From assembly GCA_009889515.1 (NCBI GenBank), contig WUQR01000068.1, positions 186,001 to 250,000 on the forward strand: a stretch of 64,000 nucleotides of DNA, written 5' to 3'. The notes beneath the pieces are model-generated. The model ran no database searches. It saw nothing but the letters and a program-made list of their open reading frames with translations, and was not told where the DNA came from. Source of the stretch: Nitrososphaerota archaeon. GTDB taxonomy: Archaea > Thermoproteota > Nitrososphaeria_A > Caldarchaeales > Calditenuaceae. Position numbers and translations under genes: made by a program. Shown piece after piece: positions 1 through 64,000 of the stretch (its first letter is position 1; each line of letters opens with the position of its first letter).

Positions 1-569
1 CATCACCAGTCAGCTTGGCAGGTGTTAGTGCCATAGTGGCTTCCATAGTTATGATATGGGGCTCGTCCAAATTCCCAAGCGAGATAAGATACGGAGACCT
101 TACACCACTGTTCTTCGGAGGGGCAGCATGCCTCGTAGCATCAGCCTTGATAACCGCGGTAGCAGCCCTCCAGATAAGGGCTGAGAAACCGACTGGTGAG
201 AGGGAGCTCGAGTCCCTACTGGTGACTCTGCCTCGATACTCGTCGGCCGCAGCCACCCAGTCGCCGCAGCCCACACAGCCCACAGCAAGGCCCAAAGGAG
301 CACTCACTGCGGGTACTTCGCGCACAGCGCTAATAGGCTTGGAGGTTGTGAGCCGGAGCGACACACTGGTCTGTCTAAAATGTGGAGCTAGTGCACCTAT
401 AGGAGCGGTGAATTGTCCGGAGTGTGGTGAGAGGTTTAGGAAGGCCGCCTCAGGTCTAAGATGCCCTGTCTGTGAGGCGCCATTTTCAATCGCTAAACCC
501 ATCTCGGCGGGCCATTATGTCTGTGGACAATGCTTCTCGGACATCAGGGTGGTGAGGCGCGCGTCTTGA
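1..569 (+). CDS. Membrane protein with C-terminal double zinc ribbon (5' partial)
   Basis: The reading frame is open to the left edge of the window, so the true start lies upstream. What is visible is a hydrophobic segment at the very beginning and a second one at about residues 32-54 counted from the TTG at position 15. A Ser/Gln/Pro/Thr-rich linker follows. The C-terminal domain has four Cys pairs (C120/C123, C134/C137, C150/C153, C170/C173), which make two zinc-ribbon-like knuckles. The topology suggests a membrane anchor with a cytosolic zinc domain. No function can be assigned. Confidence 0.7.
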   Translation, partial: SPVSLAGVSAIVASIVMIWGSSKFPSEIRYGDLTPLFFGGAACLVASALITAVAALQIRAEKPTGERELESLLVTLPRYSSAAATQSPQPTQPTARPKGALTAGTSRTALIGLEVVSRSDTLVCLKCGASAPIGAVNCPECGERFRKAASGLRCPVCEAPFSIAKPISAGHYVCGQCFSDIRVVRRAS

Positions 570-588
570 AAAAGCGTAACTCCCCTAT

Positions 589-1065
589 TTAACCAAGCTT
601 CGTAATAGTGTCGAGGCTTGGTGGGTTGTTTACCGAGGCTGAAGCCAAAACCCTCCCCACGTCATCCAGTATCAGTATCACCCTCTCCCCCCTCCTTCTC
701 TCATTATAATCCACATACCTCACCCTCACTGAGCCGTGAACCGCGTCAACTATTGTAAGCCTGGCTCCTAACGAGGGAGCATAATGTAGCCCATGATTAT
801 TTGAAAGAGGCAACACTACATCCCAAACGCTCTCCACGCTGAAAACCCCCATGACCCGCCTCTTTCTACGCGCCTCCCACCTCAACCATATCGGGAGGGT
901 GATCGTCGCGGGGAGTATGAGGATTGCTGCAAGGTATTTGTTGCCAGTGAAGATGTAGAGTGCTGCAGCGAGCAAGGGAAACAGAGTGAGCATCTCTACC
1001 GCAAGTATTCTCAGATATTTGTCGTGGAGGAGGAGCCTGTCAACATCACCGGCTACCGGTAGCAC
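589..1065 (-). CDS. Small membrane protein of unknown function
   Basis: 158 aa. Two adjacent hydrophobic segments at about residues 22-62 are followed by a basic stretch (WEARRKRR) and a soluble C-terminal half of beta-strand character. This layout suggests a hairpin membrane anchor with a cytosolic domain. It is convergent with the zinc-ribbon gene to its left and is read in the same direction as the downstream beta-CASP gene's strand. I do not recognise the family. Confidence 0.6.
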   Translation of the reverse strand: MLPVAGDVDRLLLHDKYLRILAVEMLTLFPLLAAALYIFTGNKYLAAILILPATITLPIWLRWEARRKRRVMGVFSVESVWDVVLPLSNNHGLHYAPSLGARLTIVDAVHGSVRVRYVDYNERRRGERVILILDDVGRVLASASVNNPPSLDTITKLG

Positions 1066-1108
1066 CTTGTGTAAACAGGTAAAAGGGTTGCTGTTAAGCG
1101 TTACCCAT

Positions 1109-2365
1109 CTATAAGATGATAGGTTCAGGTCCCGCCGGGTTTATGGCCTTGAAGCCTGTGTTCTCGTTTATCCAAGCTGCGAATGCCTCACAGGATTCTG
1201 GGTCGCCATGTATTGTTATTGCTACTCCTGAGTCCCCGCGTTTAGATATGTATTCTCTGAGCTCTGCTTGACCCGCGTGTGCTGAGAGCTTATACTGTAC
1301 GACTTTAGCGGCTGCCTTGAGCTCCGAGCTATTAAACGCGAGTTTTCCCTCGGCCAGAAGCTTGGCGCCGGGTGTGTTAGGAGCTTGGAAGCTTACAAGC
1401 AGTATAGAGGATGCAGGGTCCTCCGCAACTTTGGCGGCATAGTAGGCTGCAGGGCCGCCCTTCAGCATACCTGCCGGGCTGACCACCACTCCAGGCTCAT
1501 CCAGCAGTCTCTCCCTATCCCTCTTACCTTTCACAATCCTGAGCTTCCGACTCGCCTTCGCCAAGAGGTCTACCCCGTCCACATAGGTCTCATCCTCGAT
1601 GTAGAGTTCGAGAAGCTGCCTGGCCATGCCATCAATCCATACGGGCTCCTTGAAGCCATGGGCATAGAGTATGCAGGCCACCTCCTGTGCCCTGGCCACG
1701 GCAAAGGATGGCACTACTACCACACCGCCCTGGTTCACAGTCTCCCTCGCCACCTCTACGACCCTATCCTCCAGCGTCCTCCGAGGCAGATGGGCCTCAC
1801 GCGCATATGTTGACTCGGTGATGACCACGTCGAACCCGGTGCCCGGGTCGTCGCAGCCATCGAGCAGCCTCGTCTTCACTGACGTGAAGTCGCCGGTATA
1901 GAGGAGCGTCTTATCTGCATTAACTATTATCTGCGCGCTTCCAGGAATGTGGCCGGCGTCGACGAACTCGATCTCAGCGTCCTTAACCCTAAACCTCTCA
2001 CCATACCTCACCCTCTGAACAGTCCTGACGAACTTTGTGACCTCTGAGCCTGCGAAGGGGAGATAGTAGCCGCTGAGCTTCAACATGTCCTTCAGCAGAA
2101 TCTCGGCCTGTCTGACTGTTGACTCGGTCGCATAGATTTTGGGCGTGGTGCTGACTAGCAGGAGTGGGGCTGCGCCCACGTGGTCTAGGTGGGCGTGGGA
2201 TATCAGTACGGCGTCCAAGTCCTTGGGCGAGACGTGGCCGGGCAGAATTACCCGGTCATCTATCCTGACACCATAGTCTAACAATATTCTGGCCCCGCCA
2301 GCCGTCTTCACCAGTATGGCCGATCTTCCGACCTCCCTAGCCCCGCCTAAAACCTTAATCTCTAT
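1109..2365 (-). CDS. Beta-CASP metallo-beta-lactamase-fold ribonuclease (KH-less CPSF type)
   Basis: This is a predicted zinc-dependent RNA nuclease of the aCPSF/RNase J superfamily. Counting from the GTG at 2311, the metal-binding motif HAHLDH is at residues 39-44. It is followed by HIPGSAQI, YTGDFTS, the TESTYARE segment that opens the beta-CASP insert, SAHAGQ, and a terminal HGDPESC. At about 400 aa without an N-terminal KH region it is the short archaeal form. The GTG is probably not the real start: the upstream in-frame codons to 2365 encode the conserved family N-terminus VLGGAREVGRSAILV. No ATG, GTG or TTG precedes them before an in-frame TGA. An ATA at 2365 lies 5 nt after a GGTGAT Shine-Dalgarno-like sequence, so I placed the start there tentatively. 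An extra base that shifts an upstream ATG out of frame is the alternative. Confidence 0.85.
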   Translation of the reverse strand: MEIKVLGGAREVGRSAILVKTAGGARILLDYGVRIDDRVILPGHVSPKDLDAVLISHAHLDHVGAAPLLLVSTTPKIYATESTVRQAEILLKDMLKLSGYYLPFAGSEVTKFVRTVQRVRYGERFRVKDAEIEFVDAGHIPGSAQIIVNADKTLLYTGDFTSVKTRLLDGCDDPGTGFDVVITESTYAREAHLPRRTLEDRVVEVARETVNQGGVVVVPSFAVARAQEVACILYAHGFKEPVWIDGMARQLLELYIEDETYVDGVDLLAKASRKLRIVKGKRDRERLLDEPGVVVSPAGMLKGGPAAYYAAKVAEDPASSILLVSFQAPNTPGAKLLAEGKLAFNSSELKAAAKVVQYKLSAHAGQAELREYISKRGDSGVAITIHGDPESCEAFAAWINENTGFKAINPAGPEPIIL

Positions 2366-2431
2366 AGCCCATCACCATCTCTTCTATTCACTTTTCTTAA
2401 CCCACTATTCTGACCTCCTATATGGGGAAGC

Positions 2432-2441
2432 AACGTTATAT
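2432..2441 (+). promoter_or_regulatory. TATA box of the purP pair
   Basis: GTTATATACC lies in the divergent gap between the beta-CASP gene and the first PurP gene, about 80 nt before the ATG at 2519. It is the best TATA-like element in the gap and implies a leader of roughly 50 nt. Confidence 0.4.
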
Positions 2442-2518
2442 ACCTACTCTGAGGCCTCGGGCAGCGGCGTAGGTCATGATTTTTAACTGCGGGTTTAGGG
2501 TGCGTTCTGAGGTGTGGC

Positions 2519-3523
2519 ATGCTTAGGGCTGCGATCTATGCGGGCCACTCGGCCATCCAGCTCTCGCTAGGCCTCAGGGAGGAGGGGGTTGAGGTGGCGA
2601 TCTTCGGGCCGCAGGACAGGCTGAGACTCTACTCTAGGTTTCCTACAATAAGGGCGAGGCTACTCAACTACGAGGGCCCTTCACTACTTGACAAGCTGGC
2701 CGATGAGGGCTACTTCTTGATCCTCACAGGCGGATCGGTAGAGTACCTGACGCCGAAGGTGGTTGAAGAGGCGAGGATTCCGGTGTTCGGTCTCAGGGGT
2801 CTGGTGAGGTGGGAGGCTGATTGGCGGTTAAAGATCCGCCTCTTGGAGGAGGCCGGGATTCCTGTCCCACGTATATTTAGAAGCATCGAGGAGGTTGATG
2901 GCCTAGTAATTGCGAAGCTTCCCGGAGCTAAGGGTGGGCGCGGTTATCTAGTAACGCGAAGCCCCGAGGAGATTAGGAGCTGGCTGGAAAGGGTAATCCT
3001 CCAAGGCCTCATCGCCAGCCCAGACGAGGTCTTCCTCCAAGAATACATAGTCGGCACCACGATGTATGCCCACTACTTCCAGAGCCCCATAATGGATAGG
3101 CTGGAGTTGACCGGCTTCGACATAAGGTATGAATCCAATGCCGATGGGCTTAGGCGTCTATCCCCGCGGAATATAGGGGACTTGAGGGAGGGGTTTGTGG
3201 TGACCGGAAATCTGCAGGTTTATCCTAGGGAGAGGCTTCTCGAGGACTTTATCCAGCTGGGCGAGAAGTTTGTCGAGGCCACCAAAAGGCTGATACCCCC
3301 TGGTGTGATAGGGCCTTTCTGTCTCGAAACCGTCGTTACCGAGGATTTGAAACCCATCGTCTTCGAGTTTTCAGGGAGGATAGTTGCTGGGACAAACGTA
3401 TACTTGGGCGGAAGCCCCTATCTCGCATTGTACTGGGGGCGCGAGATGACTGTGGGGAGGAGGATAGCTCTAGAGGTTAAGATGGCGGAGGAGCAGGGTA
3501 GGCTCGGGGAGGTGCTGACATAG
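2519..3523 (+). CDS. purP: PurP-family ATP-grasp ligase (FAICAR synthetase), copy 1
   Basis: 334 aa. PurP makes FAICAR from AICAR, formate and ATP in archaea that lack the folate-dependent PurH transformylase. The N-terminal pre-ATP-grasp region starts [12 protein letters not shown]; the ATP-grasp core includes [16 protein letters not shown] (about 130-145). The C-terminal signature GPFCLETVV followed by [14 protein letters not shown] and GGSPYLAL is typical of the family. The C-terminus looks closer to canonical PurP than that of its tandem neighbour. The two genes are 2 nt apart and clearly co-transcribed. Which paralogue performs the purine step cannot be settled from sequence alone. Confidence 0.85.
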
Positions 3524-3525
3524 CC

Positions 3526-4578
3526 TTGAAGCTGAGCATCGCATGCATTGCAAGCCACTCAGCCCTCGACGTATTTGACGGAGCGAAGGATGAGGGCTTC
3601 CCCACAATAGCCATCTGTAGGAAGGGCAGGGAACGTATCTATGCAGCCGCCCGTGAGACGGTCGACAAGTGCATAGTCCTTGACAACTACAGAGACGTTA
3701 TCGACCCGCAGATCCAGGAGAAGCTGATGGATGAGGGCTCGATAATCGTGCCTAACAGGAGCATGGCGGTCTACGTGGGCTACGACGAGATCGAGAAGGA
3801 GCTCAGAGTCCCCATCTTCGGAAACAAGCGGATGCTCAGGTGGGAGGAGCGTACAGGTGAGAAGAACTACTACAGGCTGCTGGATGAGGCCGGAATCAGG
3901 CACCCCTCTGTTTGGAGCATAGACGAGGTCGCGGGGCCTGTCCTCCTCAAGGTCCAAGAGGCTGGGAGGCCCCAGGAGAGGGCATTCATATTTGCATCGG
4001 GGCGTGACGATCTCTACGCAAAGATTGACGAGGCCCTCAAGAGGGGGATAATCTCGGAGGAGCAGCTGAAGAAGAGCGTGGCTGAAGAGCTCATAATAGG
4101 TGCCCACTTCAACATCAACTATTTCTACAGCGTAGCTAGGCAGAGGCTCGAGATACTAAGCGTCGATAGGCGGATCCAGAGCAACCTCGACGGGATACTT
4201 CACCTGCCCGCCAAGCAGCAGATGGAAATAAACCCACAGATAAGCATGGTCGAGGTCGGGCACATACCCGTCACCCTCAGGGAAAGCCTTCTAGAGGAGG
4301 CGTACAGCATCGGTGAGAGGTTCGTGGCCGCGACAAGGAGGTTGGAGCCGCCTGGAATAATAGGCCCCTTCACCCTACAGACACTAGTCACGCCAGAGCT
4401 CCAGCTAGTCGTCTACGACGTTGCACCACGCATAGGCGGGGGAACAAACGCCCACATGGCAATAGGAGGACAATACTCGAAGCTATTCCTCAGAAAACCA
4501 GTCTCACTGGGAAGAAGGATAGCCATAGAGATCAGGGAGATGAGCAATGAGGGAAGAACAGACGAGATAACAACCTGA
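3526..4578 (+). CDS. PurP-family ATP-grasp ligase, copy 2
   Basis: 350 aa, TTG start 2 nt after the stop of copy 1. It has the same architecture: N-terminal KLSIACIASHSALDVFDGA, an ATP-grasp core, GPFTLQTLVTPEL, and the ending YDVAPRIGGGTNAH with the GG-Y-S motif near residue 320. The PRIGGGTN variant and the loss of the canonical SARIVAGTN form suggest a PurP-like paralogue. Several archaea carry two PurP genes. It may be a second subunit or act on a related amine; this is inference. Confidence 0.8.
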   Translation: MKLSIACIASHSALDVFDGAKDEGFPTIAICRKGRERIYAAARETVDKCIVLDNYRDVIDPQIQEKLMDEGSIIVPNRSMAVYVGYDEIEKELRVPIFGNKRMLRWEERTGEKNYYRLLDEAGIRHPSVWSIDEVAGPVLLKVQEAGRPQERAFIFASGRDDLYAKIDEALKRGIISEEQLKKSVAEELIIGAHFNINYFYSVARQRLEILSVDRRIQSNLDGILHLPAKQQMEINPQISMVEVGHIPVTLRESLLEEAYSIGERFVAATRRLEPPGIIGPFTLQTLVTPELQLVVYDVAPRIGGGTNAHMAIGGQYSKLFLRKPVSLGRRIAIEIREMSNEGRTDEITT

Positions 4579-4661
4579 ACACACAAATACTCAATAGAGA
4601 AGCCAGACAGATCCAAACACGCAGAACCAGCTCTAAACGTTAAACGGTTTTGGGTATTGAT

Positions 4662-4690
4662 GGGCTATAATTTAAATACTTTTTTAGAAA
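4662..4690 (+). promoter_or_regulatory. AT-rich promoter region before the 402-aa membrane gene
   Basis: The run GGCTATAATTTAAATACTT, followed by a T-rich stretch, contains the TATA-like element TTTAAATA roughly 40 nt upstream of the TTG start at 4716. It fits a short-leader archaeal promoter. Confidence 0.45.
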
Positions 4691-4715
4691 AGTTTATTAC
4701 CCATTCTCGTACGGC

Positions 4716-5924
4716 TTGAATGAGCCATCTTTGACCAATAGCGGCTCGCCAAACTCGGGGAGAGCCTTTAGGTATGTGTTTGCAGGTGTTCTGACATTCG
4801 TGGCATCCCTCACGATAGGTAACACCCCATACCTGTTTTTCGGATATGGCATCAGCCCCCTTGGATTGCTGACAACCGGCCTCCTACTCAACCCACTGCC
4901 AGCAACCGTGATCGTCTTCGTGTCCACCACGGCCGCCATGTCTCTTATGGCTCTGACGCGTTCAGCTTTCACACTGGTTGTAGTTGCTTTCGTCCTCCTC
5001 AGGACAGTGCAGGCCTACATTCTTTCGAGACTTAAGCGACGGATTGGTGTAGCTGGGGCTTCAGTCATGACCGTACTTATTGGGACCGTCATAGCCACGC
5101 TCCTCGGCTTAGCATACTATGGAGAGGGCGCCATTGCAGTCACTATGACCTTCTTTGAGAGCATCTTCATCTTCCCAGCATACGTGTTGGTGAGGTCGAT
5201 CAGCTTAAGGAGGCAGGGGTCTCTCCTCCTAGGAGGCGCCACGTTGCTGTCTACATTTGGTATATTCCTCTCGGCAAGCCCGTTCTGGACTCCTCTCCCC
5301 GCCGCTGTCAGCACAATAGTGTTTATGGTCTCCTCCATTCTAATTCTGCGGGGAGGGGCCTCAAGGATAATCTCTGTAGCCGTACTAGCTTTTGCTCTAC
5401 TAGCGGTACCAGCTTCATTCACAAGCGACACTACATCCTTCTCCTACAACATGCGAAACACCTTCTACCCCCTATACCCCGACTCTCTTTCCGCATCGCA
5501 GTGGATCCAAACCAACTCGTCAGCGTCATGCCTACAGGGGAATATAGCTGGTGCTGGGACCGTTGAAAGCGGCGTCTGGGGGCCTGAGAGACTGAGGGTC
5601 TTGAACACCTGCGTTACAATAAGCGGAACAGTCGAGGGGGTAGCACCCACATATGGACCCGCATACGACGGCGACTTCATAATAGATGTCAGGCTCGACC
5701 CACAATACGAGCACATGCTATCTCTCGGCAGCATCATTCTCAGGAATGGCCTCATGCACGTCGAAGTTGTGCCGTCACAGCAGCCTATGTTAGCAGACAA
5801 GCTTTCAACCATTAAACCGGGAGACAGGGTCATCGTCACAGGTGCGTTTGTGATCGACACTGACCACGGCTTCTGGTCGGAGATTCATCCTACATGGGCC
5901 ATCTCAATCATTCCTTCGGCATAG
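4716..5924 (+). CDS. Polytopic membrane protein with C-terminal soluble domain
   Basis: 402 aa from a TTG start; the nearby ATG at 4720 is out of frame. The first roughly 235 residues contain about seven to eight hydrophobic segments, beginning with YVFAGVLTFVASLTIG. The last roughly 150 residues are hydrophilic and contain two Cys (SCLQGN and NTCVTISG) and a beta-rich, OB-like stretch ending in GDRVIVTGAFVIDTD. The soluble part is probably outside the cell. No family recognised. It stands alone between the purP pair and the peptidase gene. Confidence 0.65.
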   Translation: MNEPSLTNSGSPNSGRAFRYVFAGVLTFVASLTIGNTPYLFFGYGISPLGLLTTGLLLNPLPATVIVFVSTTAAMSLMALTRSAFTLVVVAFVLLRTVQAYILSRLKRRIGVAGASVMTVLIGTVIATLLGLAYYGEGAIAVTMTFFESIFIFPAYVLVRSISLRRQGSLLLGGATLLSTFGIFLSASPFWTPLPAAVSTIVFMVSSILILRGGASRIISVAVLAFALLAVPASFTSDTTSFSYNMRNTFYPLYPDSLSASQWIQTNSSASCLQGNIAGAGTVESGVWGPERLRVLNTCVTISGTVEGVAPTYGPAYDGDFIIDVRLDPQYEHMLSLGSIILRNGLMHVEVVPSQQPMLADKLSTIKPGDRVIVTGAFVIDTDHGFWSEIHPTWAISIIPSA

Positions 5925-5980
5925 TCCAAGTATGGGTACCCACATTTGATTGAGACGTAGATGAGATTGCAACGGGAACG

Positions 5981-5989
5981 CATATATTC
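5981..5989 (+). promoter_or_regulatory. TATA box of the M24 peptidase gene
   Basis: CATATATTC ends 29 nt before the ATG at 6019 (about 34 nt from its centre), so transcription should begin within about ten bases of the start codon (nearly leaderless). Confidence 0.5.
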
Positions 5990-6018
5990 TGTGTAAGCAC
6001 TAGCTTGGCTGATAAGGT

Positions 6019-7152
6019 ATGCCTTGGGCTAAAGGTCCTCAGGCCAGAACACAGCAGCTCGAGAACCTCCTTAGGAATAAGGGACTTGACGGAGCAGTTA
6101 TCTCGGGAAAGAAAGAGGTCTACTATTTCACAGGATTCATAACCACTAGGCTCATACTGCCAACCTACCTCTTCCTACGGGTGGGCCGCGAGCCAGTCTT
6201 ACTCACAGGCTCTACGGATAAGGGAATAGCCTCAGCAAGCTTTGGAGGAGACATAGTGACTTTTGAGAACTATAAACTTGAGGAGCGAATGATAGCGTAC
6301 CCGGGCTATGTTGCTATGGAGGCTGAAAGGCTTATCAGAGAATATTTCTCAGGGGTCAGGAGAATAGGAGCTGATGCGTGGAATCTGCCTTATTCACTCT
6401 ACCAAGCCCTTGTGCGAGGGATGGGTAGTGTCGAGTTGATAGATATATCGCAGGACATATTGGCCATGAGGGCGATCAAACACCAAGACGAGCTCGAGCT
6501 AATCCAGAAGAGCTGCGAGCTCGCAGACAGGGCGTATAACATGGCCAAAACCCTAGTCACGCCTGGGAGGACAGAGGTGGAGGTCTATAGCGAGATACAC
6601 AAGGAACTCAGCAGGATAGTGGGGACGTTCCAGTACTTCGCAGGCGACTTCGTCTCAGGAGAGAGGACGGTAAATATTGGAGGTCCACCTACTCCGCGAA
6701 CCATCAGGGAGGGAGAGCCCTTCATCTTCGACCTATGGGTAACAACCAAGGAATACTGGTCCGATACATGTAGGACGTATGTGGTGGGCGGTAGGCCGAG
6801 CGAGGGGTTGAAGAGGCTTCACTCGATAGTTATGCGGGCTCTTGAGAGGGGGATGGAGAAGCTTAAGCCCGGAATGTCTGGGGCCCAGATCTACAGCACA
6901 ATCCGCGAGACGTTCAAGGAGGCGGGCTACGCTGAATACTTCCCCCACCACGCGGGTCATGGAATTGGGCTGGACGGGCAGGAGCCGCCATTCTTCATAC
7001 CTGGGTCCACTGATACCCTGAAAGCTGGAATGGTTGTTACACTGGAGCCCGGCCTCTATGTCCCAGGTGTTGGGGGAGTCAGGGTGGAGAACAACTTCTT
7101 GGTGACTGAGGAGGGGCCGAAAATACTGACTTTTGCGCCGACCGATCTGTGA
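6019..7152 (+). CDS. pepQ: Xaa-Pro dipeptidase/aminopeptidase (M24 family)
   Basis: 377 aa metallopeptidase that cleaves peptide bonds preceding proline. The N-terminal creatinase-like domain covers roughly residues 10-140 and the pita-bread catalytic domain the rest. All five dimetal ligands are visible: Asp in FIFDLW, Asp in WSDTCRTY, His in HHAGHGIGLDGQE, Glu in VTLEPGLY and Glu in GVRVENNF. Length is normal for PepQ-type enzymes. It is convergent with acs; the stop codons are only a few bases apart. Likely cytosolic peptide turnover. Confidence 0.92.
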   Translation: MPWAKGPQARTQQLENLLRNKGLDGAVISGKKEVYYFTGFITTRLILPTYLFLRVGREPVLLTGSTDKGIASASFGGDIVTFENYKLEERMIAYPGYVAMEAERLIREYFSGVRRIGADAWNLPYSLYQALVRGMGSVELIDISQDILAMRAIKHQDELELIQKSCELADRAYNMAKTLVTPGRTEVEVYSEIHKELSRIVGTFQYFAGDFVSGERTVNIGGPPTPRTIREGEPFIFDLWVTTKEYWSDTCRTYVVGGRPSEGLKRLHSIVMRALERGMEKLKPGMSGAQIYSTIRETFKEAGYAEYFPHHAGHGIGLDGQEPPFFIPGSTDTLKAGMVVTLEPGLYVPGVGGVRVENNFLVTEEGPKILTFAPTDL

Positions 7153-7160
7153 AAAGACAG

Positions 7161-9200
7161 TTACCCACTCTTTCCGCTTATCTCCTTGAGTAGTGTCTCG
7201 TAGGCGGATTTCACCTCTTCGACCGCAGCCTCGTCCTCGAGCGTGGTAATATCTCCTATCGGCTGACCGGTTGCTAGCGCCTTCATTATACGCCTCATAA
7301 TCTTTCCGCTACGGGTCTTCGGTAGTCTACTGACGATAAAGATGCTCTTCGGCTCAGCTATGGCCCCTATACGCTCCCGAACCCACTTCCTCAACTCATC
7401 TTGGACAATCTTTGCCGACGATGGAGCATCAGCCTTAAGGACGACATAGGCGATGGGTACCTCGCCCTTCACATCGTCGGGAACGCCGCACACGGCCGCC
7501 TCGGCGACATACGGATGAGAGACCAGGGCTGACTCTAGCTCGTAGGTGCCGATCCTGTGCCCGGCTACTTTCAGCACTTCGTCAGACCTTCCTAGAACCC
7601 AGATGTATCCGTCACTGTCTCTGATGGCGTAGTCGCCTGTGAAGAAGTAGCCGAACCTCGAGAAATAGACTGAATTGTACCTTTCAGGGTCGCCGTACAT
7701 GCCTGTCGGCGGGCCTGGCATTCCGGGCCAGGGTCTCTTAATTATCAAGTACCCCTTCACGCCGTTTGGAACAGGTTTGCCGTTTTCATCGACGACCTCA
7801 GCCTCGATTCCCGGGAGTGGTGGCCCGTTGGTCCCAGCCTTAAGCGGGACAAGCTTCAGGCCGGGGGCATGGGAGATAAGTATTCCACCCGTCTCCGTCA
7901 TCCACCAAGTGCTTCCGACAGGGCATCTACCACCCCCAATCAGCTCGAATAGCCACCTCCAAGCGGCCGGGTTAATCGGCTCGCCCACACTATGTATCAG
8001 CCTTAAGGTGGAGAGGTCGTGCTTGGTTACGTGCTCTGTACCCAGTCTCATGAACGCCCTTACAGCAGTTGGTGAAGTGTAGAAGATGGTGACACCGTAC
8101 CTCTCGATGATGCTCCACCACCGGTCTGGTGCAGGATAGTCGGGGGCACCTTCATACATAACCACCGTGGCCCCCGCCATCAAGGGGCCGTAGACTATGT
8201 AGGAGTGGCCGGTAACCCACCCTATGTCGGCTGTGCACCAGTAAATGTCCTCATCCCTTATGTCGAAGACCCACTTCATGGTTGCGTGGAGGAGGACCGC
8301 GTATCCTCCTGTGTCGTGGATTATTCCTTTGGGCTTGCCGGTGGTGCCTGAAGTGTATAACACGTAAAGTATGTCTGTACTCTCCATCTCCTCGGGCTTG
8401 ACATAGGTATTAGGCTTTACGTCCTTGAGGAGGTCATCCAGATATACATGCCTCTCCGGATTGACTGGGGTCTCAGTATTTCCTACTCGGCGCACCAATA
8501 TTATCTTCTCAACTGTCGGGCACTCTACCACCGCCTTATCGGCGATCTCCTTTGTCCTAACTATTTTCCCTCTCCTATAGTATCCGTCGGTCGTGAAGAC
8601 ATATCTGGCTCCCAAGTCGCTAATCCTCGATGCTAGGGCCTCTGCGCTGAAACCGCTGAAGACCTGAGTAAACACGACACCTATACGTGATGCAGCGAGC
8701 ATCAAGATGGGCAGCTCAGGTATCATGGGCATGTAGAACGCTACCCTATCACCCCTCTTCAGGTGGAGTTTCTCCTTCATGACATAGGCGACGCGATTCA
8801 CATACCTCCAGAGGTCGTAGTAGGTGAAGATCTTAGTCTCGAGCGGCTCTCCATCATCCTTGACAGGCTCACCCTCCCAGATGAGGGCGACCTTATTCTT
8901 CCTCCAAGACTTTACATGACGGTCCAAGCAGAGATAGGACAGGTTGAGGCGGCCGCCAACAAACCATTTATAGACATTCGGATAATCTCCCCGCTCGACA
9001 ACCTTCTCAAAGTTCTTGAACCACTCAAGCTCTCTCGCCACTCCAGCCCAGAACTCTTCAAACCTTTCAAGACTCTCCCTGTGGAAGGAGTGGTAATCGC
9101 TTATCGAGACCTGTCTATGCACCCAATTATCCAGCGTTATTCTTTCCTCGAAGTTTAGCGCCTCACGTATAGATTCCGATTGACCCATGGGTCGTCTCAA
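7161..9200 (-). CDS. acs: Acetyl-CoA synthetase (AMP-forming)
   Basis: 679 aa. It activates acetate, or a short acyl acid, to acyl-CoA through an acyl-adenylate. The adenylation signature YTSGTTGKPKG is near residue 287, the core motif TGDYAIRDSDGYIWVLGR is in the second half, and the C-terminal acetylatable lysine motif is KTRSGKIMRR. Length and the conserved WWMTETGG segment fit the Acs subgroup rather than medium-chain ligases. The start is TTG at 9200 with an alternative ATG four codons in (9188). The AT-rich upstream gap (9201-9316) holds its promoter. Confidence 0.95.
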   Translation of the reverse strand: MRRPMGQSESIREALNFEERITLDNWVHRQVSISDYHSFHRESLERFEEFWAGVARELEWFKNFEKVVERGDYPNVYKWFVGGRLNLSYLCLDRHVKSWRKNKVALIWEGEPVKDDGEPLETKIFTYYDLWRYVNRVAYVMKEKLHLKRGDRVAFYMPMIPELPILMLAASRIGVVFTQVFSGFSAEALASRISDLGARYVFTTDGYYRRGKIVRTKEIADKAVVECPTVEKIILVRRVGNTETPVNPERHVYLDDLLKDVKPNTYVKPEEMESTDILYVLYTSGTTGKPKGIIHDTGGYAVLLHATMKWVFDIRDEDIYWCTADIGWVTGHSYIVYGPLMAGATVVMYEGAPDYPAPDRWWSIIERYGVTIFYTSPTAVRAFMRLGTEHVTKHDLSTLRLIHSVGEPINPAAWRWLFELIGGGRCPVGSTWWMTETGGILISHAPGLKLVPLKAGTNGPPLPGIEAEVVDENGKPVPNGVKGYLIIKRPWPGMPGPPTGMYGDPERYNSVYFSRFGYFFTGDYAIRDSDGYIWVLGRSDEVLKVAGHRIGTYELESALVSHPYVAEAAVCGVPDDVKGEVPIAYVVLKADAPSSAKIVQDELRKWVRERIGAIAEPKSIFIVSRLPKTRSGKIMRRIMKALATGQPIGDITTLEDEAAVEEVKSAYETLLKEISGKSG

Positions 9201-9316
9201 GCTTATAGGTAATTTGCCTCATTAATAAACTTCGGTTAGAGTATATCAATACTTTTCATTAAATTGTTTAAAATAATCTACATTTTCATCACATCTTACT
9301 AATATTACATGAGTTT

Positions 9317-9697
9317 TTATAACAGTCTCAAGTGTCGAGTCATTTTGTCAACTAAGGGTTCGGGTGCCGGTCCGACCGCGAGAGCCGTAATGGTTCCCGG
9401 CTCAACCTGAGTTAAGCCCGCGTCCTCTATCAGGGCTGTTGGTAATCCTTCCTCCTCTACTCTCAGTTTAATTGCTAGGAGTTCTTCTAGGTTTGCAACT
9501 GAAACGACGACTTTTTTCTGCCCACTTTCTAGCCATCTTGCGGCCCACTCGGGTTTGAGCCTTGCGGCTTCGAGATAGGCTGTGAGGGAGGCGTGGGCAA
9601 CTTGGGCTGCCAGTTTTCCGCGGCCAAGCCTCAAATCCCGCCTGACTATGATAACCTGCTTAAACGCCTCACCACTTGGCACTGTCTCTTCTGCCAT
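9317..9697 (-). CDS. pth2: Peptidyl-tRNA hydrolase, archaeal/eukaryal type
   Basis: 126 aa. It releases peptides from stalled peptidyl-tRNA. The Pth2 hallmarks are present: KQVIIVRRDLRLGRGKLAAQVAHAS at the N-terminus with the catalytic Lys/His region, then KKVVVSVANLEEL, and the ending GLTQVEPGTITALAVGPAP with conserved Asp in IEDAGLT. Length matches the family. It begins 8 nt after the shikimate kinase stop, so the two genes form a small operon. Confidence 0.93.
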   Translation of the reverse strand: MAEETVPSGEAFKQVIIVRRDLRLGRGKLAAQVAHASLTAYLEAARLKPEWAARWLESGQKKVVVSVANLEELLAIKLRVEEEGLPTALIEDAGLTQVEPGTITALAVGPAPEPLVDKMTRHLRLL

Positions 9698-9705
9698 ACC
9701 CGTCT

Positions 9706-10554
9706 TTATGAGGGATTGACGACCCTCTTAACCACTATGTTTTTTCCGTGTCTTGATAGTGCGGCTGAGACGGGCTTGATGTATTCTTGGGTGGTTATGG
9801 CTGCTATTGCTGGTCCCGTTCCAGTGACTCCGGCTCCCAGGGCTCCTGCTGACAGTGCGTCTATCATCGGCTGGATTGGCAGGTTTAGGGCCGCCGCGTG
9901 GAGTAGGCCATTGAGTGTCATTGCCTTCCAGTAGTCGCCGCGTTCTGCTATCTTGAACGCCTCCATGACCAAGTCTTTGATAGGTGTTAGGAGCTCCCTC
10001 CGGAATCCTCTGGTGTATGTTCTCTGCTCCGGTATGAGGATTACGGCCGAGAGGCCTTGGTCTACTGACTCGTGCCTAAGTATCTTTCTACCATAGTTGT
10101 CTGTGAGAACTACGCCGCCGAGCATGCATGCGGCCGCGTCGTCGATCGCCCCCGTTATTGATACGCCCGACCTCTGAGAGGCCTCCGCTACTGCTGCGAG
10201 GAATAAATCGTCGTCCACTTTCTCGCCCAGGGCGTCCAGAACTGCTAGGCCCACAGCCACTGCCGCAGAGCTCGAGCTCTTCAAACCAACCGCAATAGGA
10301 ATATCTGACTGGGTTGTGACCCTGAATCCCAAGCCCTTGACCCCTACAAGCTCCGACACAGCCCTAACAACCTCTTTGACGAGCGAGTCGTCGCCGACGG
10401 TGTCCTTGTTAACAAGCACGGTCTCGCCTCCCTCAACCACCTCGACAACTGCCCGCGTGTAGAAGTCTACACCCAACGCTCCGCCAAACCCTGTGGAGAT
10501 TGCATTAATTATTGAGACAGCGCCGTGGGCCTCGCCTACACCTCTCCTAGCCAA
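9706..10554 (-). CDS. aroK: Archaeal shikimate kinase (GHMP family)
   Basis: It phosphorylates shikimate at the 3-hydroxyl. The GHMP fold is shown by GEAHGAVSIINA near the N-terminus, the ATP-loop GLKSSSSAAVAVGLA, and the C-terminal glycine motif GVTGTGPAIAA. It is unrelated to bacterial AroK and typical of archaea. I chose the TTG at 10554 rather than the longer frame to 10608: the family begins at this point, and a TATA element sits about 29 nt upstream, inside the longer frame. It supplies the one shikimate step absent from the aro operon at 53.5-61.8 kb. Confidence 0.9.
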   Translation of the reverse strand: MARRGVGEAHGAVSIINAISTGFGGALGVDFYTRAVVEVVEGGETVLVNKDTVGDDSLVKEVVRAVSELVGVKGLGFRVTTQSDIPIAVGLKSSSSAAVAVGLAVLDALGEKVDDDLFLAAVAEASQRSGVSITGAIDDAAACMLGGVVLTDNYGRKILRHESVDQGLSAVILIPEQRTYTRGFRRELLTPIKDLVMEAFKIAERGDYWKAMTLNGLLHAAALNLPIQPMIDALSAGALGAGVTGTGPAIAAITTQEYIKPVSAALSRHGKNIVVKRVVNPS

Positions 10555-10576
10555 TCCCGGCGTTTCCCTGTCTGGG

Positions 10577-10590
10577 AAAAAATATAAAAA
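10577..10590 (-). promoter_or_regulatory. TATA box of aroK-pth2
   Basis: The minus-strand element TTTTTATATTTTTT is centred about 29 nt before the TTG start at 10554, which predicts leaderless transcription. It lies inside the extended reading frame, which argues against the longer start. Confidence 0.55.
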
Positions 10591-10608
10591 TTGTATATCA
10601 GCTACCAA

Positions 10609-11131
10609 GCCCTAAACACTCTACCACTCCCCGCCATTATGTAGTCTTGGCGCTATTACGTTCCCTATCTCTCCATTCTTAGTGTAGGCAGGGTTGTTTT
10701 AAGGAGTCTATGCATTGACTGGGGCTGCGGCCTCTGCTGCTTTCACATGTCTGAGTTGTGTTGCTGGGGGTTATTTTCGCCTTGGTGCATATTCCTTTAT
10801 ATCTGTGCAGTTTTCAGTGTTTTTGGATGGCTCCGTTGGTCTGTGGGGCTGTCTCCCCGCCAGCCGGTGAATCGATGAAGCTGGTGGCGAGAGATGGCAG
10901 GTTGAGATGGACAGGCATAGGCGGGTCTATATTCTGAAGAGGCTGAGGCCGATGCTGGAGAAGGCAAAGGAACTCCTCATAAAGAGGGAGGATGACACAG
11001 CAATGGTGAAACCCCTACAATTCTAGCCAGTTTAGCTTCCTTGGCTCAAGTTCTGCCTGGTGTGCATCAAGCTTAGTAGCATTGAAGTTATTTATCGATA
11101 CCATTATATGCACATCTTCTATCCCTTTTAG
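10609..11131. other. Intergenic region, mostly without genes
   Basis: This stretch separates the divergent aroK and 51-aa genes. The only coding-like item is a 39-codon frame at 10907-11026 (plus strand) starting MDRHRRVYILKR, rich in Lys, Arg and Glu. It looks like the N-terminal piece of a helical protein and could be a gene remnant. No tRNA-like fold was seen. Confidence 0.3.
11103..11110 (+). promoter_or_regulatory. TATA box of the small-gene/phosphoesterase operon
   Basis: ATTATATG is about 26 nt before the ATG at 11132. That is the spacing expected for a leaderless archaeal transcript starting at that codon, and it is the main reason to believe the small gene. Confidence 0.55.
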
Positions 11132-11287
11132 ATGCTTGAATCATTGAAGAGGCCTATTCACAGGCGTGAAACCCATAAGAGCGTCGAAGGGCTGAGACTT
11201 TCCAATATAGTTGAGAATGTTTCGTTGCGTGAAAAGGTAGAGAAAACTTCTAAACAGGCATTATCACGGAGATACACTATCGCGTAG
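11132..11287 (+). CDS. Small basic protein, 51 aa, unknown function
   Basis: ATG to TAG, starting MLESLKRPIHRRET. It is rich in Lys, Arg, Ser and Glu with no hydrophobic core, and is probably helical or partly disordered. A TATA box sits at leaderless distance, and the stop is 7 nt before the start of the metallophosphoesterase gene, so it would be the first gene of a three-gene operon. An antitoxin-like or nucleic-acid-binding role is possible but unsupported by homology I can see. Confidence 0.5.
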   Translation: MLESLKRPIHRRETHKSVEGLRLSNIVENVSLREKVEKTSKQALSRRYTIA

Positions 11288-11294
11288 GGATCTG

Positions 11295-12797
11295 ATGTGG
11301 CTTGAGAGCTGTAATGAGTGCATGCCTAACATAGTTCAAATACCACATACGGGTACTTTAAAGATACTGGCCTTCTCCGACTACAGGATACATGAAATCG
11401 AGGAACTCTTCCACCTTCTAAGACGGCTTAATGAGAAGCCGGACTTGATAATATATGCTGGAGACGATGTAGATAGATTTGCCCCCCTGCCTAAAGAACT
11501 AGCGTCATTCTACTTTAGTGATGAAGAACTCGAGGTTGCGGGGATCTCGGATGGTAGAAGTGTATGGACGAGTGCCGAAAACGGTTTTGCCCTACGGTTA
11601 CCCGCGGAGGGTGCGGATGAGAGTGTCGCTAGGAGTAGAATCCTAAAAGTTATGGAGTTTATCGAGAGGCTTTACAGGAAGCGCTCCGAGACCAAGATTC
11701 TACAGGAGGACCATCTCAAGGAACTGCTCTCAGAATATCCAACATTTCAAATCAGACGCAATATTTCTGAGTTAACGCAGATCCATGGGGACCATATAGA
11801 CGTTATAGACTGCAATACGGGAAATATCGTACTCAGCTTCCACGAGTCAGATTCAGAGGGTCTTAATCCTTGCTACCGTTCGTGGTACTTTGACCTTTAT
11901 CTAATGATTGAGAAGTACGGCCCCTCATCCATTAACATCAAAATGATACATAAAGACGGTAGGTTTGCTTACTTTTATATCTCGTGGTGGAAGGATAACA
12001 ATCTATTCGAAGAACTGGCGAGTTATGCGAAATATGGACTTGTAGCTGTGATAGGCAACGACGATAGGTCTCCTGACAGATTAAGGATTCATGGCAGAAA
12101 TGTCTACGAGGCGCATAACACATGGATCAGTTTAGGCCCACTCCTCATCATCGGGGTTGAAGGGTCTACGTGCGGCATGGGATCATCTGGTAATTATAGT
12201 GAAGGGAGTGTGAGGTTGAGGCTTGAGCTTGCCCGCGAACTTTCAGAAGTTGAAAGCAAGAAGCTCCTGATAGTTTCGCACTCTCCTCCGAGGGGAGTTC
12301 TGGATAGGGCGCTGCGCTTCGGCGACGAACCTATCGGCAGTCTAGCTCTCAGGGACTTTCTGGAGGAGTACGATAACGTCTCGCTGGTGATCTGCGGCCA
12401 CGTCCATCGCTGCGGCGGGAGACATGAGAGAGTAAACTCAACGGTTGTTGTCAACGCGGGCTCACATGACGACCCATTCAGTAGGGCGAACGTTGCGTGG
12501 ATAACCCTGAATCAAGACGGCCATGTGGAGGATGTGAGGTGGTTTAAGACCCCATCGCTCCTAGAGACGATTTTAACGAGGTATGAGGGTGAGGAGAGGT
12601 ACAGACTCCTTAAGGAAAAAGCCGAATTTTCCGACCAGGAGGCCGTTCTATTCGTAAGCGCCTATAATAGATTTGGTGACAAGCTCTTCGAGGACCTCGA
12701 TAGCCTGGCCCACATCAAGTTTAACTATGGTTTCACGTGGGATAACATGTTCCGCCTTTACGAGCGCGGCGTTACTTCCGTTGAGTCGATAACCTAG
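11295..12797 (+). CDS. Divergent calcineurin-like metallophosphoesterase with large insert
   Basis: 500 aa. The phosphoesterase blocks are present in order: LAFSDYR (motif I), IIYAGDDVDRF (II), VAVIGNDDRSPD (III), LLIVSHSPPRG (IV) and VICGHVHRCGG (V), ending with VVNAGSHDDP. Two ligand positions deviate: the usual D-x-H is D-Y-R, and GNHD reads GNDD. About 190 residues lie between motifs II and III, far more than in small YfcE-type enzymes, and a helical tail of about 100 residues follows the core. Substrate unknown; a nuclease or nucleotide phosphatase is plausible. It is followed 18 nt later by an RNase H-fold gene, which suggests a shared nucleic-acid role. Confidence 0.8.
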   Translation: MWLESCNECMPNIVQIPHTGTLKILAFSDYRIHEIEELFHLLRRLNEKPDLIIYAGDDVDRFAPLPKELASFYFSDEELEVAGISDGRSVWTSAENGFALRLPAEGADESVARSRILKVMEFIERLYRKRSETKILQEDHLKELLSEYPTFQIRRNISELTQIHGDHIDVIDCNTGNIVLSFHESDSEGLNPCYRSWYFDLYLMIEKYGPSSINIKMIHKDGRFAYFYISWWKDNNLFEELASYAKYGLVAVIGNDDRSPDRLRIHGRNVYEAHNTWISLGPLLIIGVEGSTCGMGSSGNYSEGSVRLRLELARELSEVESKKLLIVSHSPPRGVLDRALRFGDEPIGSLALRDFLEEYDNVSLVICGHVHRCGGRHERVNSTVVVNAGSHDDPFSRANVAWITLNQDGHVEDVRWFKTPSLLETILTRYEGEERYRLLKEKAEFSDQEAVLFVSAYNRFGDKLFEDLDSLAHIKFNYGFTWDNMFRLYERGVTSVESIT

Positions 12798-12815
12798 TCG
12801 GTCTTCAGAGAGGCC

Positions 12816-13649
12816 TTGGATGAGAGCCGCGGAATAGATAAGCTACATCTAAGGAATGCTTACGTGCGGGTCTTAAGGGAGCGGGAAGGCGGTAATATAC
12901 GCCTGCTCAACTCCGTGCCCATTCCTCCCGCAGATCAGGTGGTTGTCTTCGACACAGAGTACTTGACCGACTCTGGAAGAGCGGAGGGTGTTCTTTACGG
13001 ATTCTTGGACCTAGAGACCGGCGAGCTCAGGCAGTTCTGGTTCGACGAGAGGAGTGAGGCTCAGAAATACCTAGACACCAAATGTGATAAGGTCTTCGTC
13101 TTTTGGGGTGGCGCGGACAGAAAAATACTGCACGAGGAGCTTAAAATCCAAGCGCAAACGCTCAATTTGTTGGCACGCGTTCAAACGAGCCTCATCGCTC
13201 CAATATCCTCAACAGAGCTCCGCGAGGTTCACGACATACTATACGGCTCTTTAAAGGAAGAGAAGTTCTGGAAACACTCGTTCTATGAGATGGATGGAAT
13301 ACTGAAAGGGGCACTATGCAGAAGGATTCTAAAAAATCCGGGCGATGTGGAGGCCCGCAGAAAGCTTGCTGATGTAAATAAGGCCGACATACTTGCATTA
13401 CAGCATGTAATGGAGAAGATTGTGCAGTTGCAGATTGGTGCCCAGCTCTCCCCCCACTCTCCGGCTAGAGCGGGGGAGCAGGCTCCGCAAATACCTGAAC
13501 ATCCCATAGTGACTAAAGATAGGTTCAGTGAGATAATTCATTCACTAATGGATAAGAGGAGAAGACTGCATAAAAAGGGAGGACCCAAATCACAGAGTCG
13601 CAAAAGAAAGCGTATGCGGCGCCGCCTCAGGGTTAATTGGCGAGGCTAA
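12816..13649 (+). CDS. RNase H-fold DEDD-type exonuclease-like protein (YprB/RNase_H_2-like)
   Basis: 277 aa from a TTG start. Motif I is VVVFDTEYLTD (D-x-E), a WGGADRKIL segment fits motif II, and NKADILALQHVMEKI fits the motif III region with N-x-x-D. The C-terminus is a strongly basic tail of about 30 residues (KSQSRKRKRMRRRLR), suitable for nucleic-acid binding. It is the third gene of the operon behind the phosphoesterase. Activity is inferred from the fold only. Confidence 0.65.
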   Translation: MDESRGIDKLHLRNAYVRVLREREGGNIRLLNSVPIPPADQVVVFDTEYLTDSGRAEGVLYGFLDLETGELRQFWFDERSEAQKYLDTKCDKVFVFWGGADRKILHEELKIQAQTLNLLARVQTSLIAPISSTELREVHDILYGSLKEEKFWKHSFYEMDGILKGALCRRILKNPGDVEARRKLADVNKADILALQHVMEKIVQLQIGAQLSPHSPARAGEQAPQIPEHPIVTKDRFSEIIHSLMDKRRRLHKKGGPKSQSRKRKRMRRRLRVNWRG

Positions 13650-13743
13650 GAGTTCTTGAGGTTGACGAACCTATTTTACATTGAAAGGACTAGAATCGCA
13701 GCCTATCAAGAAAGTGGTATTGGGAAAGAAGAGATGAAGGGTC

Positions 13744-14193
13744 TCACCCTCTGGAGTGGTCACTACTTTTAGCCCTCTTTTTCCCGCTAATCTTCTCTAC
13801 TTCTTTAGCCTTCTTGTAGAGACGGCCACCCGGAAGCCAGTCTTCAAATGTTTGGCGCTCATATTTCCATATGCGCCTAGTAACGCCAAGGCTTTGGAGA
13901 ATCTTCCAGACGTCTTCCCTCACTCTATCGTCACAATATACGCACATTACGAGAGCCCCTTTGGCAAAGGGAGCAGGCTCCTTATTGTATTTCACCGAGT
14001 GGATCCTACCCTCTTCAACATAGCGATCTAGTTTTCTGGCGAGCTCCTCTAAGTACGCTCTATTTCGGCTGAAAATCAGCCATTTACCGAAATGTTGAAG
14101 ATACTCCTTGATGTCTATCCCCTCAGCTTTTGGGCGCTGAGGTTTTGATGGACGAATCCAAACCCAATAATTGTCAGGATCATCTATTATCAT
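13744..14193 (-). CDS. Small protein, tentatively DUF1917/BLES03-like
   Basis: 149 aa. It shows FGKWLIFSRN, a helical region, then GALVMCVYCDDRVREDVWKILQSLGV and a KYERQTFEDWLPGGRLY ending. The order 'GKW-[LI]-hF ... hhCVYxDD ... LGhxxxIxxKxxxxT' resembles DUF1917 proteins as I remember them; their function is not established. It is convergent with the exonuclease gene at 12.8-13.6 kb and is downstream of another exonuclease gene on its own strand. The lysine/arginine-rich tail adds little information. Confidence 0.5.
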   Translation of the reverse strand: MIIDDPDNYWVWIRPSKPQRPKAEGIDIKEYLQHFGKWLIFSRNRAYLEELARKLDRYVEEGRIHSVKYNKEPAPFAKGALVMCVYCDDRVREDVWKILQSLGVTRRIWKYERQTFEDWLPGGRLYKKAKEVEKISGKKRAKSSDHSRG

Positions 14194-14235
14194 CTATCAG
14201 CACACTTTCTGGCTTCTTCTCTATATATCACTTAA

Positions 14236-14853
14236 TCAGCCCCTCCTAAGCCTGAATACACCCACACTATTGTAATATATCAGCAACCATAAAGATTTTA
14301 ATAAATCGCTTAGATTATGTCCGATAATCTTACCCAAGTATTCTTCCTTTCCCTCCCTGAGGTACTTTTTCCATAACCACGGAACTTTCTTTGACGGAAT
14401 ACGTTCTAAGCCAAGATACTTCTTTGAGACTATTATAAGCTCATCAAGTTTGGGCCATTTTTCGCTCCTCTTTTCAGCTAATCCCTTCACCGGCCGGAAA
14501 AGGTCTTCCCCTCTCAATTCTATATGTAGCTTTTTGCTCAGGAATTTCTTCTCGAACTGCATGTTATACGCGTAGAACGGCCTATTCAATCCGCGGATGA
14601 CTGAGCTGATGTGTGAGTAGAAGTGCTGTGGGCTCTCGGAAGTCCTTTGAATAATTATCAACCTATCCCCACTCACATAGCCGAGTGTTATTATCTCGTC
14701 CATGCTCACATCGCGTCCTGTTGTTTCTATGTCTATCAGGGTCCCCCTTAACATTTTTACTGGTAGCTTGAACGATAGAGTTTTAAATGGTCTTCTACTG
14801 CCCATGACTAGCGCCTCTTTACCTAAGTTGATAGTTATAATATTTTCACGCAC
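14236..14853 (-). CDS. Predicted 3'-5' exonuclease, RNase H fold (DEDD)
   Basis: 205 aa from GTG at 14853; an in-frame ATG (MGSRRPF) 16 codons in is an alternative. Motif I is LIDIETTGRD (D-x-E), motif II AYNMQFEKKFL, and motif III IGHNLSDLLKSLWLL with H-N-x-x-D. That is a complete set of DEDD-type residues. It resembles YprB-like RNase_H_2 proteins that stand alone in archaea. It is separate from, but only 0.6 kb from, the other RNase H-fold gene. The region is AT-richer than the housekeeping genes. Confidence 0.65.
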   Translation of the reverse strand: MRENIITINLGKEALVMGSRRPFKTLSFKLPVKMLRGTLIDIETTGRDVSMDEIITLGYVSGDRLIIIQRTSESPQHFYSHISSVIRGLNRPFYAYNMQFEKKFLSKKLHIELRGEDLFRPVKGLAEKRSEKWPKLDELIIVSKKYLGLERIPSKKVPWLWKKYLREGKEEYLGKIIGHNLSDLLKSLWLLIYYNSVGVFRLRRG

Positions 14854-15024
14854 CCTACCGTTATTAAATACACGCGAAAGGAGGAATAGGCATTAGAATA
14901 ATTGAGGCTAAGCGCTGTTTTGACCAACTTTTTAAGATCCGACTACTTTCTCTCCATTATCCCCTATCGTCCCGAGAGGTGGTTATGCGGTGGGATTTAG
15001 AAGAGTGTTTTATGGCCTCAGTTT

Positions 15025-15683
15025 TTAACTGCCTCCCTCGTTATTGGGTCCTCTATCCAATAGTATCCTTCCTTCCCCTCCACTATTCATTGCCGATGTT
15101 AGATTTTTTAGGATATCGTTTAGAACCTTGCTGTTTATGTTGAGCTCCCTTTTAATATCACTCCACCTCGCACCTGTTCTAACGATTCTTAACACCTTTA
15201 CGTAGAGTTCTCTCCTCCTATTTTTGAGGAAGTGGTCTAGCTCAGTTTGAATGATCTTTGAGCCCTCCCTCACGGTCTCCCTTAAGGCCTCATCATGCGG
15301 GAGCCTCCTCTCGCACCTGAAGTTCCCATAATATGTCAGCCACCCATTATCCTATCCTTCACGCGCTGGAAAGCCTCGTCCAAGACCCTGCCCCATCTTA
15401 TCTGCAGGAACTTCAGGTTGAGTGTCAGCTCATCCAGTTTCAGCCCCAACCCAGCGAGAAGCCTTTTTGAAGCATCTTCAAAACTCCTCGCTCCGAGAAG
15501 ATTAACATATATCCCCCTGTTCTCTTTCGCGAACGTCTTTATCAGGCTCGTCTTCCCAGTCATCCTCTTGCCCAGCACCGCGACCCAAAGCCCTGAGCCC
15601 GTTAAGCGCGAAAGCTCCCGATACTCCGCAACCCTGTCATACAGGTCTTTGAGCGATTCTTTAGGCCTTAGATCAAAGAGCAA
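15025..15683 (-). pseudogene. Archaeal-type ATPase (PF01637-like), internally deleted
   Basis: The N-terminal part (TTG at 15683, starting MLFDLRPKE, the usual beginning of this family) runs through the Walker A motif GKRMTGKTS and stops after 115 codons. In another frame the sequence then continues at once with GWLTYYGNF, a conserved block normally found much later in these ATPases, and ends with a winged-helix-like C-terminus. The Walker B/sensor section of the usual roughly 350-aa protein is missing, and there is a frame change at the junction near 15335. This is a deletion derivative, not a working gene. The C-terminal 82-codon frame at 15025-15273 is the remaining tail. Confidence 0.75.
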
Positions 15684-15684
15684 A

Positions 15685-15714
15685 GTTACCTACGTAACCG
15701 GTTACCTACGTAAC
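15685..15714. repeat. Duplicated near-palindrome GTTACCTACGTAAC
   Basis: Two identical 14-mers (15685-15698 and 15701-15714) are separated by CG, one base upstream of the TTG start of the ATPase pseudogene. Each has GTTAC/GTAAC arms around the TACGTA core. The position suggests a protein-binding operator, possibly autoregulatory. Confidence 0.6.
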
Positions 15715-15720
15715 TATTAA

Positions 15721-16189
15721 TCCTTTCCAACGTTTTAATCCCTTAACTTTTAGGCTAAATAAGGTGGGGGTTGCGGCTTTAAAAACCGAACGTACGTGCA
15801 GCCATATGTCCCAGTGCGCGGCCCCTATGCGGATACGCCACAATCACTACCAGCAGAGCAGGTACATGACCCCAGTCAGCATACCGAAGGAGAAGGTCAG
15901 CCCACGATCGCTAGTACTTGGCAACTCACTCCACTGCCTTCCGCGAAACAAGAGGTGAGACGAGGAGCCAAAACGAATCCGGAAAAGCTGGCCAGAATGG
16001 ATCTGATACTGAGTCAAATACTCCCGCTCAAGATTTTTCCGAGACTCATTTCTCAGACCTATGCGCATAATGTTTCATAATACTCTTTAATCAACCTCTT
16101 CTGCTTTGATTAGACTTGCATCTTTACTCACATCACGGTCGCGGTGGATTTCAGCATCAGCAATAATGCTTTCTATCACCTAGAGATTA
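15721..16189. other. Intergenic region with one possible short ORF
   Basis: No convincing gene. Overlapping frames on both strands are composition artefacts. A 30-codon minus-strand frame (GTG at 16179 to TAA at 16087) reads VIESIIADAEIHRDRD and starts 10 nt after the DUF58 stop. It may be a short tail gene or a remnant. Confidence 0.3.
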
Positions 16190-17485
16190 TTAAGAAAAGA
16201 CTCTAATTTGGAGAGGATGGGGACTACCTATCACAACCTCTGCACCCGTCCTCTTGATCGCGTTGAGTACTTTCTCGAGTGATGTGTAGATTATGTAGGC
16301 CTCCTCCAAGCTCCTTGAGTCGCGCCAGGGCTTCGCTGGCGTTCGGATCAATAGCCTGTGACCTTTAACCCTCGCCTCCCACACCAACTCTAACAGGTCT
16401 GAAGTATCGTATAGTACGTGGCCTATGTAGATGAGGTCTAGAGCTGGACCCGGCCTTCTAATCGCGAGCCTCAGCCGTTTGCCCAGTTGTTGTCTCCTCC
16501 TCGCGGCTAGGATCCTGGCAATCCCTCTCCTCCTCGTCCTCTCTAGGACTGCTACCAGCTCCCCCGACGGCTGGGGCTCTAGGAGTTCGTATATGCCCCC
16601 CATCTCCGCCTCCACCCTCTCCAACACATGTGCGAGCGCGGTTTCCAGTGTTTCCCTGGGCCCCAGCCCATCCAGATAAAGCTCCGAGCCTTCACCAGAC
16701 TTGATCATCAAGCTAATCGGGGCTCCGGTTGAGGCTGCTCCGACAACGCTTGAGAGGAAGATCGCGGCTAGCTCATCCGCAGTAATGGGTCCCGGAGCCC
16801 TCTCATCATAGACTATGAGGAATGAGGACGATATTTCTTCTAGATACTCTTTCACCATGAGCTTTGAGTGGCGGGCGGTCGCCTTCCACTCCACCAGCCT
16901 TAACGAGTCTCCAGGGATATACTCTCTTATACCATAGTACTCGTCTCCCCAGCCTGTCCTCCTCCCGGGGGCTATACCTTGCCAAGCCAAGCCTGTCCCC
17001 AGCATCCTCGCTATTTCCAGAATCCAAGGAAACACTCTCGGATAGGCCTTAACCTCTATCCTCACGGGGAGGCTCGCGCTGGCTTTCATCAGGCGCAGCC
17101 TTCCCTCGACCTTGGCCCTCAGACTCTCCAGCACGTATACCCCGCTGAGCTGAGGTTTGACTTCGACCACTATGAGGCTTTTTGAGGGGAGATATGAGGC
17201 GGAATACCAATCCCCACCCTCCAGCTCCATCTCGACTGGGCCCAGGGCCTCTATCTCAATGGTCCTTGATTCTCCTGTCTGGACCCTTAGACTGATCGCG
17301 GAGGGGTTCAGGTATGTCTCTAAGAGCCTCCTAGACCTTAACAGGGCTGAGACCGTGTCTAGGGCCATGGCTGTAAGGAGGGCGGCGGTAACGGCTGCTA
17401 GCGTGGGATCCCAGAACAGGACTGAGAGCATGGCCGTGGCCGCCGCGGCCGCTACCAGCCTTGCCCCGCGCTGGGTGGGCCTCAA
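16190..17485 (-). CDS. DUF58-domain membrane-anchored protein
   Basis: 431 aa. Two N-terminal hydrophobic segments (about residues 10-45) anchor it. The DUF58 signature EYYGIREYIPGDSLRLVEWKATAR lies near residue 190, followed by KLMVKEYLEE and a von Willebrand A-like region. DUF58 proteins work with MoxR ATPases in assembling or activating surface or metal-dependent complexes. It is the last gene of a six-gene operon; it overlaps moxR by 4 nt. Confidence 0.88.
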   Translation of the reverse strand: MRPTQRGARLVAAAAATAMLSVLFWDPTLAAVTAALLTAMALDTVSALLRSRRLLETYLNPSAISLRVQTGESRTIEIEALGPVEMELEGGDWYSASYLPSKSLIVVEVKPQLSGVYVLESLRAKVEGRLRLMKASASLPVRIEVKAYPRVFPWILEIARMLGTGLAWQGIAPGRRTGWGDEYYGIREYIPGDSLRLVEWKATARHSKLMVKEYLEEISSSFLIVYDERAPGPITADELAAIFLSSVVGAASTGAPISLMIKSGEGSELYLDGLGPRETLETALAHVLERVEAEMGGIYELLEPQPSGELVAVLERTRRRGIARILAARRRQQLGKRLRLAIRRPGPALDLIYIGHVLYDTSDLLELVWEARVKGHRLLIRTPAKPWRDSRSLEEAYIIYTSLEKVLNAIKRTGAEVVIGSPHPLQIRVFS

Positions 17486-18414
17486 GCCTTCGGCACCTCT
17501 ACCGTCTCTAAGGCCCGCTTTATCAGCGTCTCAGGAAGGACCCCGTCGGCCTCGTACTCAGGCTTGATTCTGATTCTGTGCTCTAGGACCGGCCTAGCCA
17601 GTGCCTTGATGTCGTCAGGAATCACGTAGCTTCTCCCCTCTATGTAAGCCAAGGCCCTCCCACCTTTGTAGAGCCAGATACTGGCCCTCGGGCTAGGCCC
17701 TAGCCTGACCTCCTTCATAGACCTGATAGTGTTGACGAGGTCTAGGATGTATCGCTTGACGGCGTCCGAGACGCGTACCTTCTTCACACTCTCCACTAGG
17801 GCCGTAACCTCTTCCGGGGTCAACACCTGCCGTATCTCAGGTCTCTCGAGCTCATCTATCCTCGTAATTATCTCCAGCTCCTCAGCAACGGTCGGGTACT
17901 CCACTCTCACCTTGTAAGCGAACCTGTCAACGAAGACATCCGTCAGGGGATAGGTTCCCTCACCGCCGTAAGGTGTCTGCGTCGCAAGTACTATGAAGGG
18001 CTTCGGTAGAGGTATAGTCATCCCCTCAATCGTGACTTGATGTTCCTGCATCGCCTCCAAGAGCGCCGACTGCGTCTTCGGCGTAGCCCTGTTAAGCTCG
18101 TCAGCCAAGACCACGTTGGCGAATATCGGGCCATACTTGATGCCCCAGCTACCCTCACTCAGCCTGTAATAGGTCGTCCCTATCAGGTCTGCGGGGAGGA
18201 GATCCGGGGTCATCTGAATCCTCTTAAAGTCTCCACCTATCGTCTGAGCTAAGCTCTTAGCTATCATGGTCTTTCCCACGCCCGGAGGCCCCTCGAGAAG
18301 CACGTGCCCCTCACTCAGCAAGGCCACCCACAGCATCTTGAGGATATCTCTCTTCCCCACGATGATTCTTGAGACCTCCTCCAAGACCCTGAAGGGTCTA
18401 GGCCTAAATCCCAT
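17482..18414 (-). CDS. moxR: MoxR-family AAA+ ATPase
   Basis: 310 aa. Walker A is GPPGVGKTMIAKSLA, Walker B with the MoxR extension is VVLADELNRATPKTQSALLEAM, sensor 1 is ATQTPYGGEGTYPL, and the arginine-containing lid segment GPSPRASIWL is near residue 245. It acts as a chaperone-like ATPase for the DUF58/VWA partners next to it. It overlaps its upstream neighbour by 11 nt and its downstream neighbour by 4 nt, which indicates translational coupling. Confidence 0.93.
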   Translation of the reverse strand: MGFRPRPFRVLEEVSRIIVGKRDILKMLWVALLSEGHVLLEGPPGVGKTMIAKSLAQTIGGDFKRIQMTPDLLPADLIGTTYYRLSEGSWGIKYGPIFANVVLADELNRATPKTQSALLEAMQEHQVTIEGMTIPLPKPFIVLATQTPYGGEGTYPLTDVFVDRFAYKVRVEYPTVAEELEIITRIDELERPEIRQVLTPEEVTALVESVKKVRVSDAVKRYILDLVNTIRSMKEVRLGPSPRASIWLYKGGRALAYIEGRSYVIPDDIKALARPVLEHRIRIKPEYEADGVLPETLIKRALETVEVPKA

Positions 18415-19372
18415 GCCGCAGGTCCTCCTCCAGCATCTCCAGTATCTTTCTATCCCAGTCTGGGTGCCTCTTTAAAATATCCTCCACTCCACTCCTCTTA
18501 ACCCTCACCTGCTTATACCTAATCCTCAAAACCACCGCAGTTGTCACAAGGACCATGGAGTACTTGACCTCGGGTATTGAGGCGAGGTGGAAGACGGCTG
18601 CGAGGGCCTCCTTAGCCCTAGACAACGTGCCTACTCGCCAATGAGATATGTCGAGCAGTGGCCGACGCCCATCTAGTATCCGCGCCGCGAGCTCGGCATT
18701 CCCCTCAGACTCAAACATACTGTTTATCATGAAGCTGGAGTCCGAGACAACTATGACTCTCCCCCCACCGAAGTTTGTTTCGGCGGCCACTGAGAAGGGT
18801 CCTCTGGGCTCGCCTTCATCCCATTCCATATTGCCATTCAGGTCTAGAAAGCTGAAGGAACTTGAGCTGGCCAGCGTCTTGAAGCCGTGCCCAGTTACTA
18901 TTGTGGCGTAATTGAATGTGGGGCCCACTGCCTCCAGCCCCGCGATGCGAATTATCTTCGGCAGTTGCCTGGACTTCAGCTTGAAGTGGGGGTCTAGCAG
19001 AAGTGAGCCATCAAGCCTGATGTCTAGGCCGAGCATCTCAAGAAGTTCATTACCCGTCCCGAAGTCGTCTGCCAAGATGAGGAGACCTCCCTCCACGAGG
19101 AATCTCCTTATCGCCTCAGCCTCTTCGTACGTGAAGGGGATCGAGGGCCCAAGGATTAAGAGGACATGCTCGCGGGCCTTCCCCGAACCCGTATAGACCC
19201 CCAGCCTCCTCAGATCCTCTAAGGGGCTTAGCCCAAGGGCTTCACTCGCCCGCGAGAGGCCGTTCCAGAACGGGTTCGCAGGGTTGAAATCGTCTATAGG
19301 AGGCATATAGTGGATCGTCAATACCAAGACGACTATTGCTGAGGTGAGACCCAGTGCTACTGGTCTCTTCAC
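18404..19372 (-). CDS. DUF4350-like membrane protein of the MoxR operon
   Basis: 322 aa. One N-terminal membrane segment (LGLTSAIVVLVLTIHY) is followed by an extracytoplasmic, glutamine amidotransferase-like fold: LLILGPSIPFTYEEAEAIRRFL, then GGLLILADDFGTGNELL, and GGGRVIVVSDSSFMINSMF. A second membrane segment lies near residue 275, followed by a basic cytosolic tail. This arrangement is typical of DUF4350 proteins encoded beside moxR/DUF58. Catalytic residues of amidotransferases are not evident. Confidence 0.7.
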   Translation of the reverse strand: MKRPVALGLTSAIVVLVLTIHYMPPIDDFNPANPFWNGLSRASEALGLSPLEDLRRLGVYTGSGKAREHVLLILGPSIPFTYEEAEAIRRFLVEGGLLILADDFGTGNELLEMLGLDIRLDGSLLLDPHFKLKSRQLPKIIRIAGLEAVGPTFNYATIVTGHGFKTLASSSSFSFLDLNGNMEWDEGEPRGPFSVAAETNFGGGRVIVVSDSSFMINSMFESEGNAELAARILDGRRPLLDISHWRVGTLSRAKEALAAVFHLASIPEVKYSMVLVTTAVVLRIRYKQVRVKRSGVEDILKRHPDWDRKILEMLEEDLRHGI

Positions 19373-21207
19373 AGCTCTACAACCCCCAGAGTGCTCCGAA
19401 GTTTTTCTAGGAGGGTGAGAGCCTCTGAGACGTCCTGCATCACACCTCCGTAAACCTCCTCCTCAAGCATAAAGCTCAGCCTCTCGAAGGATTCTACACT
19501 CCTTCCAAGCTTGGGCCTCACCCTATCAAGATATCCCCTCACGGTGTCGCTAGCCCTAAGTTCCTCGCCAGTCACCACAGCCACGATCTCAGCAGCCTTA
19601 AGGTATATCAATGATAATTGGCTGATCTCCCCGGCCGCGGGTTCTGGTGCTTCAGGCAGAGCATCCTCAGACACCACTGCATGAGGCTTAGTCCTCCGCA
19701 GAGAGAAGAGATTATTCGTTAGAAACGCGGCTAGGCCCAGCGGGATTATCAGGAGGTAGGGATTGAGGATGAGTGAGGCCACGTTAATGCCAGTAGTCTT
19801 GTAGTATGGCTCTGAGGGATTCACTAGGATCGTTACTTGGTGCCAGCCCGAGGAGTGGGTTAGCGGGACCAATAGCTGGGCCTCGAAGCGTCCCTCACCA
19901 TCCGTCTCCACTACGCTGACAGCTCCGAAACCCTCAACCCTAACCACAGCACCCTCAACACCATCCATGGGTCCTCGTAGGAGACCCCTCACCACAGAGG
20001 GGAGGCCTGCCAAGGACAGAGGAGGCACCTCTACCTCCAGTTCTAGGGGGATTCTATAGACCTCGACTCTCACAGCCGCCGTGGCTGGTGCGTAAACGTG
20101 TCTAGCCGATGTGCGTATCTTCAGGGTTTGGGGGCCCTCGGCAGCGTCTGGAGGGACAGTAAATGTGAATCTGAAGCCGCCTCTCTCATCGACGATGCCT
20201 CTCAAGGTTCTATTAAGCCCCTCTAACCAGACCTCCAGCCCCGGAACATCCACTAGGCCAGTGACTGTTAGGCTCTCGGTGGGCAGGACCCTCTCCCTAT
20301 CCAGCCACACCTCTAGGCGCGGGGCTAGGTACAGGAGATTCACCTCCACCTCATTTGACTTGGAGGCGGCCAAGGCTCCGACGTCTGCGCCAGAGGGCTT
20401 AAACAATGCTTGAACAGAAATCTTGGGCTTGTAGATGTATGGGATTCTCAAGGTGGTCCTGAAAACTCCTCCCCGGCCCGTCACAGCCTCGGCTGCAGGG
20501 GCCCCATCTATCGTTATTGTGACCAGCCGGCCCTCCAGCGGTGTACCATCTTCTAAGGATAGTGCTCCAATGACGGCGACATCGGAGCCAACCCAGGCCT
20601 CGGCCTCCTCAACAGATATCGTTAGGCTGGTATGGGCTGGCTGGATTCCTTTGAGCATCTCGGCCAGCTCATCTATATCCAACCCGTAGGCCTCTATAAG
20701 GAGGGCTAGTGTTCTTAGCTGGCCTCCGAGGGGCATTGGTATTGCTCTAGTCAGTTCTCGGGAGGCCGCCTCGAGCTCTGTGTGTATGATTCTTGCCTTG
20801 GCTAGGGCGGTAGATGCTTCTTGGAGGTGTTTTGAGGCATTCCTCGTGAACCCCTGCTCTATGAAGATTCTAGCCAGCTCTATCTGGACGTCCGTCTGAT
20901 TCAGGAGGCTTACCTCGTCGCTGAGGAGCTCGTGGAACCTGTTTATGATGAATCTGAGGGGCTCGGGGGCGTAGACTCTGTAGGCCTCCTTCAGCCTCGA
21001 GACGGCCTCCGTGTAGTTTCCTTTACTCGCCGCGTCTACAACTCCTCCGTAGATCGTGACGAGGAGTAGGTCCGGGGGGGCCTCCTCAGTTATCTCCGCC
21101 GGGTTTACATGCCTCGGATACGTGGTCTGGGCTATCGAGTAGCCCATAATAGCCATAGCCGACAGGCCTATCACTATCGATAGGAGGACCAGTCTTAACC
21201 CGCTCAT
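19369..21207 (-). CDS. Large membrane protein with extracellular Ig-like repeats, MoxR operon
   Basis: 612 aa. A signal-anchor (residues about 5-27) leads to a helical region, then about three beta-rich repeats of carboxypeptidase-regulatory/Ig type (for example GTPLEGRLVTITIDG, VDVPGLEVWLEGLN, GPMDGVEGAVVRVEG). A transmembrane helix near residue 480 is followed by a helical cytosolic domain of about 110 residues. It fits the large 'DUF4129/transglutaminase-neighbour' proteins of these operons, although no transglutaminase triad is present. The extracellular part probably binds another surface component. Confidence 0.65.
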   Translation of the reverse strand: MSGLRLVLLSIVIGLSAMAIMGYSIAQTTYPRHVNPAEITEEAPPDLLLVTIYGGVVDAASKGNYTEAVSRLKEAYRVYAPEPLRFIINRFHELLSDEVSLLNQTDVQIELARIFIEQGFTRNASKHLQEASTALAKARIIHTELEAASRELTRAIPMPLGGQLRTLALLIEAYGLDIDELAEMLKGIQPAHTSLTISVEEAEAWVGSDVAVIGALSLEDGTPLEGRLVTITIDGAPAAEAVTGRGGVFRTTLRIPYIYKPKISVQALFKPSGADVGALAASKSNEVEVNLLYLAPRLEVWLDRERVLPTESLTVTGLVDVPGLEVWLEGLNRTLRGIVDERGGFRFTFTVPPDAAEGPQTLKIRTSARHVYAPATAAVRVEVYRIPLELEVEVPPLSLAGLPSVVRGLLRGPMDGVEGAVVRVEGFGAVSVVETDGEGRFEAQLLVPLTHSSGWHQVTILVNPSEPYYKTTGINVASLILNPYLLIIPLGLAAFLTNNLFSLRRTKPHAVVSEDALPEAPEPAAGEISQLSLIYLKAAEIVAVVTGEELRASDTVRGYLDRVRPKLGRSVESFERLSFMLEEEVYGGVMQDVSEALTLLEKLRSTLGVVEL

Positions 21208-21452
21208 CCCGCCAGAACCTCCGCCACCCTAAGCGCCACTATCATGGCGAAGACTGCGAGTAGTGCTATGGCTATGACGTCTAAGAACCTGCGCCTCGGC
21301 CTAAAGATGGCCAGCGCCGCGAAGTACTCAACGGTGAACATGCTTACGTAGACGTCGAGTCTTGACTCTCCCAGGGCTGATAGAGCCGTGACCGTTATGA
21401 CAATCATCACGCCCAGTACAATATTAAAGGCCATGTTCTTGTCCAAGCTCAT
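21204..21452 (-). CDS. Small two-helix membrane protein, MoxR operon
   Basis: 82 aa with two or three hydrophobic segments (IVLGVMIVITVTALSAL and VIAIALLAVFAMIVAL). It overlaps both neighbours by 4 nt (ATGA type), so it is part of the operon. Probably a small integral subunit of the same membrane assembly. Confidence 0.7.
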   Translation of the reverse strand: MSLDKNMAFNIVLGVMIVITVTALSALGESRLDVYVSMFTVEYFAALAIFRPRRRFLDVIAIALLAVFAMIVALRVAEVLAG

Positions 21453-22144
21453 TCAAGGACCTCCAAAACGATCGTCCTCACCCTTACCTCATCCCTCTCA
21501 AGAGCCACCCTCACAGGCCTCTTGAGAATCGCTGCCGCGACACAGGCTGCGACAGAAGCCTCGAGGGAACCCATCACCCTGATGAATCTCCCAGCGCCGA
21601 TCAACCCCCTCGCACCCCTCACCTCCAAGACGATGCAATCCCCACGATGCACCGTTGTGACCGACTCGCAGAGCTCTGTCTGGTCGACTAGAACCTCTGA
21701 GAGGGCGGCCTCGAGCCCCTCGGGGAGTTCTCCGAGTCTTACCAGCTCGGAGCCCGGGGGTAGGACGATGAGGTAGGGCTCCCCCTGCCACTCGGCTATC
21801 AACCGCCCTGCCTGGAGGCCAGGCGGCATGGGCCCCTTATCCGACACCAGCGGGACGTGCGTGTAGACCCTCCCGTCATCGTGCTGGACATAATAGGCTT
21901 TGTGCTGGGCGTCAACCTCCTCTAGCAGGGCCTCCAGGCCCAGCGTCGAGCCTTCTAGGAGGGCCCTCACGGTCCTACGCGGCATCGGCTCAGTCGGCGT
22001 CAAGAGGATTGAGAGGCCTAGGATGAGGAGGCCTATCCCCAGCGCAGTCATGGGTGTACTGGATATCAATAGGTAAGAGTATAGGGCTAGGGCGGCTCCG
22101 AAGGACGCGAGTGAGGCCCCGAAGGCGTGGAACCCATCCAACAC
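21449..22144 (-). CDS. Membrane-anchored protein of unknown function, first gene of the MoxR operon
   Basis: 231 aa. Two hydrophobic segments at residues 5-50 form a hairpin and the rest is soluble. Near residue 175 it has DCIVLEVRGARGLIGAG. I do not recognise the domain, but conserved gene order with MoxR/DUF58 implies a role in that complex. Upstream, the minus-strand element ACTTTATAACC is about 100 nt before the start, so the operon may have a leader of about 70 nt. Confidence 0.6.
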   Translation of the reverse strand: MLDGFHAFGASLASFGAALALYSYLLISSTPMTALGIGLLILGLSILLTPTEPMPRRTVRALLEGSTLGLEALLEEVDAQHKAYYVQHDDGRVYTHVPLVSDKGPMPPGLQAGRLIAEWQGEPYLIVLPPGSELVRLGELPEGLEAALSEVLVDQTELCESVTTVHRGDCIVLEVRGARGLIGAGRFIRVMGSLEASVAACVAAAILKRPVRVALERDEVRVRTIVLEVLE

Positions 22145-22373
22145 TCAATCCTCCCCGGCTTTCAGATCCATATGGGCGTGGAGCCTCGATGCTCTGCAGC
22201 TGTGATGCGGGTGATGACCAGCAGCGGGTGTGAGGTGGTGAGTATGGTTATAAAGTAAGCCTAAATCATGCATCGACTCTCATTAACTGTTAAGCAATTT
22301 ATATGCATTACCGCTTCAACACATAGTCCCCATGTTGCCTCAAATCTGTGGTAGAGCTGGCGCCACATCACTC
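22145..22373. other. Promoter-containing gap between two minus-strand operons
   Basis: It holds the TATA-like element of the MoxR operon (near 22243-22253, minus strand) and an AT-rich segment TTTATATGC at about 22300 without an assigned gene. No ORF or RNA fold was recognised. Confidence 0.35.
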
Positions 22374-23030
22374 TTAATACTCGTGTAGGCGGCCATCTTT
22401 GAGTATGTAGTCCTTGTCTGCCGGTATTTCTTCGTGGAGGTCCGTAGTCGTTAGAACCACCGTCACCCCGCCCTCCCTGTTTATCCTGCCCAGAAGCTCC
22501 ATCACCATGCTAGAGTTCTCGTCGTCAAGGCTCGATGTAGGCTCGTCTGCGACTATTATCCTCGGACTGTTCACCAGGGCCCTTATAATGGCTACTCGCT
22601 GCCTCTCTCCACCGCTCAGTGTGTCTGGAAACCTCTCCGCTAGGCCCTGAAGGTCGAAGTATCTCAAGAGCTCTAGAGCCCTCTCCCTCCTACTCCGCCC
22701 ATCCACCCCCGCGAGCGCCAGTGGAAGCTCAATGTTCTCCAGGACAGTCAGCGATGGGATCAGGTTGAAGAACTGGAAGACGAAGCCTATACCGTGAAGC
22801 CTCAGCCTCGACCTCTCATCGTCGCCCAGTCCATCGACCCGTCTGCCGAAGAGCCTGACCTCCCCGCTGTCCGGCCGCTCTAGGAGGCCAATGATCTTGA
22901 GGAGTGTTGTCTTGCCGGCGCCCGATTTGCCCCTGATCGAGACGAATTCGCCCCCATCGACCCTCAGGCTCAGGTTCTTCAGGACCCCTGTAGCCCCGTA
23001 TGACTTCCAGATGTTGGATAGCTCTATCAA
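22374..23030 (-). CDS. ABC transporter ATP-binding protein, LolD/MacB type
   Basis: 218 aa. Walker A is GKSGAGKTTLLKIIGLL, the Q-loop is GFVFQFFNLIPSLT, the signature is LSGGERQRVAIIRAL and Walker B is IIVADEPTSSLD. The short single-domain form belongs with FtsX-like permeases, and two of these are encoded just upstream. The likely role is ATP-driven export or extraction of a lipid, glycolipid or surface component. It overlaps the preceding gene by 4 nt. Confidence 0.92.
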   Translation of the reverse strand: MIELSNIWKSYGATGVLKNLSLRVDGGEFVSIRGKSGAGKTTLLKIIGLLERPDSGEVRLFGRRVDGLGDDERSRLRLHGIGFVFQFFNLIPSLTVLENIELPLALAGVDGRSRRERALELLRYFDLQGLAERFPDTLSGGERQRVAIIRALVNSPRIIVADEPTSSLDDENSSMVMELLGRINREGGVTVVLTTTDLHEEIPADKDYILKDGRLHEY

Positions 23031-24640
23031 GCGCCTCTACTCCCCACGACTTTTACGAAACCGTTCGAGTATATGGTATTCAGATCATACGTTTTCTCCA
23101 TCCAACCCAGAGGCAGGTCTACACTATAGCCCCCATACAATACATATCCTTTCTCGAGCATCTGATCGTAGATGTATAGGGTTTTCGGCTCCGACCGGGT
23201 TTTTCCGGTCAAGTATCGGAGCCCCTGAAGCACGTCAACGCTCACGTTAAAGTATCCCTGGAGGAGGTAGGATGTCTTCACGTCTGCTGAAACAACCTGG
23301 CCCCCGCCTACCGTTGAGATCCATGCCGATGCCTCGTATTCCTGGGGCCTGAAGAGCCAGAAGTAAGTCATATACCGCTCTTGAAGGGAGACAGATGCAT
23401 ACAGGCTGTAGGAGCCCATAGCCGCGATCAGGAGAAGCGCAGTAGCTGTAAACGTCTTTTTCAGCCTCCGCTTATGCTTGCATCCTACCGCTAGGCCTGT
23501 TCCATGGAATCCGACCGCGCATAGAAAAGCCAGCGGGGGCCAGAGGAAGTTTAGCGTCCTAAATGCTAAGCTCAGGCCTATGGGTGAGTTGCCGAAAACT
23601 GCATAGCATGCGGCTCCGAGGATCGTGGCGGCCCAGAAGACCGGCACCATTCTCCACTCGCTCATTATGCTTCGTGGCTCCCAAAACCCTAACGTAGCTA
23701 ATGGGGCGGATAGAATGAACGGCATTGCATAGATCATGTAGTGGTTGGGAAAAATCGGCGCGTCCGGAAATATTGGTGTCTTAGTGCTTATAAACGCTAT
23801 CATGGATGCCGTCGCGACAGCGGCGCATGTGAGGCTCGCTTTAACTAGCGGATGTGCGTGGGGCTTGAAAGCAGAGTGTAGAGCTAGTGTGAAGGCGGCT
23901 GCCTGATACGAAGCTGCCGAAATAAGATCACTAGCTGTTATGGCTATCTTGAATCCTTTATACGCGAAGAAAATGAAGTACAGGGCGGTAGCTGTCGCCA
24001 AGATCGAAACGTTCAGGACGCCAGTCTTCTCTAAACCTATGCCCTGTCTAAACCTCGTAAGGGACTTGGCTAATGTTATGGCGGCTAGAGCGGCTATTGT
24101 TATTATGGCTGTAAGATGATGAGATGAGGCCAGGGCTATAGAGGCTATCGTGAAGAGGAGTGTTTTCCTCCATCCTCCCCGCGCCAAGAATATGAAGATG
24201 CTTAGCATGTATATGGGGTTGGCGAAAGTCTCCTTCGTAACACCTGCAGTGAACATGACATGTGGATAGCCCGTAGCTAGAAGTAGGGCAGCTATAAACG
24301 CAATCACATGATTTCCGCTGAGGGCTCTAACTAGGGCATACAGGATAAGTATGGTTATGGCCCCCGCCAGCGGTATGCCCACCGCCATTGCCTCCAAGGG
24401 CTTGAGGCCTGTTATCTGGGTGAGGACTGCTCCGAAGATGCTGCTCGCGGGCCAGTAGTTGTTGTAGCCGTCGAACACTGCGTCGTCAAGGCTTATGGGA
24501 GTGTTTTCTATGAGCAGCTCCGTGTTCCTTATGATGGGCCAGCCGTCTGTCGAGTACGGTAGCCCGCTCAGGAGAGTTGGGTAGAGCCTCAACGCGACAG
24601 CAATGAAGAAGGGTATGACCGAGTAAAGGGTCGCCCTCAT
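23027..24640 (-). CDS. GT-C-like polytopic membrane protein in the ABC operon
   Basis: 537 aa with about 11-12 membrane segments and a C-terminal extracytoplasmic domain of roughly 120 residues (from SLQERYMTYFW onward). The first loop carries the acidic motif SGLPYSTDGWPIIRN near residue 30, and FDGYNNYWPASS follows, as in lipid-dependent GT-C glycosyltransferases and oligosaccharyltransferase relatives. The embedding between ABC genes with 4-nt overlaps suggests that glycan transfer is coupled to export. The exact donor is unknown. Confidence 0.65.
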   Translation of the reverse strand: MRATLYSVIPFFIAVALRLYPTLLSGLPYSTDGWPIIRNTELLIENTPISLDDAVFDGYNNYWPASSIFGAVLTQITGLKPLEAMAVGIPLAGAITILILYALVRALSGNHVIAFIAALLLATGYPHVMFTAGVTKETFANPIYMLSIFIFLARGGWRKTLLFTIASIALASSHHLTAIITIAALAAITLAKSLTRFRQGIGLEKTGVLNVSILATATALYFIFFAYKGFKIAITASDLISAASYQAAAFTLALHSAFKPHAHPLVKASLTCAAVATASMIAFISTKTPIFPDAPIFPNHYMIYAMPFILSAPLATLGFWEPRSIMSEWRMVPVFWAATILGAACYAVFGNSPIGLSLAFRTLNFLWPPLAFLCAVGFHGTGLAVGCKHKRRLKKTFTATALLLIAAMGSYSLYASVSLQERYMTYFWLFRPQEYEASAWISTVGGGQVVSADVKTSYLLQGYFNVSVDVLQGLRYLTGKTRSEPKTLYIYDQMLEKGYVLYGGYSVDLPLGWMEKTYDLNTIYSNGFVKVVGSRGA

Positions 24641-25824
24641 CCCAGCTCCGAGCGTATAACGCCCAGAGCGACTAGGACGATCGAGAGTATGAAGTTGATG
24701 GCTATGATTAGGGGGTCGGGCTGGAACTGGACCGTGTGTGACAGGACCTGCAGGTAGCCGTTTTCATGGATAAAGACCATGACCACTGAAGCCGCGGTCA
24801 CTCCAGCAGACGATGAGACTATAGACCACGGTAAGAGCTTGACTAGCAGGTCTCTCTTTACCAGTTTTTTGGAGGCTCCTATCGACCTTAATACTTCTAT
24901 CTCGCCCCTATGCTGTGCTACTATGCTTCTGGATGCAGCCACTATGCTCGTGCCGGAGAATAGGAAGACCAGCGCTGAGAGGGTGATCAGGGCCTCCCTA
25001 GTCACTCCATACCTCTCCATGTAGCTTTTCATGAACCTCTGCGCCTCCTCAACCCCTATCCTCTCTACAGTGAAGCGCGCAGTGATCCTTGGTATGATCG
25101 GCTGGCCTGGCGGCTGCTGCTGGCTAGGCTCCCCCCGGCCTGGGGCTGGCTCTTCGGCCTCCTTGGCAACCTCATCAAAGATTCGGACAGGACTTATGGC
25201 GCCTTTGTCTATTCTGAATCTTATGAGGGTTACGTGGCCGTAGTCGGCTCCCCTGAGCCATTGACCCACGTACAAGGGCGCGAGGGCCTCATCATCCATG
25301 ACCGAGCCCGACTCGTAGACTCCCTTAACATGCAGCTCCACATACTGGTCTCTTAAAACGCTGAAGACCAGTACTTTATCGCCGGGCTTAAGGCCCAGAG
25401 TCCTTGCCAAGCGCTTCCCAACAATCATTGAGTATGTGTCGTTGAGCTGAAGCATCTCCCCATCCATTATCTTTAGCTTGGTTAGCTTGGCGAACTCCTT
25501 CGGGACCACCCCCCTGACGAATACGGCCCTACCGTCTATGATGCATGGTGCTATCGCCTCTGGACTGCTGGCCAGGACACCTTCAAGGACTCCTATCCTC
25601 TCGGCCAAATAGGCTGGAACCAGTCCTGTGAAGGGTGTGCTGCTCCCCTTATCATATAGCACCACAATGTCTTCTCCACCGCCCATATAAGCTATGAAGC
25701 CACCATAGAACCCCACCAAGCTGAAGGCCATCATCGAGAAGAGCGCCGAAGCTAGGGTCAGTATCAGGACTAGGGTCGTGATGCGTCTCCGCTTCAGGTA
25801 TCTGAAGCCCGCGAGCCCACTCAT
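24637..25824 (-). CDS. FtsX-like ABC permease, subunit 1
   Basis: 395 aa, MacB/FtsX topology: an N-terminal transmembrane helix (TTLVLILTLASALFSMMAF), a periplasmic-type domain of about 215 residues with a Pro/Gln-rich spacer (PGRGEPSQQQPPGQP), then three C-terminal helices. EVLRSIGASKKLVKRDLLVK is the coupling-helix region that contacts the ATPase. It partners the ATPase at 22.4 kb. Overlaps with both neighbours indicate co-translation. Confidence 0.85.
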   Translation of the reverse strand: MSGLAGFRYLKRRRITTLVLILTLASALFSMMAFSLVGFYGGFIAYMGGGEDIVVLYDKGSSTPFTGLVPAYLAERIGVLEGVLASSPEAIAPCIIDGRAVFVRGVVPKEFAKLTKLKIMDGEMLQLNDTYSMIVGKRLARTLGLKPGDKVLVFSVLRDQYVELHVKGVYESGSVMDDEALAPLYVGQWLRGADYGHVTLIRFRIDKGAISPVRIFDEVAKEAEEPAPGRGEPSQQQPPGQPIIPRITARFTVERIGVEEAQRFMKSYMERYGVTREALITLSALVFLFSGTSIVAASRSIVAQHRGEIEVLRSIGASKKLVKRDLLVKLLPWSIVSSSAGVTAASVVMVFIHENGYLQVLSHTVQFQPDPLIIAINFILSIVLVALGVIRSELG

Positions 25825-26957
25825 AGCGGCTGCTCCACGTACCTCACACGGGCCGTCTTAAACGCCGGATACAAGCATCCAAGAACCGACGAAGCAAGCG
25901 CGAGAAATACTATCTGAAGCGCCTGCCTAGGCTCCATAAATGGACTAAGCTCTATTCCTCGATGTATCCATCTAAGGATTGTTGAGACTACTTGGGCTCC
26001 GGCTGTGCCTAGGGCTATTCCCAGGATTGAGCCCAGGAGGGCTGTTGCCATGGTGTAGGCTAAGACTGTTGTATAGATGTGGTGTTTTCTGGCTCCCAAG
26101 GCCCTCAGCATGGCTAGCTCGTAGCTTGACTCTGTTATGAGCTTCATGACGGCTATGTGGGAGGCTGCGGCGACCGCGGCGTAGACGGCTAGGGACCACA
26201 CGTTCAGGAAGACCAGGGTTTGGGTATTCATTTGCTGTGTGAACTCTCTCAGCTGTTGGGGCTGGACCAGCTTGACGTTCTCTGGCAGTAGCTTCGTGAT
26301 CTGGCTCAGGGCCTCATGGCTGTCCACGCCCTCTTTGAGAGATAGCTCGATCAGCGATACTGTGTGATTGTTCGCGGCGAGGATGTTTGCTGTCTCGATG
26401 GGGACTAGGAGCTCTGCGTCGCTCTGCGTCTGGCTTCTATAAACGCCAACCACTTTAACCCTGACTTGCCTGTCACCTACTGCCAAGTCTACCTCGTCTT
26501 GGAGGCCTATTGAGAGTGCCCTCGCCAATATCTCACCTATGTTTGCCTCCGCCCAGCCTTTTGCAATCGCCCCATTCAGATAGGCCCTCCTAGTCTTAAG
26601 GAAGCTGCCGACATCTTCTACGCCTCTAATATAGGCTGTGTAGCTGCCTGAGCCTGTAGCTAGGTCTGCAACAAGCACCCTCTGTGGGAGTACATAGTCT
26701 ATGGAGCCGAGGCCGACGAACCTGCTGGCTAGAATCCTCTCCACTTGGCTATCCGTCAGGGCCCTAGAGTCTGCGCTCAGTATCAGATAGGTCCTGCCCA
26801 GATTTACAAGTTCTCCAATGACCTGGGTTTGATAGCTTATGGAATTGTATATGGAGTTCGTGGACGCTGGGATGGCTATGAGAAGTGCTACGGCTGAGAT
26901 GAAAGCTGCTGTTCCTCCCCTCCGGAATAGCATTTTACAGCCTAGGACGAGCGCCAA
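25821..26957 (-). CDS. FtsX-like ABC permease, subunit 2
   Basis: 378 aa with the same topology as its neighbour: helix 1, an extracellular domain of about 190 residues, then three helices. The coupling segment is ELAMLRALGARKHHIY. Two different permease subunits with one ATPase match the LolCDE-like heterodimer arrangement. Codon and base composition match the surrounding operon. Confidence 0.85.
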   Translation of the reverse strand: MALVLGCKMLFRRGGTAAFISAVALLIAIPASTNSIYNSISYQTQVIGELVNLGRTYLILSADSRALTDSQVERILASRFVGLGSIDYVLPQRVLVADLATGSGSYTAYIRGVEDVGSFLKTRRAYLNGAIAKGWAEANIGEILARALSIGLQDEVDLAVGDRQVRVKVVGVYRSQTQSDAELLVPIETANILAANNHTVSLIELSLKEGVDSHEALSQITKLLPENVKLVQPQQLREFTQQMNTQTLVFLNVWSLAVYAAVAAASHIAVMKLITESSYELAMLRALGARKHHIYTTVLAYTMATALLGSILGIALGTAGAQVVSTILRWIHRGIELSPFMEPRQALQIVFLALASSVLGCLYPAFKTARVRYVEQPL

Positions 26958-26982
26958 CTCTCAAAACAAAATAATGAATGGG

Positions 26983-27270
26983 CTACTCTTTCCCTTCCTC
27001 CTTCCTCATTTCCTCCTCCATCTTCTTCATCTCCTCTTCGATCTCTTTCTCGATATCCTCAATAGGCTTCGGTGGAGGTGTTGTCGCAAGTGTGTAGCCT
27101 ATCCAGCCCAGAATCCCGAATACGCCCGCTATCGCTACGGCCCCTGTCAACTTGAGTAAGAGTAAGTCTACGCCTGTTATCGGTGGGAAGAAGACGAGCC
27201 AGATGTAGGCTATTACTATTGCGGCCGAGACAAGCAGTAGGGCCGCACCTATTACTCTGTCCCTGCTCAT
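26983..27270 (-). CDS. Small membrane protein with charged coiled-coil tail
   Basis: 95 aa. Two hydrophobic helices (VIGAALLLVSAAIVIAYIW and LTGAVAIAGVFGILGWIG) are followed by a Glu/Lys-rich helical tail of about 30 residues, probably a coiled coil. It is the first gene of the ABC export operon. Its N-terminus MSRDRVIGAALLLVS closely resembles a 29-codon remnant at 46.3 kb. Confidence 0.7.
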   Translation of the reverse strand: MSRDRVIGAALLLVSAAIVIAYIWLVFFPPITGVDLLLLKLTGAVAIAGVFGILGWIGYTLATTPPPKPIEDIEKEIEEEMKKMEEEMRKEEGKE

Positions 27271-27295
27271 TAGTATAGCATGGGTTTAAAACCGA

Positions 27296-27303
27296 ATATA
27301 AGC
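27296..27303 (-). promoter_or_regulatory. TATA box of the ABC export operon
   Basis: The minus-strand element TTATATTC is about 29 nt before the ATG at 27270. It predicts a leaderless or very short-leader transcript for the five-gene operon. Confidence 0.5.
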
Positions 27304-27612
27304 CTTATTAGATAGACGGCTTGTTTGTGAGCTTCTTAACGGTCTTTTCAATTGTCGTAGCCGTCCACCGAGGCTTTTACGCATTCCTCGGCGGACCTAT
27401 AGAGCTCCTCAAGTGATCTGGTAGCATCACCCCCTTGCTGGGTAGTCATCAGTCTCACTGAGCAAATGATCGATAAGCTTCATCTTTCTGGAGGCAGGTG
27501 TGGATGGACGGACAGGTTTCCGCACTCCCATACGAGTCTTCATGCTAATTATTGTTAAGCACGTGGCTCCTTAGAGTGAGTCTCGAGAACTGCTTCTCTA
27601 TAGCTCTCCACT
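27304..27612. other. Intergenic region with a probable gene remnant
   Basis: A minus-strand frame at 27348-27449 (33 codons) contains SLEELYRSAEECVKAS. A second frame just upstream reads MKLIDHLLSETDDYP. Together they look like a short helical gene broken by a frame change. No promoter or other feature is evident. Confidence 0.25.
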
Positions 27613-29208
27613 TCAACTCGTTAAGGATAGAATGCGCTTTTCGAAGGATAGGGCTATCTTTGATAGCTTGGATATTGGCTTAATGTCCTCTGTGATTAGA
27701 TTTAGGTTGTTTATGTCCTCGGGCTTTATAGCGCCTATAAGCGGGGCCAGAATCAAGTAAGCTAGGAGGAAGGTTGCTGCGGAGAGCATGAGTTTGACTA
27801 GGTGTGATGAAGGAAGATACGAGGCTATGGCAAGTATTGGCGTCGAGGATATGAGGCCTGCCGCGCAGATCCGCACGATGCCGTCTAAGTTGAATTTTAG
27901 GCCGTATTTGCTGTGGGCTGTCAGCGCCAGATAGGCTAGAGGCGGCGCACCTGAGATTATCAGCGCGGCTATGAAGCCGGGGACCCTGTAAAGCCACGTC
28001 AGGACGGGCGTCAGCAGGAGTACGGCTGGAAGCTGGATCAATGTCGCTTTGAGCGATATGTCTGTCCTCCCTATGCCGTTGAAGAAGCTTCCCAAAACCA
28101 GTGAGAATCCGGTGTATATGAATGTGGTCGAGTACAGCGTCAGGTATAGAGGCGCCTCAACGTAGCTTGAGCCGTAAAAGACCGAGACGAGCTCCCTAGA
28201 GCTGACGGCTATGAATATGGATGCCGGGATGACGAGGAGAAGAGTGTACTTCAACGTGTTTGTGAAGAGGCTTTGCAAGTCGCGCGTCTCGCTATCAGGG
28301 TCAAGCTTCGAGAATGCTGGGAAGAGGGCCGTCGATATAGGAGTTGTGAGAATGGCGATTGCGGCTGAGAACACTGTGGCTACATAGTAGTTTCCTATTT
28401 CCATGTTTGACGTGAACCATGCGAGGTTTAGGGACTGATACTGGCCCAGCAGGCTGGCTATCAAGGCTGACGCGTAGAGGGGTATGCCGTATCTGATCAT
28501 TGGGGTTAGGCTCTGGATGATGCCTTGGTCTTCGTTTAAGCTGAATCTTGGAAGCTTAGACATCCTCGCGATCATTATAGCTCCAACCACACCTGCAACC
28601 ACATAGCCTAGGACATGGCCTGCAAGCGCTCCGAAGACGCTGAGCCCCACTACTATGAGGATAGGGGCCGATACTGCCTTAACAGATGCTTGAATAACTG
28701 AGAGTAACGCCGTCTTATCCATTTTATCCAAGCCATTGAAGACACTGCTCGCTGTACCAACGAGCATGCCTCCAACTATTACTATGGAGGCCAGGCGGAT
28801 AAGGGAGCCTGCTTCCGGCCTCTTAAGGAGATGAGTTGCAAACTCATCAGCAAACAGAAACGTCAATAGAAACATTAGGAATGACATTGCAAGTCGGAAG
28901 AGGAGACCTGCCCCTACAAAGCTTCCAATGGACCCGCTTTTACCCACAGATCTGAGCTTGGCTGTGAACCTCACGAGGGCCGAGTCCACACCGAAATCCG
29001 TAAATAGGAGCATTAGGGACGGCGCTATAAGCGCTACCGAATAAAGCCCGTAGTTTGATGGTCCAAGCAGCCTAGCTACAATTATTGAAGCTATTGCGAG
29101 GATCGCTGTTGACGAGGTGTTTCCCACGAATATGTGGAGGCTTCCCCTAGCCGCCTCCTTCGCAACCCTCGCAACCTTCGGTAATTCTGGGTTTTGCCCT
29201 CCCGGCAT
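27613..29208 (-). CDS. Polysaccharide/oligosaccharide flippase (Wzx, MOP superfamily)
   Basis: 531 aa, about 14 hydrophobic segments. The N-terminal block LLGPSNYGLYSVALIAPSLM with the following DFG-x-DSALVRF is the Polysacc_synt signature. It should flip lipid-linked glycans across the membrane, ready for transfer to S-layer or other surface proteins. It opens the surface-glycan gene region. Confidence 0.88.
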   Translation of the reverse strand: MPGGQNPELPKVARVAKEAARGSLHIFVGNTSSTAILAIASIIVARLLGPSNYGLYSVALIAPSLMLLFTDFGVDSALVRFTAKLRSVGKSGSIGSFVGAGLLFRLAMSFLMFLLTFLFADEFATHLLKRPEAGSLIRLASIVIVGGMLVGTASSVFNGLDKMDKTALLSVIQASVKAVSAPILIVVGLSVFGALAGHVLGYVVAGVVGAIMIARMSKLPRFSLNEDQGIIQSLTPMIRYGIPLYASALIASLLGQYQSLNLAWFTSNMEIGNYYVATVFSAAIAILTTPISTALFPAFSKLDPDSETRDLQSLFTNTLKYTLLLVIPASIFIAVSSRELVSVFYGSSYVEAPLYLTLYSTTFIYTGFSLVLGSFFNGIGRTDISLKATLIQLPAVLLLTPVLTWLYRVPGFIAALIISGAPPLAYLALTAHSKYGLKFNLDGIVRICAAGLISSTPILAIASYLPSSHLVKLMLSAATFLLAYLILAPLIGAIKPEDINNLNLITEDIKPISKLSKIALSFEKRILSLTS

Positions 29209-29342
29209 AGCAGACTACCAGCTTTAGGCTGCGCGCCGATATGAACTCTTCATTTGGAGAATGAGCTACGACTAAGAGTAGGCTCAGAGATCAGGGAAAT
29301 AGACAGATAACTGTTCTGCGCTCAAACGCTTCGTCTAAGCCT

Positions 29343-31322
29343 CTACAAACCCTTACTATCGGTGACATTTTTGCCGCCGACCACCTTCAAGTAGAAGACC
29401 GAGAAAAACTGGTTGCTGTATACCTCCTTGACTGTGGCCTTTAGGCTTGGCGCTGAGCTTGAGAGGAAGGCTTGCAGGTTCTCGTCGAACTTCTTAAGCG
29501 GTGTGAACGCGAGTAGCACGTAAGCGCTCGACTTGTTGCGTGTGGTGATCACCTGCAATATGTCATGTGGTGTCGGCGTACTAAGAACGAATGCTAATTC
29601 AGATGTGCTGGGATTCCTTAGCTCGAGATGCACGAATCTACCCCAGCTCAGCCCGGTAATTAGCGGGGATTCCTTCAAGTCTAGACCTTGGACGAACTCT
29701 GCGGCCTCGAGGGCGCTATCGAAGACCGCTGCATAGGGTGGTGAGGGAACCATTCCATAAGGGATTCTGTAGAGGGGTGAGAACAGGAGCTGGTTGTAGT
29801 AGTGGTAGGAGGGGTGCATTGTGGCGTAGAAGCCAGGTGCTATGAGGAGAGCCACTGTGAGGACCGCGAGCTGCTTGCGCTTGATCTCTCCTAGCTGAGG
29901 TAGTGCTATTGGGAGCGCCAGCACCGCCGCAGTCATTAGGATCCTGTCCCACTCAGCAGGTGCTACATATGGCGCGAGCCACGGGAGAACGGATAGGAAC
30001 AGTAGCACGGCAACCATGTAGACTGTGTATCTAACCCTGCCCGCATATCTGTCAAACCCCATCGCGAGCAGAGGTGCGAGCGGTCCAAACGTGATAAACA
30101 CGTAAGCAAATGTTCCAGACTCCCACCCAGTCCCTCCGCCAACAGCTGGCGGGGATACCCCTACCACGGGATGCTCGGCTACTGGTTTTCCAACATACCA
30201 CGTTATCAACGCGTACGAGACAGACGCCAATAGGAGGTACAGCACTGCCACCGGCAGTTTTTTCTCCCTGACGATCACGTAGGCGGATAGGATTATTGTA
30301 AAGGCCGCTCCAAGCTCCGATGCCAGGGAGGATAAAAAGAGGAGAACTGCGGCTACCACGTGCTTCCTAGAGTTAGCGCCCGCCTCCAAGACTATTAGCG
30401 CGCATAGGAGTAGGATCGTCGCCAAGAACTGCTTGTGGAGGTCCCACGCCATCCTGAGCAGGAGGATGCTGAAGGGTGCTACAAGGGCTACTAGGAGGGA
30501 GCGCCTAGTGCTGATGCCTAGAACTCTTATCGAGAAGGTTGTCATCAACATCGCGAGGAGGCCGTAGGCAACCGGTGGATAGAGCTTGAATATGTACCAA
30601 GGGTCTACCAGTAAAGCGAGCGGGTAGAGGAACCAGTCAATCAGCGGGGGGATGTTTCTGGGCCCTCCCATCCAGTAATAAGACCCGAAGATAGACGGCC
30701 TATCTACAAAGTCCCTCAGATGGGCTACGTACTCGACCGTGTCGTACCCGATCGGTCGAGGCCACCAGTAGACCTCCGGCAGAAGTCTCACAGTGAAGCC
30801 TAGAAGAAAGGCTATAATCTCGCTGCGGTCGAGAACCGCGCCAGCGCGGAGTGAGAGCGAGCGACAGAGCTCCCCGAGGGTGATCCCCTTCGAGAAGACG
30901 TAGGGTCCTCCATGGAGCCTGTTAACGAGCATCGAGCCCACGCCGAGAACGCCCGCCGAGAACATAGTGGGATAGACGTATACCAGCACCTGAGGACCAG
31001 CCACTCCGCAGCCAATACACAGGTAGCCCGGCTCGATCAACAACGCACTATGAACAAGCGAGGCCGCACGGACGAAGGAAACTAGCACGAATCCCATGAC
31101 CTCTAAGAGCAGGGTCGAGTACAAGCTAGCCCCGCTGTACTCCCTGAGGTCATAATACATTGCAGCCAGAAGAAGAATCGTAGAAGACCAGAAGGTGTAG
31201 TCCACTCTTACGAAGAAGTAGAAGTCAGCGCTCCCAGAGGTGATGAGTGGTAAAGTCAGTACGGCTAAGCCTAGTAAACCGAGGAGCAGCCTATGCCTAC
31301 TCACGATTCCACTATCGTCCAA
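29343..31322 (-). CDS. GT-C-fold membrane glycosyltransferase-like protein
   Basis: 659 aa with about 13 membrane helices and a C-terminal extracellular part. The acidic loop motif RPIGYDTVEYVAHLRDF, followed by YYWMGGPRNIPPLIDW, lies near residue 197, after several N-terminal helices. The WWDYG motif of oligosaccharyltransferase AglB/STT3 is absent, so a lipid-linked sugar transferase is more likely than the OST itself. TTG start at 31322; a GTG seven codons in is an alternative. Confidence 0.7.
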   Translation of the reverse strand: MDDSGIVSRHRLLLGLLGLAVLTLPLITSGSADFYFFVRVDYTFWSSTILLLAAMYYDLREYSGASLYSTLLLEVMGFVLVSFVRAASLVHSALLIEPGYLCIGCGVAGPQVLVYVYPTMFSAGVLGVGSMLVNRLHGGPYVFSKGITLGELCRSLSLRAGAVLDRSEIIAFLLGFTVRLLPEVYWWPRPIGYDTVEYVAHLRDFVDRPSIFGSYYWMGGPRNIPPLIDWFLYPLALLVDPWYIFKLYPPVAYGLLAMLMTTFSIRVLGISTRRSLLVALVAPFSILLLRMAWDLHKQFLATILLLCALIVLEAGANSRKHVVAAVLLFLSSLASELGAAFTIILSAYVIVREKKLPVAVLYLLLASVSYALITWYVGKPVAEHPVVGVSPPAVGGGTGWESGTFAYVFITFGPLAPLLAMGFDRYAGRVRYTVYMVAVLLFLSVLPWLAPYVAPAEWDRILMTAAVLALPIALPQLGEIKRKQLAVLTVALLIAPGFYATMHPSYHYYNQLLFSPLYRIPYGMVPSPPYAAVFDSALEAAEFVQGLDLKESPLITGLSWGRFVHLELRNPSTSELAFVLSTPTPHDILQVITTRNKSSAYVLLAFTPLKKFDENLQAFLSSSAPSLKATVKEVYSNQFFSVFYLKVVGGKNVTDSKGL

Positions 31323-31551
31323 CGCACTTATGGCCGAAGAAGACTAGATACGCCGTTCTAACGGCAAAATATAGCTTCTAACATGACATAATGTAATTGA
31401 TGTAGTGGTTATAAATATGTCCGCCTAGCCAGCCTCGATAACACAAATCTACCGATGCGTGACTCCCGCACCGTCTTCAATAAGATAGTGGATGTTGTTC
31501 TTGTGAAGAGTCTTCGAAGGTTTAAGTAATACATGAAAAAATCTGGTAACA
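31323..31551. other. AT-rich intergenic gap
   Basis: The beginning of the AT-rich glycan block. Nothing beyond probable promoter sequence was seen. Confidence 0.3.
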
Positions 31552-32345
31552 TTACCCACTTCTTAAAAGTTGATCGGGATCATTTTTGATGAGTGGTGGC
31601 ATTTTCTTCGATTTTATAACGCATATATATCCGAAATATCGTAATGGTGTTCTTGAAAGGAGGGCGTTATCTAAGACCTCAAGGAGCGGAAGTAACGGTT
31701 TCAATAATCTTTTTATTAGTGGCTTGTAACAAATGTGACCAGGAAGTATACATGCTCCTCTAGCATCTACTATTTTAAGACCAAGTCTTCGGAGCTCACT
31801 TTTTAATGTCCAATAACTTTTCCATTGATCGTATGGATGTTTCGCTTTACTTTTCCGCTCAAGGTAGATCTTCTGAGGAAAGTATAGGCTTAATACGTTA
31901 GGTGTTGACACTATGAGAACTCCATACATCCTTAGTACACGATGAAGCTCTTTAAGAGCTTCTTTCCAATCTGGAATGTGCTCTAACACCTCGCTACATA
32001 CTATTTGGTTAAAAATTTCATCTCTAAATGGAAGATGTGTTAAGCTAGCTGCAATCACACAAATTCGTGACTCATGTCGCTTCAATGCTTCGAATAAGCT
32101 CCGAATAGATATATCCACTCCTACATAGACTCCACGTGTGACGTTCATGATCATCTGCGCATCCCTCCCAACGCCGCATCCGGCATCTAGCACCATACCA
32201 CTCCTAGGTTCGAGTAGATCGGCAATCTGGGACCTACGGACTCTTTGCTCGTAGCGAGAATAGGATCAACTTCAACAGCTCGACTCGAAGCAAGATCGTC
32301 AAACCATCTCGCTATCTTTTCATACAAACGGCTACTCTTGCTCAA
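31552..32345 (-). pseudogene. SAM-dependent methyltransferase with a 1-nt frameshift
   Basis: The intact 214-codon part (from ATG at 32196) has the class I signature VLDAGCGVGRDAQ, VGVDIS and the motif CSEVLEHIPDWKEALKELHRVLR. Its true N-terminus lies in another frame: a TTG at 32345, directly after the upstream gene's stop, opens a frame with YEKIARWFDDLASSRAVEVD. The two parts join perfectly (SK-RVRRSQIADLLEPRSG) if one A is restored in the AAA run at 32244-32246. The full protein would be about 264 aa. The cause is real mutation, sequencing error or slippage; the sequence cannot tell. Its place among glycosyltransferases suggests sugar or lipid methylation. Confidence 0.75.
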
Positions 32346-32346
32346 T

Positions 32347-33423
32347 TTAACTTTCTGCTAAAACACTTTCGTAGACTTTTCTATATTGGGCGGCGATGAC
32401 GCCCCAGTCAAAGAGTTTAGCGTATTCTCTCGCTCTCGAAGAATAGAAATCATAGTTGTCCATAATTTGATCCACTGCTGTAGCTACTTCTCGCGGGTTC
32501 TCTCCTTGAACTAGAACACCAGCCCTAGAGTTTAAAACATGTTCTCGCATGGCATACCCGTTTCTCGCTATTACAGGCTTACCGCATGCCATACCCTCTA
32601 AAATAGGTAGACCAAAGCTGTGACAATAATCGACTGCCAAAACTATATCCGCCGCATTATAGTATAGTGGCATTATTTCATGAGGAACCCATCCAATGAA
32701 ATGTATGACGCGATCAAGTCTTAGAGCCTTAACCTTGGCTCTGTAATAAGCTAAATCTCTTCCCGTGCCGATGAATACTAAACGTGCCTCCGGGAATTTT
32801 TTAAGTATGAAAGGCATTGATGCTATATGATAATCTATTGCTTTATGCATCTCTATCAATCCGACCTTTAACAACATCGGGTTTCCACACTTCAGCTTTA
32901 GAATCTTTTCAGGTTCACTGATAGGTCTAAACTTTTCAGTATCAATGCCATTCGGAATTTTTACGACACTTTGACACCCAATTTGCCTTAATTCATCAAC
33001 TATGTAATCGCTTATCCCTACAGTTAAATCTGCTCTAGGTGAAAAGAGTCTACAAAAATGAGCGAAAAGCGTACCTGGTATACTCGCTATTCGCGAATAC
33101 TTCATAGGTACTATACCGTGATCTGTATATATTATCCTAGCTTTACGCTTTCTTCTCAACAATCCGGGCAAAGTATATACATCATGAGTATGAACGATGT
33201 CAAACTGATCAACTGTTTTCCCTAACATTTTCCAGAGCTCTAAAGTGGTTTTAGGTCTTAACTCTATTATCTCTACGCCTTCTTCAACTTTCCGCACAAT
33301 CCTACGACAAATTAAAGTAATATCAAAGGTTTCTCTAAGCTTAATTGCCAATTGAACCGCTACTTGAGTTATACCAGCATAATTATATTCTCCAAAAAGT
33401 ATAGCGAGGAAACGTTTTGGCAT
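32347..33423 (-). CDS. GT4-family glycosyltransferase
   Basis: About 358 aa. It has the two-Rossmann GT-B layout: N-terminal acceptor domain (FGEYNYAGITQVAVQLA), HTHDVYTLPGLL, linker region VKIPNGIDTEKFRP, and C-terminal donor domain with LVFIGTGRDLAYY and the E-x7-E motif FGLPILEGMACGKPVIA. I chose ATG 33423 (MPKRFLAIL), just after the stop of the upstream gene; the longer frame to 33435 would overlap. Visibly AT-rich, unlike the housekeeping genes. Confidence 0.87.
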   Translation of the reverse strand: MPKRFLAILFGEYNYAGITQVAVQLAIKLRETFDITLICRRIVRKVEEGVEIIELRPKTTLELWKMLGKTVDQFDIVHTHDVYTLPGLLRRKRKARIIYTDHGIVPMKYSRIASIPGTLFAHFCRLFSPRADLTVGISDYIVDELRQIGCQSVVKIPNGIDTEKFRPISEPEKILKLKCGNPMLLKVGLIEMHKAIDYHIASMPFILKKFPEARLVFIGTGRDLAYYRAKVKALRLDRVIHFIGWVPHEIMPLYYNAADIVLAVDYCHSFGLPILEGMACGKPVIARNGYAMREHVLNSRAGVLVQGENPREVATAVDQIMDNYDFYSSRAREYAKLFDWGVIAAQYRKVYESVLAES

Positions 33424-33428
33424 CTTAA

Positions 33429-35078
33429 TTAACACCCTAAATTATGACAACCAAAAGCGTAATTGAATCCCGTGTAATATATTTTGTTAAATTTTATATC
33501 CATTGCAAACGTTAACTTATAGAACTCCTTTTCCCCAATTGAGCTCTGCATCTGCTTAGATAATACCACGTATTGTATACCCGCTGGATTTGTGAACCTG
33601 TATGATTCGTATTCATATGGTGTCACCAAAATAACATTGTTCCGTTGATAAAATGGGTCTCTGAATGATATGAGCGCATTAGTATACATTGTGATTAATT
33701 TAACCGGACCTCTCTCTATGAGGAAGTCAGCCGTCGTTAATTCGCTGGTTAGAACGATCGTATCCAAACTAGTGTCATACATAATATAAGTATTGACAAG
33801 GAGGAAGATCGAACTCATAAGTAGGAGGAATCCTTTAACCCTCTTACTGCTAGCATGAATAGCATAGGCCCCACTTAATGCTATAGGTAATGAGCCATAA
33901 AGCAAAGTCCTTTCCCATAACATGCCTCTAACTGCTATTAAAAGGAAAGCAAAGAACAAGGCTATACCAAGCGCGTAAGAGAGTACCACCAGAAAAGACG
34001 AATCTCGCTTTCTAAACATATAATAGAACCCGTAAAGGCCCAAGCTGAAGAAGAATGAATGCTTAGCTACGGAAAGATGACTTAGCAAAAGGTTTTGTGG
34101 GGTTCCGATAGCAAGGTAGTCCGCTGCTTCCAGACCTTTAATAAAAAAGTCTAAGAAGGCCATAATAAATCCTCTTCCCATTTCTGTGACTTGATACGCT
34201 CCGTAAATATTCCACAAAAGGAATACGGCTATAATCGTTATGATGAACAATAAATGCGGAGTCTTAGGAAAATAGCTTCGGAACCACTTCATTTTTGTGA
34301 GACTTAAGGTTAATAGAAAAAGGACAGTGAACAAGGATGAGACTGGATGTGTGATCGTGAGCGCCGCGAATAAAAGGACACATAGTAATATACAGGGGGT
34401 GGATTTAGAGTTGTACCACCCTAGTAGCTCTCCAATAAAGTATATAACCATCAAAAAGCCCAAAGCCTGCGGCGAAAAGTGAGTTTGCAACGAATTGTTC
34501 TCAGCTATGAATATTAATGAAGTTGTCATAACAAAGATGGTCATAGTCGCGATCTTCTTTGAAATTTTACTAAACATTCTGGCAAGCATAAAAAGTCCAA
34601 TAACCATCTCGACAAGAACTATGACAGGGAAAAAATACATGAAAAATTCCCCATGTAAACCGGAAATAAACAAAAATATTGATGCGAATATGAAAGCCCC
34701 TGGCCAACTATGATATCCAAATGTTGCAGGGTCTGTATGACTTGTCCACATTATTGCATTAGCCATACCCATATGCGTAAAGCTATCGTAAATCCTAGCG
34801 TTTTCTTGTACTAGAGTTGGAGTAAAATGAATTATGATTGTAATGAGAACAAGATACATCAAAAGCTTATTATCATCTCCCCCCATTAGTAAAGATGTTA
34901 TTAGAGGCATGGTTGCAAGAGGTATCGCTAGCCAAAAGAGTGGAGGTAATATAGTAGCCGGAGATCTGTGAGGGAAAAAGACCAGAAGTTCATCAAAATT
35001 CACTCTTGCCAACACGGACGATGCTATCCATAAACCAAGCGCTCCCATAATCATTAACAACTTTAATCTACCTAGCAT
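33429..35078 (-). CDS. Polytopic GT-C-like membrane protein
   Basis: 549 aa, about 12-13 hydrophobic helices, with a first-third loop RIYDSFTHMGMANAIMW followed by HTDPATFGYHSWPGA. A C-terminal extracytoplasmic tail of about 110 residues follows the last helix. The fold and neighbourhood suggest a lipid-linked sugar transferase or glycan polymerase; I cannot separate these. It is strongly AT-rich and overlaps the same foreign-looking block as the GT4 gene downstream. Confidence 0.6.
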   Translation of the reverse strand: MLGRLKLLMIMGALGLWIASSVLARVNFDELLVFFPHRSPATILPPLFWLAIPLATMPLITSLLMGGDDNKLLMYLVLITIIIHFTPTLVQENARIYDSFTHMGMANAIMWTSHTDPATFGYHSWPGAFIFASIFLFISGLHGEFFMYFFPVIVLVEMVIGLFMLARMFSKISKKIATMTIFVMTTSLIFIAENNSLQTHFSPQALGFLMVIYFIGELLGWYNSKSTPCILLCVLLFAALTITHPVSSLFTVLFLLTLSLTKMKWFRSYFPKTPHLLFIITIIAVFLLWNIYGAYQVTEMGRGFIMAFLDFFIKGLEAADYLAIGTPQNLLLSHLSVAKHSFFFSLGLYGFYYMFRKRDSSFLVVLSYALGIALFFAFLLIAVRGMLWERTLLYGSLPIALSGAYAIHASSKRVKGFLLLMSSIFLLVNTYIMYDTSLDTIVLTSELTTADFLIERGPVKLITMYTNALISFRDPFYQRNNVILVTPYEYESYRFTNPAGIQYVVLSKQMQSSIGEKEFYKLTFAMDIKFNKIYYTGFNYAFGCHNLGC

Positions 35079-35220
35079 ACTCGGACGGATGAGTGGGAAT
35101 GCTACTTTACCCTCTCTTATTCTCGTGTCGCGCTGGTCTTATCTGGCAATCTCTGTACTATACTTTGTTACGCTCTTGCAGTCTCCATCCCAAAGCTCGC
35201 CCAAGTTACTCTTTGATCCT

Positions 35221-36417
35221 TCAAACACGTGACTTAGTGGCCTCTATAAGTAGTTTTAATAGTATACACACATAACGTTTCAAGTCGAGCTCCTTTACGG
35301 CTCTTTCATAAGCTTTCTTTTCCAAGTACCTATACTCCTCGAGGTTACTCAACACATGGCATAACTTTTCTGCCAGCGCGTGTGGATCATTGGGCTTAAT
35401 AAGTACAGCGGCGTCTCCTACAATAGTCGGGATTCCCCCTGCATACGTTGCCACCAGTACAGAGCCAGAGGCTAAAGCCTCAATAGCTACGTTAGGTGAT
35501 CTATCGCTGCTAGCATACTCCAAGAACCTTGAAGGGAGTACCACTACGTCGCTAGCTCTATAGAGGAGCGGAATATCTTCGTGCCTCAAGTAGCTGTACA
35601 ATGCAACCATACCTCTTGCCACATACCTTGCTAGCTTCTTTTTGTACGTATTCTTCAGTTCAACCTTATCATGTAGAAGTCTCGATATAGGTAAGAGAAA
35701 GACTACATTCACTTCATTGCAAATTTCTTGTATAATTTCGATCGCATCCAGAAGTACATCCGCACCCTTGCAGTATGAAAGCTCCTCTATAAACACGCAC
35801 CATTTCTTATTTAAGAGGCCCTCCCATAGACCCAAGACTTTCAGCATATTTTTCTTAGCATGTTCTCTTGGCATGGAGATAAGCCTGCTAAACCTCTTTA
35901 TATTTACGCCATGTACAAGAACTACCGGCGGCGTTTTACGCCTGATGTTTAATATTTCAAGTACATATCTTTTAGAAGCGAATGACTCACATACTAAAAC
36001 ATGGGAGTGATTGTAGACTAGTTTTATAACGCCTATCTTTATTCTCTGAAGCAGTCTTAAGAAAGAATTGTTGAGACGAGTTATATTATTCTCTTCAACT
36101 ACAACTAGAGTCTTCGCTCCTAATAGTCTTGAGACGAAGTAGATAATCAATCCAGCCATGCCTTCTATCCCAAATATTATAACAGCGTGAGGTCTATAGC
36201 GTATATACCTAATTAATTCGAGCAATCCTATGGCCTTGTGGCTAGCTATAGTTACAGGGATAGGCTTTAATACCTCCGCTTGCTTCAACAAATCTTTGAA
36301 AGGGTAGTTACCATATACCTCACAAGTAAACAGCTTTGCCTCAACCATGTCATTTATAATTGTCAGCATATCCGCGTGAAACGGGTAAATGAAGGGTGTA
36401 AATATCGCTATTCTCAA
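35221..36417 (-). CDS. GT4-family glycosyltransferase
   Basis: 398 aa. The C-terminal Glycos_transf_1 domain is clear: FIEELSYCKGADVLLDAI, RHEDIPLLYRASDVVVLPS, and SPNVAIEALASGSVLVATYAGGIPTIVG near residue 315. The N-terminal domain is weaker but begins MRIAIFTPFIYPF as usual. AT-rich. Likely adds one sugar to a lipid-linked precursor. Confidence 0.85.
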   Translation of the reverse strand: MRIAIFTPFIYPFHADMLTIINDMVEAKLFTCEVYGNYPFKDLLKQAEVLKPIPVTIASHKAIGLLELIRYIRYRPHAVIIFGIEGMAGLIIYFVSRLLGAKTLVVVEENNITRLNNSFLRLLQRIKIGVIKLVYNHSHVLVCESFASKRYVLEILNIRRKTPPVVLVHGVNIKRFSRLISMPREHAKKNMLKVLGLWEGLLNKKWCVFIEELSYCKGADVLLDAIEIIQEICNEVNVVFLLPISRLLHDKVELKNTYKKKLARYVARGMVALYSYLRHEDIPLLYRASDVVVLPSRFLEYASSDRSPNVAIEALASGSVLVATYAGGIPTIVGDAAVLIKPNDPHALAEKLCHVLSNLEEYRYLEKKAYERAVKELDLKRYVCILLKLLIEATKSRV

Positions 36418-36699
36418 CGTCTTACAGCGCTATCAAATTTCTACTTAAGTTTTTTCTGATGTGTCTTGGACAAATTTGTTTTTGTTGGTTTATGCATATC
36501 TTTTGAGGAAAGAATCATAGTGTAGAATATCTCAGGCTTTTAACATATGATCTTATAACGTGTTTAACCCTCGTATTTCCGCACTTCCTTTGAGACGGAT
36601 CTAACATTCACTCGCTCTACGAGGATTTCCAGTATGATTTTAAACGCTCCGGAAGGCGTATCGAAAAGGAGGCCTTTTAGCCAGTGTGAGATCTATAGG
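36418..36699. other. Intergenic region of the glycan cluster
   Basis: AT-rich promoter-like sequence for the 35.2-36.4 kb gene and otherwise nothing recognisable. The remaining part up to 36834 holds the short PIN-like frame listed separately. Confidence 0.3.
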
Positions 36700-36828
36700 T
36701 TAATAGCCTAGATATTGCTCGTAACCATCGCCAAATTTACATCCTAGTATGTCTTGCAAACTCGCTAGCGGATGTATATCCGCAAAGTCTGTGTCGCCGG
36801 TTACAGAGGCGATGCGTGCGCGAATCAT
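36700..36828 (-). pseudogene. Possible PIN-domain (VapC-like) fragment
   Basis: A 42-codon frame containing ASVTGDTDFADIHPL, which resembles the late T-x-D-x-DF block of PIN nucleases. The upstream codons of the gene are absent and two stops precede the ATG. It is probably a remnant of a toxin gene, or a chance match. Confidence 0.3.
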
Positions 36829-36834
36829 TTTTCA

Positions 36835-37977
36835 TCAATACAGCATGGAATTATGGTAGAGATCCAGCGAAATGCGGGCTATCTCGTCCCAAGTTATAAG
36901 CTTTTCTCTGCCTCTAGCGCCTAGGTCTTTAGCTAGCACTCTATCTTCCAGCAGTGTCAATATAGCATCAGCCAATGCCCTAGCGTCTCTGGGAGGCACT
37001 ATGATTCCATCTACCAAGTGCTTGACCCTGTACGGCACCTCACCCACGCTAGAGGCTATAACAGCCTTACCCCTAGCCCACGCTTCACTTATTACCAAAG
37101 AGTATACCTCTGCATAGTTGCATACGCTAGGCAATATAAGGCATGTTGAAGCGTCTATTGCTGCTACCTTTACTCGTTCATCAACAGGACCTAAGAATAA
37201 TGTCTTGTCTCTTATTCTCAATTTTTCTGCCACATCCACATACCTCTTAACATCACCGGGACCTACAAACACAAACACAACGTCATGTACTGCTTTTAAA
37301 ACATAGGATGCAGCTTCCAATAGCACGCTCACACCTTTGAGGGGGTGAAGCCTCCCGACATAAAGTATTACATTGTTGAATAGACCATATCTGACCCTAA
37401 ACTCTTCCTCAAGGCTTGGCAACTCGAGGAGTTCCCTGTCTATTCCATCAGGCACGTAGTGTAAGTGTTTGGCACCATATCTTCTCTCGAGGATCTTCAT
37501 GTCCCTTAGGCTTTTCACAAGCTTTAGATCAGCTACACTTAGAGCCCTCAAGGTAGTCCACCTTCCGTAGAATCTTCCAACAGTCCTAACTATTGTATCA
37601 GGGTGGTCTGACAGCGCATCTACAGCCATGAAGTGGACGGCTATCTTGGCACCTAGGCTCTTGGCCCTCTCTGCAATCGTCATGTTGAAGAGAGAGTTTT
37701 GGGAGTGAACATGAACTACATCGGCATCCTTAAACAACTTCTTGTCGAGCTCGCTGGGTACCGTAAGGTCAGGATAATGCAGTCTCAAAGCCTTAACTCT
37801 GTGTACGTAAACTCCGTTCAGCACCCCTTCAACGTAGACGCCACTACTCACTATGTTGCTAGTAACCACATGCACTTCATGATCTAACCTCGCTTGCTCT
37901 TCTGCTAACTTCTGTACGACTTTCTCAATACCTCCAGGGGTTGGATAGTAGCTATGATGGACGTGTACTATGCGCAT
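36835..37977 (-). CDS. GT4-family glycosyltransferase
   Basis: 380 aa. N-terminal VHVHHSYYPTPGGIEKVVQKLAE (acceptor domain with the G-G motif), HVHSQNSLFN, then PDGIDRELL, ILYVGRLHPLKGVSVLLEA, and the donor motif EVYSLVISEAWARGKAVIAS. All GT-B landmarks are present at usual spacing. It overlaps the next GT4 gene by 10 nt, so the two are coupled. Confidence 0.9.
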   Translation of the reverse strand: MRIVHVHHSYYPTPGGIEKVVQKLAEEQARLDHEVHVVTSNIVSSGVYVEGVLNGVYVHRVKALRLHYPDLTVPSELDKKLFKDADVVHVHSQNSLFNMTIAERAKSLGAKIAVHFMAVDALSDHPDTIVRTVGRFYGRWTTLRALSVADLKLVKSLRDMKILERRYGAKHLHYVPDGIDRELLELPSLEEEFRVRYGLFNNVILYVGRLHPLKGVSVLLEAASYVLKAVHDVVFVFVGPGDVKRYVDVAEKLRIRDKTLFLGPVDERVKVAAIDASTCLILPSVCNYAEVYSLVISEAWARGKAVIASSVGEVPYRVKHLVDGIIVPPRDARALADAILTLLEDRVLAKDLGARGREKLITWDEIARISLDLYHNSMLY

Positions 37978-39092
37978 AGCTGCTTATAGACTTCCTCGTA
38001 TTTTGGAAGTATCTTTGACCATGAATGCTGAAGAGCCCACTCTCTCGCATTAATGCTAAGTTTTTTGTAAAGTTTTTTGTCTATTAGCAACGTTACTATT
38101 TTCTCTCCGAAGTCATTTGGGCTCGGCTTCGCGTAGAGACTCGTCTTTCTTGGAGGTGCTGTATATAGTTGTCCCCCATTCCCGGTTATAACGCAAGGCT
38201 TTCCGAACGCTTGAGCCTCAAGAAGAGCTATGCCGAACGGCTCATAAAGTGCCGGATGAGCGAAGACTAAGCACCCAGAGTATAGCCTGCTTTTTTCGTC
38301 CTCTGATACTATGCCTAGGTACTCAAAGTCTATACCGCGCTTCTGCCCATAGCTCTTCAGCTTCATCACCAGCCCCTCGTTGGGGCCAGCTAGCATCAGC
38401 CTCGCAGCTGGAACCTCTTTCTTCACATGCATCATAGCCTTGACTAGTAAATCAACATTTTTTGATCGGCTGATCCTACCCAAATACAGCACTATTGGAC
38501 TCTTTTCTTCGCTCTGGGCCGAAGCGACGAGTCTGTCATCTATGCCATTAGGTACGATGACCACCTTCTCATCCTTAGCATGTAGCTCTTTCACAAGCAC
38601 TCTTCTTTCCTGCGGCGTCAGTGCTATTACTTTGTCATAGCTGTTCACGACGTTTTTCATAAACAAGTCCACGGTTTGATGGTAAAGCCAAGTCATCAAT
38701 ACAAGCTGGCCGAGTATGTGGAAAGGTGCATGAGCATGAAGTACTGCTCTGAAGTTAAACCTTGCCTTGAGCTTTGCCACCTGAAACACATGGGGATGCC
38801 TCCACACGTGAACATGAACTAGATCTGGTCTAAGTTTTCTCAGCACTTCAGGTAGCTCAGTGCTGTATGTCCCGTGGCTCCAGATGACGTTAGGTTTCAA
38901 CCTGACTACATGGACATTGTTGATGGTCTCTTCCTTAGATAGAGAACCCTCGCCACCAACTCTTAACCTATTATAAGTTACGACGTAAAGCTCGTTACCC
39001 TTAGAGGCCATGTATTCCGCTACCCTCTTAACAACCTCCTCAACACCACCAATGACGGGATAGTAAAATGGAGCTATGTGAACTATTCTCAT
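37968..39092 (-). CDS. GT4-family glycosyltransferase
   Basis: 374 aa. Starts MRIVHIAPFYYPVIGGVEEVVKRVA and continues with HVHVWRHPHVFQVAKL, VPNGIDDRLVASA, LGRISRSKNVDLLVKAM, and PFGIALLEAQAFGKPCVIT. It is paralogous in layout to its downstream neighbour at 36.8 kb, so successive sugars may be added by the pair. The stop of the methyltransferase/GT2 group lies upstream by only a few bases. Confidence 0.9.
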   Translation of the reverse strand: MRIVHIAPFYYPVIGGVEEVVKRVAEYMASKGNELYVVTYNRLRVGGEGSLSKEETINNVHVVRLKPNVIWSHGTYSTELPEVLRKLRPDLVHVHVWRHPHVFQVAKLKARFNFRAVLHAHAPFHILGQLVLMTWLYHQTVDLFMKNVVNSYDKVIALTPQERRVLVKELHAKDEKVVIVPNGIDDRLVASAQSEEKSPIVLYLGRISRSKNVDLLVKAMMHVKKEVPAARLMLAGPNEGLVMKLKSYGQKRGIDFEYLGIVSEDEKSRLYSGCLVFAHPALYEPFGIALLEAQAFGKPCVITGNGGQLYTAPPRKTSLYAKPSPNDFGEKIVTLLIDKKLYKKLSINAREWALQHSWSKILPKYEEVYKQLCA

Positions 39093-39094
39093 CG

Positions 39095-39775
39095 TTAAGG
39101 CTTTACTGCTAAGACTATTAACCTTCTAGCTAAGGATGCTTTCAGTGAGAAGAAATTATCTAATAGTCTGAAGAAAATATTCTTAGGGTGAATGTCGGAG
39201 GCTCTGGCGACCTTTACCACTTTGAAACCATGATACTCTAAAATCTCTTTCAAGGCTCTTAGTGTGAAAGCCCTTATGTGCCCTGAAGGCATGCCGAAGA
39301 TCCCCTCTCTGTAGGGGACACCAACTATGGTCTCCATTGAGACCTCGACATTATAAGGTTGGTAGCCGAGAAGGAAGACTACCCTATTGACCCAGCTAGC
39401 CAGGTTCGGCGTCGAGATAAGCAAGGTATCACCTCTTCTGAGGACTCTGCAAGCCTCCTTCAGCATATGGTCAGGATTAGTCAAATGCTCTATCACCTCA
39501 AATGAAGATACTACATCAAAAAACTCGTCCGGGAAGGAGGGGCTCTCGATGTTTAGATCCAGCCTGTAGGCTTTTATCCCTCGATGATTGGCTCTCGAGA
39601 CGGCCCCCTCCCTGACATCAATCCCATAGATCTCCCTCGCTTGTAGTCTCTCTCCTAGGAGTAGGGATATTTCGCCATCACCGCAACCCAAGTCAAGAAG
39701 TCTTTCCACTTTGCCAACAATGCTAGTTACCAACTCTAGAGCCACTTTAACCCTTGGCAAAAGTTCTGCAGACAT
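39095..39775 (-). CDS. SAM-dependent methyltransferase
   Basis: 226 aa from ATG 39775, which overlaps the stop codon of the upstream GT2 gene as TAATG. I preferred it over longer frames to 39865, which run into that gene. The class I core is LLDLGCGDGEISLLLGERL, YGIDVREGAV, VVSSFEVIEHLTNPDHMLKEA and ISTPNLASWVNRV. Methyltransferases of this type cap or modify glycan chains. Cytosolic. Confidence 0.87.
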   Translation of the reverse strand: MSAELLPRVKVALELVTSIVGKVERLLDLGCGDGEISLLLGERLQAREIYGIDVREGAVSRANHRGIKAYRLDLNIESPSFPDEFFDVVSSFEVIEHLTNPDHMLKEACRVLRRGDTLLISTPNLASWVNRVVFLLGYQPYNVEVSMETIVGVPYREGIFGMPSGHIRAFTLRALKEILEYHGFKVVKVARASDIHPKNIFFRLLDNFFSLKASLARRLIVLAVKP

Positions 39776-40881
39776 TATTCCTTGGACTCCTTCCGCCATA
39801 CTATCTCCCTCGTCCATAGGTTCCTTAAAACTCCTACCGCTAAAAAGAATTGCTGAACTATCCATGTTCTATACTGTTTTATACTCAATAGAGCGAGTCC
39901 TAGTATCAGGATTGCTAGGGCTGTTGGAGAATATGCGACTAGTGCGCTTATCATTAGCAAGATTGCTACTGCGAGTAGCAATGATGGGTTTACTAGGTGC
40001 AGGAATGACTCTATGAGCAGTATTTTCTTGAACTCTCTCGGCGCCCGCTTTACCATTTTTAGCGTTTTGGCGAAGTGCTGTATTAGGTGCTGAGCTCTTC
40101 TAACCCTTCACCAGAAGTAGTCCTTATTGGGGACGGCTTCTTCCACCCAGATGTCTTCTGGCGTTATTGCTCTGAAACCGATTAGCGCCATCCTAGTTGC
40201 AGTGTGGCTGTCGTCTGCGCCGATATCTGTGGGGAAGCCGCCCAGCTTTTCTATGAGGTCTCTCCTGAAGGCCGCTAGTTCTCCATGGAATATTGGCGTG
40301 GCATAGGCCTTGCTCTCGGCGACTCTTAAGATATTGTAGTAATGTCTGTAGTCTTCCTCGACACCTTTAACCCCGTCTCCCACAGGCTTCTTCAGGCATG
40401 ATATGGCCCCGATCTCTGGGTCTGCGAACCACTTTAAAGCCTCTGGAAGTGCTTTGTTAGGCCATGAAGCGTCAACATCGGCCAGAACTATAATCTCGCC
40501 GTTAGCATGTTTTAGTGCATTGTTAAGTGCGTAGGCCTTCCCCCTCCTATAAGCCTCCCTGACCAGCTTGAGACTCACGTCTCCATGCTTAGAAGCCCAT
40601 TCTTCAACGAGCTCGGCTGTACCATCATCGCTTGCACTATCAACGACTATTATCTCCATGAGTTCTTTCGGATAGTCTTGGGAGTAAATATTGTCGAGCC
40701 TGCTCCAGATCAGCTTGGCCTCCCTATATGTAGGCACTATAATCGATGCTCTGGGCTTATACTCTTCGTCAACTTTAACATTCCAAGGCCTCGGCAGCCA
40801 CTTCGCTTTAGCATACTGGTAGTAGATTAGCGGTACACCGAAGTGAATCCCGGCCAGCATCAAGGCTAAAAGGTCTAACAT
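39775..40881 (-). pseudogene. Processive GT2 glycosyltransferase interrupted by one in-frame TGA
   Basis: The first 257 codons carry a GT2 domain: IIVPTYREAKL, VVDSASDDGTAELV, the DxD in LADVDASWPN, and the acidic pair in GADDSHTATR. They end at TGA (40110-40108). In the same frame the sequence continues without a break with RVRRAQHLIQHF, the Q/R-rich segment that normally follows in these enzymes, then two C-terminal membrane helices, to 39775. Residue-for-residue continuity shows one gene of 367 sense codons plus the TGA. A CGA, TGG or CAG to TGA change is the simplest cause. An N-terminal hydrophobic helix precedes the GT2 domain. Confidence 0.8.
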
Positions 40882-41032
40882 GTTTTCTCTAAAAAAGCTG
40901 GGACGTTCGGCAATAGCTCCGTTGCCTAAAGCTCACATCTAGGAAAGTTGCTGGTGTAGCAGTGATTTAGCACAGTGAAAATGCTTAGCTTAGATCCTAT
41001 GAAGACGAAGTGTGTGAATTTAGGATTCTGCG

Positions 41033-42496
41033 TCATGGTTTGTTGATTATTTCTACTTTCTGCAGGCGGTATTTCCTGTATGCTGAGGCTGAGAGTAGTC
41101 CGAGAGTTAGGAGTGAGAGTGAGACCATTATAGGGTTGAGCCTTATGCCCCATGGCGTATAGTTAAGGACGAGACCTACTAGTGGGACGAGTGCCAAGCT
41201 CAGGCCTATGGAGAGTGCAAGCCTTTCCAGGGGACTTAGCTCCTCTCCGCGCGGGTAGAGTGCCTCGACCAGCGAGTATCCTGGGAGGAAGAGCACGAAT
41301 AGCGAGCCCAAAGCCATACGCATGATAGAGAGTGCTGGATGGATGTTTGATAGGTAGACTGTTAGGATGCTTAGGATTACTAGGCCTGCCGAGACCATGA
41401 AGCCTATGTTGTGTCTTGAAACCATGTAGATTACGAAGGTTTGTGGAGGGTTTGGGTCCACGAGCTTTAGGGCGCCTCGGCGGATCAGGTTGAAGACGGC
41501 CTTTGCCATCTTGCTCGTTGTGTACCCTGTGCTACCTGAAAAGACTAGGTTCTCTAGGCTGAGGGGGTTTTGAGACTTCACTAGTCTTCGGACTGTCTTC
41601 TCTACGTCGCTTAGGCCTTCGTCGCCACCTTCTCTCCATACAAGCCTCCAATTCCTATAGAACTTGGCTAGGTTAATCCATAGCCTCTCCCGAAGATAGA
41701 TGTAGCCACCGACACCTGCGGTGGCTGCAGCTGCTAGCCCGCCTATGCCAGTGAAAAGCCTGAGCCTCGCGGCCTCGATGCCCTGCCTCGAGACTTCAGG
41801 CTCCATGGAGACTACCTTCAAGGCTAGATCGCTTGCTTCAGTCGCGTTTCCAGCCATGGCGCTGGACAGAGCCTTTCTGAGGAGCCCTACCATCTTCGAT
41901 ATGTCTCCGCCGTTTGACTCAGCCCTTCTCACCGCAAGATATCCGTCTAGGATTGGCTTCTCCAGCTCAGGATTTAGGAAGGACGCCATGGAGACTGTCC
42001 GCTCGGCACCGCTCGTCACGTTGAGCCAGAGCTGGTTCCATCTGCCGTGGTATGTGAATTGTCCTAGCGTCTCATTGTAAGTCCACATCTCGAATACGAG
42101 TCTCACATTATCGCCCGGAGTATTCAACACTATATCTACTGGGATGGTGTCGGAGGAGTTATGCGCTAGTATGGTCCTGACCTCCATTATAGGCTCAGCC
42201 GCTAAAGGCACAGTGGCGTTAACTGTGGAATTTCTGTCACCTACCTTAACGAGGACCTGGTAATACATCACGCGGCCCTCGTGGTTCCCAACGTAGACAT
42301 TGAGTCTGAAGGGCTGCCCAGCCATGACTACCCTCGGGTAATCGGCTATCTTCCCCTTCGGCCCCAGGAGACCTAGCTCGGAGAAGGGTTCTACTACGCG
42401 CCCAGCATTCAAAACTTGAACCGCGGCGAAGACTCCTGAAATCAAAAGTATGGCGGCTATCACAGCCAAAACTTCGTCGTTGAAGACCCAGCTCAT
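41033..42496 (-). CDS. DUF1616-type membrane protein
   Basis: 487 aa. An N-terminal helix is followed by an extracellular beta-rich domain of about 140 residues (NVYVGNHEGRVMYYQVLVKV with several N-x-S/T sites), a helix near 265, a cytosolic winged-helix-like region (LENLVFSGSTGYTTSKMAKAV), and a C-terminal membrane module with LFLPGYSLVEALYPRGEE and ERLALSIGLSLALVPLVG. This is the DUF1616 signature. Function unknown; such proteins occur next to archaeal surface-glycan and S-layer genes. Confidence 0.75.
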   Translation of the reverse strand: MSWVFNDEVLAVIAAILLISGVFAAVQVLNAGRVVEPFSELGLLGPKGKIADYPRVVMAGQPFRLNVYVGNHEGRVMYYQVLVKVGDRNSTVNATVPLAAEPIMEVRTILAHNSSDTIPVDIVLNTPGDNVRLVFEMWTYNETLGQFTYHGRWNQLWLNVTSGAERTVSMASFLNPELEKPILDGYLAVRRAESNGGDISKMVGLLRKALSSAMAGNATEASDLALKVVSMEPEVSRQGIEAARLRLFTGIGGLAAAATAGVGGYIYLRERLWINLAKFYRNWRLVWREGGDEGLSDVEKTVRRLVKSQNPLSLENLVFSGSTGYTTSKMAKAVFNLIRRGALKLVDPNPPQTFVIYMVSRHNIGFMVSAGLVILSILTVYLSNIHPALSIMRMALGSLFVLFLPGYSLVEALYPRGEELSPLERLALSIGLSLALVPLVGLVLNYTPWGIRLNPIMVSLSLLTLGLLSASAYRKYRLQKVEIINKP

Positions 42497-42595
42497 CAGG
42501 CACCAGCCCCACTTTTAAGGGCCAGCTCACCCTCCAGCCTGATTGTGTCGCAACTGTGTAAATCTTTCAAAGCCGATATAGCTTGAGGTCTCAAG

Positions 42596-44095
42596 TTAGC
42601 CTGACTTCCCGCCGACAGCCCTGAAGATCCTTCTCTCAACCCTCTTTAGGAGCAGTGATATGGTGGCTAGTGTGAATCCCTGGAGACCGATTACGAGGAG
42701 GACGAGGCCGAGCCAGGCCCAGCCCAGCGACCATCTTTCAGCCCCGAAAACATAGCGGATGTATAGCTGCCATATCAAGATGAGCGCGCCTGGAACTGCT
42801 AGGAGCGCGGCTATGGCGGAGAGGAGGAAGACTGGGTTGTAAAGCCAAGCCATCTTGAAGACCGTTACCAGAATGTTAAACCCATCCTTCCAGCTCTGGA
42901 GCTTTCTACGCTCAATCCTTCTCCTGTAGCTTATTGGTATCTCAGCCACCTTGCCGAGGTTGGAGAGTTGGGCCGCGATTTCAGCCTCAACAGCGAAGCC
43001 CTTGGATGTGAGTTCCAAATTTCTAACACTATCTGTCTTTAAGACATACATACCGCTGCATGGGTCGTTTAGCCTGCGACCCATAAGCAGGCTCAAGGCC
43101 GTGCTGATAATACGGTTCCCAAGTCTATGAAGAGGTGGGATGTTGTGCCTATCCATCCTGAGGCCTATAACCTCATCATATTCTGGGGCGATGCTCAGCA
43201 GCCTTTTAATGTCCCTTGCATCATAGGTGCCGTCGCCATCCATCAGGACCATGAAGGGTGTATCAACGACTTCTATTGCGGTTCTAATGGCTCCGGCCTT
43301 ACCGGCTCCACGCTGATAAATGACCTTAACACCTCTTTCCCTAGCAATCTCCACGGTTTTATCAGTCGAGTATCCGTCCACAACGAGAATATTGTCGTAG
43401 CCCTCACTTTTAAGCTCATCTATGACCGTCCCTATGGCCTCAGCCTCATTCAGCGTAGGTATAACAATGGTCACATGTTCCGGCGATACGTTCCCACCTC
43501 TCAGGGCGGGCATCTGAGCAGGGCCTTCAGGATCAGCCACTCTATTTGGGCCCGTAACAATGTTAGGAGGCGTGAGTGTTACTGTGCTCCCACGGCGCAT
43601 TACAATGCCCAGCAACATTGCCGTAAGCAATGTGAGGGAGATGACCAGTCCTTCGCCGGTGAGGAGTGGGGCGTCGAAGCTTTTGAGGGCTTGGAAGGTT
43701 GTGGGCTCTGTAGCCAGCGCTAGGGTTGGGATGAGGTTGATGGAGCTGCCGATGTGAAATGTCAGGTCCGTCTCAATCCACAGAGACTCCCTATAGACGG
43801 GCCAGAACAGTGGCGTGGCTCCTGAGAAGGTGTCGAGCAGCGTATGTGAGGCTAGCGCGGAGAAGGCTAGGACGCATGTGCGCATCCCTCTCTTCATAAC
43901 GTGGGCCATTATGGTGGGAGGGAGGAAGACTGCCGCATAAACGGGAATAGAGTGGGATAGCGACCTGTGCACGAGAAAGAGGACGTCAAAGTCGGGGGCT
44001 AACGCAAGAAGCGCTAGGGGTAAAGCCTTTTTAGGGCTTAGGCCCAGGAGAACAAGCATAACGAATGGGACGGTGAAGTGTATCAGAGGCTCCAT
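42596..44095 (-). CDS. YdjM/DUF457-like membrane hydrolase fused to a dolichol-phosphate-type GT2
   Basis: 499 aa. Residues 1-165 are a membrane metal-hydrolase domain: H6, D35/D37 in APDFDVLF, HRSLSHS (43-49) and SHTLLDTF (83-90). Residues about 205-430 are GT2: IVIPTLNEAEAIGTVIDEL, VVDGYSTDKTVEIA, LMDGDGTYD (DxD), and LNDPCSGMYVLK. Two further helices end the protein. The stand-alone version of the first domain is encoded at 47.1 kb. The combination joins a putative lipid- or phospho-substrate membrane enzyme with a sugar transferase to a lipid carrier. Confidence 0.8.
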   Translation of the reverse strand: MEPLIHFTVPFVMLVLLGLSPKKALPLALLALAPDFDVLFLVHRSLSHSIPVYAAVFLPPTIMAHVMKRGMRTCVLAFSALASHTLLDTFSGATPLFWPVYRESLWIETDLTFHIGSSINLIPTLALATEPTTFQALKSFDAPLLTGEGLVISLTLLTAMLLGIVMRRGSTVTLTPPNIVTGPNRVADPEGPAQMPALRGGNVSPEHVTIVIPTLNEAEAIGTVIDELKSEGYDNILVVDGYSTDKTVEIARERGVKVIYQRGAGKAGAIRTAIEVVDTPFMVLMDGDGTYDARDIKRLLSIAPEYDEVIGLRMDRHNIPPLHRLGNRIISTALSLLMGRRLNDPCSGMYVLKTDSVRNLELTSKGFAVEAEIAAQLSNLGKVAEIPISYRRRIERRKLQSWKDGFNILVTVFKMAWLYNPVFLLSAIAALLAVPGALILIWQLYIRYVFGAERWSLGWAWLGLVLLVIGLQGFTLATISLLLKRVERRIFRAVGGKSG

Positions 44096-44165
44096 GCAGA
44101 CTTAACCGCAATCCTCACTGGCATCCTTGGAGGGAGCTAAAATCCCAAAATCAAAGTCTAACGTT

Positions 44166-44834
44166 CTAGCCGGTGCTTTTGGATTGAGGCTTTGGCAGCC
44201 TCTCTACGACCTCCCTTAGCGTTTTCATCGTCTCGTTGAGCATCTCTCTGGTCTCCTTAGACTCTTTGACTAGGGTTTCAAGTATTATGGTCAGCTTTTC
44301 AGATATCTCGCCATACTTATCTGATATTAGCTTGAAGTTTTCATCTGTTCTTTTAGCGAAATCTCTAAACTCTTCTACATAGCTGCGGAATTCCTGCCTG
44401 TAGTCCCTGAACTCTTCCCTGAAGTCCCTGAACTCATTTCTGAAGTCTCTGAACTCCCCCCTATAGTCCCTGAACTCCGACCAGTAATCCATGAATATCG
44501 CCTGCATCGCTCCAAAGCCTTCCTGAAGCTCGTCCCCCAGCTCGCCATAAATAATCTTGAACTCCCTGACTTCAGGGCTCACCGAGGCCTTCTCCTCCTT
44601 GACCTCTCTAATCTTAGCAGGGGACGGGGGCTCTCTAACCATTCTAAGGAAGCTTGAGAGCTGCTCCCTCCCACCCTGCACAAATATTTCGACCGACCCG
44701 TCAGGCATGTTTTTAACATATCCAGCCAGACCCAGCTCCTGGGCTAAGTCCAAGACATATCTCCTGAACCCGACCCTCTGAACCCTCCCATAAAACCTCA
44801 GGACGTATGCCTCCAACTCTACGTCTCCACTCAA
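44166..44834 (-). CDS. Acylphosphatase domain fused to a heptad-repeat coiled coil
   Basis: 222 aa. Residues about 6-95 form an acylphosphatase domain: VLRFYGRVQRVGFRRYVLDLA with the catalytic Arg (in VQRVGFR) and GLAGYVKNMPDGSVEIFVQG with the catalytic Asn. It hydrolyses acyl phosphates if active. Residues about 118-160 are six near-perfect heptads of the type EFRDFRE/EFRDYRG, followed by a long helical tail. Archaeal acylphosphatases are normally about 90 aa, so the fusion is unusual. A coiled-coil oligomer or tether to another partner is inferred. Confidence 0.8.
   Translation of the reverse strand: MSGDVELEAYVLRFYGRVQRVGFRRYVLDLAQELGLAGYVKNMPDGSVEIFVQGGREQLSSFLRMVREPPSPAKIREVKEEKASVSPEVREFKIIYGELGDELQEGFGAMQAIFMDYWSEFRDYRGEFRDFRNEFRDFREEFRDYRQEFRSYVEEFRDFAKRTDENFKLISDKYGEISEKLTIILETLVKESKETREMLNETMKTLREVVERLPKPQSKSTG
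44357..44480. repeat. 21-nt tandem repeat inside the acylphosphatase fusion gene
   Basis: The segment repeats units like CTGAAGTCCCTGAACTC with 21-nt period, encoding the EFRDFR heptads. About six copies, imperfect. Copy number could vary between strains. Confidence 0.65.
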
Positions 44835-44998
44835 TTTATCAGTCCTCCAAGCATACCACTATAGTCAAGCATCGGCCCGGCTTTTAGGCTTCCCAAGCAC
44901 GTCATTCACAGCCTACTCCTTTCGCCAAACCCTAATATCAGCCATGCACCCGCATCTAAAAAGACCAGGTGTGACCGATGTGTCGATGCCGAAGCCAA

Positions 44999-45589
44999 CT
45001 ACCCCTGAGACTTCTCAGCACTCATCCTACCATGTATAGCCTTGGCTAGAGCTGAGATGGCCCCGGCTGTTAGAGCTATCCAGTAGTCGTCAGTGAGGCT
45101 GGCTACTGCAGGTGTCAGCACGTTTATGCTGAGCCCTCCGTATGGTACTGCGTATCTCATCTCGAATTTTCCAGTCAATGGAAGATCTATGCCGAGATAG
45201 GACCCGGCTACCTTCAGACCTATGAAGAGTCCCAGCAGGAATGTGACTGGGAGTGCTAGGCCGGTCATGCTTATCATAGGCTTGGACCACGGCTTTCTCA
45301 CCAGAACGGATCCAACAAGTATCGCGATTGCTGCAAGTAGGATGCTGAGGCGGGCGGCCAGGGTCAGGTAAGGTATTATAGGCACGTTCACGGGCCTGCC
45401 CAGTATCTCCACGGCTATGGCGAAGGGTGAGATGTTTGCAGAAAAGGTGCATTGGTCCTCGATACACCCATGCATCCTCCACCAAGGCCGATTAGAAGAT
45501 ACCGTGTAGAGAAGTAGTAAGGTTGCAGCAATCCCCGGCAGGTTCACCCTACCGTTCAGCGATAGAGCATCAACAAGCATCATGGGCAC
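44999..45589 (-). CDS. Membrane protein of unknown function
   Basis: 196 aa with about five hydrophobic helices, including ILLAAIAILVGSVLV and PVTFLLGLFIGLKVAG, and a segment with two Cys (HGCIEDQCTF) predicted on the outside. It overlaps the next upstream gene by 10 nt, so the two are coupled. No family recognised. Confidence 0.6.
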   Translation of the reverse strand: MPMMLVDALSLNGRVNLPGIAATLLLLYTVSSNRPWWRMHGCIEDQCTFSANISPFAIAVEILGRPVNVPIIPYLTLAARLSILLAAIAILVGSVLVRKPWSKPMISMTGLALPVTFLLGLFIGLKVAGSYLGIDLPLTGKFEMRYAVPYGGLSINVLTPAVASLTDDYWIALTAGAISALAKAIHGRMSAEKSQG

Positions 45590-46113
45590 TCCAGGCCTAG
45601 TGCCTTAACATCCTCCCGGCTAAGCCGGAAAGACGTCGTTAACGGCACAGTCACAACAGATCCGAAAACCTTTACGAATACTTCACCCTTAACCTCTATG
45701 TCTACATAGCCCCGGTCTCTAAAGTATGGCAACAGTCTGGTAACCGAGCCCTCGCTAAGACTGATGTCTAGGACCACTTCTTTTACAGAGCCAGGGGATG
45801 AGGTGACCGGGTGGGCCAAAGTTACAGGAGCAACCGCCTCCCCACTAGGTCCATAGGCTGTAGCGTTTAGACCCACTAGTTCAAGCCCAATCTCACCCAA
45901 GTTAGTTAGCCTAAGAACAGCCTTAGGCTCCTTATCTATAACTCTAAAGCCAGTAAACTCCATGCGGAAATCCACTTTTGGAGGTGAATACGATGGCGTG
46001 ATCAATGGAGTGATGTTCCAGCCGTACTGGTTCAGCGCGAAAACTATTGGGCCCAGCCCAACTCCTATTGACAACGAGATCATGACGATCCTGACTACAC
46101 TAACCATATTCAA
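45580..46113 (-). CDS. Signal-anchored protein with a late-embryogenesis-abundant-like beta domain
   Basis: 177 aa. One N-terminal helix (VVRIVMISLSIGVGLGPIVFAL) is followed by an all-beta region: FRMEFTGFRVIDKEPKAVLRLTN, IGLELVGLNATAYGPSGE and VEVFVKVFGSVVTVPL-like strands. The pattern resembles LEA/WHy-type domains of archaeal surface proteins, but this is only a fold impression. It is co-transcribed with the downstream membrane protein. Confidence 0.5.
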   Translation of the reverse strand: MNMVSVVRIVMISLSIGVGLGPIVFALNQYGWNITPLITPSYSPPKVDFRMEFTGFRVIDKEPKAVLRLTNLGEIGLELVGLNATAYGPSGEAVAPVTLAHPVTSSPGSVKEVVLDISLSEGSVTRLLPYFRDRGYVDIEVKGEVFVKVFGSVVTVPLTTSFRLSREDVKALGLECP

Positions 46114-46277
46114 ATATAGGCCGTCTCAAGGGTTTCAGCCACATCTCTGGGAAGCATATGAGGCCTAGATCGCTGAATACACATGTATATTACTTATCAT
46201 CCCATTTATGCCGTGGCCACAAACACACCAATACATCCTCATCTGCCTAGAAGCTCCAACTACTAGTTTTAGCCCTG

Positions 46278-46367
46278 CTAGGAGAGCCTCTCGACGGCTT
46301 CTCTGAGAAGCTTTAACGTCTCACTCACCAATAGGATGACCACACCTATGACTTGGTCCCTACTCAT
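46278..46367 (-). pseudogene. 29-codon remnant of the small operon-leading membrane protein
   Basis: The frame begins MSRDQVIGVVILLVSETLK. It matches the start of the 95-aa protein at 27.0-27.3 kb (MSRDRVIGAALLLVS) but stops early. It is either a truncated paralogue or a micro-gene of the same type. Confidence 0.4.
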
Positions 46368-46388
46368 CCACTAAGCACCTACGCTCCA

Positions 46389-46829
46389 TTAGATCGACTC
46401 TATGACCCCTATACCATAGAACCTACTCAACAGTTTTAGGGTTACCGCGTTGTAGATTATGAATGCGGTGTCGTTCCTCCACTCATCTGCTGTTGGGTGG
46501 CCCCAGCTCGAGGCAAGCATGCTGAGCCTCCAGGCATGCCTGACCCCGGCCCTGAGCGGTATATACCGCTCCATGGCCAGCTCCCTAAGCTCCATAATCG
46601 TCCTTACAACTAGTCTAATCAACTCCATACTCCTGACCCTGGTCAGCCTCAGCTTGAGGAAGGCCCTGATGAAGGCCTTACGCAAGGCACTAACTAAATG
46701 CCACTTCCTAGCTCTCTTAACCCGCTCAACAGAGTCAGCCAGTCCCTCGTGGAGAAGCCTAGCCACGCCGTCAACCCCACCCGGGTAATCCGGTGATATG
46801 CCAAGGGTATCATGGTTAAGCATACTCAT
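46389..46829 (-). CDS. Helical protein of unknown function
   Basis: 146 aa, mainly alpha-helical and basic, with LRKAFIRAFLKLRLTRVRSM in the middle and no membrane helix. A TATA-like element (minus strand, near 46861-46868) is about 35 nt upstream of the ATG pair at 46829/46823. No recognised domain. Confidence 0.55.
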   Translation of the reverse strand: MSMLNHDTLGISPDYPGGVDGVARLLHEGLADSVERVKRARKWHLVSALRKAFIRAFLKLRLTRVRSMELIRLVVRTIMELRELAMERYIPLRAGVRHAWRLSMLASSWGHPTADEWRNDTAFIIYNAVTLKLLSRFYGIGVIESI

Positions 46830-46860
46830 ACTCAGGCTTGGGGTAAACTTAGAAAAGGGT

Positions 46861-46868
46861 ACATATAT
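46861..46868 (-). promoter_or_regulatory. TATA box of the 146-aa gene
   Basis: The minus-strand element GATATATG is about 35 nt before the start at 46829. Confidence 0.4.
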
Positions 46869-47109
46869 CCTTTTTCAGAGAAGAGATTTTTGTCTAAAGT
46901 TTAGAATCACAAAAGCTATATATAGATAGACGTAGGAGATCTATTAATCTCCCGTCGTTGGTTTTCATGACGCTAGGTCTTCCCCGTTTTTATGGAGGTT
47001 GGGAGTTAACGGATCAAAGTGTAACATTTTCCTCGGTAATAGATGATGTGAGCTTGGCATAGCTTATGTGACCGTTATCCCATGATAGAACTACTAGATA
47101 CGCTCAGCC

Positions 47110-47616
47110 CTATAAGCCACTTCTTTTTCTTGGGATGAATAGTGCTAGGGCTGTGAGTAGGGATGCTATTAGGAGGCCTTCCGCTGTGAATATTGGGGCA
47201 TCTAGGCTTGCTATTACTCCATAGTTATAGGGTTCCTCGAGGATTCTGAATGCCAGATATATTGCAGGCTGGCTCTCTACATGCAGCCTGGACTCAAATA
47301 CCAGTCTGTAGGAGTTTTGTGAGAGGGGCCAGAGTATGGGTGTGTATCCCTCCATGAAGTCTATGAATGTGTGGGAGGCCCATCCTAGGGCTGAGAGCCG
47401 GAGAATAGAGCCCAGCAGGACAGCCCTTGGTAGGAGTGATATTAGGGCAAGTATTATGGAGGGGGTGATCGAGTGGGTTATAGATCTGTGCATGAGGAGT
47501 AGGACGTCTAGGTCTGGTAGGATGCCTATGACGCCGAGTAGGAGGCTCCGTCGTAGCCCCAGCCGGAGAATAGAGCCAATGGCGAAAGGAATTGCGAAGT
47601 GTAGCACGGGTTCCAT
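47110..47616 (-). CDS. YdjM/DUF457-like membrane-bound metal-dependent hydrolase
   Basis: 168 aa, three to four hydrophobic segments. H6, D35/D37 (LPDLDVLL), HRSITHS (43-49) and SHTFIDF (81-87) form the metal-binding set. It is the stand-alone paralogue of the N-terminal domain of the fused gene at 42.6-44.1 kb. Related bacterial YdjM proteins are poorly understood; a role in lipid or glycolipid processing fits the context. Confidence 0.75.
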   Translation of the reverse strand: MEPVLHFAIPFAIGSILRLGLRRSLLLGVIGILPDLDVLLLMHRSITHSITPSIILALISLLPRAVLLGSILRLSALGWASHTFIDFMEGYTPILWPLSQNSYRLVFESRLHVESQPAIYLAFRILEEPYNYGVIASLDAPIFTAEGLLIASLLTALALFIPRKRSGL

Positions 47617-47894
47617 ACACTATCAGCCCCTCGGTAAGCCGCTACCGCCGGGCCGAAGACTTGGTTCCCGCCTCTCCTTAAAGGTCATTTGCCCGCGCTT
47701 TATGAAGCCTATCACTACTATATACGATTGAAGACGCGATCGCTTCTAGTGGCCTCTCTATGGCTGGTGTGGGTGGATTCATGCTTCTTCGAGAAAGGCT
47801 TTAGGCTATACCGATACACCCCCCGGGGTGAGCGTAAGTGCTTTCCCATTGTTCTTTAAACTTCACGGTCACGAGTTTTTATGAGACTATCCTA
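47617..47894. other. Intergenic gap
   Basis: Upstream region of the hydrolase gene. No further gene or fold was recognised. Confidence 0.3.
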
Positions 47895-48650
47895 CTACTG
47901 GGGCAACATACCCTCAAAATACTTTTCAATAGCTTCGCCGCGTAGTTTTTCATAGCTCTCTATGCTTCCCACATCGCACCAGAATGCGTCTGTTATGTAG
48001 GCGTGGACAGGCTCACCTTTCATGACAAGATGTGGGAGCAAGTGGGACATTATGTCTAGCCTCCTAGTCTTCTCGCCGAGATGCCGGAGCTCCTCCAACG
48101 CCCTCTCTTCTAGTGCCAGTATACCGATGCCCACCAGCATATCTAGCTGGGGCTTCTCCCTAACCCCCACTATCCTCGTCCCCTGGACCTCAACCACGCC
48201 AACCGGGAGCTGGTATTTCGCGGACACCGCTAGCGTCGCGGTGGCCCGCGTCTCCCCGTGTTGCCGGAGCATATCAGTCAAGTCAATGTTTGAGAGTATG
48301 TCGCCGTAATAGATAAGGATGGTGTTTTGGCTCAACATTCCCTGTAGATATGCGTTGAGGAGTGCTCCACCAGTTCCCGCGAAATCGGGGCTATCGCGCA
48401 CATAGCTGATCTTTACGCCGAAGCGACTTCCGTCATCGAAGTAGTTCTCGATCTGCTCATGCTTGTATCCTACAAGCAGAGTTATGTCTTTTACGCCATG
48501 GCGGTGTAGGAGCCGGATAATGTATTCGAGGAGAGGTTTCTGTCTTCTGCCGATCGGGATCATACCCTTCTGAAAATAGTATGTTAGGGGGCGTAGCCTA
48601 GTACCCTCTCCGCCGCAAAGAACCACACCTTGAACTCCACCAGCAGACAA
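47895..48650 (-). CDS. Sugar-phosphate nucleotidyltransferase
   Basis: 251 aa. GVVLCGGEGTRLRPLTYYF is the nucleotide-binding signature; KPLLEYIIRLL, LLVGYKHEQIENYF, FAGTGGALLNAYL and ILIYYGDILSNIDL (metal-binding Asp) follow. It should make an NDP-sugar donor (dTDP-glucose or GDP-mannose type) for the glycosyltransferases encoded nearby. The left-handed beta-helix of the longer bifunctional enzymes is missing, so it is the short form. Confidence 0.88.
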   Translation of the reverse strand: MSAGGVQGVVLCGGEGTRLRPLTYYFQKGMIPIGRRQKPLLEYIIRLLHRHGVKDITLLVGYKHEQIENYFDDGSRFGVKISYVRDSPDFAGTGGALLNAYLQGMLSQNTILIYYGDILSNIDLTDMLRQHGETRATATLAVSAKYQLPVGVVEVQGTRIVGVREKPQLDMLVGIGILALEERALEELRHLGEKTRRLDIMSHLLPHLVMKGEPVHAYITDAFWCDVGSIESYEKLRGEAIEKYFEGMLPQ

Positions 48651-49284
48651 TCTTTATCCCCCCAAGACAGGAATGAGCCGTTATGAGTGTTTTATTTTTA
48701 TTGTCCGTGTCATAAAAATATTGCTACCATATAGCTCTCCTGATGTTGGGGCTGGGTGAGACACTCCATCAGCGTGTCGCGCAACTGTTAATTTTTATAG
48801 ACGCTATAACCGGGCTTTTATCTCAGCCCGGATGCGATGATTAGTGCAGCCGTGGAGAGCGTCGACGATATAATATGAGGTCGGCTTATGCTTAGGAAGA
48901 TTCTTCAGCAGATCAACAACATAGGAGCGAAACATACCAAGGAAAAGGGCTCATAGACATAGATAGAATAACGAGAATATACCCAGCTCACCTCCCGCTA
49001 GACCGCATCAGCGACACACCCCTTTACTAACGCTATGATGTTGGAGGACCAGATGCTGAATCTGCCCAAAAAATCTCTATGGGGTGACGATTTCGCGTGT
49101 GTCCTACCCAAGCCCACCGTCTATTATCTCTTCCGAGATCTTCCAGCCCCTTTCTTTCTGGTTCTAACTTTCTTCCTCCTCGACATGTTTCCTCGTTAGA
49201 TATAGAGTTTGGATGTATAAAATATTATTGATTTAGAATCGTTGTGAGGGTTACATATATCAGACACTACGCCTCTACGCTGGT
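48651..49284. other. Gene-poor region with a promoter-like palindrome
   Basis: It contains a TATA element and palindrome near 48.8 kb (listed separately) and short broken frames such as MLRKILQQINNIGAKH at about 48890, possibly the beginning of a degraded regulator. No complete gene, tRNA or array was seen. Confidence 0.35.
48792..48831 (+). promoter_or_regulatory. TATA box with downstream palindrome CGGGCT-N8-AGCCCG
   Basis: TTTTTATA (48792-48799) is followed by CGGGCT (48811-48816) and AGCCCG (48825-48830), immediately before an ATG. The palindrome covers the predicted transcription start. The same layout occurs before the aromatic operon at 53.5 kb. No intact gene follows here. Confidence 0.45.
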
Positions 49285-49428
49285 ATGCAATCTTCTTCAG
49301 GTCTCAACTCCACAGGTAATTACTCGTGCATGTTGGACTCTAGGTTATGCGGAGTCTGTGGAGTTATTCTGGAACATCTAATCGCTCTTGGTAGACTACT
49401 CTCTGATCCCCAAGCTCCTGCGAAGTGA
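49285..49428 (+). CDS. Small Cys-containing protein, 47 aa
   Basis: ATG to TGA. It contains NYSCMLDSRLCGVCGVILEH. A TATA-like element (ACATATATC, 49252-49260) lies about 28 nt before the ATG, as for a leaderless gene. Its end overlaps the 3' end of the gene on the other strand by 33 nt. Support is mostly the promoter position. Confidence 0.35.
   Translation: MQSSSGLNSTGNYSCMLDSRLCGVCGVILEHLIALGRLLSDPQAPAK
49306..49365. repeat. Perfect 10-bp inverted repeat AACTCCACAG/CTGTGGAGTT
   Basis: Arms at 49306-49315 and 49356-49365 flank a 40-nt spacer within the small Cys-rich frame. It could form an RNA hairpin or a binding site. Confidence 0.5.
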
Positions 49429-50693
49429 GAGTGACATAGTCTTCAATCTATCCTCATCTCCCGCCAGGTGCGCTGAGAGTGCTTCCACGATCATCTTGAC
49501 ATCCTTTTTGTCAAGCTCCTTCTTCTTTAGGAACTTGGAGACCCCCTTCCAACCTTTCTTTGCTATGGTTCGTGTGAGGCCTGGCATTAGGGCCTCGGAC
49601 ACAGCCAGTCTCAGGGCTTGGTCGCGGTGGATGTGCTGTGAAGCCCTCTCGACAGCTGCTCTCAAGTCCAAGCGGACCTTGACCGGTTTGAACCTATTCT
49701 TAACAGACTCTGGGAGGGCATCGTATATCGACCTATGTGTCAGAAGTGCTGTTTGATAGGGTAGCCCCGCGGCCTCGCTGAACTCGATGAACCCTTATGG
49801 TTCCTCTCCACGCCCACCCTCCGAATCCTACTCGGACGGACAGCCCTAGTGAGGATTAGGAGCGGAACTCTGTCTAGTAGGCCCAGCTCAAGCCGTATCT
49901 CCTCGCAGCGTGTGGTCTCCATGTTATACACCTTGCAGTTCCTCCAAGGTAGGCTGGCCGGGATTGCTGAGGGTAGGCCGGGGGCCGAGACCACCTCTTC
50001 GTCCAGCAGATAGGCGACTCCAGGCTCAGGCCCCCTCTCGACCAGCTCATCCAGGAAGATTTCCTCATATAGAGGAGTCTCGACCGCTTGGCCGACGCCA
50101 TGCTGGTGCTGGCTCATTCTCAGGAAGTCCTCTAGCACAGTGGACATGTTGATTATGAAGGCTTCCCTCTCCGTCTCATTAGCGAAGCTGAACCTCTCCG
50201 AGAGTATTACTGAAGCCAAGTATGCTGTAAGCTCTGTACCGTTCTCCCTGACCACCCTGACAGCCGCTAGGACTTCTTCAACTGTTAGACCCATGCCCTT
50301 AACAATCCTGGAGAACCAGTCAGGAACTCTAGAAGTGGCAACATCTTCCCGCCCTGATGGTTCAGCCCCGCCAGCAGACCCGTGCCGGCTTTCCTCGATC
50401 TCGTTGAGAGCCCTCATCAAGCCGGAAGGGACTATCCGCCCCGTCCGCGAGGTCGAGGCAGGCCGCCCTCTAGACCTCCACCAACCCCCAACAAAAATAT
50501 GTGTAGTCGCGATGAACAGCACTATGGAAACAGCTATGATCAGGAGGACAACTAGCCAGTCCCAGGAACTATCGGGAGGCTCCTCTCCCGACAATAGCCA
50601 GACAGGCTCGGAGCCTCCAACAGCGGCCAGTAGTATGGGGGTTTGAGCGAGCCCAGCAATTATGAGGGCGGCGAGTATTGAGACCCATGCCAT
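49396..50693 (-). pseudogene. Membrane-anchored protein of unknown function, split by a 1-nt frameshift
   Basis: The upstream frame (from ATG 50693) gives an N-terminal hydrophobic helix, a second helix (LVVLLIIAVSIVLFIATTHIF) and a soluble helical region. Its last roughly 22 codons before the stop at 49740 look random. In the -1 frame, protein-like sequence begins at the same place (FIEFSEAAGLPYQTALLTHR) and runs to 49396, with no start codon of its own until TTG 49671. Restoring one G in the GGG run at 49792-49794 yields one protein of roughly 430 aa. I do not recognise the family. It should be checked for sequencing error. Confidence 0.6.
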
Positions 50694-51168
50694 TAGCCTG
50701 TCCCCACCTCGTGCTATCTATTATCACACTACAGAGTCGCTGAGGATGGATAAAAAAGGTTAGAGCCTATACGCGCTCAGCCATGTCAGGTCTTGAGGCT
50801 ACCCCACCCCTACATACTCTTTGCACAACCCGTGTCACAATCCGCGTCACATTTTGTGTCACAACTGCTTAAATCTGAGTCTCCGCGTGTCTCTCTCGGA
50901 CAGTCCTCCAATGGGTCTCCGATGAGGAGGGCGTCCCCCCAGTCGGGCGATCGATCCAATGAGGCAGGGGATAGCCGAGGCGCCTCCTCCAGGGGCGGTG
51001 GAGGAGGCGTAAAGGAGCGGTCGCCCGATAGCAGAAGAGTCCGCGAAGGCATGGTGCAGTCCCACGCCTCTCGCGGGACGGGCCTCCGCCGCCGGGCTGA
51101 GGCCGCGCGCCCATAGAAGACGCGGCTATAGGTCTGGACAGAGAATATAGACGATGACCATAACCACA
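50694..51168. other. Long non-coding stretch, first part
   Basis: A minus-strand TATA element (CTTTTTTATCC near 50745-50755) serves the gene to the left. Overlapping frames on both strands are low-complexity and not credible. A 12-nt triple repeat is listed separately. Confidence 0.4.
50832..50867. repeat. Three 12-nt direct repeats with core GYGTCACA
   Basis: GTGTCACAA, GCGTCACAT and GTGTCACAA begin at 50832, 50844 and 50856, exactly 12 nt apart. This is iteron-like spacing, slightly more than one helical turn. The array lies about 140 nt upstream of the minus-strand gene start at 50693. Confidence 0.5.
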
Positions 51169-51268
51169 TCCTTCTCCCCCGATTCTCACCCTAGTATGGG
51201 TGACCACCCCATACTCTCGTCATGGGTGGGGTGGCGGGGGGAGGGGTTTGGCTGGGCTCTGGGCCTTG

Positions 51269-51381
51269 GGACGGCCGCGTGGCTGACCACGCACCCGGAC
51301 AGCCGCGTGGTTGACGGGTGTGACCCCGAAGCCATGCATGCCGGGACCGCCACTCCTGGGCAGGACAGCCGCGTGGCTGAC
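51269..51381. repeat. Three copies of a 19-mer GGACRGCCGCGTGGYTGAC
   Basis: Copies at 51269-51287, 51297-51315 and 51363-51381. The first is followed by CCACGC, forming the hairpin GCGTGG-CTGA-CCACGC. They lie upstream of the structured region and recombinase gene and could be recombinase or RNA-processing sites. Confidence 0.5.
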
Positions 51382-51477
51382 GGACGCGTGGAAGGGGACG
51401 AGGGATGCCAAATAATTGCCGAAGATATCGGATGAGCCTTGATGTTTCTGAATGACTGTTCCCTGTGCCACGCTAGC

Positions 51478-51745
51478 TCCGAGAACTCAGAAGAACTCAG
51501 GTTCTCAGGAGATTACTGACGACCGGGGCGGCAACACCTGATCCGAGGGCGGGTCCGAGGGGGCGTGGAGGCTTCCCGGCTGTTGCCGGCCTCCCCAATA
51601 TGTCTATGGGGAGGAGAAAATGGTCTCCCGTCCCTCATCGGACCCGCGCCCCGGGGTTGCAGGGGGGCCTGGTCCCGGGCCTAAGCACGACCCCCCTTCG
51701 GGGTCTCGACGCAGGGACCCGCGGACAATCCGCGGAGCCAGCCGC
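51478..51745 (+). ncRNA. Structured GC-rich RNA candidate upstream of the IS110-like gene
   Basis: Very GC-rich, without a credible ORF, and ending about 50 nt before the recombinase start. Helices that can be read directly are: GGGTCCGA (51551-51558) with TCGGACCC (51638-51645); GGAGG (51567-51571) with CCTCC (51590-51594), enclosing CCGGC-TGTT-GCCGG; GACCCC with GGGGTC around 51690-51705; and CCGCGG (51719-51724) with CCGCGG (51730-51735). I found none of the conserved blocks of SRP RNA or RNase P RNA. Strand and ends are uncertain; it may be a transposon-borne RNA. Confidence 0.4.
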
Positions 51746-51796
51746 CAAATCAAAGTGGAAGAACTCGAGGATTAATGGGAGGATGACGAATAGGTG

Positions 51797-52687
51797 ATGG
51801 GGATGATGCAGACCTCCGTGAGAGCTGTTAGAAGATTCTACATCGACATACACAGACTAGCTAATAAGAATAGAAAGAATAAGACTGAGGAGAGCTATCA
51901 CATATACACCATTGATGGTGAGATGTTCGGCAAGGCGAGGACCTTGATGGATATTACAGCCAAAGAGGGAGACGAGCTCTACGTAGATACAATCCCGATA
52001 GAGCTCACAGACGAGTTCATTGAGATGCTGAGGAGAGGTGTTAGGGTCTTCTATTTGAGAAGACCAACATTGATAGCGAGGAAGAGAAAGGAGTTGGGAT
52101 TGTCTAAGACTAGTAGAAACGATCTCAGAGCTATGATGACGCTAGAGCCTAAATGGTTCATAGAAGTCGGTGAAGACTTTCTGGTGATTAGAAGGCTAGC
52201 TGCCACGTTCAGAAGTCTATTAAAGACTCATGTGAGCCTTTTGAATAGGGCTAAGGCCCTACAGGAGGCTGAGAGGAAGATTCTGATAGATTCTGTCAAG
52301 TCCCTCGAGAAATCTATGAGTGATATGGCTATGTTGATTGTCGCAGAGGCGGAGAAGAGGATGCCAGCCTACCGTAAAGTGGTCGAAGCTCTAGGAATCT
52401 CCGGCGACAACTATCTATTTGCTAAGGAGGCTCTAGCAGAAATCATGCCATACATTGACAGAAGCACATCGTGTAGAAGGATTATGAAGTTATTAGGCCT
52501 CTATAGAGGACATAGAGGTGTTGACAAGTTCTACAATAAACCGGCTAGGAGCGCTCTTTCCAGACTGACAGCAGCGTTACTGAACAATACATATCACAGA
52601 GCAAAGGACGAGGAGAAAATACTGCGAAGAATATGGACAACAATAAAACAATCGGAGCCCCAGGAAAGGCTGGGGGCACCGGCCTAG
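51797..52687 (+). mobile_element. Divergent IS110-like (RuvC-fold) recombinase gene
   Basis: About 296 aa from ATG 51797 (the GTG at 51794 is also possible), with a GGAGGATGA ribosome site upstream. Counting from the GTG, the N-terminal domain has YIDIH (Asp18), a beta-strand with YVDT (Asp65, where IS110 enzymes have Glu), RGVRVFYLRRP, and SKTSRNDLRAM (Asp110), matching the IS110 K-x-D-x-x-D-A region with the first Asp replaced by Ser107. The middle is helical. The C-terminus shows EALGISGDNYLFAKEALAEI and MKLLGLYRGHRG, recalling the Transposase_20 domain, but the catalytic serine is not obvious. It may be a degenerate or specialised member. Other RuvC-fold families are possible. Confidence 0.5.
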
Positions 52688-52827
52688 ACAGCAGGGAAAA
52701 ACCCTAGACGGCCGGTGCCCGAAAAGATATAGGTGGTAGAGAAACTCTCTACCGCCCCCTCAATTTATAGCCCGGTCGTCCTTTCCTAGGGGTTCCTAGG
52801 TGCTGTCTGGCAGGCCTGCCCCCAGCC
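52668..52827 (+). ncRNA. Branched structured RNA starting within the 3' end of the recombinase gene
   Basis: All helices are nested and compatible. P1 GGCTGGGGGCA (52668-52678) pairs with 52817-52827, continued by GGCCT (52681-52685) with AGGCC (52812-52816). P2 AGACAGCA (52686-52693) pairs with 52801-52808. P3 GACGGCCGG (52707-52715) pairs with 52772-52780 (one G-U). P4 GGTGGTAGAGA (52732-52742) pairs with 52746-52756 (one G-U). P5 CCTAGG pairs with CCTAGG (52785-52800). P3 and P4 enclose an internal loop of 16 and 15 nt. A competing 11-bp stem GGGCACCGGCC (52674-52684) with 52710-52720 would exclude P1 and P3. The recombinase stop codon is in the left arm. Bridge-RNA-like by position; also possibly a terminator or transposon end. 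Confidence 0.55.
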
Positions 52828-52990
52828 AAACCCTCCCCTATCTCTCCCTCCCAATTCTTGCCTCACACCAGTATAGGATTCCTTCTCGAGCTTAGCTACT
52901 AAGAGAGTATAATCCTACCCACGAGACCCGGTTAGCTACCCTGCGAGTTTTAGTCTCGCTGAGAAGCCACTGAATTACGCCTAGTCTGTG

Positions 52991-53275
52991 TCACCTATCA
53001 ACAACTATTACAGGCTTACCATCACAAATGTCTAGTACCCTTCTTAAGAATGTTAGGGCAGTGACGATGGGTCTACTCCTGGATGCGTATATGTGTATAT
53101 AGCTGTTATCTCTCTAAATCCACACCTATTGCAGACCAACATGTATACTATGCTGCCGTAGACCTTCTCTACAGTCTCGTCTACGACACCCATCCTCCTA
53201 GGCCTCCTCTTCGGCCCTGAATAAAATCCTCAGTCTATGAACCATCTCTAATACTCTCTCTAGCAGCATAATTTC
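52991..53275 (-). pseudogene. Remnant of a DDE transposase (IS6/IS240-like)
   Basis: Reading the minus strand through several frame changes recovers family blocks in the right order: GVVDETVEKVYGSIVY (first catalytic Asp), WSAIGVDLE, EITAIYTYT, and ALTFLRRVLDICDGKPVIVV then Asp-Arg (second catalytic Asp). The Glu-containing C-terminus is missing. It is a decayed insertion, showing the area is a repeated landing site for mobile DNA. Confidence 0.6.
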
Positions 53276-53500
53276 AGAAAATATCTCTCACATATATCCC
53301 CAAGGCTAAGATCAGCTATAACAGAACAACAGCATACAACCTCTCAGAAGGACTATACCTATTGGTTCAGAACAGTTTGAGAAAGACTATACTACATGGT
53401 TCGTTCAAAGATATGCATAACAAAGTGAGACAACTACAAGGCCTTGAACTGTCTCTAAAAATCTTAAATAAAAGTTGACAGCACCCTGCAAACCATCCGT
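53276..53500. other. Gap between transposase remnant and aromatic operon
   Basis: Contains an open plus-strand frame of about 65 codons without a start (including AYNLSEGLYLLVQNSLRK), ending at TGA 53480. It is probably another mobile-element remnant. No tRNA seen. Confidence 0.3.
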
Positions 53501-53537
53501 TAAATATAAATTGAGCGGGCTTCCTTTTTCAGCCCGC
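53501..53537 (+). promoter_or_regulatory. TATA box and start-site palindrome of the aromatic operon
   Basis: TAAATATAAA (53501-53510) is followed by GCGGGCT (53515-53521) and AGCCCGC (53531-53537), then ATG at 53538. Transcription should begin at about 53531-53535, inside the palindrome, so the palindrome is more likely a DNA operator than an RNA hairpin. A very similar arrangement occurs at 48.8 kb. Confidence 0.55.
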
Positions 53538-53627
53538 ATGAGTAGGGGGAGGGGCGTAGGTCGTAGCTACTTAACACCTCTATGGGGTACTACGACCTAT
53601 GCCTATTTCTTTGGACCGATTGACTAG
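53538..53627 (+). CDS. Putative aromatic leader peptide (29 aa)
   Basis: ATG to TAG, starting about 5 nt after the predicted transcription start. The second half has Trp16, Tyr21, Tyr23, Phe24 and Phe25 (segment YAYFF), with another Tyr at 11; six of 29 residues are aromatic and all three aromatic amino acids occur. The codons TAC, TGG, TAT, TAT, TTC and TTT lie in or next to the hairpin arms. It directly precedes genes that make the precursor of Phe, Tyr and Trp. A ribosome stalled here for lack of charged aromatic tRNA would open the hairpin. It is too short for database homology, so position and codon content are the evidence. Confidence 0.5.
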   Translation: MSRGRGVGRSYLTPLWGTTTYAYFFGPID

Positions 53628-53652
53628 TAGGTCCTCTTCTCCCCCCTCCCCC
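53545..53652 (+). promoter_or_regulatory. Candidate attenuator fold in the aro operon leader
   Basis: Hairpin 1:2 pairs GGCGTAGGTCGTAG (53553-53566) with CTACGACCTATGCC (53590-53603); 14 bp with one G-U. A second copy of GTAGGTC (53627-53633) can instead pair with GACCTA (53594-53599). In addition GGGGGAGGGG (53545-53554) is perfectly complementary to CCCCTCCCCC (53643-53652), just upstream of asd. These exclusive pairings surround the leader peptide's aromatic codons and stop. Confidence 0.5.
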
Positions 53653-53681
53653 CTGCTCTGCGGATGTGTGGTGTATGTACC

Positions 53682-54734
53682 ATGTCTAGGTTAGGTGTAG
53701 CTATACTCGGAGCGACGGGGATGGTTGGCCAAATATACGTGCAGATGCTGAGCAAGCATCCATGGTTTGAGATTAGGGCTGTGACGGGGAACTCGACGGT
53801 GGGCAAGACGCTCAGAGAGGCTTACCGAGGCAGGGGCCATGTGCCGGAGAAGTATGCCGACATGGAGGTTCTGCCCTCAGACCCATCTAAGATAGACGCC
53901 GACCTGGTCTTCAGCTGTCTTCCAACAAAATCTGCCAGAGAGGTTGAGCCCAAGTTCGCAGCTGCCGGCTTCCCGGTTGTAAGCGACTCGTCAGCCCACA
54001 GATACCTGCCCGACGTTCCTCTAATCATACCGGAGGTAAACCCAGAGCATCTTGACTTGATAGATGCCCAGAAGAGGAGGCGCGGCTGGGACGGCTTCAT
54101 AGTAACAACTCCCAACTGCACTACCGTCGGATTCGCGACCCCCCTCAAACCACTAGCCGATGACTTCGGCCTCAGATACGTCAACGTTGTGACGATGCAG
54201 GCGGTCTCGGGGGCGGGCTACAACGGCGTGCCGTCGATGGCTATCTTGGGAAACATTATCCCCTATATTGAGGGGGAGGAGGCGAAAGTCTCTGAAGAGC
54301 CTAGAAAGATTCTGGGCAGGCTGGTTGACGGTGAGGTTCAGCCCATGGATATTCCAATTGATGCGACCTGTATGAGGGTGCCGACGATTGTAGGCCACCT
54401 CGAATCAGTCCAGGTTGAGCTTGGCAGGGACGCCTCCGTGGAGGAGGTTGTAGACTCGCTGGCGGGATTTATCGGGCTGCCTCAGAAGCTGGAGCTACCG
54501 ACCGCGCCTAGACGCCCGATAAATGTTCTCACTGATGAGGAGAGGCCTCAGCCTCGGCTGGACGCGGATGCAGGCGAGGTACCGGGGATGGTTATCTCTG
54601 TCGGCAGGGTTAGAAAGGGTAGAAAGCCGGGCACGGTGATGTTCGTCACGTTGAGCCATAACCTTATAAGAGGCGCTGCCGGCGGCGCTATATTGACCGC
54701 TGAGCTGCTCTACGCTTTGAGGAGGTTGGATTAG
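53682..54734 (+). CDS. asd: Aspartate-semialdehyde dehydrogenase
   Basis: 350 aa. It reduces aspartyl phosphate to aspartate semialdehyde, here probably the amino donor substrate of the next enzyme as well as a Thr/Met/Lys precursor. GATGMVGQ is the NADP-binding motif near residue 10; the catalytic Cys is in TTPNCTTVG; the His/Arg region follows GRDASVEEV. I chose ATG 53682 (MSRLGVAIL) over the in-frame ATG 53664, because the family starts there. It is the first structural gene of the aromatic operon and abuts its neighbour. Confidence 0.93.
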   Translation: MSRLGVAILGATGMVGQIYVQMLSKHPWFEIRAVTGNSTVGKTLREAYRGRGHVPEKYADMEVLPSDPSKIDADLVFSCLPTKSAREVEPKFAAAGFPVVSDSSAHRYLPDVPLIIPEVNPEHLDLIDAQKRRRGWDGFIVTTPNCTTVGFATPLKPLADDFGLRYVNVVTMQAVSGAGYNGVPSMAILGNIIPYIEGEEAKVSEEPRKILGRLVDGEVQPMDIPIDATCMRVPTIVGHLESVQVELGRDASVEEVVDSLAGFIGLPQKLELPTAPRRPINVLTDEERPQPRLDADAGEVPGMVISVGRVRKGRKPGTVMFVTLSHNLIRGAAGGAILTAELLYALRRLD

Positions 54735-54736
54735 TG

Positions 54737-55534
54737 ATGGTGTCGGGTAAGAAGGTCAGGCTTTCGAGACTGACAGAGCGTGGGAGGATGCTCTGCATTC
54801 CCATGGACCACGGAATAACCGTCGGGCCAATGAAAGGGCTTGACACAATATACAAGACGATCCGCGAGGTGGAGAAGGGTGGGGCTACAGCGTTCCTTGT
54901 CCAGAAGGGGATAGTGAAGCACATGCCTGAGCCTCCGCAGATCGGGTTCATAATCCATGTATCGGGAAGCACCTCGCTGGGCCCAGACCCCAACTGGAAG
55001 GTTCGCGTCGGAGGAGTGAAGACCGCACTCCTGCTGGGTGCCGATGGCCTCTCAGTTCACATAAACATAGGCAGCAAGGCTGAGCCCGAGATGCTGAAGA
55101 AGCTCGGAGAGGTGGCGGACGAGTGCGAGTCTTGGGGTGTCCCGCTGATAGCTATGATGTATCCGAGGGGTGAGGGAATCAAGGATCCGAACGACCCGAA
55201 CGTGCTGATGCATGTCGCGAGGGTTGGTGCTGAGCTGGGGGCTGACATAGTTAAGGTGCCCTACAGCGGGAGCGTGGATACGTTTAGACGGGTTGTTGAG
55301 GCCTGTCCTGCGCCGGTCGTCATGGCAGGAGGTCCAAAGATGGATGACGACTTGGCGGTCTTGAGGATGGCTCGCGAGGCTATGGATGCTGGCGCGATGG
55401 GGGTAACCATAGGTAGGAACGTCTTCATGCATGAGAGACCGGCGGCAATCGTCAGGGCGCTACGCGCAATAGTAATCGAGGACAGGAGCGTAGAGGATGC
55501 CCAGAGCCTGCTTGGGCGTGAGCTTAGGGCTTGA
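54737..55534 (+). CDS. ADTH synthase (2-amino-3,7-dideoxy-D-threo-hept-6-ulosonate synthase)
   Basis: 265 aa, class I aldolase fold. It condenses aspartate semialdehyde with 6-deoxy-5-ketofructose 1-phosphate in the archaeal alternative to DAHP synthase. [11 protein letters not shown] near residue 23, the Schiff-base Lys in DIVKVPYSG, and VMAGGPK support this. I take ATG 54737; the GTG at 54734 overlaps the asd stop. The gene pair asd-ADTH synthase makes the metabolic link explicit. Confidence 0.9.
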
Positions 55535-56529
55535 ATTCAAGCGGGTCTAAAGAGATAGTCATAGAAGTCTCTGACGAAGAGGAGGCTGAGGAAGCTGTAG
55601 CGGCCGGTGCCCCCATACTACTCTATACGGAGGGCGAGACGCCGGCAAACCTGAAAGTCCGTGCAAAGATATACTCTCTCGGCAGGGAGATTGTTCCAGT
55701 CAAGGTATCCAAGCCCAGCGACATTGATGAGATTGTTAGGCTGGCTCGGACGGGGGTTGGGTCAATACTGGTGGAGACCGCTGACATTAAGATTATTCCG
55801 TTGGAGAACATATTGGCCAGTCTTCAAGGGTCTGGGACGAAGGTTTTCGTGAGGGTTGGGAGTGTCGAAGAGGCTGAAGCCATGCTAGGAGTGCTTGAGA
55901 GAGGCGTTGACGGGGTTGTCTACCGGCCATCCAGCCCGAGCGAGATTGGTCTTCTCCTCGATATTGTGAGGCAGGTGAGGAGGGTCGAGCTGAGGGCTGC
56001 TAGGGTGTCCGACGTCTTCGACGTTGGTATGGGTGAGAGGGCGTGCGTTGACACGACATCGATGCTCAGGTATGGTGAGGGGATGCTTGTTGGCAGTATG
56101 GCTAGGATGCTCTTCCTCATACACAACGAGTCAGTGGGCTCAAAGTTCACTCCACCTAGACCCTTCAGGGTAAACGCGGGCGCGGTCCACCTCTACACTC
56201 TAGGCCCGACCGGTAAGACACTATACCTCTCTGAGCTCAAGTCGGGTATGCGGATCCTAATGGTGTCCAAGGATGGGTCTGCGAGAGTTGTCACTGTGGG
56301 TAGGGTGAAGATTGAGAGGAGGCCGATGGTGCAGGTCAACGCTGAGATAGACGGGGTCTTCGGCTCAGTAACGCTTCAGAAGGCTGAGACGATAAGGCTT
56401 CTGACAGCTAAGGGCGAGATAGTAGATGTCACCTCACTCGCTCGGGGAGAGGAGATATTGGTCTGGCTCTCAAGTAAGGCTGCACGACACATGGGAATGG
56501 AGGTAGACGAGTTCATAGATGAGGTCTAG
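55531..56529 (+). CDS. 3-dehydroquinate synthase II (archaeal)
   Basis: 332 aa. It converts ADTH to 3-dehydroquinate by NAD-dependent oxidative deamination and cyclisation. The family blocks SDVFDVGMGERACVDTTSML and GEGMLVGSMARMLFLIHNES are present. The TTG start at 55531 overlaps the previous stop. It has no similarity to bacterial AroB. Confidence 0.92.
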   Translation: MNSSGSKEIVIEVSDEEEAEEAVAAGAPILLYTEGETPANLKVRAKIYSLGREIVPVKVSKPSDIDEIVRLARTGVGSILVETADIKIIPLENILASLQGSGTKVFVRVGSVEEAEAMLGVLERGVDGVVYRPSSPSEIGLLLDIVRQVRRVELRAARVSDVFDVGMGERACVDTTSMLRYGEGMLVGSMARMLFLIHNESVGSKFTPPRPFRVNAGAVHLYTLGPTGKTLYLSELKSGMRILMVSKDGSARVVTVGRVKIERRPMVQVNAEIDGVFGSVTLQKAETIRLLTAKGEIVDVTSLARGEEILVWLSSKAARHMGMEVDEFIDEV

Positions 56530-57232
56530 CCTAGCCGAGAAGGTCTGCGTCTCGATAATGCCCAGGAATATCGGAGAATTCGGACAGCTGTGCGAGAGGG
56601 CCTTAGAGCTTGGAGCTAGGCTGGTCGAGCTACGCCTAGACGGTCTACAGGAGGGTGAGATCGGTGGGGCGGCAAGACTGGTCCAAGACATGAGCATTAA
56701 AAAGATCATCACACTTCGGCCAAGCTGGGAGGGTGGACTCTACGCTGGGGACGAGCAGAAGAGATTGGAGCTTTTGAGACGGGTATCAGTGGATGCAGAG
56801 TATGTTGATCTTGAGCGCAGGACTGTAGATGCTAATCCTAGGCTTGTGGAGGAGCTGCGAAATGTGGGGGTCAAGGTAATCTCCTCCAAGCACTATTTCG
56901 GCGAGGCTCCGTCTAGCCTTGAGCTGCGGAGGGTTGTTGCGGAGGGGTTGGGGATGGCGGATATAGTCAAGGTGGTTAATAATCCGGGGAAAGTGTCGGA
57001 GGCTATGGATATTCTCGCGCTCTACTCTGAGGCCTCTTTCAGGGGTAGGGTTATCTCGTTCAGTATGGGTGAGAGATGGTGCCTCACGCGGGTGCTCAGC
57101 GTCCTGCTTGGGGCGCCCTTCACATACGCATCTCTACCCGGCCAGCCCGTGGCTCCAGGCCAGCCCAGCTTCCCCGATACTCTAGAGGCCTTGGAGGTGT
57201 TCCTGAAGAGTTGGCCCTCTTGGCAGTTATAG
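56519..57232 (+). CDS. aroD: 3-dehydroquinate dehydratase, type I
   Basis: 237 aa. It dehydrates 3-dehydroquinate via a Schiff base. The ELRLDGL motif, the His in SSKHYFG and the Lys in ADIVKVVNN are the active-site residues. SFSMGERWCLTRVL is the substrate-binding C-terminal block. It overlaps DHQ synthase II by 11 nt. Length is normal. Confidence 0.92.
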   Translation: MRSSLAEKVCVSIMPRNIGEFGQLCERALELGARLVELRLDGLQEGEIGGAARLVQDMSIKKIITLRPSWEGGLYAGDEQKRLELLRRVSVDAEYVDLERRTVDANPRLVEELRNVGVKVISSKHYFGEAPSSLELRRVVAEGLGMADIVKVVNNPGKVSEAMDILALYSEASFRGRVISFSMGERWCLTRVLSVLLGAPFTYASLPGQPVAPGQPSFPDTLEALEVFLKSWPSWQL

Positions 57233-58050
57233 GCTACCCGATATCTCACTCGGCCTCGCCGGTCATGCATAATGCAGCCCTCCGAGCCCTTAACATGCCT
57301 AACCGCTACATCGCAATAGAAGCCCGCCCAGAGAAGCTGCACGAGACCTTGAAGACACTCCACAGACTCGGCTTCAAAGGACTTAACATAACCATCCCAC
57401 ACAAAGAAGCAGCGGCCCAGGTCGCTGTCGTGCTCTCGGAGGAGGCCGAGACGATAGGCGCCGTAAACACGCTCAAGAGAGTGGAGGATGGCTGGACCGG
57501 ATACAATACCGACGTCGAAGGCGTCGTGAGGTGCCTATCCACCCATGTTGAGGGACGTCCCGACCATGTGCTGGTCCTAGGAGCCGGTGGTGCGGCGGCA
57601 GCCGCCCTCTATGCCCTGTGGAGAATGGGTGCTGAGAGGGTGGTTATAGCCAACAGGAGCCGGGGGCGGGCCGAGGTGTTGGCCGGGCGATTCAGGAATA
57701 GGTTGGGGCTTAACATCAAAGTAATAGCGCTAGAGGGTGCCGGACGCGAGGCACGCAGCGCAGAGGTCATAATAAACGCGACACCCCTCGGCCTCACCTA
57801 CCACGAAAGCCCTATAAGTCCAGGCGACATAACCGGGCGCCACATAGTCCTCGACATGGTTTACTCTCCTGTGCCGACGCCACTCCAGAGGGCTGCCGCC
57901 AGAGCAGGCGCCCAGTATATTGACGGTGTGAAGATGCTTGTTGAGCAGGGGGCCAGGGCGTTCGAGATTTTCCACGGTGTCGAGCCTGACAGGTCTTTGA
58001 TGGAGAGGGCTGTGAGAGCTTGGCTTGAGCGGCGCGGTGGGCCGGGATGA
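57211..58050 (+). CDS. aroE: Shikimate dehydrogenase
   Basis: About 280 aa. It reduces 3-dehydroshikimate with NADPH. VIGYPISHSASPVMHNAA and NITIPHKEAA (catalytic Lys) form the substrate domain; VLVLGAGGAAAAALYAL with ANRSRGRAEVL is the NADP site; DGVKMLVEQGARAFE ends it. The family begins right at LLAVIGYPIS, so I use TTG 57211 (or TTG 57220). A GTG at 57076 would add about 45 unlikely residues inside aroD. It overlaps aroD's end. Confidence 0.92.
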   Translation: MALLAVIGYPISHSASPVMHNAALRALNMPNRYIAIEARPEKLHETLKTLHRLGFKGLNITIPHKEAAAQVAVVLSEEAETIGAVNTLKRVEDGWTGYNTDVEGVVRCLSTHVEGRPDHVLVLGAGGAAAAALYALWRMGAERVVIANRSRGRAEVLAGRFRNRLGLNIKVIALEGAGREARSAEVIINATPLGLTYHESPISPGDITGRHIVLDMVYSPVPTPLQRAAARAGAQYIDGVKMLVEQGARAFEIFHGVEPDRSLMERAVRAWLERRGGPG

Positions 58051-59318
58051 TCGTGAGTGTCAGGGCTGAGAGGGTTTCCGGAGAGGTTAGGGCGCCGCCA
58101 AGCAAAAGCTACACTCACAGGGCAATCGCGGCGGCACTCCTAGCACCCGGAAAATCTCGCATATTCAACCCGCTATACTCTCGCGACACAGAAGCGACAA
58201 TCAACGCCGCAAGACTCTTCGGCGCGATACTCCAGCCCCAAAGGGATGGGATCGAGATAGAGGGTGTGGAGCGTCCCAAGACACCCGAGAACGTCATAGA
58301 CGCGATGAACTCCGGCACTACGCTCAGAATAATGACATGCATCGCAGGCCTTACCGAGAGGGGATACACCGTCCTGACCGGTGATGAGAGCCTCCGTAAA
58401 AGGCCGATGCAGCCTCTCCTAGACGCCCTCGGCCAACTGGGCATCAGGTCGTGGTCAGCGAAGCTCGACGGCACAGCACCAATAATCGTTGAGGGCGGAG
58501 AGATGGGGGGAGAGTGCAGTATCCGGGGGGATATTAGCAGCCAGTTCGTCTCAGGCCTCCTCATAGCAGGACCAGCAGCCGAGAGGCCTATAGCCATCAA
58601 CATTCAGGGAGACCTAGTCTCAAAACCCTACGTCGACTCCACGATAGCGGTCCTCAGACTCTATGGCGCCAAGGTTGAGAGGGAGGGATACAGCCACTTC
58701 TACACAGAGCCCGGCGGCTACAGGCCAGCAGCCTTCACTGTTCCAGGCGACTATGGCCTGGCCGGCTTCATCTTGGCCGCTCCGCTGATGGTGGGTGGGC
58801 GGGTCAGGGTGGCTGGTCTTGACCCTGGTCTTCCGCAGGCCGACTACAGGCTGGTCGAGGTGCTGCGGGCTATGGGTGCAGATGTAAGGGAGGGGGATGG
58901 ATTCGTCGAGGTGGGTGAGGCGTCTCTAAAGGGTGTAGACGTAGACCTGAAGGACTCCCCAGACCTCCTACCCATAGTCGCGGCCTTGGCGGCAGTTGCA
59001 GAAGGCGAGACAAGAATCCACGGCGTAAAGCATGCGAGGTTCAAGGAAAGCGATAGAATCCACGTAATAGCCACCGAGCTAGCCAAGACATCAATCCGCG
59101 TGGAAGAGGCACCAGACGGGATGGTCATAAGGGGTGGCAGGCTGAGAGGTGCCCGGCTGGACCCGCGCGGAGACCACAGACTCTTCATGGCATTCACCCT
59201 ACTCTCACTGGCCACGCAGGGGCTCATCGAAGTCTTAGACCCAGAGTCAGCAGCAGTCTCCTACCCCAACTTCCTAGACGACCTCAAACTACTAGGGTGC
59301 GAGGTTGAGAAGTCATGA
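58047..59318 (+). CDS. aroA: EPSP synthase (3-phosphoshikimate 1-carboxyvinyltransferase)
   Basis: 423 aa. It transfers enolpyruvate from PEP to shikimate 3-phosphate. PPSKSYTHRA near residue 17, NSGTTLRIM near 90, RGDISSQFVSGLL and the ARFKESDRIHV block near 335 are the known signature and active-site segments. It overlaps aroE and aroC by 4 nt each. Its substrate comes from the unlinked GHMP shikimate kinase at 9.7 kb. Confidence 0.95.
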   Translation: MIVSVRAERVSGEVRAPPSKSYTHRAIAAALLAPGKSRIFNPLYSRDTEATINAARLFGAILQPQRDGIEIEGVERPKTPENVIDAMNSGTTLRIMTCIAGLTERGYTVLTGDESLRKRPMQPLLDALGQLGIRSWSAKLDGTAPIIVEGGEMGGECSIRGDISSQFVSGLLIAGPAAERPIAINIQGDLVSKPYVDSTIAVLRLYGAKVEREGYSHFYTEPGGYRPAAFTVPGDYGLAGFILAAPLMVGGRVRVAGLDPGLPQADYRLVEVLRAMGADVREGDGFVEVGEASLKGVDVDLKDSPDLLPIVAALAAVAEGETRIHGVKHARFKESDRIHVIATELAKTSIRVEEAPDGMVIRGGRLRGARLDPRGDHRLFMAFTLLSLATQGLIEVLDPESAAVSYPNFLDDLKLLGCEVEKS

Positions 59319-60421
59319 GTGGAAACATTCTGGGTAAGAGGTTCGTGGTCGTGAGCTTCGGCGAAAGCCACGGCCGATGCGTCGGAGCGGTAGTGGACGG
59401 CTGCCCAGCGGGCCTAAGGCTCTCCGAACAGGACATACAGACCCTCTTAGACCTGAGGAGGCCTGGACAATCAATCGTCACCACGCAGAGAAGGGAGGAG
59501 GACAAGGTGGAGATTTTGAGCGGAGTCTTTAACGGCTACACCACCGGCGCACCTATCGCCATGCTAGTCTGGAACAAGGATGTGGTCTCCAGAGACTACG
59601 ACAAGGTGTTGGAGACGCCGAGGCCGGGTCACGCAGACTACTTTGCGAGGCTGAAGTACGGGGGCTTCAACGACCACCGGGGCGGCGGAAGGTTCTCGGG
59701 GAGGATAACTGCGGGCTTTGTTATGGCTGGAGCCATAGCCCTGAAGCTGCTGAAGCAGGCACTAGGGGTCGAAGTACTTGCTTACACTAAGCGTATAGCG
59801 GGCATCGAGGCTAAGCCCCTCCCCATAGAGACTATCAGGGAGAAGAGGTGGCTTAACGAGGTAAGATGCCCAGACGAAAAGGCCGCAGAGGCCATGAAAC
59901 GCGCAATCCTCGAGGCCAGGTCCTCAGGAGACTCTGTGGGCGGAGTCATAGAGTGCGTAGCCCTAAACGTCCCGCCATGCCTCGGCGAGCCCGTCTTCGA
60001 CTCACTGGACGCAGACCTCTCAAAGGCGCTGTTCAGCATACCCGCAGTGAAGGGTGTAGAGTTCGGAGCAGGGTTCAGGGCGGCGGATATGAAGGGGTCG
60101 GAGCACAACGACCCACTCGGAGTAATAGGCGGAGAGGTCAGGCCCTTGACCAACAACGCGGGCGGGATAGTCGGCGGCCTCTCAACAGGCAGGGAGATAG
60201 TCGTCAGAGTAGCGTTCAAGCCGGCAGCCTCTATATCTAAGCCCCAACACACACTCAACGTTAAGAAGAGGGAGGTGGAGGAGGTGGTCGTGACCGGGAG
60301 ACACGATCCATGCGTCGTGCCGAGGGCAGTCCCAATCGTGGAATCGGTCGTCGGCATCGTCCTAGCTGACCACGCCCTCCGTGCAGGCCTCATACCACCA
60401 GTACTAAGAGGTGTAGAGTAG
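59315..60421 (+). CDS. aroC: Chorismate synthase
   Basis: 368 aa. FMN-dependent conversion of EPSP to chorismate. GESHGRCVGAVVDGCPAGL near residue 16, RPGHADYFARLKYGG, GGGRFSGRITAG and GRHDPCVVPRAVPIVE are the family blocks. It overlaps aroA by 4 nt and abuts the fusion gene downstream. Confidence 0.95.
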   Translation: MSGNILGKRFVVVSFGESHGRCVGAVVDGCPAGLRLSEQDIQTLLDLRRPGQSIVTTQRREEDKVEILSGVFNGYTTGAPIAMLVWNKDVVSRDYDKVLETPRPGHADYFARLKYGGFNDHRGGGRFSGRITAGFVMAGAIALKLLKQALGVEVLAYTKRIAGIEAKPLPIETIREKRWLNEVRCPDEKAAEAMKRAILEARSSGDSVGGVIECVALNVPPCLGEPVFDSLDADLSKALFSIPAVKGVEFGAGFRAADMKGSEHNDPLGVIGGEVRPLTNNAGGIVGGLSTGREIVVRVAFKPAASISKPQHTLNVKKREVEEVVVTGRHDPCVVPRAVPIVESVVGIVLADHALRAGLIPPVLRGVE

Positions 60422-61816
60422 TTGGGTAGGGATGAGATCGAGCGCTTGAGAGAGGAGATAAGGGCGGTGACAGAGGAGATTATTCGAGCCATAGCCAAGA
60501 GGAGGCAGCTGGCGGAAAGGCTAGGCGAGATAAAGAGAGAGCTGGGATTAGAGCCCGTCGACCTTGACGCGGAGTCGGAACTCAGAGCACAGGTAGCCAA
60601 GGCTGCAAAAGAGAGTGGCTTAGACTTGGAGACCGCCCAGAGGATGCTCAGCCTCCTCATACAAGACGCGATACTCGTCCAGCAGCCACAGAGCAAGCCC
60701 AAGATCACCCACATGGACGTCTTCAGGAGGGCCAAGCAGCTGGAAATGAGCGGCGAGAAAGTATACCACCTCGAAGTCGGTGAGCCGGACCTCGGGGCTC
60801 CAAGCCGTGTCGCGGAAGCCCTAAGCTGGGCGGCCATGAACGGCTTCGCAGCCTATGGTGAGGCTAAGGGTAGGCCGGAGCTGCGGAGGGCGATTAAAGA
60901 CCTTCTCCGCGAGAGGCTTGGCGTAGACGTTTCGGAGGACCAGATAGTGGTCACGCCGGGAGGGAGATTCGCGGTATACTTGGCTGCCGCCTCCACGCTG
61001 AGGCCAGGCGACCAGGCTGTAATCATAGACCCCTCATGGCCCCTTTACAAGCAAGTCGTCGAGATGATGCACTCTAGGAGCCTAGCAATACACACCACGC
61101 TGGAGGATGGCTGGCGCCCCAGGCAGGATGTGCTGGAGAAAATCCTTAGACAGAGGCCGCGGACGGTATTCCTAAACTACCCGAATAATCCCACAGGTGT
61201 AACGCTCAGACGCAACGAGTTAGAGGAGCTTGTCGACGAGGTAAGACGCGCAGGCGCATACCTAGTCAGCGACGAGGTCTACATGGACTACTGCTTCACA
61301 GACTTCACTTCAGCCCTCCAGACAGGGTACGAGAAGACCATAATGATAAACTCGTTCTCGAAGAGCTGGGGGATGACAGGCTACAGGATAGGATACCTCG
61401 TGGCGAGCAGGGAGATAGCGGATAGGGCTGCCAGAATACTGTCCCAGCTAATAACCTGCGTCCCCGAGTTCATACAGATGGCCTCGATAAAGGCTATCGA
61501 GGATAGGGAGACACCTAGGAGATATGGCGAGATAATGAAGCGGCGGATAGAAATGGTGTGCAAGGAACTCGACAGAATCGGCGCAACATACGTAAAGCCT
61601 AACGGAGGCATGTACGTCTTCCCCAAGATCGGGGACGAAGGCTTCGACTCGGCAGAGTTCGCCCTAAACCTCCTAGAGACTGCCAAGGTCGCAGTTGCCC
61701 CAGGCACAGCATTCGGCGACTATCCAGAATACATCAGAATATCTGTGGGGCTAGGCGACGAAGACCTTAGGAAAGGATTACAAGTGCTAGCTGAAAACCT
61801 CCAGAAAACCCGATAA
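60422..61816 (+). CDS. Chorismate mutase fused to class I aminotransferase
   Basis: 464 aa from TTG immediately after the aroC stop. Residues 1-90 are a helical AroQ-type chorismate mutase: IERLREEIRAVTEEIIRAIAKRRQL and later EIKRELGL. The remaining roughly 370 residues are a PLP aminotransferase of class I: GEPDLGAPS, YGEAKGRPELR, NYPNNPTGV and the PLP-lysine in SFSKSWGMTGYRIGY. It could make prephenate and transaminate it, or arylpyruvates, on one polypeptide. The substrate of the aminotransferase part (prephenate, aspartate, Phe/Tyr) is inference. Confidence 0.88.
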   Translation: MGRDEIERLREEIRAVTEEIIRAIAKRRQLAERLGEIKRELGLEPVDLDAESELRAQVAKAAKESGLDLETAQRMLSLLIQDAILVQQPQSKPKITHMDVFRRAKQLEMSGEKVYHLEVGEPDLGAPSRVAEALSWAAMNGFAAYGEAKGRPELRRAIKDLLRERLGVDVSEDQIVVTPGGRFAVYLAAASTLRPGDQAVIIDPSWPLYKQVVEMMHSRSLAIHTTLEDGWRPRQDVLEKILRQRPRTVFLNYPNNPTGVTLRRNELEELVDEVRRAGAYLVSDEVYMDYCFTDFTSALQTGYEKTIMINSFSKSWGMTGYRIGYLVASREIADRAARILSQLITCVPEFIQMASIKAIEDRETPRRYGEIMKRRIEMVCKELDRIGATYVKPNGGMYVFPKIGDEGFDSAEFALNLLETAKVAVAPGTAFGDYPEYIRISVGLGDEDLRKGLQVLAENLQKTR

Positions 61817-61827
61817 CAGAGCGGGAG

Positions 61828-62931
61828 CTAGACCAGCAGCTGCTCTGTCTTCCCATCGTATATGTGTATCTTACTCTCCTCAAACCCGACCCAGACTTTC
61901 TGACCAATCTGCAGCGGTAGAGGAGATGTAACCGCCTTGATAATCTCCGAGTCAATCTTAAGGTCTACAACTAAGTTTGCACCCTGATGCTCGACCACGT
62001 AAACCTCGCTCTGGAAGACTGAAGAGCTGACCCTCTCGAAAGTTATCCGTATATCCTCGGGCCTAACTCCTAAGAAAGCCTCACTAGACTGCGCCCCCCT
62101 CAATATGGCTTCGGAATATTCTGGAGAGAGTGTGTAGCTGAAAGAGCCCGCATCGAGAACTACACTACCTCCCACCTGCTTTATGACTGCCTTTATCATG
62201 TTCATCGGTGGGCTTCCGATGAATGTTGCGACGAAGGCGTTCGCGGGCCTATTATAGATCGTGTTAGGGTCGTCGTACTGCTGCACCTTACCCCTGTTCA
62301 TGACTGCAATCTTATCGGCCATAGCCATAGCCTCGGCCTGATCATGGGTCACGTATACAGTGGTAGTCTTCAACTCCCTCTGAAGCCTCTTAAGCTCGGC
62401 TCTCATGAAGAGCCTCAGCTTAGCATCTAGGTTACTGAGCGGCTCGTCCATGAGGAATACTCGAGGCCTCCTGATAATCGCCCTCCCGAGGGCGACACGC
62501 TGCTGCTCACCTCCGCTAAGCTGCCTAGGCTTCCTATCAAGGAGGTGCGAAATCCCTAGAAGATCCGCAACCTCTTTAACCCGCCGGTCGATCTCCGCCT
62601 TTTCAACCTTCCTCATCTTCAGCGGGAAGGCCAAGTTATCGTAGACCTTCATGTGAGGATAGAGCGCATAATTCTGGAAGACCATCGCTACGTCCCTGTC
62701 TTTTGGCGGGAGGTCATTCACTATGCTATCGCCTATCCATATCTCACCCGCGTCGGGGGTCTCTAAGCCGGCGATACAGCGGAGGGTAGTTGTCTTTCCA
62801 CACCCTGAAGGCCCCAGCAAGACCACGAAGTCTCCGTCAGGAATTTCCAGTGTGACACCATCAACCGCCACCACCCTGTCAAACTTCTTGTAAAGGTTCA
62901 CCAGTCTGACAGAGGCCATCCGAGAATCCAC
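61828..62931 (-). CDS. ABC transporter ATP-binding protein, MalK/UgpC type
   Basis: 367 aa. Walker A GPSGCGKTTTLRCIAGL, signature LSGGEQQRVALGRAI, Walker B VFLMDEPLSNLDA and H-loop THDQAEAM are complete, followed by a C-terminal TOBE/regulatory domain of about 120 residues. This is the CUT1-type ATPase that energises sugar uptake permeases. No permease or binding protein is in the window, so it may be a shared ATPase. GTG start at 62931, with ATG 62919 (MASVRLV) equally possible. A TATA-like TTATTAAAG (about 62942-62950) favours the latter as a leaderless start. Confidence 0.92.
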   Translation of the reverse strand: MDSRMASVRLVNLYKKFDRVVAVDGVTLEIPDGDFVVLLGPSGCGKTTTLRCIAGLETPDAGEIWIGDSIVNDLPPKDRDVAMVFQNYALYPHMKVYDNLAFPLKMRKVEKAEIDRRVKEVADLLGISHLLDRKPRQLSGGEQQRVALGRAIIRRPRVFLMDEPLSNLDAKLRLFMRAELKRLQRELKTTTVYVTHDQAEAMAMADKIAVMNRGKVQQYDDPNTIYNRPANAFVATFIGSPPMNMIKAVIKQVGGSVVLDAGSFSYTLSPEYSEAILRGAQSSEAFLGVRPEDIRITFERVSSSVFQSEVYVVEHQGANLVVDLKIDSEIIKAVTSPLPLQIGQKVWVGFEESKIHIYDGKTEQLLV

Positions 62932-62957
62932 TCCTGAGACGCTTTAATAAGTTTTTT

Positions 62958-62976
62958 GAGCCTGAAAATCAGGCTC
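62958..62976. terminator. 8-bp perfect hairpin at the ksgA stop
   Basis: GAGCCTGA-AAA-TCAGGCTC. It overlaps the ksgA stop codon. The T-run lies on the plus-strand 5' side, so it is not a standard U-tract terminator of ksgA. It could be an RNA 3'-end signal or processing site. Confidence 0.35.
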
Positions 62977-63697
62977 GCAAAGTATTCAGGGATGTTAGAA
63001 TGGATAGTGCGTCGCGGGTTGTTAGGTGATATATCCGCTTGTTCGCCAGCTCTTGTGGCGGCTCATACCCCATCCTCCTCAATACTTTCCCCACCACATG
63101 CCTTCTGTCTGTGAATATTTGTTTTAGGAGTCTGAGCTGGGTGGCTTCGAGTGGTGTTTGATCGTTTCTCAGCAGCCTTACTATGCTGGAAGCAACCCTT
63201 GGTCTTGGCCTAAAGGCGGATGGGGGTATCGTGTCTAGGACCTCAACCTTGTAGAAGAGCTGAGAGAGCAGGCTGATGTATAGATAATCTCTATAGCCGG
63301 GCGGGGAGGATAGTTTCCTAGCAAACTCTCTCTGAAGCGTCATGACCACCAAGCGTGGCGTTGGTCTCGAGGCTATCCATTCGATGAGTGGTCTGGATAT
63401 GTGGTAGGGGGGATTGCCGACGATCATTGTGAAATTTTCGGGGTTGAGCTGTAGGACGTCACCCGTGACTACCTCGACGTTAGGCCAGCCCCTCAGCCTC
63501 TGCCGCGCCTCCGCCGCGAGCCTAGGGTCTATCTCCACTGCTAGGACTCTGCATCCCCGCTCAGCTAGGAGCTCGGTAAGCCTTCCATCTCCACAGCCAG
63601 GCTCAAGTACTATGTCGTTTGCGGTAGGGTTGGCGAGTTCGACGAGCCTTTCGAGCACTCGTCTGCTTATGGTGAGGTGTTGGCTCAGTCTTGTCAT
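62969..63697 (-). CDS. ksgA: 16S rRNA dimethyladenosine transferase
   Basis: 242 aa. It methylates the two adjacent adenines of the small-subunit rRNA 3' hairpin. VLEPGCGDGRLTELLAERG and VLAVEIDPRLA bind SAM; the NPPYH motif (VGNPPYHISRP) is the catalytic block; FRPRPRVASSIVRL is the RNA-binding part. The start codon overlaps the stop of the DUF655 gene as ATGA, the conserved archaeal arrangement. Confidence 0.95.
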   Translation of the reverse strand: MTRLSQHLTISRRVLERLVELANPTANDIVLEPGCGDGRLTELLAERGCRVLAVEIDPRLAAEARQRLRGWPNVEVVTGDVLQLNPENFTMIVGNPPYHISRPLIEWIASRPTPRLVVMTLQREFARKLSSPPGYRDYLYISLLSQLFYKVEVLDTIPPSAFRPRPRVASSIVRLLRNDQTPLEATQLRLLKQIFTDRRHVVGKVLRRMGYEPPQELANKRIYHLTTRDALSILTSLNTLRA

Positions 63698-64000
63698 ATG
63701 CTCTGATGCGCTGGGGGTCGGGTGAATAGCCAGTGCTTAGTGTTGGGGTCGGATAGTTCTTGAATTATTCTCCTAATTATTATCTTGTCTACGTTCTGTA
63801 TTCCTACCCTCTTCTCTATGTCTTCGAAGCTTTTGAACGGCTCTTTGTTTCTCTCCTCGATAATGCGCATGGAGAGTTTTCTGCCTATTCCGGGGAGGGC
63901 CTCTAGTGCATGCAGCCTCGGGGTTAGTGGTCCACAGGTATTGATGAACTGGACGATCCTCTCTTCCCTCGACTTGACAAGCTCCTCGACTGCTCTCTCC
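63694..64000 (-). CDS. DUF655 protein (5' partial)
   Basis: The coding region runs off the right edge. The visible C-terminal 101 codons contain a helix-hairpin-helix segment (EALPGIGRKLSMRIIEER) and the second repeat FEDIEKRVGIQNVD. DUF655 proteins are encoded next to ksgA in many archaea and are thought to bind nucleic acid. Coupled to ksgA by an ATGA overlap. Confidence 0.88.
   Translation of the reverse strand, partial: ERAVEELVKSREERIVQFINTCGPLTPRLHALEALPGIGRKLSMRIIEERNKEPFKSFEDIEKRVGIQNVDKIIIRRIIQELSDPNTKHWLFTRPPAHQSI

Follow-up and report, generated by a model that had tools for sequence, protein, structure and literature searches.

The window, a stretch of 64,000 nt, carries a protein gene and a structured RNA that together form the core of a putative mobile element. 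The gene occupies 51794-52687 on the forward strand, starts with GTG, and encodes a 297-aa protein with an IS110/TasR fold. The RNA lies at 52668-52827 on the same strand and begins 20 nt before the end of the gene. Unique sequence, the right-hand cargo or filler of the insertion, extends from 52828 to 53506, and the right half of the target site (core TA followed by AATTGAG) marks the right boundary of the insertion at 53507-53515.

The initial annotation described the gene as IS110-like, and structural comparison bears this out at the level of fold. The AlphaFold2 model (pLDDT 84.6) comprises a RuvC-like domain, a coiled coil, and a small C-terminal helical domain. Its best Foldseek matches are ISCro4 (9t56, E 2.2e-7), IS621 (8wt6, E 1.3e-6), and TIGR-TasR (9mty, E 7.5e-6). 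Its alignments with 9t56 and 8wt6 are full-length (TMq 0.61-0.66) and include the DEDD RuvC, coiled-coil, and Tnp folds, and it matches the RuvC-Nop fold of TasR with TMq 0.56. Sequence profiles gave little: searches of the window protein against Pfam (PF01548/PF02371) and NCBIfam (NF033542) returned 0 families, the best Pfam/NCBIfam values for IS110 profiles across the family were 0.016 and 0.047, and a PHROGs search of the protein found nothing convincing. Comparison of the window gene with sister copy L024 yields a dN/dS of 0.21, within a range of 0.14-0.26 for the gene. Judged by these ratios, the gene is under purifying selection.

Four residues, D18, D65, K105, and D110, are kept in family alignments and are apparent counterparts of D11, E60, the lysine of the KxDxxD motif, and D105 of IS621. 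The composite active site of IS621 consists of S241 and D102, each of which is essential (PMC11208158). The D102 equivalent, the third acidic residue of the DEDD set, is S, G, or A in the near clade (motif K-[ST]-x-x-x-D) and D only in distant Caldarchaeal relatives. No serine occurs among the invariant or 90%-conserved columns of the A1/A2 alignments. The segment GLVPSERSSGG is present in canonical IS110 proteins of this archaeal order, and visual alignment found no counterpart of its SSGG in the family. Since hhalign could not reliably align the family with two canonical IS110 fragments (Prob about 5), the apparent loss of S241 is read from the lack of a conserved serine together with the visual alignment.

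The predicted minimum free energy of the 160-nt RNA is -94.9 kcal/mol (z = -8.69), a stability reached by none of 200 dinucleotide-shuffled sequences. The nested helices and two-stranded internal loop described in the initial annotation are present, and a covariance model built from 15 copies, with the window copy excluded, recovered 52668-52827 (+) end to end at 72.3 bits (E = 1.8e-13). In the predicted fold, the outer stem pairs 52668-52677 with 52818-52827, and this helix covaries. The apical hairpin at 52732-52756, helix 9 of the covariance model, shows compensatory changes in seven of its eight pairs. The reverse strand also folds (z = -7.3), as would be expected for a long imperfect palindrome; pair counts were taken from sense-strand rows only, with antisense matches excluded. 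Among 25 sense-strand copies, 94.8% of cells are paired and 31 of 46 pairs show compensatory double changes, so that the proposed helices hold up under covariation analysis. Sliding the partners by 1-3 columns leaves 31-48% of cells paired and 6-14 compensatory pairs. The 10 copies outside the covariance-model set give 93.5% paired cells and 30 compensatory pairs. Homologous RNA stretches of 143-166 nt lie 3' of the same gene in aligned copies. Searches of the 160-nt RNA found no Rfam family at the gathering threshold and no tRNA or tmRNA. The fold is real and conserved beside the gene across the family. In the most distant Caldarchaeal relatives (L212-L229; genomes G026, G030, G034, G035, and G038), a strong hairpin with a conserved stem likewise lies at the 3' end, its apical loop region being variable, and dual spacers may therefore be a feature of the superfamily as a whole.

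What had been noted as a 16/15-nt internal loop is the guide loop, which holds two spacers. Spacer A (GAAAAGATA, 52721-52729) lies on the 5' strand and is homologous to a hypervariable spacer position in other copies. Spacer B (CTCAATTTA, 52759-52767) lies on the 3' strand, and its reverse complement occurs exactly at 53507-53515. The apical hairpin separates the two. Spacer limits were initially drawn by visual inspection of the Ca. Caldarchaeum subterraneum copies. Five of these (L028, L029, L030, L032, and L033) contain two hypervariable 9-nt stretches, one per loop strand, with a pairwise difference of 54% at 14 spacer positions versus 3.6% across the remaining RNA. Copies L028 and L030 differ at 0 of 115 positions outside the loop (apical hairpin apart) and at 7 of 14 in the spacers. 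Measured in this way, guides diverge strongly between related copies. Symmetric conserved motifs surround both spacers (AUGAC..GACG, GUC..AAC, and CACC..AWCGC) and are not CCA/UG. The terminal 2 nt of A can pair with those of B in 16 of 27 copies, compared with a mean of 7.5 after shuffling (P 1.5e-4; control positions 2-4). Each RNA has one variable loop, and one spacer pair was present per locus in all loci read.

The spacers correspond, with a fixed geometry, to the DNA on either side of the insertions. The left flank matches B, and A is the reverse complement of the right flank; in flipped copies, A matches the left flank and B is the reverse complement of the right. Over 22 copies, the best spacer-flank pairs contain 43 mismatches, compared with 82 +/- 4 after random exchange of guides between copies (0 of 20,000). 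At six of six sites, joining the flanks at the core predicted by the guide gives a sequence that aligns as one unbroken stretch of 400-800 bp with sister genome G017 (86-96%), where the target is empty. These targets are CAGGGTT-AA-ATAATGC for L028 (16-bp target CAGGGTTAAATAATGC), CTAACCT-AA-ATAAGCT for L029, TCACGAT-TT-ATACCGT for L030, CATMCTT-AA-ATAATCT for L032 and GSTTGAT-TT-ATGGGTT for L033 (one substitution each), and AAACTCTTATAGAAG for L034. The comparison is an independent test of the guide because the right end was chosen by the guide first and uninterrupted DNA was then found in another genome. Both strands of the loop thus match flanks and empty targets, and spacers A and B jointly specify a site of about 16 bp. 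On this genomic evidence, the spacers predict, to the base, where copies inserted. Older copies, including L031, L036, and L038, show a weak flank match or none. The HRbin02 copy L175 was considered as a guide-site match and rejected, as the orthologous window site puts the junctions elsewhere. It shares its guide with another copy and sits away from that guide's site; therefore, guides can also change, or be converted, after insertion.

For the window copy, homology to five sister genomes, upstream of asd, starts at 53502-53507. The orthologous site in HRbin02 (AAAAATATAAATTGAG) agrees with the guide-predicted 16-mer (GAAAAGATAAATTGAG) at 14 of 16 positions. The right boundary at 53507, predicted by spacer B, is confirmed by this genome comparison. 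The filler at 52828-53506 is absent upstream of asd in the five sister genomes, and its equivalent in other copies is a patchwork of host DNA. The left boundary of the window copy was not located, the best candidates for spacer A having at least 2 mismatches. One candidate at 51141 was rejected, as it falls inside a dispersed repeat common to other loci. This dispersed structured repeat (50938-51409) is GC-rich, contains repeated units of about 21 nt (GGACAGCCGCGTGGTTGACGG), and has copies of 72-81% similarity at C68:31091-31354 in the same genome and in G004; an Rfam search of it gave no match.

The ends of the element differ in every copy and include fragments of host genes. The distance from the RNA to the right target half varies between a few tens of bases and about 780 nt, and this interval includes host-gene fragments from elsewhere in the genome; the cargo of L029 contains two 79-nt pieces of host DNA. 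A 5' fragment of gatD lies inside L030 (G014) and L049 (G017). The two fragments share a left breakpoint and have different right breakpoints at their respective target sites. In L049 the fragment begins at TTATATCAT, one mismatch from the copy's own guide half TTATAACAT, which suggests that L049 moved from an earlier site and took its right flank along. The reading that this G017 copy sits at gatD was rejected, as the copy carries a gatD fragment and the real gatD lies elsewhere. Copies occur in both orientations relative to the guide, with non-palindromic cores. Duplications of 3-6 bp accompany six events (TTAA, TAAAT, TAA, ATTTAT, TATG, and TCTT; P 0.003 versus the 2-nt core alone); they fall within target positions 5-12, and that of L030 covers positions 6-11. 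A donor-guide search of the RNA against the left terminus of the element performed no better than shuffled sequence, and no donor-binding loop matching conserved ends was found, the RNA having a single variable loop and the ends not being conserved. Upstream of the gene, in divergent orientation, L028 carries a truncated ORF (L028:3262-3837, +) with equivalents in L030, L032, L033, and L029, and a dN/dS of 0.21 between L028 and L033. In a low-confidence model, its homologue in G017, which lies near a PolB-like gene, has the fold of a PCNA sliding clamp (Foldseek E 6e-9).

Of the 44 genomes of the class, 17 contain homologues, whereas 0 of about 350 others of the phylum do, and the multicopy family has so far been seen only in Caldarchaeales. 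A search of viral contigs found no relatives, and a literature search of incomplete coverage found no description of the family. In HRbin02 (G002; for example, L159, L167, L175, L177, and L178), many RNA copies lie beside a mere fragment of the protein gene, which suggests non-autonomous derivatives. The same genome holds two pairs of copies with identical guides. Canonical IS110 with the SSGG serine motif was present in 2 of 41 genomes searched (G002 and G019; L134-L138), and the variant is therefore the commoner form in the order.

At a probability of roughly 60%, we favour a mobile element that would be inserted through an RNA-guided staggered break and repair, with guides that diverge between copies. 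This interpretation draws on analogy with TasR. The element consists of a RuvC/coiled-coil/helical protein of the IS110-TasR superfamily and the RNA of about 160 nt at the 3' end of its gene. As the flanks and empty sites show, spacer B matches the left half of the target together with the 2-nt core, and spacer A is the reverse complement of the stretch from the core through the right half. A protein dimer may open the target using the RNA, and its RuvC sites would then break the two strands at offset positions around the core, with a stagger of at most about 6 nt. In TasR, both strands are cleaved at the fifth spacer base, which produces 8-nt 3' overhangs when half-targets abut (PMC12045711). 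Under this rule, the 2-nt overlap seen here would yield a 6-nt overhang at positions 6-11, a geometry borrowed from TasR. Repair would paste in a segment made of the element and variable neighbouring DNA from the donor locus and other loci, a route expected to yield 3-6 bp duplications, insertion in either orientation, and ragged ends. We infer the cutting, the repair route, and the expression of the RNA. A guide could come to match its own site through mutation followed by insertion, or through rewriting by the target. Because a random 16-nt guide rarely has a perfect genomic match, either many mutant guides would be sampled or the guide would be rewritten from the target. More tentatively, the element may move by RNA-guided double-strand breakage and repair-mediated capture, with neither end recognition nor recombinase chemistry, the dual guide changing at each move, by rewriting or by rapid re-evolution, such that almost all copies carry a guide to the site they occupy.

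Several other explanations were weighed against this break-and-repair reading. A divergent but mechanistically ordinary IS110 transposon would recombine a circular donor with the target that the guide specifies, by strand exchange at a 2-bp core, and its donor recognition would be short or degenerate. It would fit the best fold matches, IS621 and ISCro4, the RNA adjoining the gene, and the two-guide loop with a shared core dinucleotide, which is the geometry of the IS110 target-binding loop (PMC11208160). Nonetheless, we regard it as unlikely: the C-terminal domain has no invariant serine and the D102 equivalent is lost in the near clade, both residues being essential in IS621 (PMC11208158), and there is no second variable loop. 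The match of the RNA to the left end is no better than chance, the ends differ per copy and contain host-gene fragments, both orientations occur despite non-palindromic cores, and the duplications measure 3-6 bp.

Another rival is a process akin to retrotransposition, in which the ribonucleoprotein cuts the target and an enzyme from elsewhere copies a read-through transcript, spanning gene, guide RNA, and 3' flank, into the break by reverse transcription. Copies often lack the 5' part of the gene yet retain the RNA, the 3' cargo resembles 3' transduction (as in the L049 gatD fragment, which starts one mismatch from its own guide), and all captured coding fragments inspected are in sense orientation. 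The absence of a reverse transcriptase from the element, the presence of promoter DNA upstream of gatD among the captured fragments, and the lack of a poly(A) or priming signature make this decidedly unlikely. As for a non-mobile RNA-guided nuclease or regulator, a solitary TIGR-Tas-like locus whose spacers match local DNA by chance, its appeal lies in the fold and in dual 9-nt spacers that resemble TIGR-TasR (PMC12045711). This reading is highly improbable, as six copies are insertions with empty sites in a sister genome and junctions predicted by the spacers, and the shuffled-guide control also speaks against chance matching; the empty sites largely refute it.

If the break-and-repair reading is true, the element represents a third use of the dual-strand guide of the IS110/TIGR/box C/D superfamily. 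It would provide programmable insertion that needs neither a donor loop nor serine chemistry, and would sit naturally between the nucleases (TasR) and the recombinases (IS110) that are guided by RNA. The hosts are archaea, where the related Nop5/box C/D system operates. Through six matched filled and empty sites, the targeting code is readable from genomes alone, and the family is a source of thermophilic proteins for direct tests. The question raised is how the guide comes to match each new site.

Three known systems come closest. The nuclease genes of IS200/IS605-type elements (TnpB and IscB) likewise have a guide RNA at their 3' end, and it matches the element's own flank or empty site. The guide of those systems is the flank itself, adjoining a fixed end, whereas here two internal spacers match both flanks, up to about 0.9 kb away on the right. 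TnpB and the present protein family are unrelated.

TIGR-TasR shares the RuvC, coiled-coil, and Nop-like domain fold, as well as two 9-nt spacers that each match one strand of a single target. It tolerates swapped spacers, and the present element occurs in both orientations; its staggered 3' overhang rule fits the duplications. However, TasR, which is not known to act as a transposon, draws its 36-nt RNAs from processed tandem arrays, whereas here a multicopy mobile element has a single spacer pair within its 160-nt RNA, and the two spacers share 2-3 nt of the target. Box C (CCA) and box D (UG) flank each TIGR spacer, and symmetric conserved motifs of other sequence flank both spacers here.

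The IS110/IS1111 transposons (IS621, ISCro4, and ISEc11), whose RNA is called bridge RNA or seekRNA, resemble the element in protein fold (Foldseek E about 1e-7 to 1e-6) and in a structured RNA beside the gene, which lies downstream, as in IS1111. In both, two internal-loop strands pair with opposite target strands, share a common core dinucleotide, and form a guide that predicts the site. The element departs from them in its one loop with no donor loop found, in the lack of a conserved catalytic serine and, in the near clade, of the third DEDD residue, and in its failure to match IS110 profiles of Pfam or NCBIfam. Its ends vary and carry host cargo, insertion occurs in either orientation with 3-6 bp duplications, and guides differ between close copies within one genome. 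The initial annotation had proposed a bridge RNA. The part that stands is an adjacent guide RNA whose loop matches targets; the part that falls is the strict bridge-RNA identity, given no detectable donor loop, no conserved counterpart of S241 and D102 in the near clade, unfixed ends, both orientations, and duplications of 3-6 bp rather than 2-bp core exchange. The guide-RNA reading is right and the canonical bridge-RNA reading is not, and the element looks like a relative of the bridge-RNA (IS110) transposons that has dispensed with serine chemistry and fixed ends.
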